Shown here piece by piece: positions 1 through 59,826 of a stretch of DNA of 59,826 nt. A program made the position numbers and the translations under genes. This DNA comes from Betaproteobacteria bacterium. Lineage in GTDB: Bacteria > Pseudomonadota > Gammaproteobacteria > Burkholderiales > Burkholderiaceae_D. Below the pieces are notes generated by a model that made no database searches, was not told the origin of the DNA, and saw nothing but the letters and a program-made list of their open reading frames with translations. The DNA lies in the NCBI GenBank assembly GCA_016868055.1, contig VGHX01000006.1:1-59826 (forward strand), written 5' to 3'. The number at the start of each line of letters is the position of its first letter. The first letter of the stretch is position 1.

Positions 1-1
1 T

Positions 2-793
2 GTGTCGGCTGCATTACTTCATCAAGCAAACCGCTATGAGTTAGCGCTGCGCTTGTCTGCTGATGAGGGGCTCGGCCTGTCCATTGAAATAGAAAACGAT
101 AGCGATCTACCGGGTACAGTGATTCAGATGCTGTCATATTTTGCGCCGGAGCGCGTGGTCAGCTTATCCGTACCCGGAGCACAGCACCAGCAATTTACGC
201 AGTGGCTTGAGTTCCAGCATGCCAGCAATATTACGCTGGTCGACGAGCAGTGGGCAGACTGGATCACAGCGAGCCATCGAGTTCCGGTCGATCTGATGAG
301 TGCAATCGATGACGATCAGCCATCGACCATCGATTGGACCGGTTGGCGCTACCCTATTCTGATAGCGACCATGTTTGTATTGTTCAATATCGTAGCTATC
401 AACGCTGATTGGTTGCGCCTGCATCATGAAGGGCTACAGATCCGTGAAGAGATAACCGACATTTTTCGGCGCAGTTTTCCAAACGACCAAGTCATTCTTG
501 ATCCTTTGGCGCAGATGAAGCAGAAAATTGCGACATCGCGCCAGACATCCGGACAACTGAGCCCCTCCGACTATCTCGTTCTTAGCGCGGCACTCGGTGA
601 AGCATGGCGAGAATCCGGTCATGACGTACGCGGCATTGCCTCACTTGAATATCGAGATGGTGCACTTAGTATCAAACTTAAGCCAGACACCAAGTTATCG
701 CTCGAAGCACTGCAAGGCCCGCTAGTAGCGCGGCAACTGAAAATGACGCCCTCGCCGACTGACCCGCAACTTTTTCTGGTGGGTCGATCATGA
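2..793 (+). CDS. gspL: Type II secretion system protein GspL, C-terminal part (N-terminus probably outside the window)
   Basis: Single TM segment (YPILIATMFVLFNIVAI) followed by a GspL-like periplasmic domain; stop overlaps the start of a gspM-like ORF (ATGA); followed by gspM/N/D/E/F. Shorter than a typical GspL, so likely cut by the window edge. Confidence 0.8.
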   Translation: MSAALLHQANRYELALRLSADEGLGLSIEIENDSDLPGTVIQMLSYFAPERVVSLSVPGAQHQQFTQWLEFQHASNITLVDEQWADWITASHRVPVDLMSAIDDDQPSTIDWTGWRYPILIATMFVLFNIVAINADWLRLHHEGLQIREEITDIFRRSFPNDQVILDPLAQMKQKIATSRQTSGQLSPSDYLVLSAALGEAWRESGHDVRGIASLEYRDGALSIKLKPDTKLSLEALQGPLVARQLKMTPSPTDPQLFLVGRS

Positions 794-1290
794 TACGGCA
801 GCTAGGTAATACAAAATTCTGGCGAGAGCGATCATCGCGCGAGCAGCGTTTGCTGGTGATAACGGCTATTTTTTTATTCATCGGGTTAATATTTTCTACG
901 CTCGTTGAACCGGCGCTAAATGGACGACATTTTTGGCAACAGTCACTGCCACAATTACGTTTAGAACGCGCGCAAATGCAGGCCCTTGCCAGTCAGCTAA
1001 ACGGTAAGGCATCAGCAGCACCCTCCGCAACAGGTGTGCGATCAATCGATCGTACCCAGCTTGAGCGTAGCCTCAGTGATTCAGCTATCAAAGTATCATC
1101 GTTGGACATATCTGCGGGATTGATCCGCTTGCGCTGCAGCGATGTTTCATTTGATTCGCTCAATCGATGGCTTCAGCAAATACACCGTGAGCGGAGCTAC
1201 GTTGTTATCGACATAAGCATCATTGCGCGTGAGCGCGCTGGTCAGGTCGACGCGTCGGTGTCATTACGATCCTTGAGCGCTACGCCATGA
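790..1290 (+). CDS. gspM: Type II secretion system protein GspM
   Basis: Short protein with an N-terminal TM segment, located between gspL and gspN, with 4-nt ATGA overlaps at both ends. Confidence 0.8.
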   Translation: MIRQLGNTKFWRERSSREQRLLVITAIFLFIGLIFSTLVEPALNGRHFWQQSLPQLRLERAQMQALASQLNGKASAAPSATGVRSIDRTQLERSLSDSAIKVSSLDISAGLIRLRCSDVSFDSLNRWLQQIHRERSYVVIDISIIARERAGQVDASVSLRSLSATP

Positions 1291-2057
1291 AACATCCTTT
1301 GACGTGGCTACTCGCTGGTTTGTTAACCGTATCCATTACGGCGCTAGCAAGCGCGCCGGCTGTGTGGCTGGTGCCTCTTATCGATCGCCAGACGAATGGT
1401 CGTCTTTCATTGGCAAATGTCGAGGGAAGTGTCTGGCGAGGCTCCGCATTACTGGGTGCCGCCGCTGCACGTGATGAGTCGCTTTCACCATTATTACCGG
1501 GGCGCTGTGAATGGCAAATCTCGCCCTTGGTATTCATTGGCGTGGTCGACATCCGCCTAATGAATTCTGCAGTCACGCCAGAACCCATCAGCATTCGCGG
1601 GAACTGGTGGCGTTGGGAGATCGGCCCGGCGCGTCTTAGCTTGCCTGCAGATGGCCTAAGCGCGTTGGGCGCACCGCTGAATACCATCCAACCGGCGGGG
1701 CAGCTGAGTCTGACTTGGCCATCGATGCGAGTCGAGCGCCATGCTGGGGGTTTTAGAACCAACGCGGTGTTGCAGCTAGATTTGCTCAATGTTGTATCAG
1801 CCCTGTCGGCGGTCAAGCCGCTTGGCGCTTATCGCCTACGTGTTGACTGGCAAGGAAACACCGCAAAGCTTGATTTAAAAAGTTTGGCAGGGCCTTTGCT
1901 ATTGACTGGTAAAGGCGAGATTGCCAACGGGTCTTTCCATTTTTCCGGTCAGGCAACCGCGCAAGAAAGCGAGCAAGCAAGGCTGATAGCGTTGATGAAC
2001 CTCCTTGGACAGCGGCGACAAATTAATGGCCAAGATGTTATCGCGCTCGAGTTTTAA
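1287..2057 (+). CDS. gspN: Type II secretion system protein GspN
   Basis: GspN-like sequence (QTNGRLSLANVEGSVWRGSALL), position between gspM and gspD. Confidence 0.82.
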   Translation: MKHPLTWLLAGLLTVSITALASAPAVWLVPLIDRQTNGRLSLANVEGSVWRGSALLGAAAARDESLSPLLPGRCEWQISPLVFIGVVDIRLMNSAVTPEPISIRGNWWRWEIGPARLSLPADGLSALGAPLNTIQPAGQLSLTWPSMRVERHAGGFRTNAVLQLDLLNVVSALSAVKPLGAYRLRVDWQGNTAKLDLKSLAGPLLLTGKGEIANGSFHFSGQATAQESEQARLIALMNLLGQRRQINGQDVIALEF

Positions 2058-2106
2058 AAAAGTAGCTAAAAAATTCCTAATCATTTAAGAAGTCTAAGAA
2101 AATTTT

Positions 2107-4260
2107 ATGAAAATCATCTTTCCGCTCATCATGCTGCTCACCGCGATGGCAAGCGGCAGTAGCTTGGCGCAAGAGCCGCACGAAAAGCAGGCTGCACTCA
2201 ACTTCGTCGGTGCCGATATTGAATCGGTCATTCGCGCCATTGGCCACTACACCGGCAATACCTTCGTGATCGATCCGAGAGTAAAAGGAACGATTAATTT
2301 GGTATCGGAAAAGCCGCTGAGCAAAACACAGGCATTTGATCTGCTCAGCTCGGTACTTCGGCTGCAAGGCTTTGCGCTTGTGCGCACGCCAGACTATGTG
2401 AAGGTTGTTCCCGAAGCAGACGCCAAACTGCAGTCAGCACCCGTTCAAGTTGCCAAGCTGCGTGGCGATCAAATCGTCACGCAGATTTTCTCATTGAATC
2501 ATCAGAGCGCAACCGGTCTGGTGACGGTGCTGCGTCCACTCATCTCACCTAACAACACAATTGCAGCGGATACCTCCAACAATACATTGGTGGTCACCGA
2601 CTATGCCGACAATCTCAAGCGTATCGCGCGCATTATCGCAACGCTCGATACGCCGGCCATTGCGGAGCTGGATGTGGTGCGTCTGGAGCATGCCATTGCG
2701 ATGGATCTAGCGACTACGATTAACCGGTTGCTCGACAATACGGCCACTGCAGGTGCTGCTACGCAACCAGACCAAGGCCGCGTGATGGTACTGGCCGAGG
2801 CACGAACAAATTCGCTCATCATTCGCGCACCAAACGCTGCCCGGGCAACGCTCGCCCGAACCCTCATCGCAAAGTTAGATCAGCCAACCACCTTGCCGGG
2901 TAACGTACACGTAGTCTACTTGCGTAATGCCGAGGCAACTAAGCTGGCGCAAGTACTGAGGGCAGTTGTCGCCAGCGAATCGGGATCGACCATGCCCGCG
3001 TTACCGAATACCTTTGCACCCGCGCCGGCGCCAGCGCCCACAAACAATGTCGCAACGGGTGGTCTGCAGGGTATGAGCAGCTCACCAGCGCCGATGCAGG
3101 GGCCTCTACCCGCAGGCGGCACGGCTGGGTTCATTCAAGCAGACCCAAGTACCAACACCTTGATCATCACTGCAAACGAACGTGTATACCGAAATTTACG
3201 TGTCATCATCGATCAGCTGGATGCGCGCCGTGCGCAGGTATACGTCGAGTCACTGATTGTTGAAATTAGCGCAGAACGCGCAGCGCAGCTCGGCGTGCAG
3301 TGGGCAGCGTTGTCTGGCGATGGCGGCGCCGGATATCGAGTCGGCGTGATTACCGGATTTGCCACAGGTGGCGATAACCTCATTCAACAGGCAGGTGCTG
3401 CACTGTCCTCTTCGGGTACGCCGCTGCCACCCGGTAATGGCATTACCGCTGGCGTGATACAACAAAATAGCAAGGGACAACTCGGGCTTGGCGTTCTGGC
3501 TCGCGCGCTTGAGACAGATGCAAAGGCGAATATTCTATCGATGCCGAACCTGATCACACTGGATAACGAAGAGGCACGCATTATCGTCGGCCAAAACGTG
3601 CCGTTTATTACTGGTCAGTTTACGACAGCGGCCTCGGGCGGTAGTGCTGGTGTCAATCCATTCCAAACGATTGAGCGGCGCGATATCGGTCTCTCGCTCA
3701 GAGTACGTCCGACTATTTCGCAAGGAGGTACGGTAAAAATGGCAATCTATCAGGAGACCTCAAACATTCAGCAATCGACAGCATCAGGTCTCATCACCAG
3801 TAAACGATCCATCGATACCAATGTTCTGGTCGACGATGGTCAGATTATTGTGCTGGGTGGCCTGATCGAAGATACGGAATCCAACTCCATGGAAAAAGTA
3901 CCTGGCCTGGGCAACCTGCCGATCGTGGGCAACCTTTTCCGCTACCAATCAAAGCGTCGGAGCAAAACCAACCTGATGGTGTTCTTGCGGCCCACCGTTA
4001 TCCGTAGCAATGAACAAAGCGTATCAGTGGCGAGTGATCGATATGACTATATTCGTAATGCGCAATCGATAGCCCAGCCAGCACCTGGCATATTGCTGCC
4101 TCAAACCGAGCCACCGCAGCTACCCCTCCTGGAAAACGGCAGACCGGTCGGGGGCGCGCTACTGAACAGAGCAGCACCGGTGACGGACTTCACCGCACCC
4201 AAGCCAGCCACTGCACCTGAAACCTACTCCGTTGAACCGCCTCAGATCGAGCAACGCTAA
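2107..4260 (+). CDS. gspD: Type II secretion system secretin GspD
   Basis: Signal peptide, N-domain repeats (FVIDPRVKGTINLVSEKPLS), secretin core (VPGLGNLPIVGNLFRYQSKRRSKTNLMVFLRPTVIR). Confidence 0.97.
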   Translation: MKIIFPLIMLLTAMASGSSLAQEPHEKQAALNFVGADIESVIRAIGHYTGNTFVIDPRVKGTINLVSEKPLSKTQAFDLLSSVLRLQGFALVRTPDYVKVVPEADAKLQSAPVQVAKLRGDQIVTQIFSLNHQSATGLVTVLRPLISPNNTIAADTSNNTLVVTDYADNLKRIARIIATLDTPAIAELDVVRLEHAIAMDLATTINRLLDNTATAGAATQPDQGRVMVLAEARTNSLIIRAPNAARATLARTLIAKLDQPTTLPGNVHVVYLRNAEATKLAQVLRAVVASESGSTMPALPNTFAPAPAPAPTNNVATGGLQGMSSSPAPMQGPLPAGGTAGFIQADPSTNTLIITANERVYRNLRVIIDQLDARRAQVYVESLIVEISAERAAQLGVQWAALSGDGGAGYRVGVITGFATGGDNLIQQAGAALSSSGTPLPPGNGITAGVIQQNSKGQLGLGVLARALETDAKANILSMPNLITLDNEEARIIVGQNVPFITGQFTTAASGGSAGVNPFQTIERRDIGLSLRVRPTISQGGTVKMAIYQETSNIQQSTASGLITSKRSIDTNVLVDDGQIIVLGGLIEDTESNSMEKVPGLGNLPIVGNLFRYQSKRRSKTNLMVFLRPTVIRSNEQSVSVASDRYDYIRNAQSIAQPAPGILLPQTEPPQLPLLENGRPVGGALLNRAAPVTDFTAPKPATAPETYSVEPPQIEQR

Positions 4261-4295
4261 ATGATCGTGTTAACCACTGTCAGAGCCCCAAAACC

Positions 4296-5732
4296 ATGAG
4301 CGCACCGATGCAAGACCCTCGCCTGCTACCCTTTGCATTTGCGCGCGACTTTGGGGTGCTGGCGCAAGCCGGCGCACCGAATGATGCGATCGATGTCTGG
4401 ATATCCGAGACAACCCCTGCGGCTGCCGTAGCAGAGATTAGTCGTCGATTTGGGCGGTTGCGTCTGAATCGTCTAACGACCGAACAACTCGAGCGCGCGA
4501 TTGCGCAGGCCTACGCCAGCGGTGGTGGCGATGCCGCGCAAGTCGTGGGTGAAGTTGAATCAGATCTGGATTTGGCGCGGCTGATGCAAGACATGCCCGC
4601 TATCGAAGACCTGCTGGAAGCGGCTGATGATGCGCCCGTGATTCGTATGATCAACGCGCTACTAACGCAAGCCCTGCGCGAGGGTGCATCAGATATTCAT
4701 ATCGAGCCGTTCGAGCAAATCTCGATTGTGCGCTTTCGCATCGATGGTCGACTCCGCGATGTCGTACGGCCCAAAAAAGGCATACACGCGGCATTGATCT
4801 CGCGCATCAAGATCATGTCGCAGCTGGATATCGCCGAGAAGCGTCTGCCGCAAGATGGCCGCATCACCCTGCGCGTAGGCGGCAAACCGGTCGATGTGCG
4901 TGTCTCTACCCTGCCTACCGGTCATGGCGAGCGCGCGGTACTGCGTCTGCTGGATAAAGAAGGCGGCCGTATGGACTTGCAACAGCTGGGCATGAGTGAT
5001 CATACGCGCGTGCAATTTGACCAACTCATCTCGCAACCGCATGGCATTGTGCTCGTCACCGGGCCAACCGGCTCGGGTAAAACCACCACGCTATACGCCG
5101 CGCTCACACAGCTCAACACGCCCACCACCAACGTACTTACTGTAGAAGATCCGATTGAGTACGAGCTAGCGGGTGTCGGTCAGACCCAGGTCAATGCACG
5201 TATCGATATGAGCTTTGCGAAAGCGCTGCGCGCTATTCTGCGACAAGACCCGGACGTGATCATGATCGGCGAGATTCGCGATCTGGAGACCGCTCAAATC
5301 GCTGTACAAGCCTCGCTCACCGGGCATTTGGTTCTTGCGACCCTGCACACCAACGATGCACCGGCAGCCATCACGCGCTTGCTGGATATGGGTATCGAGC
5401 CGTTTTTATTATCGTCATCTTTACTGGGAGTGCTAGCGCAGCGGCTGGTGCGCAAGTTATGCCCGCATTGCAAACGCTTCGACGGGCATCAGTGGCACGC
5501 AGTTGGTTGCGATAAATGTGCTGGCACTGGCTACCATGGTCGCGTCGGCGTTTACGAGTTGTTAGTGACTACCGATCACATACGCGCGCAGATCCATCAG
5601 CGAACCTCCGAGGCACAGATTCGCGACACAGCGCTACGCGACGGCATGCGTACCATGTATCAGGACGGCGAGCGCTGGCTACGCGACGGCACCACGACAG
5701 AGGCCGAGCTGCTCAGGGTCACCAAGGACTAA
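4296..5732 (+). CDS. gspE: Type II secretion ATPase GspE
   Basis: Walker [14 protein letters not shown], Asp/His boxes, Walker B DPDVIMIGEIRDLETAQIA, CPHC...CDKC zinc motif. Confidence 0.97.
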   Translation: MSAPMQDPRLLPFAFARDFGVLAQAGAPNDAIDVWISETTPAAAVAEISRRFGRLRLNRLTTEQLERAIAQAYASGGGDAAQVVGEVESDLDLARLMQDMPAIEDLLEAADDAPVIRMINALLTQALREGASDIHIEPFEQISIVRFRIDGRLRDVVRPKKGIHAALISRIKIMSQLDIAEKRLPQDGRITLRVGGKPVDVRVSTLPTGHGERAVLRLLDKEGGRMDLQQLGMSDHTRVQFDQLISQPHGIVLVTGPTGSGKTTTLYAALTQLNTPTTNVLTVEDPIEYELAGVGQTQVNARIDMSFAKALRAILRQDPDVIMIGEIRDLETAQIAVQASLTGHLVLATLHTNDAPAAITRLLDMGIEPFLLSSSLLGVLAQRLVRKLCPHCKRFDGHQWHAVGCDKCAGTGYHGRVGVYELLVTTDHIRAQIHQRTSEAQIRDTALRDGMRTMYQDGERWLRDGTTTEAELLRVTKD

Positions 5733-5735
5733 CCC

Positions 5736-6953
5736 GTGCCCGCCTTTCGCTATCAAGCAGTGAACGCTGCCGGCATTGCCAGCAAAGGAATTCTGCGCGC
5801 CGATAGTCCTCGCGCCGCACGTTCGGATTTACGTGCGCGCGGCTTGGTGCCGTTTTCGCTTGAAGTGATTAACAGTGAAGCCGCCTCCGGCGAGCGGCGC
5901 ATATTCCACTTCGGCGAAAAACTCACGAATATCGAGCTCGCGCTGTTTACAAGACAACTGGCCGCGCTGCTCGGTGCCAATCTGCCGATGGAGCAGGCAT
6001 TTGATGCACTGATGGAGCAAGCCGAGCGGCCTTATGTGCGCGAGCTGATTGCCATGATCCGATCCGAGCTGATGGGTGGCGCATCGCTGTCGGATGCGCT
6101 CTCACATCACCCGAGAGATTTTGCGGATATCTACCGCGCTTTGGTGAACGCTGGCGAGCAAACCGGACAGCTAGCCACCGTATTAGCGCGCCTGGCCGAT
6201 TATATTGAAAACCGTAATGCCCTAATCCAAAAGCTGAGACTGGCATTTACGTACCCCGCCATCGTCACCGTGGTCGCGTTTTTAATTGTGATTTTTCTGC
6301 TGACCTATGTGGTACCGCAAATCGTGTCGGTATTCGCCAGCACTAAACAGCAACTGCCTTTGCTCACGACCATCATGCTCGCACTATCCGGCTTTGTGCG
6401 GCAGTGGGGTTGGCTGGTGGCGTTGATTGCGGTGGTGAGCTGGACTTTGTGGCAGCGCAGCCTGCGCGACCCGGAGCGCCGATTACGCTGGCATCGCTGG
6501 TTATTACAAGCGCCGCTGATCGGGCGATTTCAGCGCAGCCTGAACACCTCACGGTTTGCCAGCACGCTAGCCATCACCACCAGCGCAGGGGTTCCGATTT
6601 TGCGTGCGCTGCACACCAGCCGCGACACCTTATCCAACATGGCGATGCGTCAGCAAGTCGATGAGGCGACTAATGCCGTGCGCGAGGGTGTCAGTCTTGC
6701 GCGCGCACTCGGCGAGCAGCAGAATTTTCCGCCGATGCTGATTCACATGATCCGGGCAGGCGAGGCAACGGGTGAATTACCCGCGATGCTAGATCGTGCT
6801 GCGCAGATGCAAGCCCAGGATTTGGAGCGTCGCGCACTAACGCTTGCGGGCTTGCTCGAACCCCTGCTCATTCTGAGTATGGGTGTGGTGGTGCTGCTGA
6901 TTGTGCTGGCGGTGCTGATGCCGATTATCGAAATCAATCAGCTTGTGCGATGA
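5736..6953 (+). CDS. gspF: Type II secretion inner membrane protein GspF
   Basis: GspF family: LALFTRQLAALLGANLPMEQAFDAL, three TM segments, duplicated domain. Confidence 0.96.
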   Translation: MPAFRYQAVNAAGIASKGILRADSPRAARSDLRARGLVPFSLEVINSEAASGERRIFHFGEKLTNIELALFTRQLAALLGANLPMEQAFDALMEQAERPYVRELIAMIRSELMGGASLSDALSHHPRDFADIYRALVNAGEQTGQLATVLARLADYIENRNALIQKLRLAFTYPAIVTVVAFLIVIFLLTYVVPQIVSVFASTKQQLPLLTTIMLALSGFVRQWGWLVALIAVVSWTLWQRSLRDPERRLRWHRWLLQAPLIGRFQRSLNTSRFASTLAITTSAGVPILRALHTSRDTLSNMAMRQQVDEATNAVREGVSLARALGEQQNFPPMLIHMIRAGEATGELPAMLDRAAQMQAQDLERRALTLAGLLEPLLILSMGVVVLLIVLAVLMPIIEINQLVR

Positions 6954-7015
6954 ACCGCTATAAAACACAGCGATAAGTTTATCGATACTTTTTTATATAA
7001 ATTGTGCCATAGCTC

Positions 7016-7465
7016 ATGAAGCGCCTACCTCTGCTGTGCAGTTTTGTTTTATTTATTTTGCTGAGCGCCTCAGTCACCTACTGGTTACTGCAGTGGATGG
7101 CACCGTCGACGCGTACGCTACAGGTGGTAGCGCCTGCCGAGCCAGCGCTGCCCGAGCTATCAGCGGCCACACAGTTGTTTGGTGGCGCTAGTACGGAAGC
7201 CACAAGCACACCGCTTCAGCTGAGCGGCATTATTTATTCACGCACACCCGGCGAACGGGTCGCGATTATTACGAGCGATGCCAAGCCCGCGCGTGCCTTG
7301 GGTATGAATGCAGAGGTCGCGCCTGGCATCATCATCAAACAGATCAATCAGCGCAGCGTTGTGGTGTTGGAGAATGGCCAGCAACGCGTGATACCACTAT
7401 CGAAGCTAAGCAGTACCGCGAAAGATAACCTGACGCCACCTCCTGAAGCATCCTCTTCCAAATAA
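7016..7465 (+). CDS. gspC: Type II secretion GspC-like protein (homology-region only, no visible PDZ domain)
   Basis: N-terminal TM plus GspC HR-like core (LQLSGIIYSRTPGERVAIITSDAKPARALGMNAEVAPGIIIKQINQRSVVVLENGQQRVIPL); adjacent to gspF. Confidence 0.75.
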   Translation: MKRLPLLCSFVLFILLSASVTYWLLQWMAPSTRTLQVVAPAEPALPELSAATQLFGGASTEATSTPLQLSGIIYSRTPGERVAIITSDAKPARALGMNAEVAPGIIIKQINQRSVVVLENGQQRVIPLSKLSSTAKDNLTPPPEASSSK

Positions 7466-7514
7466 TTGACAATCCCGGGGCGTAAATTTTTTGGTCATTT
7501 ATCGCAATGATTTG

Positions 7515-7532
7515 ATGCAATAAAACTGTCAT
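7515..7532 (+). promoter_or_regulatory. Candidate PhoB (Pho) box
   Basis: ATGCAAT-AAAA-CTGTCAT matches the E. coli Pho-box consensus CTGTCAT-A[AT]A[TA]-CTGTCA[CT] at 15 of 18 positions by eye; 10 nt further downstream is a -10-like TACAGT (7543-7548). Confidence 0.45.
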
Positions 7533-7615
7533 AAATCACCGCTACAGTCGAGCATAGGACGGGCCTGTGCGGGGCCAACCGTGTAGCTGCAGTAACTCCC
7601 TCTTTTATTAGCCCA

Positions 7616-9172
7616 ATGTTGAAAGCGCCCGTACTCAACTTCACAGATACCGGACTGTCGGTAACTGACGGTATAACCCGAACCGGTTTGTGGTCGATCT
7701 CTACGACCTCGGATATTGGTTGGGAATATTCCCTCAACCAAGGTGCGACATGGATCATAGGACAAGGGAATAGCTTCGAGGTTACCCAGGATGGGGCACA
7801 GACGATATGGGTTAGATCTCGCGATAATGATGGGAATGTCTCTGATATTGTCATCGCAAAATGCGTGTTGGATACGCGCCCACCTAGCCCTGTTAATGCG
7901 GTTTTGATAGAACAGACTGGGGTCACTCGATTTGATCTTAGTGGCTTCGAGCAAAATGCATCGTGGGAGTATTCTTTTGACCAGGGCCAATCTTGGCGAG
8001 CTGGTATTGGTGCTAGTTTGTCCGTTCTGGGGAACGCATTTCCCAAGCTGTCGTTACGTCAGTTAGATCTGGCTGGCAATCCATCGGTGCCGACCGAGTT
8101 AGTCCTTGATAAAAATGGACGTGGCTGGCGCGAGGTCTCAAACGACCCGCTGAATCCAGATTCAGTGGGGACGCTTGACCACACGCTGCTTGTTCATGGT
8201 GAAATAGTACGCAATGATGCGGATTACTTTCGGGTCGACATTCCAGCTGACGCCAAACTGCGGGCGGCAAAATTTACCGTTTATCAATCGGCTGATGCAA
8301 TCGCCTTCTACGCGATGCAGCAGCAAGGTGTGTTTAGTGCCGGGACGGACGTTAGCAAAATGCTGGCTTTCGGTCACTTCGGGCCGGAAGACCTCGACAG
8401 AAACCTGTTGCTGTCTATACCCAGTACCACCGTCTTAACAGGTCCAGTAACAACTTGGGTGAATCAGACCGGAAGTCTGATCACGCGATACGCTCTTCAA
8501 ATGGACTTTGCGAAAAGTGGGGCTGCGGGTGATACCGCTGTCACCTCGCCGATGACTTTATCAATCAATGGCATTGGCACCAACTCCGCGAATAGCGAAA
8601 TTGTCATGGGCCAAGGACCGATTGATAAATTTGTCTATCAAGCCCCCTCCTCTGCTTACAGCATCGGCGTCATGACTGGTGGATTGACGATCACGTCGCG
8701 TAACTCCTCAGAGATAGACCGACTCACGAGCGTGGAACGAATCAAGTTTGTAGACAAATCGATTGCCTTTGACATTGACGATAACGCCGGAAAAGTTTAC
8801 CGAATCTATAAAGCAGCCTTCGGCCGTGATCCGACTCAGGGGGACCTGACAGGTCTTGGATATTGGATTTCCCAGACCGACAAAGGTATGAGCCTGCTTG
8901 AAGTTTCGGCACGCTTTATTGATTCCAGCGAATTCACGCGTATGTACGGATTGAATTCTTCAAACTCAGACTTTTTGTCCAAGCTCTACACGAATATTTT
9001 AGGTCGAAACCCAGATCAGGTTGGGTTTGGTTGGTGGCTAGATCAGTTGAATACCAACCCTGAGAAAACTCGCAGGAAGGTTTTAGCAGATTTTTCTGAA
9101 TCCCCGGAAAACAAGCAATCAGTCGCTTCTTTGATTGGGAACGGCATCCCGTATGCCGAATTTTCAATGTGA
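7616..9172 (+). CDS. Ig-like repeat protein with C-terminal DUF4214 domain
   Basis: Two WEYSxxQGxxW repeats; C-terminal tandem DUF4214 motifs (VYRIYKAAFGRDPTQGDLTGLGYWI...; LYTNILGRNPDQVGFGWWLDQL). No signal peptide at the called start. Confidence 0.75.
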   Translation: MLKAPVLNFTDTGLSVTDGITRTGLWSISTTSDIGWEYSLNQGATWIIGQGNSFEVTQDGAQTIWVRSRDNDGNVSDIVIAKCVLDTRPPSPVNAVLIEQTGVTRFDLSGFEQNASWEYSFDQGQSWRAGIGASLSVLGNAFPKLSLRQLDLAGNPSVPTELVLDKNGRGWREVSNDPLNPDSVGTLDHTLLVHGEIVRNDADYFRVDIPADAKLRAAKFTVYQSADAIAFYAMQQQGVFSAGTDVSKMLAFGHFGPEDLDRNLLLSIPSTTVLTGPVTTWVNQTGSLITRYALQMDFAKSGAAGDTAVTSPMTLSINGIGTNSANSEIVMGQGPIDKFVYQAPSSAYSIGVMTGGLTITSRNSSEIDRLTSVERIKFVDKSIAFDIDDNAGKVYRIYKAAFGRDPTQGDLTGLGYWISQTDKGMSLLEVSARFIDSSEFTRMYGLNSSNSDFLSKLYTNILGRNPDQVGFGWWLDQLNTNPEKTRRKVLADFSESPENKQSVASLIGNGIPYAEFSM

Positions 9173-9344
9173 CATGCTGCGGCGCAGGCTCGGATAGATT
9201 TCATCTTCTTCGAAACAGTACGGTGTCTCCCTTCGAGTGAGGCGTGCCGGCCTCGTTCACTGAATTTACAAACCCGGCATCAACGCGTCATCTTCACTTA
9301 ATAAAACGCTTGTACCTTCGGAAATTATCCTGACAGGAGTTGTC

Positions 9345-11051
9345 ATGACCCAAAGCTTTAGCCGTCGTGATTTTGTTATCCGACTAGCCAGCGTGTCCGC
9401 TGCATTATCGACAGGTGTAGGGTTAACTGCCTGCAGCGGCGACGGCGGCTATGCTGAATTCAACTATGGTGTCGCCAGCGGTGACCCGTTGGCTGACAGA
9501 GTCATCTTATGGACGCATGCGAGATATCCGGGTAGCGATGCAACCGTACCACTTCGGTATCAAGTCGCCTCGGACGCTGCATTTACTCAAATTATCACGC
9601 AAGGTGATACCGAGGCCAGCATCAATACCGGTCATACCGTAAAAGTTGATGCTACCGGCCTCGCCGCCGGACAAAGTTATTACTATCGATTTCTTGAGGG
9701 ATCAAACCCCTCTCCCGTTGGCATAACGCGTACCTTGCCACTGAATGCCCTGAGTGTGAAACTCGGCGTTCCTAGTTGTAGCAATTATCCAGCTGGATTT
9801 TTTAATGTCTACGCCGAAGTCGCGGCGAGTGATGTAGATCTTGTCGTTCATCTTGGTGACTACATTTACGAATATCCGGCTAATGGATATGCGTCTATTG
9901 CTGCAGAGACACTTGGAAGAGCATCAATACCAACGAATGAGCTGATTACGTTAGCTGACTATCGCCTGCGCCATGCACAATACAAAAGCGATCCAGATAG
10001 CAAGAATTTGCATGCGCGGTTAGCGATGATCAGTGTTTGGGACGATCATGAGCTTGCTAATGATGCCTACAAAGATGGGGCTGAAAATCATGATCCGGCT
10101 GCAGAGGGTTCATGGAGTAACCGTAAAGCAGTTGCCATCCAGGCTTATCACGAATGGATGCCTATCCGCTCTGGCACAGATAAAACAAAATTTTATCGAA
10201 GCTTTGACTTTGGTAAGCTGCTGAGCCTGCATATGCTTGATACCCGACTTATCGGTCGAGACAAGCAAGTTGATATAGCCTCACTTGCAGGAATCAACGG
10301 AGCGAGCGCCTATGCCTTGGCTGCTGCAGAGTTCGCCTCCCCGAATCGTCAACTGCTCGGCGTAGAACAGGTCCAATGGCTGCAGAGTAAAATTGTAGCG
10401 AGCACCGCAACTTGGCAAGTGCTCGGGCAACAAGTCCTGATGGCGCGAATGGAATTTCCGGCGTCGGTCCTGAAAGCACTCAACAGCACTGATACCTCCG
10501 CCGCTGCGCAAGCGGCAGGGCAAAAGGCGGTGACTGATTATTTAACAGCTAAAAACACGCCGGCATCATCGCGTTCTGCTGAACAGGTGGCGCTCTTAAA
10601 CGCAACGACCAATCCTAAGCTTGGGTATAACCTCGATGCGTGGGATGGTTATATTGTCGCAAGAGAAACAATCCTGGCAACTGCGCTCCAACTAGGCAAG
10701 CGACTGATTGTTCTGTCGGGCGATACTCACAATGCTTGGCACAACGATTTGACACTCAAAGGGCTGGCTAATCCAGCATTGGACGGTACGAAGGTTGGGG
10801 AAGAGTTTGCGGCGAGCGCGGTGACCTCCCCTGGCTTGGAGGACTACCTCAAGGCATTCCCTCCGCAACAGATAAAAGCCATTTTTGAAGGTGTTGTCGA
10901 CGATCTGAATTGGATGGATCCTTCGCGGCGAGGCTTCTTGAAAATGACCTTCACGCCCACGGCGGCCAAGGGTGAGTGGATCTTCGTCAGCACAGTGACC
11001 AGCAGGGCGTACACATCCTCAGTGGGATGTACGACGACGCTTCAAGCTTAA
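9345..11051 (+). CDS. phoD: PhoD-family alkaline phosphatase/phosphodiesterase, Tat signal with lipobox
   Basis: Twin-arginine SRRDFV, lipobox LTAC, PhoD motifs (FNYGVASGDPLADRVILWTH, VHLGDYIYEY, SVWDDHELANDAYKDGAENH, VLSGDTHNAW). Confidence 0.92.
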   Translation: MTQSFSRRDFVIRLASVSAALSTGVGLTACSGDGGYAEFNYGVASGDPLADRVILWTHARYPGSDATVPLRYQVASDAAFTQIITQGDTEASINTGHTVKVDATGLAAGQSYYYRFLEGSNPSPVGITRTLPLNALSVKLGVPSCSNYPAGFFNVYAEVAASDVDLVVHLGDYIYEYPANGYASIAAETLGRASIPTNELITLADYRLRHAQYKSDPDSKNLHARLAMISVWDDHELANDAYKDGAENHDPAAEGSWSNRKAVAIQAYHEWMPIRSGTDKTKFYRSFDFGKLLSLHMLDTRLIGRDKQVDIASLAGINGASAYALAAAEFASPNRQLLGVEQVQWLQSKIVASTATWQVLGQQVLMARMEFPASVLKALNSTDTSAAAQAAGQKAVTDYLTAKNTPASSRSAEQVALLNATTNPKLGYNLDAWDGYIVARETILATALQLGKRLIVLSGDTHNAWHNDLTLKGLANPALDGTKVGEEFAASAVTSPGLEDYLKAFPPQQIKAIFEGVVDDLNWMDPSRRGFLKMTFTPTAAKGEWIFVSTVTSRAYTSSVGCTTTLQA

Positions 11052-11376
11052 ATACGAAAGATTTATTCCGACGACGTGAGTGGCAAGGCCCAAAAAATTA
11101 AAATAATAGCAATAATGATTGTGTGATTTCGCTTTGACAGCTGCCTCGTAAATGCTAACCACTCATCGGTTCGAACGGTGGCTGCAAGCTTCGGGTAGCT
11201 GCTGTGCCCCGCCTGACTCCGCTTATTTAGCAATTAAGCTTGGAAATCAAACTTTATTGCCAATTGTTTTAAGTGCTGATGTCCGCTAACCTATAGCGGA
11301 TTATTAACTTGCTGGCAAAGACCTGCCCCGTCGAACGAGTGATGTGTCGACGAGGTTTTGCGGATTCTGGAGTCCA

Positions 11377-12633
11377 ATGCGCGTAGCTGTTATCGGCGGC
11401 GGTGTCGTCGGAGTGTGTGCTGCCTATTTCCTTGCCGAGACAGGGCACGAGGTGACGGTGCTGGAGCGCTACGGCAATGTGGCGCAGGAGGCCAGCTTCG
11501 GCAATCTGGATCTGATGGGTCCAGCCTCGGTTCGGCCATGGTCGATGCCGGGAACGGTACGCCGCGTGCTCGGCATGTTGATGCGTCCGGAATCTCCGAT
11601 GGCGTTCAGCGCCAAGTTCGAGCCGGCGATGTGGGGCTGGCTACGTCGGCTAAGCGCCGAGTGCGATATTCAACGCTTCAAACAAAACCAATCACGGCTG
11701 CATCGTCTCGCCAGCTACAGCCATGAGTTGATGCTGCATCTGGCGCAGATACACGAGCTCGACTTCCAGCAGCGCACTGGTGTGATGATGATGTTCCGTA
11801 CGGCGCGTGATCTGGACCAAGCCCATCCCATGATGGAGACTCTCGGTGATGCCGGCGTGCGCACCGAGTTGCTTGATCCGGACGGTGCGGCACAGCTCGA
11901 GCCGACCCTCTCCACCCAGACCCCGTTTCAAGGCGCGCTATTCATGCCGGATGACTGGAGCGGCAACTGCCCCTTGTTCGTGCGACAGCTGAAAGCGATT
12001 GCGCAGGAGCGTGGCGTCGAGTTTCAGTTTAATTGCGAGGTGGACGCGATTCAGCCCGAGCTGGGCGGTGTCAGCTACCGCGTCGGCGACAAGATTGTTG
12101 ATGTGGATGCGATCGTGATTGCGGCGGGCGCTGAAAGCGGCAAGCTGCTGCGCAATATTGGTATTAGCCTGCCGATGTACCCTGTCAAGGTGTACTCGGC
12201 CTCTACCCAGATCCAAGAGTACGATCTCGCCCCCAATGTCTCTCTGTATGACGACACCTACCGCATCGCACTCACGCGGCTCGGTAAACGTATTCGTATC
12301 GCGGGTTGTGCCGAGCTGGGTTCCAGTAATTTTGATTTGCACCAGAAGGCGATCGACACACTCGTCAAAGTGGCCGACGACTGGTTTCCGAACGCTGCCA
12401 ACTACCGTACCGCGACCTTCTGGTGCGGGCCGACCGCGATGCTGCCAGAGGGCGTGCCGTTGGTCGGCAGCACCACCCACAATAATGTGTTCATTAACGC
12501 CGGCCATGGCGCGAGTGCCTGGGCACTCGCCGCAGGTAGCGGCAAGCTGGTAGCGGATGTTGTCTCTGGTCGTCGCACCGAGATCGATACCGACGGGCTC
12601 ACGCTCACACGTTATGGCGACCGAGTCCGCTGA
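11377..12633 (+). CDS. dadA: FAD-dependent D-amino acid dehydrogenase-like oxidase (DadA family)
   Basis: N-terminal MRVAVIGGGVVGVCAAYFLAETGHEVTVLER Rossmann motif supports starting at 11377 instead of the longer ORF start at 11344; C-terminal GHGASAWALAAGSGKLVAD. Confidence 0.8.
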   Translation: MRVAVIGGGVVGVCAAYFLAETGHEVTVLERYGNVAQEASFGNLDLMGPASVRPWSMPGTVRRVLGMLMRPESPMAFSAKFEPAMWGWLRRLSAECDIQRFKQNQSRLHRLASYSHELMLHLAQIHELDFQQRTGVMMMFRTARDLDQAHPMMETLGDAGVRTELLDPDGAAQLEPTLSTQTPFQGALFMPDDWSGNCPLFVRQLKAIAQERGVEFQFNCEVDAIQPELGGVSYRVGDKIVDVDAIVIAAGAESGKLLRNIGISLPMYPVKVYSASTQIQEYDLAPNVSLYDDTYRIALTRLGKRIRIAGCAELGSSNFDLHQKAIDTLVKVADDWFPNAANYRTATFWCGPTAMLPEGVPLVGSTTHNNVFINAGHGASAWALAAGSGKLVADVVSGRRTEIDTDGLTLTRYGDRVR

Positions 12634-14110
12634 TCAGCGGATCTATAGCGTAACCCGCGTGCGCGACATAGAACGCGCCGCATTAACTTCTCTTCCCGCC
12701 GGCACCTTGATGTCGCGCGCCGGCGCTGCCGCCGCGCAGGTAGCACTCGATATGCTACTGCCGCAGAACAAAGCGCCGGTGCTGGTACTCGCCGGGCCGG
12801 GTAACAACGGCGGTGACGCGCTCGAAGCCGCGGCGCTGTTGGCGCAACGCGGTTTGCCTGTGATGGCCGTGCTGATGGCCGACCCGCAGCGCCTGCCAAC
12901 CGATGCGCTCGCAGCCTATCAGCGCGCACGTGGCGCTAAAGTGCAGTTTGTTGAACGGTTTGATGTCACCGCGCACTGGGCACTGGCGATTGATGGCTTA
13001 TTCGGTATCGGACTAGCGCGACCACTCGCCGGCCCATTCGCTGCGGCAGTCGAACAGCTCAATGCGCTTGACTGCAAAGTGCTTGCGATTGATGTGCCCA
13101 GTGGTTTGGACGCAGACAGTGGCGTCGTGCTGGGTGGCACGGTGGCGGTCAGCGCCAGTACCACGCTAACCCTGATCGCCGATAAACCCGGTTTGCATAC
13201 CGGCGCGGGGCGTGACTACGCAGGTACGGTAGTGGTTGATGCACTGGGCTTGGATGTCGAGAGCTTTGGTGCGCCACTGGCGCGATTGATTACCCCTGCG
13301 CTGTTTCCGCATGTGTTCAGCGCACGCCCTCATGCCTCTCACAAAGGGAGTTTTGGGGATGTCACGGTAATTGGCGGAACTGACGGCATGAGCGGTGCGG
13401 TGCTACTGGCGGCGCGCATGTGCGCTATGGCGGGTGCCGGCAGAGTGTTTGCGGCATTTGCGGCGTCGCCACCAGCGTTTGATCCAGTACATCCGGAGTT
13501 AATGTGCCGCGACGCCGCTGCCATCGATTTACAGCAAGGCGCAGTCGTGATCGGGCCCGGGCTCGGCATCTCGCGCAGCGCGCATGACCTTGTGGCGCGT
13601 GCCCTGTCCACCCAATTACCGCTGGTGCTGGACGCTGATGCGCTGAATCTGGTGGCACAAGAATATGGGCTGCAACAACGGCTGGCACGACGCCGTGCGC
13701 CTGCGCTGCTGACACCCCATCCGGCTGAGGCAGCGCGACTGATGGGCTCGGATACGTCGCAGGTGCAACAGAACCGGTTGAGCGTTGCGGCAGAGCTTGC
13801 CGCACGGTTTAACGCTTGCGTGATCCTCAAAGGCTCGGGCAGCGTTGTGGCCGCGCCTGACGGCCGCTTGGCTATCAACACCACAGGGAACCCGGCGCTC
13901 GCTACTGCGGGTAGTGGCGATGTGCTTGCAGGCTTATGTGGCGCATTGCTGGCACAGCAGCACACCCCCTGGGAAGCAGCGCTGGCAGCTGTCTGGTTAC
14001 ACGGCGCAGCTGCAGATCAAATGGTCGCAGATGGTATGGGCCCGGTCGGTGTCACTGCGGGCGAGTTACTACCTTATGTGCGCAACTGCTTGAACCGGAA
14101 GCCGGTATAG
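12614..14110 (+). CDS. nnr: Bifunctional NAD(P)H-hydrate epimerase / ADP-dependent dehydratase
   Basis: NnrE domain (LAGPGNNGGDALEAA) plus NnrD domain (HKGSFGDVTVIGGTDGMSGA, TPHPAEAARLM, GNPALATAGSGDVLAGL). ATG at 12614 lies within the last codons of the upstream gene. Confidence 0.93.
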   Translation: MATESADQRIYSVTRVRDIERAALTSLPAGTLMSRAGAAAAQVALDMLLPQNKAPVLVLAGPGNNGGDALEAAALLAQRGLPVMAVLMADPQRLPTDALAAYQRARGAKVQFVERFDVTAHWALAIDGLFGIGLARPLAGPFAAAVEQLNALDCKVLAIDVPSGLDADSGVVLGGTVAVSASTTLTLIADKPGLHTGAGRDYAGTVVVDALGLDVESFGAPLARLITPALFPHVFSARPHASHKGSFGDVTVIGGTDGMSGAVLLAARMCAMAGAGRVFAAFAASPPAFDPVHPELMCRDAAAIDLQQGAVVIGPGLGISRSAHDLVARALSTQLPLVLDADALNLVAQEYGLQQRLARRRAPALLTPHPAEAARLMGSDTSQVQQNRLSVAAELAARFNACVILKGSGSVVAAPDGRLAINTTGNPALATAGSGDVLAGLCGALLAQQHTPWEAALAAVWLHGAAADQMVADGMGPVGVTAGELLPYVRNCLNRKPV

Positions 14111-14130
14111 GCACCTCCCATTGAGCGCGC

Positions 14131-14823
14131 CTATTTGTCATCGACAATATGACCGGCACTAATCGTGATTTGCCGCTGACACATCGCCGCAATCGTCTTG
14201 TCGTGCGTGACCAGCATTAGCGTGGAGTGCTGCTCACGGTTCAGCTGAAACATTAAACCGATCACCGCTTCACCAGTCGCGGCATCCAAGCTACCGGTTG
14301 GCTCATCAGCAAGGAGTAGCGGTGGCTCGGTCACAAAAGCCCGTGCCAAGGCGACGCGCTGCTGCTCACCACCAGACAAAAATTTTGGGTAGTGCTTCAA
14401 ACGCTGCGACAAACCCACCCGATCGAGCATGGCGAGCGCTTTCTGCTTGGCAGATTTGTCACCCCGCAGCTCTAGCGGCAGCATCACATTCTCAAGTGCC
14501 GTAAGATGACCCAGCAATTGAAACGACTGAAACACAAATCCGATACGCGACTTACGCAGCGCTGCACGACCATCTTCATCCAACGCATACAGGTCAGTGC
14601 CATCAATACGCACCGTGCCCGAGCTGGGGGTATCTAATCCGGCTAGCAGCCCCAGCAGCGTTGATTTTCCCGAGCCGGAGGCGCCCACCAGCGCGACCGT
14701 AGCGCCGGGCTGCACGGTAAAATTCAAGTCAGACAGAATGCTGAGCTCGCCGCTTGCGTCTGCGACTTTTTTGTTCAGGCCTTCGACGGCGATGGCTGGA
14801 TAGTTTTGGGGATGATCTTGCAT
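14131..14823 (-). CDS. ABC transporter ATP-binding protein (YbbA/LolD-like)
   Basis: Walker [14 protein letters not shown], signature [15 protein letters not shown], Walker [13 protein letters not shown]. Start at ATG 14823 ([16 protein letters not shown]) fits the family. Confidence 0.9.
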
Positions 14824-15451
14824 GCAGAGTCGGATAATCGGTAGTCTCAGCCAGGTGCTGCTGCTGTGCCTGATGCTGTGCGCACCGGCGGCGTATTCTG
14901 CATCAAAAACCTTGCTGGTGCTCGGTGACAGCATCTCGGCCGAGTATGGTCTGCCGCGCGAGACCGGCTGGGTCAGTCTGCTGCAAAAGCGTGTGACAGA
15001 TGACAAGCTCGCTGTCAATGTGGTCAATGCCAGCATTAGCGGCGAGACGACAGCAGGCGGGCTGACGCGACTACCGGCGCTACTTCAACAACATAAACCC
15101 GCGCTGCTGATCATTGAATTGGGCGGTAACGATGGCCTGCGCGGCTTGTCACTCGCAGCAACCCAAGCCAATCTGCGCGAGATGATCAAAGCAGCTGATC
15201 GTATCGGCGCACGCGTGCTGCTGCTGGGAATGCGCGTGCCGCCGAATTACGGCCCGGATTACAGCAAACGCTTCGCTGCCATGTATCAGGGTCTGGCGCG
15301 CGAGCGCAATGTGAAGCTGGTACCGTTTCTATTTGCCGGACTGGAGGACACGGAGCGATTTTTTCAGCAAGATCGTATTCATCCCAACCAGCGCGCGCAG
15401 CCGGTGATGCTGGACACTGTCTGGCCTATCCTGCGCCCGCTGCTCAAGTAA
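14822..15451 (+). CDS. tesA: Arylesterase / lysophospholipase TesA (SGNH hydrolase)
   Basis: Signal peptide, GDSISAEYGL block I, GGNDGLRGL, DRIHPN. Confidence 0.94.
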   Translation: MQSRIIGSLSQVLLLCLMLCAPAAYSASKTLLVLGDSISAEYGLPRETGWVSLLQKRVTDDKLAVNVVNASISGETTAGGLTRLPALLQQHKPALLIIELGGNDGLRGLSLAATQANLREMIKAADRIGARVLLLGMRVPPNYGPDYSKRFAAMYQGLARERNVKLVPFLFAGLEDTERFFQQDRIHPNQRAQPVMLDTVWPILRPLLK

Positions 15452-15457
15452 GCGCCG

Positions 15458-16519
15458 ATGAAATATCCCGCGCTGCTGCCAGCGGCACAAGCACTTGCCG
15501 AGCTGGATACCTTTGACAGCATCATCGACGTACGATCGCCCGCAGAGTATGCGCTAGACCATATCCCCGGAGCCATCAACTGCCCGGTGCTCGATGATAG
15601 CGAGCGCATTCTGGTCGGCACGATGTACAAGCAGCAGAACCCATTTGAAGCACGCAAGCTCGGCGCTGCACTCGTGGCACGCAATATCGCGCATCATCTT
15701 GAGCAGCAGATTCAGGCTATGCCCAAGCAATGGAAACCATTCATCTATTGCTGGCGTGGTGGTAACCGCAGCGGATCGATGGCACTGATCTTCGCCAAGA
15801 TAGGCTGGCCGGTAATGCAGCTCGAGGGTGGCTACAAAGCCTACCGCCATGCTGTGATGCACGTGCTTGATCAGTTGCCCGTGTCGCTGCAGTTTCGCGT
15901 TATCTGCGGCACGACCGGCAGCGGTAAGAGCCGTTTGTTGCAGACCCTTCAGCAAGCCGGTGCGCAAGTACTCGATCTGGAGCGATTAGCGGCGCATCGC
16001 GGTTCAGTGCTGGGTAGCATGCCGCTGAACCCGCAGCCTTCGCAGAAACTGTTCGAGACCCGGCTATGGGACGCGCTGCGCGGGTTTAGCTCTAGTCGTG
16101 TGGTGTACGTCGAGTCGGAGAGCAAGAAAATCGGCGATCTACGGGTACCTGATGCGCTGATGGATCGCATCCGACAATCGCCCTGCGTGAGCATTGCGCT
16201 ACCGACCGAGTGTAGAGTGAAGCTGCTGCTGGACGATTATCCGCACTTGATGAGCGATACGGCTTTACTCAAAACGCAGCTGTCGCATCTGACGCAATTA
16301 CATGGCAAAGAAAAAATCCACCACTGGCAGACCCTGGCTGACACTGGTGAGTTCGCTGCATTGGTAGAGACGCTGCTGGTCGCGCACTATGACCCCGCGT
16401 ATCTGCGTTCGATTGAAAACAACTTCTCGGGCTATCTCAATGCCAAAGTCATTCCGATGAGAGGCATCGAGGAATCAGACTTCTCGGCTGCAGCGCAGAC
16501 ACTGATTGCCGATGAGTGA
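15458..16519 (+). CDS. mnmH: tRNA 2-selenouridine synthase
   Basis: Rhodanese domain with FIYCWRGGNRSGSMA and P-loop GTTGSGKSRLL, characteristic of MnmH/SelU. Confidence 0.93.
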   Translation: MKYPALLPAAQALAELDTFDSIIDVRSPAEYALDHIPGAINCPVLDDSERILVGTMYKQQNPFEARKLGAALVARNIAHHLEQQIQAMPKQWKPFIYCWRGGNRSGSMALIFAKIGWPVMQLEGGYKAYRHAVMHVLDQLPVSLQFRVICGTTGSGKSRLLQTLQQAGAQVLDLERLAAHRGSVLGSMPLNPQPSQKLFETRLWDALRGFSSSRVVYVESESKKIGDLRVPDALMDRIRQSPCVSIALPTECRVKLLLDDYPHLMSDTALLKTQLSHLTQLHGKEKIHHWQTLADTGEFAALVETLLVAHYDPAYLRSIENNFSGYLNAKVIPMRGIEESDFSAAAQTLIADE

Positions 16520-16559
16520 TGTGGCATCTGGATCCCGGCCTGCGCATCGGCTTGGATAA

Positions 16560-18482
16560 CTATTGCTTAGGCTTGCTCATTGCCTTTGGCTCCGGCGTGG
16601 TCTTGAGGATTTCTGCCTTAGCGCGTTTGCGAATCACGCCCAGATAGCCCGCCATCTCCTGCGCGGCGATAAATTCTTCCACCTGCTGCTTTTCTGATTT
16701 GATCGCTTCCGCATCAGCCGGCTTGTCGTCGATACCGTTCACTTTGTAAATGCTGTAGCCCTTGCCCGGCACGGCCACGCCCACATAAGCGGGCAACTTG
16801 GTCGGGTCGGCCTTCATGATGGCGGCCACTGCGGGCGCCGACACGCCATTAAAGTTCGACCGCGATACCTGATTGACCGCAGCAAAATCAGCGCTACCAC
16901 CGGCCTTCAGCTCGGCCAGACGCTTCTCACCTGCGGCTTGGGCGAGCTTCTCTGCCTCAATGGTCAGCACGCGCTCCTCAATGTTTTTTTTCGCGTCTGC
17001 CAGCGGTATCTTGGTGACCGGCTTGTAATCGACGACGCGACCGGAGATGTAGATACCAGAACCAACCTCTATCGATTCGGTGTTGTGCTTGCCCTTGATC
17101 GCATCATCAGAAAAAATCGCCGCAAGAAATTTAGGCTGATTAAACGCTGCCTGCTTGGGCAGCGATGGGTTGGGCTGACGCGTTAAGCCGCCTACGGTTT
17201 CTATCTTCAGGCCGAGCTTGTCGGCGACAGGCTTCAGGCTATCCGGCTGCTCATACACCATGTTGTTGAAGGTCTCGACCATCGCGGCAAACTTCTTGCC
17301 AGCTTCGGTACGACGGATCTCGTCTTCGATATTCGATTTCACATCAACCAGCGAGCGCGTCGCTGCGGCTTTGATCGCGGTGAGCTTGATGATATGGAAA
17401 CCGAAATCCGACTCAACGATGGGGCTGATCTCACCTTCTTTCAGCTGGTAGGCGGCGTCTTCAAACGGCTTGACCATCATGCCCTTGCCGAAGAAATCCA
17501 GGTCACCACCGCGCTCGGCTGAACCGGGGTCGTCCGAGTTTTCTTTGGCAAGCTTGGCGAAATCACCCGGGCTTTTCTTGAGCGCTGCCAGCAGCCTCTC
17601 TGCCTTGGCTTTGGCCGCGCCTTTCTCGGCTGCGGATGCGTCTTTGCTGGCCTTGATCAGGATATGGCTGGCACGACGCTGCTCGTCAGTTTTATAGCGC
17701 GCCTGGTTCGCGTCGTAGAATTTTTTGATTTGATCATCGGTCACCACAATCTGATCTTCCACCGCCGGCGCCGCCAGCAGAATGAACTCTGCCTTCAACG
17801 ATTCGGGCGTCTGAAATTGCGACGAAAACCGATCATAGTAATCCTGCACCATGGCGTCAGTGAGCTTGACCTGCGCACGAAAATCCTTCGCCTCTATCGC
17901 CAGCTCTTGCACCTCGCGCTTTTGCTGATTCAGCGATGAGATGCGCAGCGCAATTGCGCTTGGCGCGAAAGCGCTGCCCTGCACCGCAGCGTTGGCTTGC
18001 TGCATCGCCAAATCATGGCGCAGCGTGGCCTCGAATTTTTCGGGGTTCAAGCCTTGTGCCGCCAGCAGCTGCTGATAACGCTCTTTACTGAACTTGCCAT
18101 CGGCATCGGTCAGGCCGGGAATACTGAGAATCGTCTGGCGCACCAGATCGTCCGACGCAGTCAGGTGCTTTTCACCAACATCTTTGGCCAGCGCCTTTTG
18201 CGAAACCAGATTTTCCAAGGCACCCATTTTTGCATCGGGCGTGTCAAACATGGCCGGGTTGAACTGGTCACCAAACATTTGCTTGAAGCGCTCGAGTTGA
18301 CGCGCGTGCGCGTTATCCCATTCTTTCTGCGTAATCTCCTGACCCGCAACCTTGGCAACGGCCGGCTCGCGGTTGGCCATACTGGTATAGCTTTGCAAGC
18401 CAAAGAAAGCAAATGAGGGGAGGATGATCAGCAGCAGTAAAAACTGCATTAGCCGTTGGTGGGTGCGGAAGAAATCAAGCAT
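16560..18482 (-). CDS. ppiD: Periplasmic peptidyl-prolyl isomerase PpiD
   Basis: N-terminal TM anchor, SurA_N-like region, parvulin domain (ASHILIKASKDA...GGDLDFFGKGMMVKPFEDAAY). Confidence 0.93.
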   Translation of the reverse strand: MLDFFRTHQRLMQFLLLLIILPSFAFFGLQSYTSMANREPAVAKVAGQEITQKEWDNAHARQLERFKQMFGDQFNPAMFDTPDAKMGALENLVSQKALAKDVGEKHLTASDDLVRQTILSIPGLTDADGKFSKERYQQLLAAQGLNPEKFEATLRHDLAMQQANAAVQGSAFAPSAIALRISSLNQQKREVQELAIEAKDFRAQVKLTDAMVQDYYDRFSSQFQTPESLKAEFILLAAPAVEDQIVVTDDQIKKFYDANQARYKTDEQRRASHILIKASKDASAAEKGAAKAKAERLLAALKKSPGDFAKLAKENSDDPGSAERGGDLDFFGKGMMVKPFEDAAYQLKEGEISPIVESDFGFHIIKLTAIKAAATRSLVDVKSNIEDEIRRTEAGKKFAAMVETFNNMVYEQPDSLKPVADKLGLKIETVGGLTRQPNPSLPKQAAFNQPKFLAAIFSDDAIKGKHNTESIEVGSGIYISGRVVDYKPVTKIPLADAKKNIEERVLTIEAEKLAQAAGEKRLAELKAGGSADFAAVNQVSRSNFNGVSAPAVAAIMKADPTKLPAYVGVAVPGKGYSIYKVNGIDDKPADAEAIKSEKQQVEEFIAAQEMAGYLGVIRKRAKAEILKTTPEPKAMSKPKQ

Positions 18483-18533
18483 GGCGCACTGTTAGTCCTT
18501 GCCCGTGGTCGGGCTAATCATTATGTGATGCAT

Positions 18534-18563
18534 AAAAAAAGGCGAACACTGGGTTCGCCTTTC
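18534..18563 (-). terminator. Rho-independent terminator after tRNA-Val/tRNA-Asp
   Basis: AGGCGAAC-ACTGG-GTTCGCCT stem with A7 on the + strand (U tract on the - strand transcript). Confidence 0.8.
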
Positions 18564-18569
18564 TGGGTT

Positions 18570-18646
18570 TGGCGGAGTGGACGGGACTCGAACCCGCGAC
18601 CCCCGGCGTGACAGGCCGGTATTCTAACCGACTGAACTACCACTCC
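18570..18646 (-). tRNA. tRNA-Asp (GTC)
   Basis: Reverse complement GGAGTGGTAGTTCAGTCGGTTAGAATACCGGCCTGTCACGCCGGGGGTCGCGGGTTCGAGTCCCGTCCACTCCGCCA; complete cloverleaf with encoded CCA. Confidence 0.98.
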
Positions 18647-18673
18647 TGAAACTACACATTGCTGCTGACTTGT

Positions 18674-18749
18674 TGGTGGGTGCTGAGAGGCTCGAACTCC
18701 CGACCTACGCCTTGTAAGGGCGCCGCTCTACCAACTGAGCTAAGCACCC
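18674..18749 (-). tRNA. tRNA-Val (TAC)
   Basis: Reverse complement GGGTGCTTAGCTCAGTTGGTAGAGCGGCGCCCTTACAAGGCGTAGGTCGGGAGTTCGAGCCTCTCAGCACCCACCA. Confidence 0.98.
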
Positions 18750-18818
18750 GACGGAAACCTGTGTGACGTCCGTGCTCGTCAGCCTGCACCGACGTTTGTC
18801 ACCACGCCGGCCAAACCG

Positions 18819-19109
18819 CTAGTTTAACGCATCTTTCAGTGCCTTGCCAGGTTTGAATTTTGGCACTTTGGATGCGGGAATCTTGATCTCCTCACGTGTG
18901 CGTGGGTTACGTCCAATACGTTCGGCACGCGCGGTTACTGCAAATGTACCGAAACCGGCTAACGTCACCGTGTCACCTTTTTTAAGTGTGTGGGCAACCG
19001 CATCAATCATGGCTTCCAGTGCGCGACTCGCGGAGGCTTTCGAGATGTCCGCCGCTTTCGCGATTTCATCAATTAGTTCAGTTTTGTTCACTGAATTCCC
19101 CTCAGGCAT
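18819..19109 (-). CDS. hupB: HU family DNA-binding protein
   Basis: [25 protein letters not shown]...[20 protein letters not shown]; located between lon and the tRNAs. The internal MNKTELI start is also possible. Confidence 0.95.
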
Positions 19110-19321
19110 ATAGTTAAGTTTGTTCTTCCGAAGACCAGTGATGACTGATCATCTTCTGGCCGCATGCAGCGTCGCATAGCTACAGCGAGCGTCTATTAAA
19201 CTCGCCCGCGCGTACGAGTGTCAAGAAATTTGCCGGACACTGTCAGAGTTGCATCCGTTTCGTTATCAGGATGAGCATCTTCATGATGCTGATATAAAAA
19301 AATCACCGATGAATGCACTAA

Positions 19322-19345
19322 AAAAGCGCCCCGAAGAGCGCTTTT
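19322..19345 (-). terminator. Rho-independent terminator downstream of lon
   Basis: AAAAGCGC-CCCGAAGA-GCGCTTTT, 8-bp perfect stem with a flanking A/T run. Confidence 0.75.
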
Positions 19346-19398
19346 CTGTGGTAAGCACGGAAAAAAATTACATCGATGCGCGCTTGGCAGGTTGCCAA

Positions 19399-21813
19399 TT
19401 AATGTTTGACGACTTGAGGCTCCGCTTGTTTTTCTGCTGTTGCAGCTGCCGCCTGCGCGCTCACTTCTTCGTCAGCAATCGGCACCGGTTTACGCTCCAG
19501 TGCGATGTCGAGCACTTTGTCTATCCACTTGACCGATATAATTTCCAAGGCGTTTTTCACGTTGGATGGAATTTCAGCCAGGTCTTTGACATTCTGTTCT
19601 GGTATCAACACCGTCTTGATACCACCGCGCATCGCAGCCAACAGTTTTTCTTTCAAGCCACCGATCGGTAACACTTCACCACGCAGCGTAATCTCACCCG
19701 TCATCGCCACATCAGCGCGTACAGGTATACCTGTTAACACGGATACCAGCGCGGTGGTCATCGCAATACCGGCCGAAGGACCGTCTTTAGGCGTTGCGCC
19801 TTCCGGAACGTGAATATGAATATCGGTTTTGTCGAACACGTCATTCGGTATGCCTAGCACGCGCGCTCTGCTACGTACCACAGTACGCGCCGCTTCGATC
19901 GATTCTTTCATCACATCGCCCAGCGTACCGGTCCGAATCGTGTTGCCTTTGCCCGGCATGGTCATTGATTCAATCGTCAGCAAGTCACCGCCCACCTCGG
20001 TCCACGCCAAACCAACCACCTGACCGATCTGGTTCTCTCTCTCTGCAACGCCGAAATCGTAGCGACGCACACCCAGGAATTTATCCAGGTTACGGCCTGT
20101 CACCGTGATTTTCTTTTCGCCACCTTTCAGCAGCAACATCTTCACGACCTTGCGGCAAATTTTCGAGATCTCACGATCCAGCGAACGCACACCGGCTTCG
20201 CGCGTGTAGTAACGAATGATGTCGCGGATGGCTGATTCACCGATCGCGATCTCGTTTTCTTTCAAGCCATTATTCTTGACTTGTTTCGGCAGCAGGTAAC
20301 GATTCGCAATATTCAGCTTCTCGTCCTCGGTGTAACCCGACAGACGAATCACCTCCATACGATCAAGCAGCGCAGGCGGGATATTGAAGCTATTGGACGT
20401 CGCAACGAACATGACATCCGATAAATCAAAGTCGACCTCAACATAGTGATCGCTGAAAGTATGGTTCTGCTCGGGGTCGAGCACCTCCAGCAAGGCGGAC
20501 GAAGGATCACCGCGGAAGTCATGCCCGAGCTTGTCGATTTCATCGAGCAAGAACAAGGGGTTACGCACACCCGATTTGGTCAGGCTCTGCAAAATCTTGC
20601 CCGGCATAGAGCCGATGTAGGTACGGCGATGACCACGAATCTCGGCCTCGTCGCGCACACCACCCAGCGCCATCCGCACAAACTTACGATTAGTCGCACG
20701 AGCGATCGACTGGCCCAACGAGGTCTTACCCACGCCAGGTGGACCGACAAAGCACAGAATCGGCGCTTTAACTTTCTCAACACGCTGCTGAACCGCGAGA
20801 TACTCAAGAATACGTTCCTTGATCTTGTCGAGACCATAGTGATCGTCTTCCAGCACTTTCTCAGCGTGCGCGAGGTCGTTATTGACCTTCGACTTCTTGC
20901 GCCACGGCAGACCGATCAGTATGTCGATGTAATTACGAACCACGGTAGCTTCGGCTGACATCGGCGACATCAGCTTCAGTTTTTTCAACTCGTTTTGTGC
21001 TTTTTCGCGCGCCTCTTTGGGCATCTTGGCGGCGATAATTTTCTTGTCGAGCTCTTCCAGATCGGCGCCCTCTTCGCCCTCGCCGAGCTCTTTCTGGATC
21101 GCCTTAACCTGCTCGTTCAGGTAGTACTCGCGCTGCGACTTCTCCATTTGCCGCTTGACACGACCACGGATGCGTTTTTCGACTTGCAGAATATCCAGCT
21201 CAGCCTCGAGCTGGCCGAGCAAATGCTCGTGCCGCTTGGCGACATTGAAAATTTCCAGAATCTTTTGCTTCTGCTCGAGCTTGAGCGGAAGATGTGCGGC
21301 GATGGTGTCGGCCAAACGACCGGCATCATCAATACCCGCCAGCGAGGTCAGAATCTCGGGCGGGATTTTCTTGTTCAGCTTCACATACTGATCGAACTGC
21401 TGAACAATCGCACGGCGCATCGCTTCAACTTCAGCATCGTCACCCGCCTCGGATTCCACCGGCGACAACTCAGCCACAAAGTGGGTCTCGGTCTCGCTAA
21501 TATGGTGAATCCGCGCACGCTGCGCACCCTCGACCAGTACCTTGACGGTACCGTCCGGCAGTTTCAGCATTTGCAAGATATTCGCGATGCAGCCGATCTC
21601 GTAAATATCATCTGCCGAGGGCTCATCCTTGGTGGCCGCCTTCTGCGCTGCGAGCATGATGCTCTTGCCCTGCTCCATCGCCGCCTCGAGCGCCTTGATC
21701 GACTTGGGTCGACCCACGAACAAGGGGATCACCATATGCGGAAAGACCACCACGTCCCGCAGCGGGAGCAATGGTAGCTGGGTAGGTTCGTTGGAGGGAT
21801 CGGTGTTCGTCAT
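19399..21813 (-). CDS. lon: ATP-dependent Lon protease
   Basis: LPLLPLRDVVVFPHMVIPLFVGR, GPPGVGKTSLGQSIARAT, protease motif PKDGPSAGIAM. ATG at 21813 preferred to the ORF start at 21888. Confidence 0.98.
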   Translation of the reverse strand: MTNTDPSNEPTQLPLLPLRDVVVFPHMVIPLFVGRPKSIKALEAAMEQGKSIMLAAQKAATKDEPSADDIYEIGCIANILQMLKLPDGTVKVLVEGAQRARIHHISETETHFVAELSPVESEAGDDAEVEAMRRAIVQQFDQYVKLNKKIPPEILTSLAGIDDAGRLADTIAAHLPLKLEQKQKILEIFNVAKRHEHLLGQLEAELDILQVEKRIRGRVKRQMEKSQREYYLNEQVKAIQKELGEGEEGADLEELDKKIIAAKMPKEAREKAQNELKKLKLMSPMSAEATVVRNYIDILIGLPWRKKSKVNNDLAHAEKVLEDDHYGLDKIKERILEYLAVQQRVEKVKAPILCFVGPPGVGKTSLGQSIARATNRKFVRMALGGVRDEAEIRGHRRTYIGSMPGKILQSLTKSGVRNPLFLLDEIDKLGHDFRGDPSSALLEVLDPEQNHTFSDHYVEVDFDLSDVMFVATSNSFNIPPALLDRMEVIRLSGYTEDEKLNIANRYLLPKQVKNNGLKENEIAIGESAIRDIIRYYTREAGVRSLDREISKICRKVVKMLLLKGGEKKITVTGRNLDKFLGVRRYDFGVAERENQIGQVVGLAWTEVGGDLLTIESMTMPGKGNTIRTGTLGDVMKESIEAARTVVRSRARVLGIPNDVFDKTDIHIHVPEGATPKDGPSAGIAMTTALVSVLTGIPVRADVAMTGEITLRGEVLPIGGLKEKLLAAMRGGIKTVLIPEQNVKDLAEIPSNVKNALEIISVKWIDKVLDIALERKPVPIADEEVSAQAAAATAEKQAEPQVVKH

Positions 21814-22017
21814 GGCGCGCCTTTGAGTGATTACTTTGCTGCATGTTGGCGCCAAACTTGCAAAAGCAAGCCCTGCACGCAACGACAAGGGTCTCGGCTT
21901 GAGACGGAGTCCACATGCTACCTTCGGGCGTCTAAAAACCGGCTGATATCCCTATTCTTGATGGAGAATCGGCCGAAATAGGCATTTCATGACGCCTTTC
22001 AGGGCAAAAAGAACGAA

Positions 22018-22052
22018 AAAAGCCACTCGAGACAGCCTTCCCGGTGGCTTTT
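22018..22052 (-). terminator. Rho-independent terminator downstream of clpX
   Basis: AAAAGCCAC ... GTGGCTTTT, 9-bp perfect stem. Confidence 0.7.
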
Positions 22053-22182
22053 CAGTGGAAGCCCTTGCGATTGGAGTTGATTGTACTGCGTTTGTTCAGA
22101 AATCGTCGCCAAATCGCTGTGATTCAGCAAGAAATTGCGCGTTTGTCAGCGGTTTTTGCCCTAAATGCCAAGCTTTACAAGA

Positions 22183-23448
22183 CTACTTGGCACCCGAGAC
22201 TTTGGGCTGTTCGTGATAGATCAATAGCGGCTTGGCGCCATTGCTGATGGTGTTCTCGTCGATCACGACCTTGGCCACATTCTGCTCGCTGGGTAGCTCG
22301 AACATCACATCCATGAGAGAGTGCTCGACAATCGAACGCAGACCGCGCGCACCGGTTTTGCGTGCCAGCGCTTTTTTGGCAATCGCATGCAGGGCGCCCG
22401 GGCGAACCTCCAGCTCGGCGCCTTCCATCTCGAGCAGCTTGGTGTACTGCTTGATCAGCGCGTTCTTGGGCTCAACCAGAATTTGAATGAGGGCGTCCTC
22501 GGTCAATTCTGCCAGCGTTGCTACGACGGGCAAACGGCCCACCAACTCGGGAATCAAGCCAAACTTGATCAAATCTTCCGGCTCAACGTCCTGCATCTTT
22601 TGGCTATCTGCGCTGCCGCTCTTGCTCTTCACCGTCGCAGAGAAGCCGATACCGCTTTTCTCTGAGCGATCGGAAATAATTTTTGCCAGACCATCAAACG
22701 CACCGCCGCAGATAAACAAAATATTGGTGGTATCGATCTGCACGAAATCCTGGTTCGGGTGCTTACGACCGCCCTGCGGTGGCACCGAGGCCATGGTGCC
22801 TTCAATCAGTTTGAGCAGCGCTTGCTGCACACCTTCGCCCGACACATCGCGCGTGATGGATGGGTTGTCTGACTTGCGCGAGATCTTGTCGATCTCATCA
22901 ATGTAGACAATGCCCTTTTGCGCTTTTTCAACTTCGTAGTTGCAGTTTTGCAGCAGCTTCTGAATGATGTTTTCGACGTCTTCACCCACATAACCTGCTT
23001 CAGTCAGTGTGGTGGCGTCAGCAATCACGAAAGGCACATTCAGCATGCGTGCCAGCGTTTGCGCCAGCAGTGTCTTGCCCGAACCTGTCGGGCCAATTAG
23101 CAGGATGTTGCTCTTGGCGAGTTCAACTTCATCTTTTTTTCCCAGATGACGCAGTCGCTTGTAGTGGTTGTAAACCGCTACCGACAAGGTACGCTTCGCG
23201 GGGTCTTGGCCAATGACATATTGGCCAAGCAAATCGCAAATCTCTTGCGGCGTGGGCAGGTCGGATTTCGGTGTGACGGTCTCAACCGCTGATGCTTCAT
23301 CACGGATGATGTCATTGCAAAGATCGATGCACTCATCGCAAATGAACACCGACGGGCCGGCGATCAGCTTTTTGACCTCGTGCTGGCTCTTGCCACAAAA
23401 TGAGCAATAGAGCAACTTCTCGCCGCTGGATGACTTCTTCTCGGACAT
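22183..23448 (-). CDS. clpX: ATP-dependent Clp protease ATP-binding subunit ClpX
   Basis: Zinc-binding [46 protein letters not shown]. Confidence 0.98.
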
Positions 23449-23580
23449 GGCTGTCTAAAACCGTGAATATGCAGCGATCTTACCTGTGAAAGCGAAATCC
23501 GTCACCCTGATGAGGGGTAACCTACTTCAAACTTAGGCTTGCTAGATTGGCAATATTGCCGCATCGAGCCTCAGCAGGGA

Positions 23581-24207
23581 TCAGCTGCGGTGGGTCAGCA
23601 CCTTGTCGATCATGCCGTACTCCACCGCCTGCTCAGCCGACATGAAGTTGTCGCGGTCGGTGTCTTTGGCGATCTGGTCGATGCTCTGGCCGGTCTTCTC
23701 GGCCAGGATGGCGTTCAAGCGCTCACGCAAGTACAGAATCTCCCGCGCCTGAATTTCGATATCCGCCGCCTGACCGGAAGCGCCGCCCAGCGGCTGGTGG
23801 ATCATGATGCGCGAGTTAGGCAGTGAGAAGCGCTTATCTTTGGCGCCGGCTGATAGTAGGAAAGCGCCCATCGAGGCCGCCAAACCGGTGCACAGCGTGG
23901 ACACATCGGGCTTGATGAACTGCATGGTGTCGTAAATGGCTAAACCCGCCGACACCGAGCCACCGGGCGAATTGATGTACAAAGAGATGTCTTTGTCCGG
24001 GTTCTCGCTCTCCAGAAAAAGCATCTGAGCCACTACCAGGTTGGCAGTGTGATCATTGACCGGCCCCACCAAAAAGATCACTCGCTCTTTCAACAAGCGC
24101 GAGTAAATGTCATAGGCACGCTCGCCGCGGCCGCTCTGCTCGATCACCATCGGCACCATGCCGAGCATGTCTGTGTCGAGGGCGGACTTGCGATGAAAAT
24201 CTGTCAT
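23581..24207 (-). CDS. clpP: ATP-dependent Clp protease proteolytic subunit ClpP
   Basis: Catalytic region [35 protein letters not shown]. Confidence 0.98.
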
Positions 24208-24236
24208 GGTGGTTCCTGTAGTGAGAAGTTGTTCGA

Positions 24237-25571
24237 TCAGCCGTTCATCAGTTCGTCGAACGCGACCTGTTTCTCGGTGACCTTGGCCTTCGACAGCACG
24301 TAGTTAACGACATTCTCTTCAACCACCATGGCTTCGACATCGGCCAGACGGTTACGATCGCTCAAGTAGTGCTTCACCACCTGATCAGGGTTCTCGTAGG
24401 CTTTGGCGAAGTCGTCGATCCACGCACGCACTTGTTCGCCAGTGGCCTGCAGCGCGTTGGCCTTTACCAGTTCCGACATGATCAGGCCAATCCGCACGCG
24501 GCGATCCGCCTGCTCATTGAACATCTCGGGTGAGATCGGAAGATCCTGCACCTGCATACCGCGCTGACGCATGTCTTGCCGCATGAACTCGGCCAAGCGC
24601 TCGGCGTCTTGCTCGATCAGTGCTTTGGGCACGTCAAGCTCGACCACTTTCGCCAGCGCATCAAGCACGCTATTCTTGGTTTTAGCCTTGACCCGGCTAC
24701 CCACCTCGCGCTCAAGGTTGGCGCGAATATCATCGCGCATTTTTTGCAAGTCACCGCCGGCTACGCCCAGGCTCTCGGCAAAATGCCCATCAACATCGGG
24801 CATGCGCGCCCACTCGACTTTCTTTAGCGTGATGGTGAATTCCGCCGTTTTACCAGCGACTTCTTTGCCGTGGTAATCCTCCGGGAAGGTGAGCGGGAAG
24901 GTCTTGGACTCACCCTGCTTCAAACCAACCACGGCGTCTTCGAATTCTTTCAGCATCTGGCCTTCGCCCAGCAAGAACGGAAAGTTCTCGCCCTTGCCAC
25001 CGCTGAACTCAACGCCATCAATCCTGCCCACGAAGTCAATCGTGACGCGGTCACCGTTTTGTGCGGACGCATCAGGGCCGCCGTCGCCGTGGTCACCGGC
25101 TTCGCCTTTGGTGTGATAGTGCACGCGTTGGCGACGCAAGATATCGATTGTTTTATCAATCTCGGCATCGCTGACCAAGGCGGTACTTTTCTCGACTTCA
25201 ATGCCGGACAAGTCGCCCAGCTTCACCTCAGGGTAAACCTCAAAGGTCGCCTGAAACACGAGTGCACCGTCAACCTGCTCATCGCCTTTCGGCTCGATGC
25301 GCGGAAATCCGGCCACGCGCAAGTTATTCTCCGCTGTGACATCACCAAAAGCACGGCCGACTTTATCGTTCAGCACCTCGCTCTCGACCATGGCACCGAA
25401 CTGTGCCGCCACCATCTTTAGCGGTGCCTTGCCCGGCCGAAAGCCAGGAAACTTTGCGCTACGCGCGCGCACCTTGAGGCGCTTCTCGACTTCTTGATTG
25501 ACCTCGGCCAGCGGCACGGTCAGCGTAATGCGGCGCTCGAGTTTTTCCAGGGTTTCAACAGCAGTTGCCAT
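24237..25571 (-). CDS. tig: Trigger factor
   Basis: Ribosome-binding motif [17 protein letters not shown], PPIase FKBP domain; directly upstream of clpP-clpX. ATG at 25571 ([10 protein letters not shown]) preferred. Confidence 0.96.
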
Positions 25572-25603
25572 GTGCATCGTCCAAAAAGAATAAACAAGTT
25601 GTC

Positions 25604-25690
25604 TGGTGCGAGGAGGGGGACTCGAACCCCCACACCATTGCTGGCGTCAGGACCTAAACCTGGTGCGTCTACCAATTTCGCCATCCTCGC
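25604..25690 (-). tRNA. tRNA-Leu (TAG)
   Basis: Reverse complement GCGAGGATGGCGAAATTGGTAGACGCACCAGGTTTAGGTCCTGACGCCAGCAATGGTGTGGGGGTTCGAGTCCCCCTCCTCGCACCA; class II tRNA with variable arm. Confidence 0.97.
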
Positions 25691-25740
25691 GGCAACGAAT
25701 CGGGGCTTGTCAGCCTGCCGGTTCGTTTTAAGAAATGCAA

Positions 25741-25768
25741 AGGGCGACTGCGTCAAAGCGGTCGCCCT
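25741..25768 (-). terminator. Stem-loop, likely terminator downstream of the RND operon
   Basis: AGGGCGAC ... GTCGCCCT, 8-bp perfect stem in the intergenic gap after the RND permease stop. Confidence 0.5.
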
Positions 25769-25814
25769 GCGTCGCCATGGTAGTGGCTGTTTGACTTCAG
25801 CCCTAGATTTTACT

Positions 25815-28800
25815 TTAAATCCGCCTCACTCTGAACCATGCGGCGTACAGCGCCGGCAGAAATGGCATGGTCAGCAAGGTCGCCACCACCAAACCGCCCA
25901 TGATCGCTACCGCCATCGGCCCCCAGAACACCGAACTCGACAGCGGAATCATGGCCAGCACCGCCGTCGCGGCGGTGAGGGAAATCGGCCGGAAACGCCG
26001 CACGGCCGACCCCACAATCGCGTCCCAGGCAGGAATACCGGAAGCAATATCCTGCTCGATCTGGTCGATCAGAATCACCGAATTACGAATGATCATGCCG
26101 AACAAGGCAATCACCCCCAGCTGCGCGACAAAGCCAAACGGCCGCTGCAAAATTAACAGCGCCATCGCCGCGCCCGCCACACCCAGCGGCCCGGTCAGAA
26201 ACACCAGCAGCGAGCGCGAGAAGCTTTGGAGCTGCAGCATCAGCAAGGTGAAAACAATAAAAATCACCAAGGGCACATTGGCCGCAATCGCTTGCTGCGC
26301 CTTGCCGCTATCGGCAATCGCACCGGCCAGCTTGACCGAGTAGCCCGCCGGTAGCGTGGCGCGTATCGGTTCAAGCAAAGGATCAATTTGCGCCGACACC
26401 GTCGGCCCTTGGATACCGTCAATCACATCCGACTGCACCGTGATCGACCAGTCGCGGCCCTCGCGCCACACCACACCCGGCTCCCACACAAAGCGCGGCG
26501 TGGCCAGCTGAGACAGTGGCACGGCGCGGCCCGTACCGGTAGGAATGCTGACATTGCTGAGTGCAGAGATCGTCGAGCGCTCATCGACCGGTTGCCGAAT
26601 CACGATGTCGATCAGCTTATCGTTTTCTCTGAATTGCCCGATCGTGGTGCCCGACAAAATCGTATTCGCTGCCTGCATCAGTGCTTGCGAGGTCAGACCC
26701 AACGCGCGCAGTTTGGCCTGGTCGACATCAATACGCAGTACCTTGACTGACTCATTCCAGTTATCGTTGACGCCAACGGCATTCGGGTTCTTGCGCATTA
26801 CCGCCTTGACCTGATCGGCCAGCTGGCGAACGGTCGCCATTTCCGGCCCGGCCACCTTGAACTGCACCGGATACGGCACTGGCGGCCCGTTTGGTAGCAA
26901 CTTCACGCGGCCACGCACTTCAGGGAAATCGGTTTTGAACGCCTCGATGATTTTCAAGCGCAAGGCATCGCGGGTTTTTTTATCAACCGGCAGCAGCACG
27001 ATTTGCACCACATTCGACTGTGGGAAGATCTGATCCAGCGGCAAATAAAAACGCGGGCTACCGGTGCCGACAGACGCAGTCACACTTTCAACCCCCGGCT
27101 GCTTGCTGACAAACTGCTCAAACTTTTTTGCTTGCGCTTCGGTCGCCGCATACGAAGAGCCTTCCGGTAACCACAACTCCACCATCAACTCCGGCCGGCT
27201 GGAGTCCGGAAAAAACTGCAACTCGATAAAGCGAAAACCCACCAGGCCCAGAAAAATTCAGCGAGTGTGAGTGCGATGGTCGTCTTGCGCCACTCCACAC
27301 ACCAGTTCACCACGGCTTTCAGCTTGTTATAAAACGGGGTGTCGAACAGCTCGTGATGGCCATCTGCATTCACGGCCGGCTTCACCTTTAGCAGCACATA
27401 ACCTAAGTAGGGCGTGAACAGCACCGCCACCAGCCACGAAATCAGCAGCGCAATCACGTTCACCGAAAACATGGAGAAGGTGTACTCACCCGCCGTGGAT
27501 TTCGCAAAACCAATCGGTAAAAAGCCGGCGGCGGTAATCAAGGTGCCGGTGAGCATGGGCATCGCGGTGGAGGTATACGCAAACGTCGCGGCATCAAAAC
27601 GCGACAAACCCTCCTCCATTTTTCGCACCATCATCTCGACCGCAATAATGGCGTCGTCCACCAGCAAACCCAGCGCAATAATCAGCGCGCCCAGCGAAAT
27701 CTTGTGCAGATCAATACCGAAGATCCGCATCGTTAAAAAGGTGGCCGCCAGCACTAGCGGTATGGTCAGCGCCACCACCAGCCCGGGGTAAATATCGATA
27801 CGCCAGGGTTTGGTATGCAGGCCCAGCGAGATAAAGCTCACCGCCAACACAATCAGCACCGCCTCGGCCAATACTTTCAAAAACTCATTCACCGACTGAC
27901 TGACTGCGCGCGGCTGATCGGCCACGCGCTCCAGCGTAATGCCGACCGGTAGTTTGGCTTGAATCTGCTGCGCTTTAGCGTCCAGCGAGCGACCCAACTC
28001 AATAATGTCGCCACCCTTTTCCATTGATACGCCAAGGCCGATCACTTCCTTGCCATTGAAACGCATCTTGTCGCGCGGCGGGTCCATGGTGGCACGTGTG
28101 ACCGTCGCAAAGTCGCCCAGGCGGAAGGTATTGCCGTTCACGCGCAAGGGGATATCTTCAATGTCTTGCGTCGACCGCACCTGACCCGAGACACGCACCT
28201 GCAGGTAATCGGTGGGCGTCACCAGCACACCGCTGCCCTGTATCGCGTTCTGCGCATTAATCTGCTGCACAATCAAATCAAACGGCACACCCAGTTGCGC
28301 AAACTTTTTACTGGAAAACTCGATGAAGATTTTTTCATCCTGCACGCCGTACAACTCAACCTTTGAAACGGTTTTAACGGCTAGCAGCTGCTGAGGAACG
28401 AAATCGGCATACTGCTTCACTTCGGCTATCGTAAAACCATCGCCAGACAGCGCGAAAATAGAGCCGAAGGTATCGCCGAACTCATCATTGAAAAACGGGC
28501 CTTGCACACCGCCGGGCAAGGTGTAGCGCATATCACCAATTTTTTTGCCTACCTGGTACCACACCCCTTGCACGTCTTTCGGCGGGGTTGATTCACGTAA
28601 CTCGAGAATGATCAGTGTCTCGCCGGGCTTGGAGTAGCTGCGAATCTTGTCGACGTACGGCGTCTCTTGCAGCGTTTTTTCCAGCTTCTCGGTGACTTCC
28701 GCAGCCATCTGCACCGAGCTCGCACCCGGCCAGTACGCCCGCAGCACCATGGCGCGAAACGTAAACGGCGGGTATTCATCCTGCCCCAGTTTTTCGTAGC

Positions 28801-28894
28801 TCATGATGCCGCCGAGCAGCAGCACCACCATCAGATAGCGGATAAACGGAATATGCTCCAGCGCCCAGCGCGAGAGGTTGAGACGCTCTCTCAT
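25815..28894 (-). pseudogene. RND efflux permease (AcrB family) split by a -1 frameshift into ORFs 27185..28894 and 25815..27242
   Basis: The N-terminal ORF reads ...TTIALTLAEFFWAWWVF (out of frame); the C-terminal ORF starts inside ...FLGLVGFRFIELQFFPDSSRPELMVEL. Inserting one T into the T5 run (A5 at 27252-27256 on the + strand) restores LAEFFLGLVGFRFIELQFFPDSSRP. Confidence 0.85.
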
Positions 28895-30009
28895 TGCGGC
28901 GCCCCGGCAGCCACAGCCGGCCGCCCCAGAATGCTGACCTTCTGCCCTTCCCGTAGCAAATGAACGCCAGCGATCACCACCTCCTGACCGGCATCGAGGC
29001 CCGAGCCCACCAAAATCTCATTGCCCTGCGGCCCGGCGACTTCGATCGGCACCAGCTTCACCTTGCCCTTCTCAACCACCCAAACCGAGGTCTTGCCTTG
29101 GTCATTCAGCAAGGCAGTCAGCGGCACCCGAATACCCGGCGGTAGCGGCGCGCTGAAGCTGACGGTTGCCGTCATCCCCAGACGGATATCCGCGGTCGCT
29201 TTGCTCAGCGCCACGCGCGCAGAAAAGGTGCGGGTTGCGGGGTCGGTTGCCGGCGCAATCTCGCGCACCACCCCGGGCACGGCGTTGTCTCGTTGCGCCC
29301 AGGTACGCACCGTCACCGACTTGGCCTGACGAATCGCCTCGACCCGGTCTTCCGGAATGCTGACCTTCACCTCGATCGCGCCGGTGCGCGCCAGCCTGAC
29401 CACGGGTGAACCGGGCGCCACCACCTGCCCCACCTCGGCATCCAGCGCGGTCACAACCCCTTCGGCATCCGCCACCAGCGTGGTGTAGCTGCTTTGATTG
29501 GCTTGTACCTTTAGCCCGGCACTGGCCTGATCATGCGCCGACTGTGCAGCCTTGTAGCTGGCCTCTTTGGCGTCAAGCACTGCCTGGCTGACGAAATTTT
29601 TCGCGCGCAGCTCGCGGTAGCGCTCTAGATCCGCTTTAGCCAAAGCGAGCTGGCTATCGGCGCCACTGAAAGCGGCTTTGGCTTGTGCCTGCGACAGCTG
29701 AAGGTCGGTCGCATCCAGCTGCATCAGCACCTGGCCGCGCTTCACCACGGAACCCACTTCCACCTTGCGCACGATGATCTTGCCACCAACGCGAAACCCC
29801 AAGCGTGATTCATAGCGCGGCACTACCTCACCCGATAGCTCCATCGACGCCTCGGTGCTGCCCGGCGCCAGCGTGAGGGTGCGGACGGGGCGGATATCTT
29901 CGCTTTGCTCGACTTTTTTCGAGCAGCCGGCGAGGCCGATGAGAGCAAGCAGTAGCGAAGACAGGCCGACAATGGCGCGCAACTGGCGAGGACGGGAGAG
30001 AGTGGGCAC
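28891..30009 (-). CDS. RND efflux periplasmic adaptor (membrane fusion lipoprotein)
   Basis: Lipobox LAGC, MFP motif (LGFRVGGKIIVRKVEVGSVVKRGQVLMQLD), 4-nt overlap with the permease ORF. Confidence 0.93.
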   Translation of the reverse strand: MPTLSRPRQLRAIVGLSSLLLALIGLAGCSKKVEQSEDIRPVRTLTLAPGSTEASMELSGEVVPRYESRLGFRVGGKIIVRKVEVGSVVKRGQVLMQLDATDLQLSQAQAKAAFSGADSQLALAKADLERYRELRAKNFVSQAVLDAKEASYKAAQSAHDQASAGLKVQANQSSYTTLVADAEGVVTALDAEVGQVVAPGSPVVRLARTGAIEVKVSIPEDRVEAIRQAKSVTVRTWAQRDNAVPGVVREIAPATDPATRTFSARVALSKATADIRLGMTATVSFSAPLPPGIRVPLTALLNDQGKTSVWVVEKGKVKLVPIEVAGPQGNEILVGSGLDAGQEVVIAGVHLLREGQKVSILGRPAVAAGAPQ

Positions 30010-30095
30010 CTTGGAATTCCTTTACTATCGCCGCGGCTCGGGGAATGGCTGCCGGAGTCTAACTGACTTAAGAGTTAATAATTATACGAGCCAGC

Positions 30096-30911
30096 ATGCT
30101 GAATCAGCACTACGAAAATTTCCCGGTCGCCTCGCCGCTGCTGCCCGCCCATCTGCGCGCACCGGTCCGGGTGATTTATGCCTTTGCCCGCAGCGCGGAT
30201 GATTTGGCCGATGAAGGCAACGCCGCACCCGAGGCTCGGCTTGCGTCGCTGCGCGCGTACAGCGCCGAGCTGGACCGAATCGATGCGCACCAACCGCCGC
30301 ACACCGAGCTGTTTCAGCAACTCGCCGACACCCTGCGGCAACACGAACTGACCACTCAGCCGCTGCATGATCTGCTGTCGGCGTTCAGCCAGGACGTGGT
30401 GCAAACGCGCTACCCCACCTATGAGCGGCTGCTCGACTACTGCGCACGCTCGGCCAATCCGGTCGGGCGCATCATGCTCGGCTTGTTCAGGCAAGATCAG
30501 CCGCCGCACTTGCAACGCAGCGATGCGATCTGCAGCGCGCTGCAGATCATTAATTTTTTGCAGGATGTAGCGATCGACTGGACCAAAGGCCGGGTCTACC
30601 TGCCGCAGGAAGATCTGGATCGCTTTGGTGTGAGTGAGCAGCAAATTGCACACGCCGAAGCAGATGCGCGCTGGCGTGCACTGATGGCATTTGAAGTTGA
30701 GCGCGCGCGCCAATTGATGCGCTCAGGCGCGCCACTCGCGCGCGACATGCCGGGGCGGTTTGGCTGGGAATTGCGCTTGATCGTACTTGGTGGCCTGCGC
30801 ATTCTGGAAAAAATAGAGGCTGTCGGGTTCGATGTGTTTCGGCACCGCCCCACCCTCAACAAGCACGACTGGCTGTTGCTGGGCTGGCGCGCGTTACGCT
30901 TTGTCGTTTAG
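30096..30911 (+). CDS. hpnC: Squalene synthase-like HpnC
   Basis: NFPVASPLLPAHLRAPVRVIYAFARSADDLADEG; QIINFLQDVAIDWTKGRVYLPQEDL. Confidence 0.92.
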   Translation: MLNQHYENFPVASPLLPAHLRAPVRVIYAFARSADDLADEGNAAPEARLASLRAYSAELDRIDAHQPPHTELFQQLADTLRQHELTTQPLHDLLSAFSQDVVQTRYPTYERLLDYCARSANPVGRIMLGLFRQDQPPHLQRSDAICSALQIINFLQDVAIDWTKGRVYLPQEDLDRFGVSEQQIAHAEADARWRALMAFEVERARQLMRSGAPLARDMPGRFGWELRLIVLGGLRILEKIEAVGFDVFRHRPTLNKHDWLLLGWRALRFVV

Positions 30912-30951
30912 CATTCGGTGCGCTGCGCCCCAGTAACGCAAAAAATTTGTC

Positions 30952-31785
30952 ATGACGCCTGAAGAGTATTGCCAACAAAAAGCAGCGCAAAGCGGCTCAA
31001 GCTTTTATTACAGCTTTCTGTTTCTGCCGCCCGAGCGGCGGCAGGCGATTACTGCGCTCTATGCGTTCTGCCGCGAAGTTGATGACGTGGTCGATGAAAG
31101 CAGCGATCCGCAAGTCGCGCGTACCTCGCTCGGCTGGTGGCGCAGCGAGATCGCGCGCATGGCGCAAGACCAACCCAGTCATCCGGTTACGCGCGCGCTA
31201 CAACCGCATGTAAAAACATTCGCGTTGCCGATTGATCAGCTGCTGGTAATCATCGATGGCATGGAGATGGATCTCAGCCAGACAAGGTATCTGGACTTTA
31301 AAGCTCTGGAGCATTACTGCTGGCATGTGGCCAGCGTAGTGGGATTACTGTCTGCGCGCATCTTCGGTATCACCGACCAGCGCACGCTGCAGTACGCAGA
31401 AAAACTCGGGCTGGCGTTTCAGCTCACCAATATCATTCGCGATGTTGGTGAAGACGCACGTCGTGATCGTATTTATCTGCCCATTTCCGAGTTACAGCAG
31501 TTCGAGGTACCCGCTGCAGACATCCTCAATGCCAAACACAGCGATCGCTTTGAACGCTTGATGCGTTTTCAGGCCGAGCGTGCGCAACGCTATTACGACG
31601 AAGCCTTCGCCTTGCTGCCCGCGCAAGACCGACGCGCTCAGCGTGCCGGGCTGATCATGGCCGCCATCTATCGCGCAGTTTTACATGAAGTCGAACGCGA
31701 CGGATTCCGTGTGCTGCAGCACCGTATCTCGCTCACGCCCATACGCAAACTCTGGCTCGCCTGGAAAACCTGGGTCCGCGGCTGA
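30952..31785 (+). CDS. hpnD: Presqualene diphosphate synthase HpnD
   Basis: SGSSFYYSFLFLPPERRQAITALYAFCREVDDVVDE; QLTNIIRDVGEDARRDRIYLP. Confidence 0.93.
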   Translation: MTPEEYCQQKAAQSGSSFYYSFLFLPPERRQAITALYAFCREVDDVVDESSDPQVARTSLGWWRSEIARMAQDQPSHPVTRALQPHVKTFALPIDQLLVIIDGMEMDLSQTRYLDFKALEHYCWHVASVVGLLSARIFGITDQRTLQYAEKLGLAFQLTNIIRDVGEDARRDRIYLPISELQQFEVPAADILNAKHSDRFERLMRFQAERAQRYYDEAFALLPAQDRRAQRAGLIMAAIYRAVLHEVERDGFRVLQHRISLTPIRKLWLAWKTWVRG

Positions 31786-31786
31786 G

Positions 31787-33178
31787 ATGCGATCCACCAC
31801 CGTCGCAGTCATCGGCGCCGGCTGGGCTGGCTGCGCCGCTGCGGTCGAACTCACGCGTGCCGGCGCGGATGTCACTGTGTACGAGGCTGCGCGTACTGCC
31901 GGCGGACGCGCGCGCCGCATCGCGTATCAGGGCCAGTCCCTCGATAACGGCCAGCATATTTTGCTGGGCGCCTACCGTGAATCATTACGACTGATGCAGC
32001 ACGTGGGGTTGAACCCCGCACAACTGCTGATGCGGATACCGCTGCACATGCGTTATCCGCATGGCGAAGACGGTATGAGCATGCTCGCGCCGCGATTGCC
32101 GGCGCCGCTGCATCTACTGTTTGGCGTGCTACGCGCGAAGGGTTTGACGCTGGCTGATAAGTTATCCCTTGCGCGTTTTTCCAGCGCAGCGCGCTGGATG
32201 GGCTGGCAGCTGAATATCGATTGCACGGTGACTGAGCTATTGGCGCGTTTTGATCAAACCGATCGTCTGACGAAACTACTGTGGCGCCCGCTGTGCATCG
32301 CGGCGCTCAACACACCACCCGAGCGCGCCTCCGCCAAGGTCTTCCTTGCCGTGCTGCGCGACAGCTTAGGTGCCCACCGCGCTGCCTCCGACATGCTGCT
32401 GCCACGCACCGACTTAAGCGCGCTATTCCCCGATGCCGCGCTGGCATGGCTACAAACGAAAGGCGGCAAGGTGATGATGGGTAATCGCGTGAACACCATT
32501 CATGCGCAGGACGGCGGCTGGACGGTCAGTAGCGAGCAGCGTTCAGATCACTTCCAGCATGTGGTCATCGCAACCGCCGCAACACATGCGCAGTCACTGC
32601 TGGGTGGGATTGATGACGCGCTCGCGAACCAACTCAACTTTGACTATGAAGCCATCACCACCTGCTGCTTGCAATACGCCGCAACTGTGCGCTTACCTGC
32701 ACCGATGCTGGCATTGATTGATGAACCCGAGCTGCAGCGCTGGGGCCAATTCGTGTTCGATCGCGGTCAGCTGAATACCGCACAAGCCGGCTTGCTGGCC
32801 GTGGTGATTAGCGCGTCCGGAATGGCTACTGAGCATGCCGTAAAAACACAGGAAGTCGCTGGGCTCGTATCCACTGCTGCACAACAAACTCAAGAGACAC
32901 CCGCGCAGTCACTTGAGGTCGCTGTTGCGCAACAACTAGCGCATGATCTGCACATGCCTGAGCTGGCGACACCGGTGTGGAGTAAAGCGATCACTGAAAA
33001 ACGCGCCACCTTCGCCTGCGTGCCCGATCTGCAGCGGCCGGCAAATGCCACAACGCACAGCGGTTGTTGGCTGGCCGGTGATTACACCGAGAGTGATTAT
33101 CCGGCGACCATTGAGGGGGCTGTCAGAAGCGGGGTGAAGGCGGCCGCCGGAATCTTGGGAAAGACAACGTCATTTTGA
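31787..33178 (+). CDS. hpnE: Hydroxysqualene dehydroxylase HpnE
   Basis: FAD motif VAVIGAGWAGCAAAVELTRAGADVTVYEAARTAGGRARR; position after hpnCD. ATG at 31787 preferred to the long ORF start. Confidence 0.92.
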   Translation: MRSTTVAVIGAGWAGCAAAVELTRAGADVTVYEAARTAGGRARRIAYQGQSLDNGQHILLGAYRESLRLMQHVGLNPAQLLMRIPLHMRYPHGEDGMSMLAPRLPAPLHLLFGVLRAKGLTLADKLSLARFSSAARWMGWQLNIDCTVTELLARFDQTDRLTKLLWRPLCIAALNTPPERASAKVFLAVLRDSLGAHRAASDMLLPRTDLSALFPDAALAWLQTKGGKVMMGNRVNTIHAQDGGWTVSSEQRSDHFQHVVIATAATHAQSLLGGIDDALANQLNFDYEAITTCCLQYAATVRLPAPMLALIDEPELQRWGQFVFDRGQLNTAQAGLLAVVISASGMATEHAVKTQEVAGLVSTAAQQTQETPAQSLEVAVAQQLAHDLHMPELATPVWSKAITEKRATFACVPDLQRPANATTHSGCWLAGDYTESDYPATIEGAVRSGVKAAAGILGKTTSF

Positions 33179-33184
33179 TGATGG

Positions 33185-34555
33185 CTAGCTAAGCTCTCGC
33201 ACTTTCGTCATCGCCTCATCAATCCGCTCAACGCCTATCACCTGCAAGCCTTCAATCTTCTGACGCGGCAGGTTGGATTTGGGCACTAGCGCAACCGAAA
33301 AGCCGAGTTTTGCGGCTTCGCGTAACCGCTCTTGCCCGCGTGGCGCAGGACGGATTTCACCCGCCAAGCCCACCTCACCAAATGCCACCAAACCCCGAGG
33401 CAGCGGCTTGTTTCGCATCGACGACTGTATCGCCAACAGCACCGCCAAGTCGGCCGCAGGCTCACTGATTTTTACGCCACCCACCGCGTTGATGAACACA
33501 TCCTGATCATAGGCCGCCACACCGGCATGACGATGCAACACCGCCAGCAGCATCGCTAAACGGTTCTGCTCCAAACCCACCGACAAGCGACGCGCATTCG
33601 GCACATGCGAAGCATCCACCAAGGCTTGCACCTCAACCAGTAGCGGACGCGTGCCCTCTTGCGTCACCATCACACAGGAGCCTGGCACCTGCGCATCATG
33701 CTGCGACAAAAACAAAGCCGAAGGATTAGAAACTCCCTTCAGCCCTTTTTCGGTCATGGCAAACACACCCAACTCATTCACCGCACCAAAGCGGTTCTTG
33801 AACGCACGCACCAATCTGAAACTGGAATGGGTATCGCCTTCGAAGTAAAGCACCGTGTCCACGATATGCTCAAGCACACGCGGCCCGGCCAGTGCACCCT
33901 CTTTCGTGACATGGCCCACCAAAATAATAGTGATGTCTGACTGCTTGGCGACACGGGTTAACTGCGCAGCACACTCACGCACTTGCGCCACCGACCCCGG
34001 CGCCGAGGTCAGCGCATCAGAGTACAGCGTTTGTATCGAATCAATTACCGCGACTTGCGGTCGCTGATCTGCCAGCGTGTTAAGAATTTTTTCGAGCTGA
34101 ATCTCGGCCTGCAAGTGCAAATCATTGGCATCAATCACCAGACGACGAGCACGCAGGCCGACTTGTGCACCAGACTCTTCACCGCTCACATACAAGGCCT
34201 TGCTGGTTTTAGAGAGGTTGGCCAGCGCCTGAAGCAGCAGCGTGGATTTACCGATACCGGGGTCACCACCAATCAGCACCACACCACCGGCGACCAGGCC
34301 ACCGCCTAACACACGATCGAATTCTTCAATACCCGTTGGTACACGCGGCACATCAGCAGCGGCAATATCCGATAATTTTTGTACCGGCGCACCTTGCACC
34401 AAACCCTGCGGCTGTGAAGAGAAGCGGTTTGCGCCGACATCAACCACCGTCTCCACCAGCGTATTCCACTTGGCGCACACCGGACACTGCCCCGCCCATT
34501 TATTACTGACACCACCACATTCCGTGCAGGTGTAGTTGGTTTTTGATTTCGCCAT
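33185..34555 (-). CDS. radA: DNA repair protein RadA
   Basis: MAKSKTNYTCTECGGVSNKWAGQCPVC zinc finger, GGDPGIGKSTLLLQ, KNRFG motif, Lon-like C-terminal domain. Confidence 0.97.
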   Translation of the reverse strand: MAKSKTNYTCTECGGVSNKWAGQCPVCAKWNTLVETVVDVGANRFSSQPQGLVQGAPVQKLSDIAAADVPRVPTGIEEFDRVLGGGLVAGGVVLIGGDPGIGKSTLLLQALANLSKTSKALYVSGEESGAQVGLRARRLVIDANDLHLQAEIQLEKILNTLADQRPQVAVIDSIQTLYSDALTSAPGSVAQVRECAAQLTRVAKQSDITIILVGHVTKEGALAGPRVLEHIVDTVLYFEGDTHSSFRLVRAFKNRFGAVNELGVFAMTEKGLKGVSNPSALFLSQHDAQVPGSCVMVTQEGTRPLLVEVQALVDASHVPNARRLSVGLEQNRLAMLLAVLHRHAGVAAYDQDVFINAVGGVKISEPAADLAVLLAIQSSMRNKPLPRGLVAFGEVGLAGEIRPAPRGQERLREAAKLGFSVALVPKSNLPRQKIEGLQVIGVERIDEAMTKVRELS

Positions 34556-34560
34556 GCTGC

Positions 34561-35637
34561 TTATGCTCCGCGTGTTTCTCGTCGTACGCGCGGTGCTGTA
34601 GCGCACATCAGCTCGTAGCTGATCGTGCCCGCTGCCGACGCCACCTCGTCAATCGGCAGACCATCACCCCACAGCGTCACCTTGCTGCCGATGGTTGCCG
34701 CCGGCAGCGGTGTGAGATCAACGCTCAACATATCCATCGAGACACGTCCCAGCACGCGGGTGCGCACGCCATCCACCAGAACCGGGGTGCCGGTCGGTGC
34801 GTGACGCGGATAACCATCGGCGTAGCCGCACGCCACAATACCGATACGCATAGGCTGATCCGCTGTGAACAAGCTGCCGTAACCGACACTGTCACCGGCG
34901 TGTAGTTGCTGCACCGAGATCAGCTCACTCGTCAATGTCATCGCGGGCATCAGTCCGAAGTCGTGCGCCGTATGTCCACCCGGGCTGCCGCCGTACAGCA
35001 TCACACCCGGCCTTATCCAGTCGCAGGCGATCTGCGGTTGCAGCAATACCGCAGCAGAATTCGATAAACTCAACTCAGCGTTAATGCCTTGCGTACATTC
35101 ATGAAAGCGTTGCAGCTGTCGCTGCGGCGTGAGCACAGCAGACGGATTTTCTGCATTCGCAAAATGCGTTAGCAGCGAGATGCCGGATACCGCTGGCATG
35201 GATCGCAGACGTTGATACGCGACCTGCACCTGCTCGGGGGCAAATCCCAAGCGGTTCATGCCACTATTGACTTTAAGATGAACATGTAGCGGCTCGCCGG
35301 AAGCATGCTGCAGCAACTCCAGCTGCGCCTGGTAATGAACGACAGGTTGCAATTGGTGCTGCTGAAAAATGGGCAACTCATCAACGCTGAACAGTCCCTC
35401 CATCATCATCAGCGGTTTTTGCCAGCCCAGCTCGCGCAAACCAATTGCTCTATCCAACTCAACCAATGACAACCCATCAGCGTGTGTGAATGCGTTGAAG
35501 GCATTCACCAATCCGTGACCATACGCATCCGCCTTCACGACCGCCCACACCCGCGCACCCGGCATCATGGCCTGCGCCACGGCAAGGTTGGACCGCATGG
35601 CGCTAACATCAGTGGTGGCAACAAGAGGGCGAGGCAT
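34561..35637 (-). CDS. alr: Alanine racemase
   Basis: PLP lysine motif AVVKADAYGHG; catalytic region DSVGYGSLFTADQPMRIGIVACGYADGYPR. Confidence 0.95.
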   Translation of the reverse strand: MPRPLVATTDVSAMRSNLAVAQAMMPGARVWAVVKADAYGHGLVNAFNAFTHADGLSLVELDRAIGLRELGWQKPLMMMEGLFSVDELPIFQQHQLQPVVHYQAQLELLQHASGEPLHVHLKVNSGMNRLGFAPEQVQVAYQRLRSMPAVSGISLLTHFANAENPSAVLTPQRQLQRFHECTQGINAELSLSNSAAVLLQPQIACDWIRPGVMLYGGSPGGHTAHDFGLMPAMTLTSELISVQQLHAGDSVGYGSLFTADQPMRIGIVACGYADGYPRHAPTGTPVLVDGVRTRVLGRVSMDMLSVDLTPLPAATIGSKVTLWGDGLPIDEVASAAGTISYELMCATAPRVRRETRGA

Positions 35638-35845
35638 CGTCTAGGTGACTGGCGTGCGAAACTCAACGTCATATTTTACCGGAGCCCGATCATTCAGAAC
35701 CTGCCAATTACAACCGCTGCTGTTCGCCCTGGCGCTATGCAGCACCGTCATCCGGACAAGATGGCAACTCAACAAGACCCGCCGGATACCCTCGGATTTC
35801 ATGGTATAAAGCAAGCCGCATGATTTACAGCAATACATCCGCTGC

Positions 35846-37114
35846 ATGAATCGCGGCTTCTACACCATCATGGCGGCGCAGTTTTTCTCGTCGCTCGCCG
35901 ATAATGCATTGCTGATCGTAGCGATCTCGATTCTGGTATCGGCGCACTCGCCAGAGTGGATGACGCCGATGCTCAAATTATTCTTCGTGCTGTCGTATGT
36001 TGTGCTGGCACCGTTCGTTGGCGCATTTGCCGACGCCTACCCCAAAGGCAAGGTGATGTTCATCACCAACCTGGTCAAGATTACCGGTTGCCTGATGATG
36101 TTCTTCAGCGTGCATCCCCTGCTGGCGTATGCCGTGGTGGGTTTCGGTGCAGCGGCTTACTCACCCGCCAAGTACGGCATTCTGACCGAGTTACTGCCCC
36201 CTGAAAAACTAGTGATGGCGAACGGCTGGATCGAAGGCCTGACCGTGCTCTCGATCATTTTTGGTACCGTACTCGGTGGCGCGTTGGTCAGCGCCAAATT
36301 CGCCAGCCTGATGACTGAGCTGCTGCCATTTCAATCACTCGAGCTAGGCATCACACTGGAAGTTGCGCTGGCCGTCGTCATGCTGTCGTACTTACTCGCC
36401 GCCCTGTTCAACCTGAAAATTCCGCTCACGGTCACTCATTACCCGCGTCAAGAGCACGGCCCATGGCGCTTGGTACTGGATTTTTCGCATTGCTTCGTCT
36501 CGCTGTGGCGCGACCGTCTTGGTCAGATATCGTTGGCAGTGACATCGCTGTTTTGGGGTGCCGGTGCCACGCTGCAGTTCATCGTGCTGAAGTGGGCAGA
36601 AAAAGCGCTCAACATGCCGCTGGCGCAAGCCGCTGTGCTGCAAGGTGTAGTGGCGTTTGGTGTGGCTTTTGGGGCGATGGCCGCAGCACGCCATATCTCG
36701 CTGAAAAAATCATTAACCGTGATGCCCGTTGGTTTTGCGATGGGCATCATCGTTTGCATCATGGTGACGGTCGACTCCGTCACGCTGGCCTATCCGCTGC
36801 TGGTGCTGATCGGTGCGTTGTCGGGCTATTTTGTGGTTCCCATGAATGCCTTGCTTCAGCATCGCGGCCATGTGCTGATGAGCGCCGGACACTCCATCGC
36901 CGTGCAAAACTTCAGTGAAAATTTATCGATCTTGATGATGCTTGGCCTATACGCCTTGCTGGTTAAACTCAACCTGAGCATCTCGATCGTGATCGTGCTG
37001 TTCGGTGCATTCGTGTCCGGCATCATGTGGCTGGTGATGCGGCGGCATGCGGCGAATCAACGGGAGTACGATTCGTTGCATCTGATCGGCCAACAAAAGC
37101 ACTTCGGCACTTAA
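35846..37114 (+). CDS. lplT: Lysophospholipid transporter LplT
   Basis: MNRGFYTIMAAQFFSSLADNALLIVAI; MFS-type TM pattern; divergent from alr. Confidence 0.9.
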   Translation: MNRGFYTIMAAQFFSSLADNALLIVAISILVSAHSPEWMTPMLKLFFVLSYVVLAPFVGAFADAYPKGKVMFITNLVKITGCLMMFFSVHPLLAYAVVGFGAAAYSPAKYGILTELLPPEKLVMANGWIEGLTVLSIIFGTVLGGALVSAKFASLMTELLPFQSLELGITLEVALAVVMLSYLLAALFNLKIPLTVTHYPRQEHGPWRLVLDFSHCFVSLWRDRLGQISLAVTSLFWGAGATLQFIVLKWAEKALNMPLAQAAVLQGVVAFGVAFGAMAAARHISLKKSLTVMPVGFAMGIIVCIMVTVDSVTLAYPLLVLIGALSGYFVVPMNALLQHRGHVLMSAGHSIAVQNFSENLSILMMLGLYALLVKLNLSISIVIVLFGAFVSGIMWLVMRRHAANQREYDSLHLIGQQKHFGT

Positions 37115-37161
37115 CCCTGTAGCGAAAGGCCGCTCGCGTTTTTGGGGCCGCCTTGCCTTAC

Positions 37162-38139
37162 TCACCCATTGATTTTTGCGACTGCCTGCTGCGGCCAGGC
37201 ATCAGGCACTACGAATCCGCGTTCGGTCTCAAACCACTCATCACCTTCGCGGCGTAACGATGCGACCATCAGCGGCATGTTGTCCTGCTCAAAATGCTGA
37301 TGAAGTTGTATTTTCAGATCGCTCACATCAACGCCCAGATCAAGCCTTAATCGTGCTGGTGCCAGCCAGCTGGTGCGAGGAAGCACTACGCCAACTGAGC
37401 CTAGGTGCGCTTCAAGCTCATTCAAAGTACACCACCATCCTTGGCAGTGATGTTCGGAGACTCCAAGATGCGCGAGATCAATCTGCGAGCCGCGCCGGTG
37501 AAATAACCACCCTTTCACCAGCGCTTGTGCCGTAGCGAGTGGTTGCGGTAGCAGTGCCTGCGCGGCGGGGTGTTCGCCTAATGCCAGCTGCCGATCAAGA
37601 ATCTTGCGCATTTTTCGCCCCAGCGTGTCGGCGAGATTCGGCCCCACAAAATAATCCGCCTGCTGCACAGCCTGTAATACAGGATCATCAACCGCAAGCA
37701 GATAAAACTTGGTCGCCAATTCCCAATGCACCAAGGCTTGATCAAATCTCAGCAGAAAATCAAACTCGCCTATGGTGTCTTCTTTCCCGCTGCGCACCGG
37801 TAACCCATGCGCGACCAGTTGGCCTTGATGTTTGAAGTACCAAGCCAACAAACGCTCGGCGTAGCGCCCAAGACGCGTGAAGCGTTGCACATCCAAATAC
37901 GCCTCAAACGCCACCGCGTCAGCATCGAGTTGCAGCAGCCAGTCACGGCAATGGTCAGCGGTATGAGTCGGCAGTTTTGCAATTTTTCCCTGCCAGCGCG
38001 GAGAGATTGCGTCGAGCACATCGGGCGCATCCAGCAACCACGCCAGCGAACGTACATGCGGGTTACGCAAGCCAACCCAGCGCTGCTGAAACTGCGCTTG
38101 GTGGTTGGTAGTCAGTGAGCGCATTGGCTCAGACGGCAC
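37162..38139 (-). CDS. DUF1853 family protein
   Basis: RWVGLRNPHVRSLAWLLDAPDVL; GEFDFLLRF...HWELATKFYLL; YFVGPNLADTLGRKM. Confidence 0.8.
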   Translation of the reverse strand: MPSEPMRSLTTNHQAQFQQRWVGLRNPHVRSLAWLLDAPDVLDAISPRWQGKIAKLPTHTADHCRDWLLQLDADAVAFEAYLDVQRFTRLGRYAERLLAWYFKHQGQLVAHGLPVRSGKEDTIGEFDFLLRFDQALVHWELATKFYLLAVDDPVLQAVQQADYFVGPNLADTLGRKMRKILDRQLALGEHPAAQALLPQPLATAQALVKGWLFHRRGSQIDLAHLGVSEHHCQGWWCTLNELEAHLGSVGVVLPRTSWLAPARLRLDLGVDVSDLKIQLHQHFEQDNMPLMVASLRREGDEWFETERGFVVPDAWPQQAVAKING

Positions 38140-38932
38140 CGATAATGCTTTTCGCGAGACAGAGATCGCGCCAGGTTTTGGCTTTGTCCGCGGGTTGCCT
38201 GAGCAGGTAGGCCGGGTGATAGGTGATCACTAAAGGAATGCCATCAAACTCGCGGGGCGCGCCACGCAGACCAGCGAGCGCGGTTTCTGTCGGCAAACCC
38301 AGCAACGACACCGCCGCTGTTTTACCTAACGCGATGATGACTTGCGGTTGGATCAGTGCAATTTGTCGGCGCAAGTAAGGCATACAGGCGCCGATCTCGT
38401 CCGGTGATGGTGGACGGTCTTTACCATCGGACCCCACAGGTCGGCATTTCACGATGTTGGCGATATAGGTATCCTGACCGCGCGACAAAGCCAAGGCGCG
38501 CAGCATATTGTCGAGCAGCTTGCCGGCCGGCCCGACGAATGGCTCGCCCTGAAGATCTTCCTGACGCCCCGGCCCCTCACCCACAAATAACCAACGCGCA
38601 GCGCGGTCGCCGACACCGGGCACGGCATGTTTTCTGCCCTGGCACAAGCCACATTGTCTGCAGGTACGAATACTGTCTTCCAGCGCATCCCAATCCAGGT
38701 TGGCGTGCGCACTATTTTGCGGGTTGTTCAATGGGCTAATCATTCCCGCTTCTACCACCGAAGGCAGGCTATCGACTGAATCTACAGCCGAAACTGAAGC
38801 TGAAGCCGTATCCAAACCTGAAGCTGAAGCTGAACCTGAATCTGCAGCTACACCAGCCGTAGCACCGTGCCGGCGTACCCATACCGGGCCGAGTCCCATA
38901 TGCTGCAGCTTGTGCACTTTGTCGAGATTCAC
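38129..38932 (-). CDS. Uracil-DNA glycosylase, family 4 type, with N-terminal low-complexity linker
   Basis: CRQCGLCQGRKHAVPGVGDRAARWLFVGEGPGRQEDLQGEPFVGPAGKLLDNML; VITYHPAYLLR. Confidence 0.93.
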   Translation of the reverse strand: MNLDKVHKLQHMGLGPVWVRRHGATAGVAADSGSASASGLDTASASVSAVDSVDSLPSVVEAGMISPLNNPQNSAHANLDWDALEDSIRTCRQCGLCQGRKHAVPGVGDRAARWLFVGEGPGRQEDLQGEPFVGPAGKLLDNMLRALALSRGQDTYIANIVKCRPVGSDGKDRPPSPDEIGACMPYLRRQIALIQPQVIIALGKTAAVSLLGLPTETALAGLRGAPREFDGIPLVITYHPAYLLRQPADKAKTWRDLCLAKSIIGAV

Positions 38933-39426
38933 GCTGGCTCCTGCGCAAGCTTTAGTCGCATCACGATCGCATCCTCGCGGGTGGTACCCGCAGCAGGGTA
39001 ATATTTTTTTCGAACACCAATCATTTCAAAGCCTGCGTGCCGGTACACCGCGAGCGCGTGTTGATTCGACGGCCGAACCTCCAACAAAATCTGATAAATA
39101 CCGGCGGCTTCAGCTAATGCACTAACTTTATCCAGCAAAATACTTCCAATACCTTGCCCCTGCAAATCGGGCCGTACAGTGATGTTCAGCAGATGCACGT
39201 CATCAACCGCAAACATCAGCAAGAAATACCCTGCCAAGCGACCATCAGCTTCACGCAGCACCCAAGCGGCGTAACGGTTAGCCAAAGAATCCAGGAAATT
39301 ACCGCGCGTCCAAGGAAACGGGTAAGCGTCGTTCTCGACGCGAACCACGTCTTCAACATCTTGCACGCGCATGGTGGCGAACGCGAGCTGGCCTTGGTAG
39401 CGCATCGGCTTCGGTACCGAGCTCAT
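38929..39426 (-). CDS. rimI: Ribosomal protein S18 alanine N-acetyltransferase RimI
   Basis: GNAT fold (DLQGQGIGSILLDKV; LLEVRPSNQHALAVYRHAGFEMIGVRKKYYP); ATG 39426 gives a normal-length protein. Confidence 0.93.
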   Translation of the reverse strand: MSSVPKPMRYQGQLAFATMRVQDVEDVVRVENDAYPFPWTRGNFLDSLANRYAAWVLREADGRLAGYFLLMFAVDDVHLLNITVRPDLQGQGIGSILLDKVSALAEAAGIYQILLEVRPSNQHALAVYRHAGFEMIGVRKKYYPAAGTTREDAIVMRLKLAQEPA

Positions 39427-39481
39427 GCAGCGAACACAACAGCGCGATACGCCGCGCCATTCCAAATAGGGCGCAGCAGCA

Positions 39482-40183
39482 TCATGAGGCAACGCCGGCG
39501 GCCAAACGCTCGGCGGTCGTGAGCGCGACTTTGTCACGCAAATACAGCGGCTGCGCATCGCGCGGCGCTACCCACTCAGCCTTCGCCATCGCAACAACTG
39601 CCAGGCGAGCGATATCAGCCGCATGCGGCAAGATATCGGGGTAACGCTGCTCGTTAGCCAAGGCAGAGAACGGCTCGGGATAAGCTAGCACACCGTTGCC
39701 GCATACCGATGTACCCGCATCTAGTTCAACCTGCGATGCATCCGACAAGGTCGGCTCGGTGACGGTCTGCCAGCCATCAGCGAAACGGTAGCGCGCCCAG
39801 TACACCTCGCCCATACGTGCATCCATGACCGCGATCACCTCATCACCCGCGCCGGCATTGCGCGCCGCTTCGGCCATCGCGAGCAGGGTCACCACGGGTA
39901 CGACATTTTTTTGCACACCAAACGCCAACCCTTGCACCAAGCCGCACGCGGTTCGCACACCCGTGAACGAGCCCGGGCCGCAGCCAAAGGCAAACAACGC
40001 GCAATCAGCGAGCAAAACACCCGCCGACTGCAAGGCCTGCTGCAGCATCGGCAGCACGGTTGCCGAGTGCGTTGCAGCGCCGCGCGACTGCTGTGTGAAG
40101 AGCTGGCCTTGGTGCAAGACAGCGACGGATGCGAAATCAGTCGAAGTATCCAACGTGGCAATGGTGGGGAGTGGATGCGGCAT
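39482..40183 (-). CDS. tsaB: tRNA t6A biosynthesis protein TsaB
   Basis: LDTSTDFASVAVLHQG; GPGSFTGVRTACGLVQGLAFG. Confidence 0.95.
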   Translation of the reverse strand: MPHPLPTIATLDTSTDFASVAVLHQGQLFTQQSRGAATHSATVLPMLQQALQSAGVLLADCALFAFGCGPGSFTGVRTACGLVQGLAFGVQKNVVPVVTLLAMAEAARNAGAGDEVIAVMDARMGEVYWARYRFADGWQTVTEPTLSDASQVELDAGTSVCGNGVLAYPEPFSALANEQRYPDILPHAADIARLAVVAMAKAEWVAPRDAQPLYLRDKVALTTAERLAAGVAS

Positions 40184-40223
40184 GGCGCGATTTTACCAAG
40201 CAGCCATCGGGTAGAATCTGATC

Positions 40224-40652
40224 ATGCAGTCGCTATTTCTGGTACCCAAACAATTTCCGCAATTGGCCCGCGCCTTGGATGAAGGCCGCTGGGTCGTGGC
40301 CTGCCTGTGCGCCGCATGGTGCGATGTCTGTAAACAGTACCGGCCGGGGTTTGAAGCTCTAGCTGCAGAGCACCCGGATCAGCAGTTTGTGTGGATAGAC
40401 ATTGAGGATCAAGCCGAGTTGGTGGGCGATCTCGACGTTGAGAACTTTCCGACCATTCTGATTCAGCACCGCGATGTAGTCGTGTTCTACGGCACCATGT
40501 TGCCCGAGCCACGTCAGGTGGCGCGCTTGCTTGAAGCACAACTGAGCCGCGATGAATCCGAGTTGCAGCGCGAGGCGAACAGCAGCGCCGAGCGTCAGCA
40601 GTGGCAGCGGGAATGTAATCTTCGCTCGCTGCTTGCCCAATTGAGTTCCTGA
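40224..40652 (+). CDS. Thioredoxin family protein (CDVC active site)
   Basis: WVVACLCAAWCDVCKQYRPGFEALA; cis-Pro region NFPTILI. Confidence 0.88.
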   Translation: MQSLFLVPKQFPQLARALDEGRWVVACLCAAWCDVCKQYRPGFEALAAEHPDQQFVWIDIEDQAELVGDLDVENFPTILIQHRDVVVFYGTMLPEPRQVARLLEAQLSRDESELQREANSSAERQQWQRECNLRSLLAQLSS

Positions 40653-40751
40653 GTTCACCCCGAGGCAGCACTCGCATTGCCGGAAGGTGATTTGCCGGCG
40701 GGTGCTTTACGTGCGCTGAATACGGCGCTAAAAGCGCACCTCACAGCACGT

Positions 40752-43022
40752 TTATGATGATGGCGTTTCCTCCAAGCGCAGTGGAAGACTGCGCAGCCGC
40801 TTGCCCGTCAGTTTGAAAACCGCATTGGCAACTGCAGGTGCAATTGGTGGCGTGCCGGGTTCTCCCACACCCTCGGGCGCATCAGCCCCGGCGATCAGCT
40901 CTACCTGCACCTCGGGCATGTCGGTAATGCGCAGTGTTTTGTAATCATGAAAATTCGATTGCTGCACCCGCCCATCGCTAAGTGTGATCTCATCATGCAA
41001 TGCCGCTGAAAGACCAAACGCAATCGCCGACTCGATTTGTTGCCGCACGCCTTCGGGGTTGACCACCACGCAGCAATCGACCACACAGCTCACTTTATGC
41101 ACGCGTATCTGCGCAGCCTCAACCGACACCTCGGCCACTTGCGCCACAATCGTCCCGAATGACTGGTGCAAGGCAACGCCCACCGCGTTACCTGCTGCAG
41201 GTTTACCAGCAAGTTTTACCGCAGCATCCAACACAGTGAGATGTCGCGGGTGCTTGTACAGCATCTGCCGCCGAAACCGCACCGGGTCAATACCCGCGGC
41301 ATGCGCAAGCTCATCAATAAAACTCTCTTTAAAAAACGCGTTGTGCGAGTGCCCCACTGAGCGCCAGGTACCCAGCGGCACTTCGGACGCGATGGTGACA
41401 TGCGACACCAACTGATTCGGAATCTCGTAGCAATGATCGTACAAGCCTTCGACGGTTGTTTTGTCCGGCCCCATCATTGGCAAACCGAACGCGCGATAAA
41501 GCAGATGCTGACCCGGCGCGCCTGACGCCGATTTAGTATCCCACCCGATTAACTCCCCCTCATCCGACAACATACCCGTCAAACGCGCTACGGCGGCGGG
41601 GCGATAAAAGTCATGCGCCAGATCTTGTTCACGCGTCCACAATAACTGTACCGGCGTACCTTCCATTGCACGCGCAATGTGGACAACCTGCGCCACCATG
41701 TCATTATCAAGACGCCGCCCAAATCCACCGCCCAGCAAGGGCACCACCAAGTCAATCGCATCTTCATCAACACCAGCCACACGCGCCGCCACCTTCACCG
41801 CCAGCGAGGGCGTTTGCGTTGGCACCCAAAGCTTTAGTCTTCCATTAACAAACTGCGCTGTCGCATTCACCGGCTCCATTGCCGCATGCGCCAGCAAAGG
41901 CGCGCTGAAATCGGCAGTAATGCGCTTGGCGCTCACCACGTTCTTCATGTCACCGCGCTGGAGGTAGCTGAACGCGTTCTCGTTATCAACCGCTTCCAGC
42001 AAGGCGTACGCAATTGATTCCGACGACAGGTGCGCGTTAACGCCCTCCTCCCATACCGGCTTGAGTTGCTCCACCGCTTGCATGGCCTGCCATCGCGACT
42101 CGGCCACCACCGCAACCGCATGCGGCGCACCGGAGCTATCGGCGTTGAGCGTCATCACGCGCACGACCCCGGGTAATTTTTCAATCTCGGCGGTATCAAC
42201 GCTTTTTAGTGTGCCGCCGAACACGGGGCACATCGACACCATCGCAAAGCGCATGCCCTCAAGCCGAATATCCAGCCCGAACTGCGCGCTGCCATCCACC
42301 TTGGCAGGTATATCCAGCCGCGCGGCGGCAGTCCCGATCAGCTTAAAGTCCTGGCTTGCCTTTAACGAGAACGGCACATCACCAATCGCCGCCGCACTCG
42401 GCGCTAACTCGCCATAACTTGCCGAGCGGCCGCTGCTATGCGACACCTGTCCTTGCGCTGTAATGCACTCAGCATCCGGCACACCCCAGGCGCGCGCCGC
42501 TGCTGCCACTAGCCGCGCACGTGCCGCCGCGCCCGCCTCGCGCATCGGTAACCAACTGTCCTTCACGCTCGAGGATCCGCCCGTCACCATCAGCCCAAGC
42601 TCGCGCATCAGCTTGCGCGACAGCCACTGTGCGCCGCGCTTGAGCAAACCCTGATCATCCGGATGAAACGGCAGGCCATCGGCTGCCATCGAGGTATCAC
42701 CGTAAATCGCGCGCAACGGCGCCTGCATCATGCTGACCGAGTTTAACGGCACATCCAGCTCTTCGGCGACCAGCATCGCCAATGAGGTCATCACGCCTTG
42801 CCCCATCTCGCTCTTGGTTAGCATCACAGTGACGCGGTTATCGGTCGATACACTGATCCATCCGTTCAGTGCGTAGCCTTGATCAGGCCAGCTCACTGGC
42901 AGCGAGGCGTGCAGGCGCTGACGCGGCGGCAGCAACGTCCAACCGACCACCAAGGCCCCGGCGACGCCGAGACCACCGACGATAAATCTGCGACGCGAGC
43001 GGTCGTAATCAGGAAAGCTCAA
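40752..43022 (-). CDS. Tat-exported molybdopterin-binding aldehyde/isoquinoline dehydrogenase-type large subunit
   Basis: Tat-like RSRRRFIVGG; LTKSEMGQGVMTSLAMLVAEEL; GGGFGRRLDNDMVAQ; GVGEPGTPPIAPAVANAVF. Confidence 0.9.
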   Translation of the reverse strand: MSFPDYDRSRRRFIVGGLGVAGALVVGWTLLPPRQRLHASLPVSWPDQGYALNGWISVSTDNRVTVMLTKSEMGQGVMTSLAMLVAEELDVPLNSVSMMQAPLRAIYGDTSMAADGLPFHPDDQGLLKRGAQWLSRKLMRELGLMVTGGSSSVKDSWLPMREAGAAARARLVAAAARAWGVPDAECITAQGQVSHSSGRSASYGELAPSAAAIGDVPFSLKASQDFKLIGTAAARLDIPAKVDGSAQFGLDIRLEGMRFAMVSMCPVFGGTLKSVDTAEIEKLPGVVRVMTLNADSSGAPHAVAVVAESRWQAMQAVEQLKPVWEEGVNAHLSSESIAYALLEAVDNENAFSYLQRGDMKNVVSAKRITADFSAPLLAHAAMEPVNATAQFVNGRLKLWVPTQTPSLAVKVAARVAGVDEDAIDLVVPLLGGGFGRRLDNDMVAQVVHIARAMEGTPVQLLWTREQDLAHDFYRPAAVARLTGMLSDEGELIGWDTKSASGAPGQHLLYRAFGLPMMGPDKTTVEGLYDHCYEIPNQLVSHVTIASEVPLGTWRSVGHSHNAFFKESFIDELAHAAGIDPVRFRRQMLYKHPRHLTVLDAAVKLAGKPAAGNAVGVALHQSFGTIVAQVAEVSVEAAQIRVHKVSCVVDCCVVVNPEGVRQQIESAIAFGLSAALHDEITLSDGRVQQSNFHDYKTLRITDMPEVQVELIAGADAPEGVGEPGTPPIAPAVANAVFKLTGKRLRSLPLRLEETPSS

Positions 43023-43185
43023 GGAGGCACCCCGTTCATGTCTTGGATAACAATGACGCGATGAATGTTACCCGAAGCTGAACCAGCACCATGGCGCCAG
43101 CCGGCCGCTCGGTGCGGGGCTGGCAAGATGCCATGTTGAGCGCCGGCAGCGTCAATCAGTACTACCGACACAAGGTCGCAACATC

Positions 43186-43788
43186 GTGAGCGAAAGTTTC
43201 TTTCAGTCGTTTATGTTGCTGCTGCTGGTAACTGATCCGTTCGGGAATGTGCCTCTGTTTGTAAGCACACTGCGTCAGGTCACGCCCGAGCGTCGGCACC
43301 GTGTGGTGGTGCGTGAGTGTCTGATCGCATTTAGCTTGCTGCTGGTGTTCATGCTGGTCGGCGCGCCCTTTTTAGCGGCGCTGCAGTTAAGCGAGGTCGC
43401 ACTGCGCATCGGCGGTGGCGTGATTCTGTTTTTGATTGCGCTGCGAATGGTGTTCCCGCAACCGGGCGGGGTGTTTGGACAAACCCACGCAGATGCTACC
43501 GAGCCGCTGATCGTACCTTTGGCCATCCCGGCGCTCGCCGGGCCGTCGGCGCTGGTCACCGTGTTGCTGTTCTCATCGCAAGCCAAGATGTCGTTGTGGC
43601 TGTGCGCCGCTGTGATCTCGCTGGTGGCACTGGTTTGGCTGGCGGTGTTGCTGGCTGCCGAGCGACTGCAACGGGTGCTGGGGGATGCGGTGATGATCGC
43701 GTTCGAGCGCTTGATGGGTCTGATCCTGACGGCAATCGCGATCGAGATGCTGCTGGCCGGGGTACGGGCTTATGTGGCGTCCATCTAG
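43186..43788 (+). CDS. MarC family integral membrane protein
   Basis: VTDPFGNVPLFVSTLRQVTPERR; PLAIPALAGPSALVTVLL. Confidence 0.92.
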   Translation: MSESFFQSFMLLLLVTDPFGNVPLFVSTLRQVTPERRHRVVVRECLIAFSLLLVFMLVGAPFLAALQLSEVALRIGGGVILFLIALRMVFPQPGGVFGQTHADATEPLIVPLAIPALAGPSALVTVLLFSSQAKMSLWLCAAVISLVALVWLAVLLAAERLQRVLGDAVMIAFERLMGLILTAIAIEMLLAGVRAYVASI

Positions 43789-43931
43789 GGCGTCTAGTAA
43801 GTGCGCTCAAGCTGACTAGTGCTATGACAATTTTCGATAAAGAGGGCTCGGACTTTTCTTTTAGATAATTATCTTCGTCGGTGCCGGACAAATGTATGGA
43901 CGGAGTTCCTTACCTTTACAATAAACGTAGT

Positions 43932-43937
43932 TATAAT
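43932..43937 (+). promoter_or_regulatory. Candidate -10 element (TATAAT) of brnTA
   Basis: Exact TATAAT ending 9 nt before the brnT ATG (43946). Confidence 0.45.
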
Positions 43938-43945
43938 AATTCCAG

Positions 43946-44224
43946 ATGTTCTTGCAGTTCGACCGCATCAAAGACCAGATCAATCAGCAGAAGCACGGCG
44001 TTTCACTCGCGCTAGCCAGTGAATTAGATTGGGACTTCGGCATCGTATGGGACGACGAGCGAATCGATTACGGAGAACGAAGGCAATGCTGTCTTGCCCC
44101 GATAGGAGCTCGATTATTTTTCGTAGCGTTTGTCGACCGTGACGATCATCGGCGCGTGATTAGCCTTAGAAAAGCGAACATAAGGGAGGTGAAGTTTTAT
44201 GCAGAACACTGTGAAGGCTCTTAA
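43946..44224 (+). CDS. brnT: BrnT family toxin
   Basis: FDRIKDQINQQKHGVSLALASELDWDFGIVWDDERIDYGERR; followed by an overlapping BrnA ORF. Confidence 0.92.
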   Translation: MFLQFDRIKDQINQQKHGVSLALASELDWDFGIVWDDERIDYGERRQCCLAPIGARLFFVAFVDRDDHRRVISLRKANIREVKFYAEHCEGS

Positions 44225-44492
44225 TGGACGCACCCTAATCGTACCTGATGCCGAAGAAGATCAAAAAATCACCCAAGGAGCGTTGTCTGACCCCGATGCA
44301 CAGCCGCTGAGCGATGAGCAAATCAAGTGGTTGAAACCCCAGCGACTTAGAGGTCGCCCAATGGGTACAGGCAAAAAGATGCAGCTTACGCTGCGCATTG
44401 ATACGGATGTGATTGAATACTTCAAACGGAGCGGTGACGGTTGGCAAACGAGAATGAACGACGCGCTGCGCGAATGGGTTGCTACTCATTGA
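44199..44492 (+). CDS. brnA: BrnA family antitoxin
   Basis: RGRPMGTGKKMQLTLRIDTDVIEYFKRSGDGWQTRMNDALREWV; overlaps brnT by 26 nt. Confidence 0.92.
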   Translation: MQNTVKALNGRTLIVPDAEEDQKITQGALSDPDAQPLSDEQIKWLKPQRLRGRPMGTGKKMQLTLRIDTDVIEYFKRSGDGWQTRMNDALREWVATH

Positions 44493-44562
44493 GCAAATTG
44501 CGACACAATGAAAAATTGTTGTCCCGCCTGAGACGGCCGTTCGTACGTACTGCGTACTGACG

Positions 44563-44590
44563 AAAAAAATCCCCGCTGGGCGGGGATTTT
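44563..44590. terminator. Bidirectional Rho-independent terminator between brnA and the csp gene
   Basis: AAAAATCCCCGCTGGGCGGGGATTTT. Confidence 0.85.
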
Positions 44591-44616
44591 CATATTGCTA
44601 TCGGTAATTCAGCGCA

Positions 44617-44820
44617 TCAGATCGGCTTGATGTTTGCTGCCTGCAGACCCTTAGGACCGCTAACAACATCAAACTCCACTTTCTGATTCTCCTGCAGCGT
44701 TTTGAAGCCTGAGGATTGGATCGCGGAGAAATGTGCGAAGAGGTCGGCGCCACCACCCTCGGGGGTAATGAAACCAAAGCCCTTTGCATCATTGAACCAC
44801 TTGACAGTACCCGTTGCCAT
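44617..44820 (-). CDS. Cold-shock protein
   Basis: [34 protein letters not shown] (RNP1/RNP2 motifs). Confidence 0.98.
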
Positions 44821-44836
44821 GCAATTTCCTTTCTAT

Positions 44837-44877
44837 GGGTTATCCCTGATAACCCTGGTTAAGGCGGAAGTTCCGCC
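44837..44877 (-). promoter_or_regulatory. Structured 5' leader of the cold-shock gene (two hairpins)
   Basis: GGGTTATC-CCT-GATAACCC (8-bp stem) and GGCGGAA-G-TTCCGCC immediately upstream of the Shine-Dalgarno. Confidence 0.5.
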
Positions 44878-45143
44878 GGAAGACCGTCTCAACCAAGTAA
44901 GGAATTACAGCCAAATACTGCACCACTGCTACCTGAGCCTCAACGTCGCGAGGATTATACCGGAGATGCGCTTATAACTTGACAAATCCCATAAATGTTT
45001 GCGCCAAATCCAAATACGGCGCCGATCAGCACCGGACCCATTGACGCCGCGCTAGCGAGATGTCGCGGACACATGCGCAAGATGGTCGAGCGATGCGCGC
45101 CCAAATACCCTATAGTGCACAGATTCAAATCCTCACACCCACC

Positions 45144-46760
45144 ATGATATTTGACGTAGCTATCGTCGGTAGCGGACTGGCAGGACTGTCCGTTGCGCTG
45201 CACCTGGCTCAAACCCGCAAGGTCGTGGTGATCTCCAAGCGCGCCTTGCACGATGGCGCCAGTAACTGGGCCCAAGGCGGTATTGCCGCCGTGCTTGACT
45301 CTCACGATAGCCAGGATCAACACGTGGCAGACACGCTGGTGGCTGGCGCCGGTCTGTGCGACGAAACAGCAACGCGCTTCATTGTCTCCAAGGGCCGCGA
45401 GGCAATTGAATGGCTCATCGCACAAGGCGTACCGTTCACCCGCGACGAGAATGCCGAGCTGGGGTTTCATCTCACGCGCGAGGGCGGTCACAGCCAGCGC
45501 CGCATTATCCACGCCGCCGACGCCACAGGCCATGCGGTACAAGTCACGCTTGAGCAGAAGGTGCGTGAGCATCCGAACATCACCTTGCTCGAGCATCACA
45601 TCGCGATCGATCTGATCACATCAGACAAGCTCGGCCTGCGCCAAGCCCAGACCCGTTGCCACGGCCTGTATATTCAAAATGTTGAAACGCATCAGGTCAG
45701 CACCGTTAGCGCTCACCACACTGTGCTCGCCACCGGTGGTGCCGGTAAAGTCTATCTCTACACCACCAACCCCGACACCGCTACCGGTGACGGCATCGCA
45801 ATGGCATGGCGCGCCGGATGCCGCGTCGCGAACATGGAGTTCATACAGTTTCATCCAACCTGCCTGTATCACCCTTACGCAAAATCTTTTCTCATCACCG
45901 AGGCCGTGCGCGGTGAAGGCGGATTATTAAAACTTCCTGCCGCCGCTGGCAGCGCTGCTGGCCAGCGCTTTATGCCGTCGCACGACGAACGGGCCGAGCT
46001 AGCACCACGCGACATTGTGGCGCGCGCGATCGACTTTGAAATGAAAAAGCGCGGTGTGGATTATGTCGACCTTGATATCAGACATAAATCGCCAGAATTT
46101 TTAAAAGAACACTTCCCCACGATTCATGCGCGCTGTCTCGAGCTGGGTATCGATATCACGAAACAAGCAATACCGATCGTGCCCGCAACCCACTACACCT
46201 GTGGCGGTGTCATCACCGATCTGCGCGGGCGAACCGACATACACGGTTTATATGCTGTCGGTGAAACCGCTTACACCGGTCTGCACGGCGCTAACCGATT
46301 AGCCAGTAACTCATTGCTTGAATGCGTCGTACTCGGTCGTGCTGCGGCGATGGATATCGAGTCACAGCCAACCACTGTGTCGCCGGCACTACCCGCATGG
46401 GATGAGAGTCGCGTTACTGACGCGGATGAAGAAGTTGTCATTACGCAGAACTGGGATGAACTCCGTCGCGCAATGTGGAATTTCGTCGGCATCGTACGTA
46501 CGACCAAGCGTCTGGAACGCGCGCAACACCGCATCGCTCTACTCAAAGAAGAAATCAACGAGTACTACGCGAACTTCCGAATTACCCGCGATTTACTCGA
46601 GCTACGCAACCTGGTGGAAGTGGCCTCACTGATCGTGAGTAGCGCTATGGCACGTAGAGAAAGCCGCGGGCTCCACTACAGCTTGGATTTCCCAGACACC
46701 TTGCCGAAAGCAGTACCAACGGTGCTAGCACCTGAGCGGAAAGCGCCAATTCGCCGCTAA
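45144..46760 (+). CDS. nadB: L-aspartate oxidase
   Basis: [55 protein letters not shown] at 45144 preferred. Confidence 0.96.
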
Positions 46761-46777
46761 CCAAAAGCCTGGCGAGC

Positions 46778-47653
46778 CTAACCGTTGGCTCTAAGCGAAT
46801 AATCAATCGCTTTCAGATCTTTGGTCAGAGCGCCGATAGAAATTCGATCAACGCCTGTCTCGGCAATTGCACGCACTGTGTCTTGGTTCACGCCGCCTGA
46901 AGCCTCTAATATTGCTTTACCCGCAGCGACGCTTACAGCCTCACGCATCATGTCGTGGCTGAAGTTATCAAGCAGGATGGATGTGGCACCCGCATCCAGC
47001 GCCTGCCTCAGTTCATCGAGGTTTTCAACTTCTATCTGTACTGATACGCTCGCGTTCAAGGCATGCGCCGCATCCATCGCAGCCCGAATACTACCCGCCG
47101 CAGCGATATGATTTTCTTTGATCAGAATACCGTCATACAAAGCGAGGCGCTGGTTCTTTCCACCGCCCACACGCACTGCGTATTTCTGCGCCAGTCGCAA
47201 ACCCGGTAAGGTTTTGCGCGTGTCGAGTATGGACGCTTTGGTATCCTCTACCAGCCGCACATACGCGCGCGTCACCGTTGCTACTGCTGACAGTAATTGC
47301 AGAAAATTTAATGCGCATCGTTCGGCCGTCATGATAGATCGCGCCGCACCTTCAATGTCACACACCACAGCCTGCGCGGGCATCAGGTCGCCCTCGGCGA
47401 AATGCCATTGAATCTGAAGCTGCGGATCGATCTGGTGCATCACTGACTCGAACCAAGGCGCGCCGCACAGAACGGCCTGCTCGCGAACCATGACCTTCGC
47501 TGTCACCTGAGCTGATTCAGGCAATAACATCGCTGTCCAATCACCACGGCCTATATCTTCTGCCAGCGCGGCGCGAATATTCGCTACCATTGCGTCATGC
47601 AAGGCTACGTCGAACGGTGCAAACGGATTATTAAGCGTACTCAATTCGCTCAA
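46778..47653 (-). CDS. nadC: Nicotinate-nucleotide pyrophosphorylase (probable TTG start)
   Basis: ALAEDIGRGDWTAML; DTRKTLPGLRLAQKYAVRVGGGKNQRLALYDGILIKENH. Confidence 0.95.
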   Translation of the reverse strand: MSELSTLNNPFAPFDVALHDAMVANIRAALAEDIGRGDWTAMLLPESAQVTAKVMVREQAVLCGAPWFESVMHQIDPQLQIQWHFAEGDLMPAQAVVCDIEGAARSIMTAERCALNFLQLLSAVATVTRAYVRLVEDTKASILDTRKTLPGLRLAQKYAVRVGGGKNQRLALYDGILIKENHIAAAGSIRAAMDAAHALNASVSVQIEVENLDELRQALDAGATSILLDNFSHDMMREAVSVAAGKAILEASGGVNQDTVRAIAETGVDRISIGALTKDLKAIDYSLRANG

Positions 47654-47750
47654 CTCGAAAAAATCGACTGATTAAATTCAAAAGGAAATCAATTTAAGTG
47701 CGCTCAATTCGCTCAACTCAAAAAATTGATTAAATTCAAAAGGAAATCAA
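47631..47750. repeat. Imperfect tandem duplication (about 63 + 57 bp) of the nadC start region
   Basis: Shared blocks CTCAATTCGCTCAACTC...AAAAAA...TGATTAAATTCAAAAGGAAATCAAT in both copies, offset 63 nt; the second copy lacks about 5 nt. Confidence 0.9.
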
Positions 47751-47762
47751 TGACAGTTACAC

Positions 47763-48890
47763 TCAGGCTGGGCCAATACCTGAAAACAGCTTCTGCTCCG
47801 CAGCCAGGTCGGACGATGGACGAATATTCGCCTTTTTAGCAGCTGCAAAATCCAGCATACGGTTAATACAGGTAACAGCTTTATCGCGTGTATCAGATTC
47901 AACATGAATCTCGTTAGCGCCACTTTCGAGAACATCAATCAGGTTTTGCAAGCCATTCATCGCCATCCATGGGCAGTGCGCGCAGCTCTTGCAGGTAGCA
48001 CTATTACCTGCTGTGGGCGCTTCAATGAACACCTTACCCGGTGCAGCTTGTCGCATCTTGTGCAAAATACCGTTATCAGTAGCGACGATAAATTCTTTTG
48101 CATCTAATGATACTGCGGCTGCTATCAACTGAGAGGTAGAGCCAACCACATCGGCTTGCGCCACCACTGCAGCGGGCGACTCTGGATGCACCAGTACTTT
48201 GGCGTGGGGATGCTCAGCACGAAGCAGATCAAGCTCGATACCCTTGAACTCATCATGCACCAGGCAAGAGCCCTGCCACAGCAGCATGTCGGCGCCGGTC
48301 TGCTGTTGGATATAACTACCCAGATGACGGTCCGGCGCCCAAATGATTTTTTTTCCTTGCTCGTGCAGATGCTTGACGATGTCGAGACCAATAGATGAGG
48401 TCACCATCCAATCCGCGCGCGCCTTCACGGCGGCGCTGGTGTTGGCATACACCACCACGGTACGATCAGCATGCGCATCACAGAACGCAGTGAACTCATC
48501 CACCGGACAGCCCAGATCAAGCGAGCAAGTCGCATCCAGATCCGGCATAAGAATGGTTTTATCTGGCGAGAGGATCTTCGCGGTTTCACCCATGAAGCGC
48601 ACACCCGCAACGACCAGCGTCTTTGCCGCATGATCACGACCGAAACGCGCCATCTCTAACGAGTCGGATACGCAACCGCCGGTTTCTTCAGCGAGATCTT
48701 GCAGGTCAGCGTCAACATAATAATGCGCCACTAATACCGCGCCTTTTTCTTTTAATAAGTTGCGCGCGCGCTCCTTCAACTGTAATCGCTGTTGCGGCGT
48801 CACTGGCGCAGGCACCTTGGCCCATGCCGAGGTGACGCAGCTAACGCCATCAGCATTTGGCTTTTCAAATTCAACAGTCTTGATGTCCAA
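47763..48890 (-). CDS. nadA: Quinolinate synthase
   Basis: [46 protein letters not shown] [4Fe-4S] ligand region. Confidence 0.96.
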
Positions 48891-48962
48891 CGCACACTCC
48901 AGAGAAATACGATTTAGCCTGGAACGCGCCAGACCAGAACAAGCTTCAGATGATTAAGAATG

Positions 48963-50802
<1,840 letters not shown>

Positions 50803-50807
50803 GAATT

Positions 50808-51443
50808 TCAGGGTAATTGCAGCAACTTGTGCATTTGTACCGACAAGCGCCAACGCGGGCGTTGTTTGCAGGTACTGATGGCGAAATCGGTATTGCGCTG
50901 TTTATTCAGGCCATCCATCGGCTGTAAAAAATAATGCTTAAAATTCATCTGCTCAAAAGCAGCCAAGTCTTGTCCGGTTTGCGGCACCACGACCTTGATT
51001 TCATCTCCGCGTTCAACCACAAGCGCCGCGCCTTGTTTGGGGCTGACACAAACCCAATCAACGCCTTCGGGCACCGGCAAGGTGCCATTGGTCTCAATCG
51101 CTACTTCGAAATCACGGGCGTGCATCGCTGAAATCAAGGCTTCATCGAGCTGCAGCAACGGCTCACCGCCGGTAAACACGACATACTTGTGTAACGAATC
51201 GCTTGCCTGCCATTGTTCATTAATCGCATCCGCCAATTGCTGCGCATCAGCGAAGCGGCCGCCATTCACACCATCCAAACCTACAAAATCTGTATCGCAA
51301 AATTGGCAAATCGCCGTTGCTCTATCCTCTTCTCGTCCACTCCACAAGTTACAACCCGCAAAGCGGCAGAACACAGCAGGGCGTCCGGCTTGCGCGCCCT
51401 CGCCTTGTAGCGTGTGGAAAATTTCTTTAACGGTGTAGCTCAC
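50808..51443 (-). CDS. queE: 7-carboxy-7-deazaguanine synthase
   Basis: SYTVKEIFHTLQGEGAQAGRPAVFCRFAGCNLWSG; CQFCDTDFVG; VFTGGEPLLQLD. Confidence 0.94.
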   Translation of the reverse strand: MSYTVKEIFHTLQGEGAQAGRPAVFCRFAGCNLWSGREEDRATAICQFCDTDFVGLDGVNGGRFADAQQLADAINEQWQASDSLHKYVVFTGGEPLLQLDEALISAMHARDFEVAIETNGTLPVPEGVDWVCVSPKQGAALVVERGDEIKVVVPQTGQDLAAFEQMNFKHYFLQPMDGLNKQRNTDFAISTCKQRPRWRLSVQMHKLLQLP

Positions 51444-51466
51444 TTGAAGCTCAGGTACGGAAGTTG

Positions 51467-51793
51467 TCAGGACGCGATGTGATTACCCAGATCTGAAAAA
51501 TTACTTATCTTCACAGCACCATCTGGAAATCGCGCTACGACTTCCAGCTCGCCGCCCATCGCCTCGATATGACTGCGCAATGTTGAAATATACATATCCG
51601 TTCGCTTTTCAATCTTGGCAATCGATGGTTGCTGAACATGCAGCACCTCTGCAAGCATCTTTTGAGACAGCCCGCGCGCTTGACGAAGTTCATTCAACGG
51701 CATTTCTGCCAGCAAGGCTTTCGTCATTGCTTTGGCTCGAGCTTGCGAACCGGGTCTCATTTGCGATCGCAAATTTGCGAATTTTTTAGCCAT
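51467..51793 (-). CDS. XRE-family antitoxin (HigA-type)
   Basis: HTH LNELRQARGLSQKMLAEVLHVQQPSIAKIEKRTDMYISTLRSHIEAMGGELEVVARF; overlaps the toxin ORF by 8 nt. Confidence 0.88.
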   Translation of the reverse strand: MAKKFANLRSQMRPGSQARAKAMTKALLAEMPLNELRQARGLSQKMLAEVLHVQQPSIAKIEKRTDMYISTLRSHIEAMGGELEVVARFPDGAVKISNFSDLGNHIAS

Positions 51794-52151
51794 CGTTCAA
51801 TCCTTCCTCACGAAGTTGTCTCAGATGTTCCTCGTATAACCGGTCCGCAATGGGAACATTTTTTTCGTACCAGCGATCGTCGCCAGTTTTATCACCACCA
51901 ATCAGCAAGATTGCCGCACGGCGCGGATCGAAGGCGTACAAAGTTCTATACGGCCGACCGTCATGCTGAGTTCTCAGCTCGCGCATGTGATCATACGTTG
52001 AGCGGGTTATCCCACTTGAGTGAGGGAAGCCGAGGTTGGGGCCTCGCTCTTCGAGCAAACCTACCGATGCCGCTACCGACTCCTGCTCAGACTCAGTCAG
52101 GCTAGCCCACCACAGTCCAAATTCACCAGTGTATTCAACGTCCCACGCCAT
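51786..52151 (-). CDS. RelE/HigB-type toxin (Gp49-like)
   Basis: EYTGEFGLWWASLTESEQESVAASVGLLEERGPNLGFPHSSGI...MRELRTQHDGRPYRTLYAFDPRRAAILLIGGDKTGDDRWYEKNVPIAD. Confidence 0.88.
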   Translation of the reverse strand: MAWDVEYTGEFGLWWASLTESEQESVAASVGLLEERGPNLGFPHSSGITRSTYDHMRELRTQHDGRPYRTLYAFDPRRAAILLIGGDKTGDDRWYEKNVPIADRLYEEHLRQLREEGLNDG

Positions 52152-52157
52152 ACGGCG

Positions 52158-52186
52158 AATATAGCCGCTAAGGAATATGCCGTCAA
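52158..52186 (-). promoter_or_regulatory. Sigma-70-type promoter of the HigBA-like operon
   Basis: On the - strand TTGACG-N17-TATATT, then 6 nt to the toxin ATG. Confidence 0.65.
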
Positions 52187-52214
52187 GGGAATGCTCATCT
52201 CACTTGGGTCAAAA

Positions 52215-52239
52215 AAACACCGGGACTCGCCCGGTGTTT
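52215..52239 (-). terminator. Rho-independent terminator downstream of trpB2
   Basis: AAACACCGGG-ACTCG-CCCGGTGTTT flanked by an A run on the + strand. Confidence 0.85.
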
Positions 52240-52292
52240 CCATACCATTCGCGACCGTTGCTGACAGCGCCAGCAAGCAATCGGTCGGCTCT

Positions 52293-53660
52293 TTAAGCCG
52301 CCTCAGGCACGCTCGGCAGACCGGCCAGCGCCATCGCCAGTTCCTGCTCGCTGTAGTTCTCGTCTTTGAGGTTACCCGAGAAGTAGTTCTGATACGCCGC
52401 CATATCAAAGTGGCCATGGCCGCACAGGTTGAACAGAATAGTTTCGCTCTTGCCCTCGCGCTTGCAGCGCAGCGCTTCTTCAATCGCGCCTTTGACTGCA
52501 TGGTTCGCTTCCGGTGCCGGCACGATACCCTCATGACGCGCAAACAAAACGCCTGCCGCAAAGCACTCGGTCTGGTGATAGGCCACCGCTTCCAGTAAGC
52601 CGAGTTCTTTCAGATGCGAGACCAGCGGCGCCATGCCGTGGTAACGCAAGCCACCGGCATGGAAACCCGGCGGTGTGAATGAAGAACCGAGGGTATGCAT
52701 CTTGGTCAGCGGTGCCATATGACCGGTATCGCCAAAGTCGTAAGCATAACGACCGCGCGTCAGTGACGGGCAGGCAGCCGGCTCAACGGCCACGATGCGC
52801 GGTTTAGCGCCACCGCGCAGACCCGCACCAATAAACGGGAAAGCAATACCCGAGAAGTTAGAGCCACCACCGGTGCAGCCCACGATGACGTCCGGGTAGG
52901 CATCGGCCATCGCCATCTGCTCCATCGACTCAATACCAATAATGGTCTGATGCATCAGCACATGGTTCAGCACCGAACCCAATGCGTATTTGGTATCTGC
53001 ATTGGTTGCGGCAATTTCCACCGCCTCGGAAATCGCAATACCCAAGCTACCCGGGTGATCAGCGCGCTCGGCAAGTACCTGACGACCGTAATTGGTTTCG
53101 TTAGAGGGCGAAGGCAGGCAGCGCGCGCCATAAGTTTCCATCACAGCGCGTCGATACGGCTTCTGGTCGTACGACACACGCACCTGAAACACCGTCACAT
53201 CAATACCAAACAGCGAACCTGCAAATGACAGCGACGTACCCCACTGCCCTGCACCGGTCTCGGTGGTGAGGCGTTTAACGCCTGCTTGCTGGTTATAAAA
53301 CGCCTGCGGAATCGCGGTGTTGGGCTTGTGGCTGCCCGCCGGGCTTACGCCTTCGTACTTGTAAAAAATCTTGGCAGGTGTTTGAAGCGCTTGCTCCAGG
53401 CGATGCGCGCGGTAGAGCGGCGCCGGGCGCCACAGCTTGTAGATCTCGCGCACCGGCTCGGGAATATCGATCTCGCGCTCCGTCGAGACCTCCTGCAGAA
53501 TCAGCTCCATCGGAAATAGCGGCTCAAGATCGGCCGGGCCGATCGGCTGCAAGGTACCCGGGTGCAGCACCGGTGGCAGTGGCTTGGGCAGGTCCGCCTG
53601 AATGTTGTACCAGCGGCGTGGGATGCGGTCTTCCGGCAGCAGGAATTTAGTCTGCGACAT
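52293..53660 (-). CDS. TrpB-like PLP-dependent enzyme (TrpB2 type)
   Basis: RPAPLYRAHRLEQAL, KYEGVSPAGSHKPNTA (PLP lysine), ETGAGQWGTSLSFA, VGCTGGGSNF. ATG at 53660. Confidence 0.93.
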   Translation of the reverse strand: MSQTKFLLPEDRIPRRWYNIQADLPKPLPPVLHPGTLQPIGPADLEPLFPMELILQEVSTEREIDIPEPVREIYKLWRPAPLYRAHRLEQALQTPAKIFYKYEGVSPAGSHKPNTAIPQAFYNQQAGVKRLTTETGAGQWGTSLSFAGSLFGIDVTVFQVRVSYDQKPYRRAVMETYGARCLPSPSNETNYGRQVLAERADHPGSLGIAISEAVEIAATNADTKYALGSVLNHVLMHQTIIGIESMEQMAMADAYPDVIVGCTGGGSNFSGIAFPFIGAGLRGGAKPRIVAVEPAACPSLTRGRYAYDFGDTGHMAPLTKMHTLGSSFTPPGFHAGGLRYHGMAPLVSHLKELGLLEAVAYHQTECFAAGVLFARHEGIVPAPEANHAVKGAIEEALRCKREGKSETILFNLCGHGHFDMAAYQNYFSGNLKDENYSEQELAMALAGLPSVPEAA

Positions 53661-53706
53661 GCGAGTGTCTCCGTAATCGTTATGTTTTATAAATAGACAT
53701 GCACCA

Positions 53707-53751
53707 GCCGCGCGCATGATAGTAATTTGAAAATACTACCTCGCGCGCGGC
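53707..53751. other. Compound inverted repeat/stem-loop between the SulP gene and trpB2
   Basis: GCCGCGCGC-ATGA-TAGTA-ATTTGAAAA-TACTA-CCTC-GCGCGCGGC: perfect 9-bp outer stem, 4x4 internal loop, 5-bp inner stem. Confidence 0.7.
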
Positions 53752-53841
53752 CGAGTCGCTAATTTACTTGGTGAACATAGGTTTAGTCCACCACCGCTTG
53801 TGTGTGCGGCGTAACAGCGCTTATTTGGCTTTCACCATTTT

Positions 53842-56067
53842 TCAGGCTGACTCAAGCGACCGCAGCTCCTCATTGGTATGCCGTAAGCGATCAGCCAGCG
53901 CGCGCGATAACGAGGCAAACACATGCGATGCCATTAACGGATCTTCAACAGCGTAGCGATCAAAATCGGGGCGCGGCAAGATCAGCAACTCGGTATCCGT
54001 CACCGCACTCACATCAGCCGAGTGCGGATGGTGATCGAGGAAGGACATCTCACCAAAAAACTGCCCTCGACCAAAGGTGGCCATGTGCATACGGCGTGCT
54101 TCCTCGAGTAATAAATCAATACGCACCGACCCATGTGAAATCAGCATCAAGGCATCACCCGGTGTGCCTGCGATAAAAATCGTTTCACCCGCAGCATAAA
54201 AACGCTTATGCACGCAGCGTTGCAGGGCGGCCAGTGTCGTTGGCTGCATATCGCTGAATAATTCAAATTCTTCCAACCTCAGCGGCTTGCCTTCATCCCC
54301 ATGTACACCCAGCGATTTCAGTGTTTCTTCCTCGACCCATTCGAGTGCGTCGGCAAAGTCATCAAATATCCGAATCTCTTCACCGCTATGGGTCACCCCA
54401 AGCTCTTTCAGATACCCACGCAAATTACGCCCGGTCGGCAAGGTAAACGGCAAACGCGACAGTAACAAACTTGCGCCACGCTCGGCTAACTGCGCGCGAA
54501 CGCGGTCCAGCATGTGTGCTGCTGTCATATCAATTGACTGTACCCGCTGAAAATCCAGAATCAGAAAACGGGCTTTCTCAAGATCAGGCTCAAGGGTGCG
54601 GTACAACGCGTCGGTATTACCAAAAAACAGACTGCCTTGTAATTCCACAATCAAATTACTCGCGCCATGCTCGCGCAGCGCCTCACGCTCTTTACGCGAG
54701 CGCACCCGCTTTGAAAAAGTCACATCACCGCGGCTCTTGTGCCGAATCGTCGATGAGTGAATCTGCTCGCGGATAAACATTAAAATCGCCAGCACCACAC
54801 CCAAGGCCGAGGCAGCGATCAAGCCCACCATTTTGGCGACCACTACCACCGAAATAATCACCACAAAATCAAGCAGCGTGACACGTGAGCGCGCCAGATG
54901 AAACAAGTGCCAGTCGATCATCCTGAAACCAATCACCAGCAGCAAGCCTGCCAAAGCAGCCACCGGCAGCCAGCACAGCAACGGCGTTAACACCAAAAAC
55001 GCCAGCATCGACCAAAGACCCGCAAACACACCAGACATTTTGGTCATGCCACCACTCGCACGATTCACCAGCGAGGCGCCCATCGTGCCGGAACCCGGCG
55101 TGCCACCAAACAGCGTTGAAGCAAGATTACCCAGACCTTGGCCAATCAGTTCACGGTTCGAATCATGTCGCGTGCCAGACATTGCATCCAGCACCAAACA
55201 GGTCTTGAGGGTATCGATCGAGAGCAGTACCGCCAGCGTGAGCGCCGGAACAATCACCTGATCCCAGTGCGGCAAAGGCGCTGCACCAAACCTTTCCCAG
55301 GCCGAGACCATGCTGGCCCAAATACCGCCCGAGCCGGTATCAAAGCGCCCGATCACAAAGCTATTGTGATCCAAACTCGCAAGTGAAGGAAACGCAGTGA
55401 GGGCCAGCAACCAGTACATGATGACACCCGCCGCCAAGCCCTGAATCACCGCCGGCACATTACGCGAAGGGAAGCGCGTAGCCACGATCATCATTGCGAT
55501 CGTCGCCGCGCCAATCAGCAAACTCGCACCGCTCCACGCTGCCGGTTGCAGCAAGGCGTTGAACCAGTCCGTACCCGCCGGCACACCCAACAGCTTCGGT
55601 AATTGCGAGGCGATGATAATCAAGCCAACGCCACTCAAGTAGCCGCTCACCACCGGAAACGGCATATAGCGAATCAGCTGCCCGATACCGAATGCGCCCA
55701 ACATAATCTGCAGCAGGCTGCTGCAGACAGCCACCAGAAATAAAATCAACAGCACCGAGGCCGGGTCGCGCCCCTGATGCACAAGCTCAAGCGCCAGCGC
55801 CGAGATCACCGCAGCCGCCGGCGCGCTGGGCGCCGATATCAGCCGCCGCGTGCCGCCCAGCAGCGCGGCTAAAAGCCCGAGAATGGTCACACCGATCAGA
55901 CCGGCAATCGCCCCCTGCGCCCCGAACTGCGGGCCCAGCGGCGCGAGAATCGTCACGCCAAACGCAATCGCTGAGGGCAAGGCCACCAGCATGGCGGCCA
56001 GGCCGCCCCACAAGTCGCCCCTTAGATCTTGCTCATTCGCTGTGGCTTTGCCTGCTGTGCTGCTCAT
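53842..56067 (-). CDS. SulP family anion transporter with STAS and C-terminal cyclic-nucleotide-binding-like domain
   Basis: SulP TM region (GDLWGGLAAMLVALPSAIAFGV), STAS (ARFLILDFQRVQSIDMTAAHML), cNMP-like (AAGETIFIAGTPGDALMLISHGSVRI...GRGQFFGEMSFLDHHPHSADVSA). Confidence 0.92.
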   Translation of the reverse strand: MSSTAGKATANEQDLRGDLWGGLAAMLVALPSAIAFGVTILAPLGPQFGAQGAIAGLIGVTILGLLAALLGGTRRLISAPSAPAAAVISALALELVHQGRDPASVLLILFLVAVCSSLLQIMLGAFGIGQLIRYMPFPVVSGYLSGVGLIIIASQLPKLLGVPAGTDWFNALLQPAAWSGASLLIGAATIAMMIVATRFPSRNVPAVIQGLAAGVIMYWLLALTAFPSLASLDHNSFVIGRFDTGSGGIWASMVSAWERFGAAPLPHWDQVIVPALTLAVLLSIDTLKTCLVLDAMSGTRHDSNRELIGQGLGNLASTLFGGTPGSGTMGASLVNRASGGMTKMSGVFAGLWSMLAFLVLTPLLCWLPVAALAGLLLVIGFRMIDWHLFHLARSRVTLLDFVVIISVVVVAKMVGLIAASALGVVLAILMFIREQIHSSTIRHKSRGDVTFSKRVRSRKEREALREHGASNLIVELQGSLFFGNTDALYRTLEPDLEKARFLILDFQRVQSIDMTAAHMLDRVRAQLAERGASLLLSRLPFTLPTGRNLRGYLKELGVTHSGEEIRIFDDFADALEWVEEETLKSLGVHGDEGKPLRLEEFELFSDMQPTTLAALQRCVHKRFYAAGETIFIAGTPGDALMLISHGSVRIDLLLEEARRMHMATFGRGQFFGEMSFLDHHPHSADVSAVTDTELLILPRPDFDRYAVEDPLMASHVFASLSRALADRLRHTNEELRSLESA

Positions 56068-56122
56068 GCGCCTCCCCCGGGATGTGGCGCGAGTATAGAG
56101 AAGACGCAGCAGCTAATGATAG

Positions 56123-57184
56123 CTAGCTGGCGGAGGGCGGATTAGATCGAGACAGCACCATCACAATATTGCCCAGCAGCTCGTCATCCACCGAGGCCGC
56201 ACCCGGTGCCTCCCAGCAGCCGCTGAAGTAGCAGGCTTGTACCCTGCCGCCGGCGGCGGCGGTAAACGCTAGTAGCTCACGTACGCCGAATTCACGATGA
56301 TGAAAATGCGCATCCCAGTTGCCGCCGCTGGTTGGGTACACCTCTTGCGGGTTAATGCGTTGCGCGATCTTCGACATAGTCTCGCCCCGAAAAAAATTCG
56401 GTGTCGTCAGGTAGAGCACGCCATCATCGCTGAGTAAATCCAATAAAAACTTCAGCAGCTCAACCGGATGAACAAGCAGATGCTCCAGCACCTCGCAAAA
56501 CAAAATATGCGTATAGCGCGGCAACCCTTCAGCTAATGCTGTAAACGACTGCGGCGCCTGTAAATCAATCGTGTGAAATGTACTTGCGCCCAGCTTATGC
56601 TTGGCAACCTCTGCAGTGAAGCCAATATACTCAGCAGGCACCGGGCGATCGGCGATCGCCAAGCTCGCCCCCGGAAAAAATCGACGATAAAGGATACTGA
56701 AATCAGAGGCACCAAACTCGAGCAGGCGTGCATCTGCCCTGCCCGCACCCAGCACAGCCAGCGCATTCATCGTTTCAAAAAAACGCCGCTGATGCGTCAC
56801 ACCGTATTCGTCTTGCCCAATGATTAGTGCGTGCGAGGGGTTTTCAAATACATCGCGCCAAGCAGTCACATAATCATCCCAGCGCACCGAATCACGCGCT
56901 GCAAGCACCTCAGAAAGTTGGCGCACCGCCGGGGGCAACGCCAGCGGCGCCGCGGTACTACGCTGCACAGCGTCAGCGGCCAACTTGCCAGACAAGGCAA
57001 GAAACTCATCTGACTTCATCAAACTGCTGAGCAATCCTTCCGCGGTCAGTTGCCCCGAGCGGAGCTGCGCGGTGTAGTTTGCCAAACCCTCCGCATCAGG
57101 CACGCGATGCAGCACGCAGCGATACGCTAATTCAACCAGCTCGGTGTGACGTGACTTGTCAGCAGAAAAAAACGTACGAAGCAT
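56123..57184 (-). CDS. DUF4214-methyltransferase fusion protein
   Basis: N-terminal DUF4214-like VELAYRCVLHRVPDAEGLANYTAQLRSGQLTAEGLLSSLMKSDEF; C-terminal methyltransferase (LLEFGASDFSILY; ILFCEVLEHLLVHPVELLKFLLDLLSDDGVLYLTTPN). Confidence 0.8.
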   Translation of the reverse strand: MLRTFFSADKSRHTELVELAYRCVLHRVPDAEGLANYTAQLRSGQLTAEGLLSSLMKSDEFLALSGKLAADAVQRSTAAPLALPPAVRQLSEVLAARDSVRWDDYVTAWRDVFENPSHALIIGQDEYGVTHQRRFFETMNALAVLGAGRADARLLEFGASDFSILYRRFFPGASLAIADRPVPAEYIGFTAEVAKHKLGASTFHTIDLQAPQSFTALAEGLPRYTHILFCEVLEHLLVHPVELLKFLLDLLSDDGVLYLTTPNFFRGETMSKIAQRINPQEVYPTSGGNWDAHFHHREFGVRELLAFTAAAGGRVQACYFSGCWEAPGAASVDDELLGNIVMVLSRSNPPSAS

Positions 57185-57240
57185 AGAGCGCCCTTGATCA
57201 AGAGCGCTATGGTAGCGTATCGATAACGCTGGCGATGTTT

Positions 57241-58407
57241 TTATGTCGATGCGCTACGTGATAATCCCAGCGGAACCACCTCCACCGCCTCGCGTAAGGT
57301 ATCGCGGCTCAAGTGTGCGTAGCGGCTGGTGGTACGAATATCTGCATGCCCAAGTAGTTGCTGCACCTCGTACAGACTGCGGCCCGCATTGACCAAAAAG
57401 CTTGCAAAGCTGTGACGTAGGTCGTGAATACGAAACTCTGGTAGGCCAGCCCGCTTACGGCAGGCATCCCAGCTATAAAAAATTGAAATAAACGGCTTAC
57501 CCGTCGCCGGGTTGGCAAAAATATGCTGCCGGCCTGGCACCGCTTTTAGCAGCAGCTCATTTAAGACACGCAGCGCCTCAGCTGATAAAGGAATGTAGCG
57601 AATTTTTCCTGACTTGGTTTTCGGGATACGCCACAGGCGCTGTTCAAAATCAATATCGGCCCAGGTCGCATCAAGTACTTCGCGTTTACGCGCGCCCGTC
57701 AAAATCAAAAACCGAATAATTGAACCGAGCATTGGATTTGGGCTGCACTGAATTTCTTTTAGCAAGGTTTCGCACTGCAACGGCGTCAGGTAACGCTCGA
57801 TACGATTATCATCACGCAGGTTGATCAATTCTTTTGCAGGGTTCTGTACCAGACCGCCCACCCGCCAGCGCTCCGCCAACCTGAAACCATAGCGCAACAA
57901 CACTAAGAACCGGTTACACGTACCCGGCGCATAATCCGCCGCACGCCGCGCTGATACTGCATTCGCAATATCCTTTGGCATCACCTCAGACAACGCCAAG
58001 CCACCCAGCCTGGGAATGATGTGATTACGTATCAAAGACTGATCCGTATCCCAGCTCCGTTTATAGCTGTTTGCGTAGGGAATGTAATGCTCAGTAAAAA
58101 ATTCGCTGACTGTCAGTAATGGCTGCGGCGCAGTGGTCGGTAATACGCTACTACCCGCCTTGAGATCGCGTAAATACTGGCGCGCCGCTTCACGCGCCTC
58201 ATCAACCGTCATCACGCGCGCATCACCCAGCGTGGTGACTCTGGCTTTGCCATCCACCCTGTAGCGCAAACGAAAATTCATACGCCCGTTACGCAATAGG
58301 TCTACATAAAAACCGCGAATCAAAGCATCGAATAGCTCAAGGTGCGGCTTATCCTGCGGGCAGCAGATCTGTGACAGTAGCTCAGTAGTAAGAACCTGCG
58401 ATGACAC
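57241..58407 (-). CDS. Tyrosine recombinase/integrase (copy 1, GTG start)
   Basis: Catalytic set R (TGARKREVLDA), K (KTKSGKIRYIPL), HDLRHSFAS, LLGHADIRTTSRYAHL. Confidence 0.94.
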   Translation of the reverse strand: MSSQVLTTELLSQICCPQDKPHLELFDALIRGFYVDLLRNGRMNFRLRYRVDGKARVTTLGDARVMTVDEAREAARQYLRDLKAGSSVLPTTAPQPLLTVSEFFTEHYIPYANSYKRSWDTDQSLIRNHIIPRLGGLALSEVMPKDIANAVSARRAADYAPGTCNRFLVLLRYGFRLAERWRVGGLVQNPAKELINLRDDNRIERYLTPLQCETLLKEIQCSPNPMLGSIIRFLILTGARKREVLDATWADIDFEQRLWRIPKTKSGKIRYIPLSAEALRVLNELLLKAVPGRQHIFANPATGKPFISIFYSWDACRKRAGLPEFRIHDLRHSFASFLVNAGRSLYEVQQLLGHADIRTTSRYAHLSRDTLREAVEVVPLGLSRSAST

Positions 58408-58516
58408 TATTCACCTCCGGATCGGAGGCAGAATGTACACCGGAAATAACGCCTGTTGAAACACCGTAACAGGCATAAATCACTGAAATTTTTTTTTAGT
58501 CAAACCGTGCGTGTCG

Positions 58517-59764
58517 TTAGCGAGAGGTTTTCGTCGTTATGGTGTCGTTGTCGATTGTTTGTACGTCTTCAGTTTCAATGATACCGATTGTCGATATTTT
58601 TTCTGAAGCGCCAAGCATAAATTCTGATGAAGCCGCATTGACCGCCGCGAGCAAAGTCGCATTACTAAGATGTGCATAGCGCTGCGTCGTCTTGATCTGT
58701 GTATGCCCGAGAATCCGCTGCACCTCATACAGGCTACGCCCTTGATTGATCAGCATGCTCGCGAAAGAGTGACGCAAATCATGGATACGTACCTCAGGCA
58801 AGCCCGCGCGGCGGCGGGCCGTGTCCCAGCCGTAGTACATCGAAACAAAAGGCTCGCTGGTGTTCGGGTTCGGGAAAGTCCAGACACAGTCAGGTAAGCG
58901 AGGCACCGAAGCCAGCAACGACAGCGCCGCCTCAGATAAAGGAATATGGCGCGCCCTGCCCGACTTTGGCAAAGGCACTCGCCATAATCGGCGTGCAATA
59001 TCAAAATCTTCCCATTTAGCGTCCAACAACTCTCGTTTACGTGCACCCGTCAAAATCAACATCGGTATGATGTACTTCAACATCGTATTGTCGCTACGGC
59101 ATACCGCATCATATAAAGCATGCGCCTCGTCTGCCGACAGATAACGCTCGCGATGATTATTTTCCTCGAGCAGCTTGACGCCCTTGGCCGGATTTTTACT
59201 AATACCCGGCGTTTCCCATTTCAGCGCAAGGTTGAAGATATAGCGCAATAAAATCACCAATCGATTCGCACTACCCGCGGCCGCACCTGCTGCGCGACAC
59301 TGCTGATGAATCTGAAAAACATCATCGCGAGAGATATCATCCAAATAGCGCTGACCCAGCTTGGGCAGCAGGTGATTCTTCAGCAAACTGACATCGGTCT
59401 GGCACGAGCGCTTGTAATGCCGCGCGAACGGCAAATAGCTTTGCTCAACAAATTCGGCAAACGTAGGCACCTGGCGTTTGACCACGCGCTCCGTTGCAGG
59501 GTCTTCACCCATCGCTATTCGGGTACGCACTCGCTCGGCCAGCAGCCGTGCTTGCGACAAGCTCACCTCGTCGGCATCAGCCAGCCGAAACTGCCGCGTC
59601 TTGGCGCGCGCGTCTTGGTAGCGCAGGTAATAGGTCTTGCGGCCGCTGCTGCGCACTTCCAGCATCAGCTTGCGGGTGTGGGTATCGAATAGGTCAAGCT
59701 TGCGTTTGTCATTTGGACAACGCGCATCGCGCACCACCGTGGGCGTCAGTGTCAGACTTGGCAT
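58517..59764 (-). CDS. Tyrosine recombinase/integrase (copy 2)
   Basis: Catalytic set R (TGARKRELLDA), K (LPKSGRARHIPL), HDLRHSFAS, ILGHTQIKTTQRYAHL; strong GGGAGGGGG-type SD before ATG 59764. Confidence 0.94.
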   Translation of the reverse strand: MPSLTLTPTVVRDARCPNDKRKLDLFDTHTRKLMLEVRSSGRKTYYLRYQDARAKTRQFRLADADEVSLSQARLLAERVRTRIAMGEDPATERVVKRQVPTFAEFVEQSYLPFARHYKRSCQTDVSLLKNHLLPKLGQRYLDDISRDDVFQIHQQCRAAGAAAGSANRLVILLRYIFNLALKWETPGISKNPAKGVKLLEENNHRERYLSADEAHALYDAVCRSDNTMLKYIIPMLILTGARKRELLDAKWEDFDIARRLWRVPLPKSGRARHIPLSEAALSLLASVPRLPDCVWTFPNPNTSEPFVSMYYGWDTARRRAGLPEVRIHDLRHSFASMLINQGRSLYEVQRILGHTQIKTTQRYAHLSNATLLAAVNAASSEFMLGASEKISTIGIIETEDVQTIDNDTITTKTSR

Positions 59765-59826
59765 CCCCCTCCCTTCCCCGCCGGTAGCTGATGACGCTTA
59801 ATGCAACCGCCGATTTGTCATACAGT

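Follow-up and report, generated by a model that had tools for sequence, protein, structure and literature searches.

The phoA, phoB, and pstS promoters of Escherichia coli have in common a pair of CTGTCAT-like repeats of 7 nt, separated by 4 nt, with the -10 hexamer another 10 nt on. The place of phoD within the Pho regulon is already known, as is the control of RTX-type exoproteins by PhoB. In Synechocystis, an RTX/type I cluster is established to be under the control of PhoB, and its RTX protein is reportedly the most abundant one in the low-phosphate exoproteome (PMC11126600), and in Pseudomonas putida BIRD-1 a type I secretion adaptor was up in the phosphate-responsive proteome (PMC5082522). 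A phosphatase gene adjoining a type II secretion system (T2SS) is found in the Hxc/Xcp systems of Pseudomonas, and T2SS export of phosphatases in that genus is known (cited in PMC5082522). Among the papers searched, none joined PhoD, a Pho box, and Betaproteobacteria.

Here, we analysed 59,826 nucleotides of a Betaproteobacteria bacterium of the Burkholderiaceae_D (contig VGHX01000006.1, forward strand), referred to as the window. Between gspC and dadA, it carries the following features:

7466–11244, no strand: putatively acquired block of about 3.8 kb between gspC and dadA
7515–7532, plus strand: candidate PhoB box of two CTGTCAT-like direct repeats with an 11-nt period, before the DUF4214 gene, the best site of the window on the genus PWM and the 34-bp model
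7543–7548, plus strand: -10 hexamer TACAGT, exactly 10 nt past the box
7616–9172, plus strand: gene for a DUF4214 protein of 518 aa, with an N-terminal Ig-like/Asp-box part and a C-terminal RTX-like beta roll and helical DUF4214 domain
9274–9291, plus strand: second, weaker candidate PhoB box CCGGCATCAACGCGTCAT, 15.4 bits, at -71 of phoD
9302–9307, plus strand: -10-like TAAAAC, 10 nt past the second box
9345–11051, plus strand: phoD, for a 568-aa PhoD alkaline phosphatase/phosphodiesterase whose sequence includes the Tat motif SRRDF and the lipobox LTAC

Overall, we interpret the block as a horizontally acquired, PhoB-controlled unit of a phosphatase and an exoprotein, in which the T2SS would have no special part (probability about 0.78). 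Both gene calls of a preliminary description of this DNA hold, and its proposal of a phosphate-starvation output locus appears to be a good reading, in view of the candidate promoter at 7515, the probable additional promoter of phoD, and the presence of a pst-phoU-phoB-phoR cluster elsewhere in the genome.

This cluster is located on contig C23, which carries both pstS and pstC-pstA-pstB-phoU-phoB-phoR (pstA assigned by position and order). The phoB product scored 290.8 bits, just below the cut-off of 296.2 but within the cluster, and phoR reached 408.7 against a cut-off of 334.2. With the genus PWM, no box was detected at the phoB locus itself; that of the cluster lies at pstC. Divergent Pho boxes serving the polyphosphate kinase gene ppk1 and pstS were also observed between these two genes (C23; L136 17121–17186), a layout that recurs across the genus. 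Further Pho boxes lie at C23:16750–16880 (L136 8757–8874), flanked on one side by an olsB-like acyltransferase gene and on the other by a small Lys/Ala-rich gene, beyond which phoX, a metallophosphatase gene, and an MGDG-synthase-like gene are found. This olsB-like/phoX region is a probable Pho-regulon cluster for lipid remodelling and phosphatases.

Two trained models were applied to the window. The genus PWM was trained on 28 pstS/ppk1 boxes, which are recurrent in the genus, while the 34-bp model, comprising box, 10 nt, and -10, was obtained by expectation-maximisation from the sequences upstream of phoD in other genomes (70 regions), with the window excluded. These regions revealed the motif.tGTCAT.....TGTCATa..c.ct..cTA..aT at a median position of -69.5, and a seed lacking the -10 led to the same motif as the seeded 34-bp fit. 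With the pstS/ppk1 PWM alone, the best forward site fell at -95 to -55 in 53 of 69 phoD upstream regions (reverse strand: 17), and it was followed by 10 nt and nAnnnT in 51/69 (reverse strand: 14). Among phoD orthologues, TAnnnT thus regularly follows at a distance of 10 nt. On the 34-bp model, the E. coli phoA, phoB, and pstS promoters scored 21.7, 22.7, and 21.9 bits, respectively, with best reverse-strand scores of 3.1–9.1, and the pstS, ppk1, and pstC boxes of the genome under study scored 24.0, 22.7, and 19.4 bits. The genus PWM gave 25.6 bits for pstS and 22.5 for ppk1, both of them among the training sites, and 16–20 bits for the boxes between the olsB-like gene and the phoX side. Since the olsB-side boxes score only 13.7 bits and less on the 34-bp model, this model does not capture all PhoB sites.

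The box at 7515 scored 20.8 bits on the 34-bp model, the highest score of the window on either strand, and is close to the E. coli promoters, from which it differs in its degenerate upstream repeat (ATGCAAT; the second repeat is perfect) and in being a candidate known from its sequence. Rank 2 in the window on the same model is held by the box at 9274, which had been overlooked in the preliminary description. Scores of at least 15.4 bits are expected by chance 4e-4 to 8e-4 times in the gap before phoD, though about 16 times per genome. Most phoD orthologues have a box near -70, so that the 9274 site lies at the orthologous place. Based on the score and controls of the 7515 site and on this orthologous position, the DUF4214 gene and phoD probably each carry a PhoB promoter of their own.

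Alternatively, the 7515 box might drive both genes as an operon, with the 9274 site as a decayed remnant, an arrangement that we regard as possible, though rather unlikely. The second site is far weaker than the first, its -10 TAAAAC is poor, and the 172-nt gap between the DUF4214 gene and phoD contains a single terminator-like element, which is weak; shuffled sequences contain terminator-like elements at no lower density. However, the rank and the orthologous location of the 9274 box argue for a promoter of its own, and both the length of the gap and the strong phoD ribosome-binding site (AGGAG at 9335–9339) fit an independent gene. The RNA fold of the gap was no better than that of shuffles.

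Less probable still, and in our view quite improbable, is that the match at 7515 is a coincidence and that the DUF4214 gene is not regulated by PhoB, with either phoD alone or neither gene responding. Here, the yardstick matters. The sequence ATGCAATAAAACTGTCAT at 7515–7532 on the plus strand agrees with the E. coli Pho-box consensus CTGTCATAWAWCTGTCAY at 15 of 18 positions, i.e., with three mismatches, and TACAGT follows at exactly 10 nt, both as described previously. By this bare consensus the site is unremarkable, and counting alone is not decisive: 162 sites with at most three mismatches to the core occur across the 2.7-Mb genome, and of 100 shuffled versions of the window, 13 contained at least one match to the full consensus at three mismatches. 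Moreover, no comparable box was detected at the other DUF4214 genes examined in this genome and its relatives (maximum 11.5 bits). On the trained models, unlike on the bare consensus, the site is beyond chance. In the scan that had been suggested earlier, it scored 15.05 bits on the genus PWM, compared with 25.6 for the genome's own pstS, and was the top site of the window (runner-up 10.96), and across about 450 kb of the same genome no intergenic site attained 14 bits and two sites within coding sequence scored above 15. On the 34-bp model, at least 20.8 bits are expected 0.007–0.012 times in the window (both strands) and 0.3–0.6 times in the genome, and functional E. coli boxes with the same -10 spacing score about equally. 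Altogether, the scores make it very likely that 7515–7532 is a Pho box of the functional type. A 34-bp IUPAC pattern, to which the 7515 site was the sole exact match genome-wide, was discounted, as it had been modelled on the site and misses the pst boxes of the genome. The preliminary description had also suggested looking at the conservation of the DUF4214-phoD pair in relatives; the pair was found nowhere else, which leaves the 7515 site without an orthologue for comparison.

The PhoD protein revealed both family domains at full length (PF09423, 341.7 bits, 2–343/343; PF16655, 96.9 bits, 2–90/90), matches to PDB entries 9uya and 2yeq (Bacillus subtilis PhoD), and conserved motif stretches. 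In contrast to described members of the family, it scored 305 of 1000 bits and thus under the NCBIfam PhoD equivalog cut-off, and it is a predicted Tat lipoprotein, based on SRRDF at residues 6–10 (by inspection) and the conserved lipobox cysteine; the two arginines and this cysteine are conserved in nearly all orthologues compared.

With regard to its origin, the block has a GC content of 50%, compared with 56% for the window. Its 3' border is sharp at about 11245, while its 5' border could be placed only to the end of gspC. The genus backbone restarts at 11245 in four relatives (G146, 96%; G201; G179; G168), and those relatives whose contigs extend over the region have dadA directly after gspC, an order broken by the block. 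No phoD was found in 20 of 20 other genomes of the genus that were searched, several of them incomplete, and no Pho box in the gspC-dadA gaps of four relatives. In the tree, the PhoD of the window grouped with those of Limnohabitans and Hydrogenophaga (Comamonadaceae; 95/93), apart from the PhoD of its own family. The simplest reading is that phoD was acquired from a Comamonadaceae-like source, and the shared position of the two genes suggests that the DUF4214 gene arrived with it.

The preliminary description had further linked the locus to the adjacent T2SS, a link that did not stand, as the block appears to be an insertion and neither the phoD loci of other genomes nor the gsp genes provided a connection. 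That PhoB controls the gene pair and the T2SS exports both products, as in Pseudomonas Hxc/Xcp, is very improbable: although gspD-E-F-C directly adjoin the pair, phosphatase export by a T2SS has the Pseudomonas precedent, and a Tat signal alone would be compatible with later T2SS export, the gsp genes are kept in the genus without the pair, neither gsp genes nor a DUF4214 homologue lay beside phoD in any of 80 loci of other genomes (several of them short), no Pho box preceded the first gsp gene in three relatives (the start of the gsp operon in this genome lies off the contig), the lipobox of PhoD is conserved, and the DUF4214 protein has no evident Sec or Tat signal. The lipoprotein signal of PhoD does not strictly exclude a T2SS, but nothing speaks in favor of one, and unlike in Pseudomonas, neither regulation nor synteny nor export signals gave evidence of a link here.

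The DUF4214 protein carries its name-giving domain at residues 433–502. By inspection, its N-terminus displays no evident hydrophobic signal, and no clear ribosome-binding site was found before its ATG, unlike for phoD; hence, the gene is possibly poorly translated or 5'-truncated. Structure prediction was reliable only from about residue 325, with a beta roll followed by a helical domain, whereas the N-terminal 320 residues mostly had a pLDDT below 50. A PDB sequence search resulted in no matches. In the fold search, the roll matched RTX lipases, and the best matches of the helical part were phycobilisome linker domains, which are distant (TM by target about 0.48). For the DUF4214 domain (8912–9121), the best hits to the phycobilisome linker family PF00427 were 8imk at E 2.4e-4 and 3osj at a TM of 0.48 by target. 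A distant kinship of the two is possible, and DUF4214 might then be understood as a module that binds proteins.

Over its last 200 residues, the protein can be aligned with paralogues; three of those encoded in this genome have RTX repeats (PF00353), which Pfam did not detect in the protein itself. In the close relative G146 (C70), two DUF4214 genes flank a cluster for two ABC proteins (one called as PrtD-type by NCBIfam), HlyD, and an outer-membrane efflux protein, and contig C84 of the genome studied here displays a similar DUF4214/type I arrangement with two ABC proteins and an outer-membrane efflux protein. Around this C84 cluster, the best sites scored 14.4–14.7 and could not be assigned to a verified promoter, so that they are not claimed as PhoB sites here. 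The proteins scanned in the window included none of type I secretion. The protein resembles RTX-type type I substrates with a C-terminal DUF4214 domain in its lack of an evident signal, its RTX-like roll, and paralogues beside type I genes, but it differs from them in having no Pfam RTX repeat. On these grounds, type I export is the best guess, and the protein would most likely leave the cell by this route via its RTX-like/DUF4214 C-terminus. In relatives, DUF4214 C-termini were observed fused to apparent serralysin-, trypsin-, and cyclophilin-like passengers (by inspection). The window itself encodes a DUF4214-methyltransferase fusion (56123–57184, minus strand), whose architecture is not of the secreted type and which adjoins two tyrosine integrase genes (57241–58407 and 58517–59764).

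Taken together, at low phosphate PhoR, the gene for which is present together with phoB, would phosphorylate PhoB, and binding of PhoB to the box at 7515–7532 would bring sigma-70 polymerase to the -10 TACAGT for transcription of the DUF4214 gene. The weaker box at 9274–9291 would probably be bound by PhoB as well, so that phoD would be transcribed separately from the DUF4214 gene; some transcripts reading through from the upstream gene are possible in addition. PhoD would leave the cytoplasm by Tat, be anchored as a lipoprotein, and liberate the phosphate bound in organic phosphoesters. Lacking an evident N-terminal signal, the DUF4214 protein would most likely be exported by type I secretion via its C-terminus and may act at the surface or outside the cell, e.g., in adhesion or substrate capture. 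The neighbouring T2SS would have no special role, the block having merely been inserted beside it. In comparison with the Synechocystis cluster, which includes type I secretion and acyltransferase genes, the DUF4214 gene is paired with phoD here.

On this reading, the block would be a clear example of how a Pho-regulated phosphatase was gained together with promoters that fit the PhoB of its host, and it would place a candidate phosphate-starvation promoter before an exoprotein of the DUF4214 family, on which there is almost no literature. More speculatively, and in our view doubtfully, the block may be a mobile one in which PhoB acts through two separate promoters. Its products would then be a phosphatase anchored at the surface and an Ig-like/DUF4214 exoprotein that leaves by type I secretion and works as its partner, either by binding organic phosphorus or by keeping cells attached to it. 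If true, this would be the first physiological context for a DUF4214 protein.
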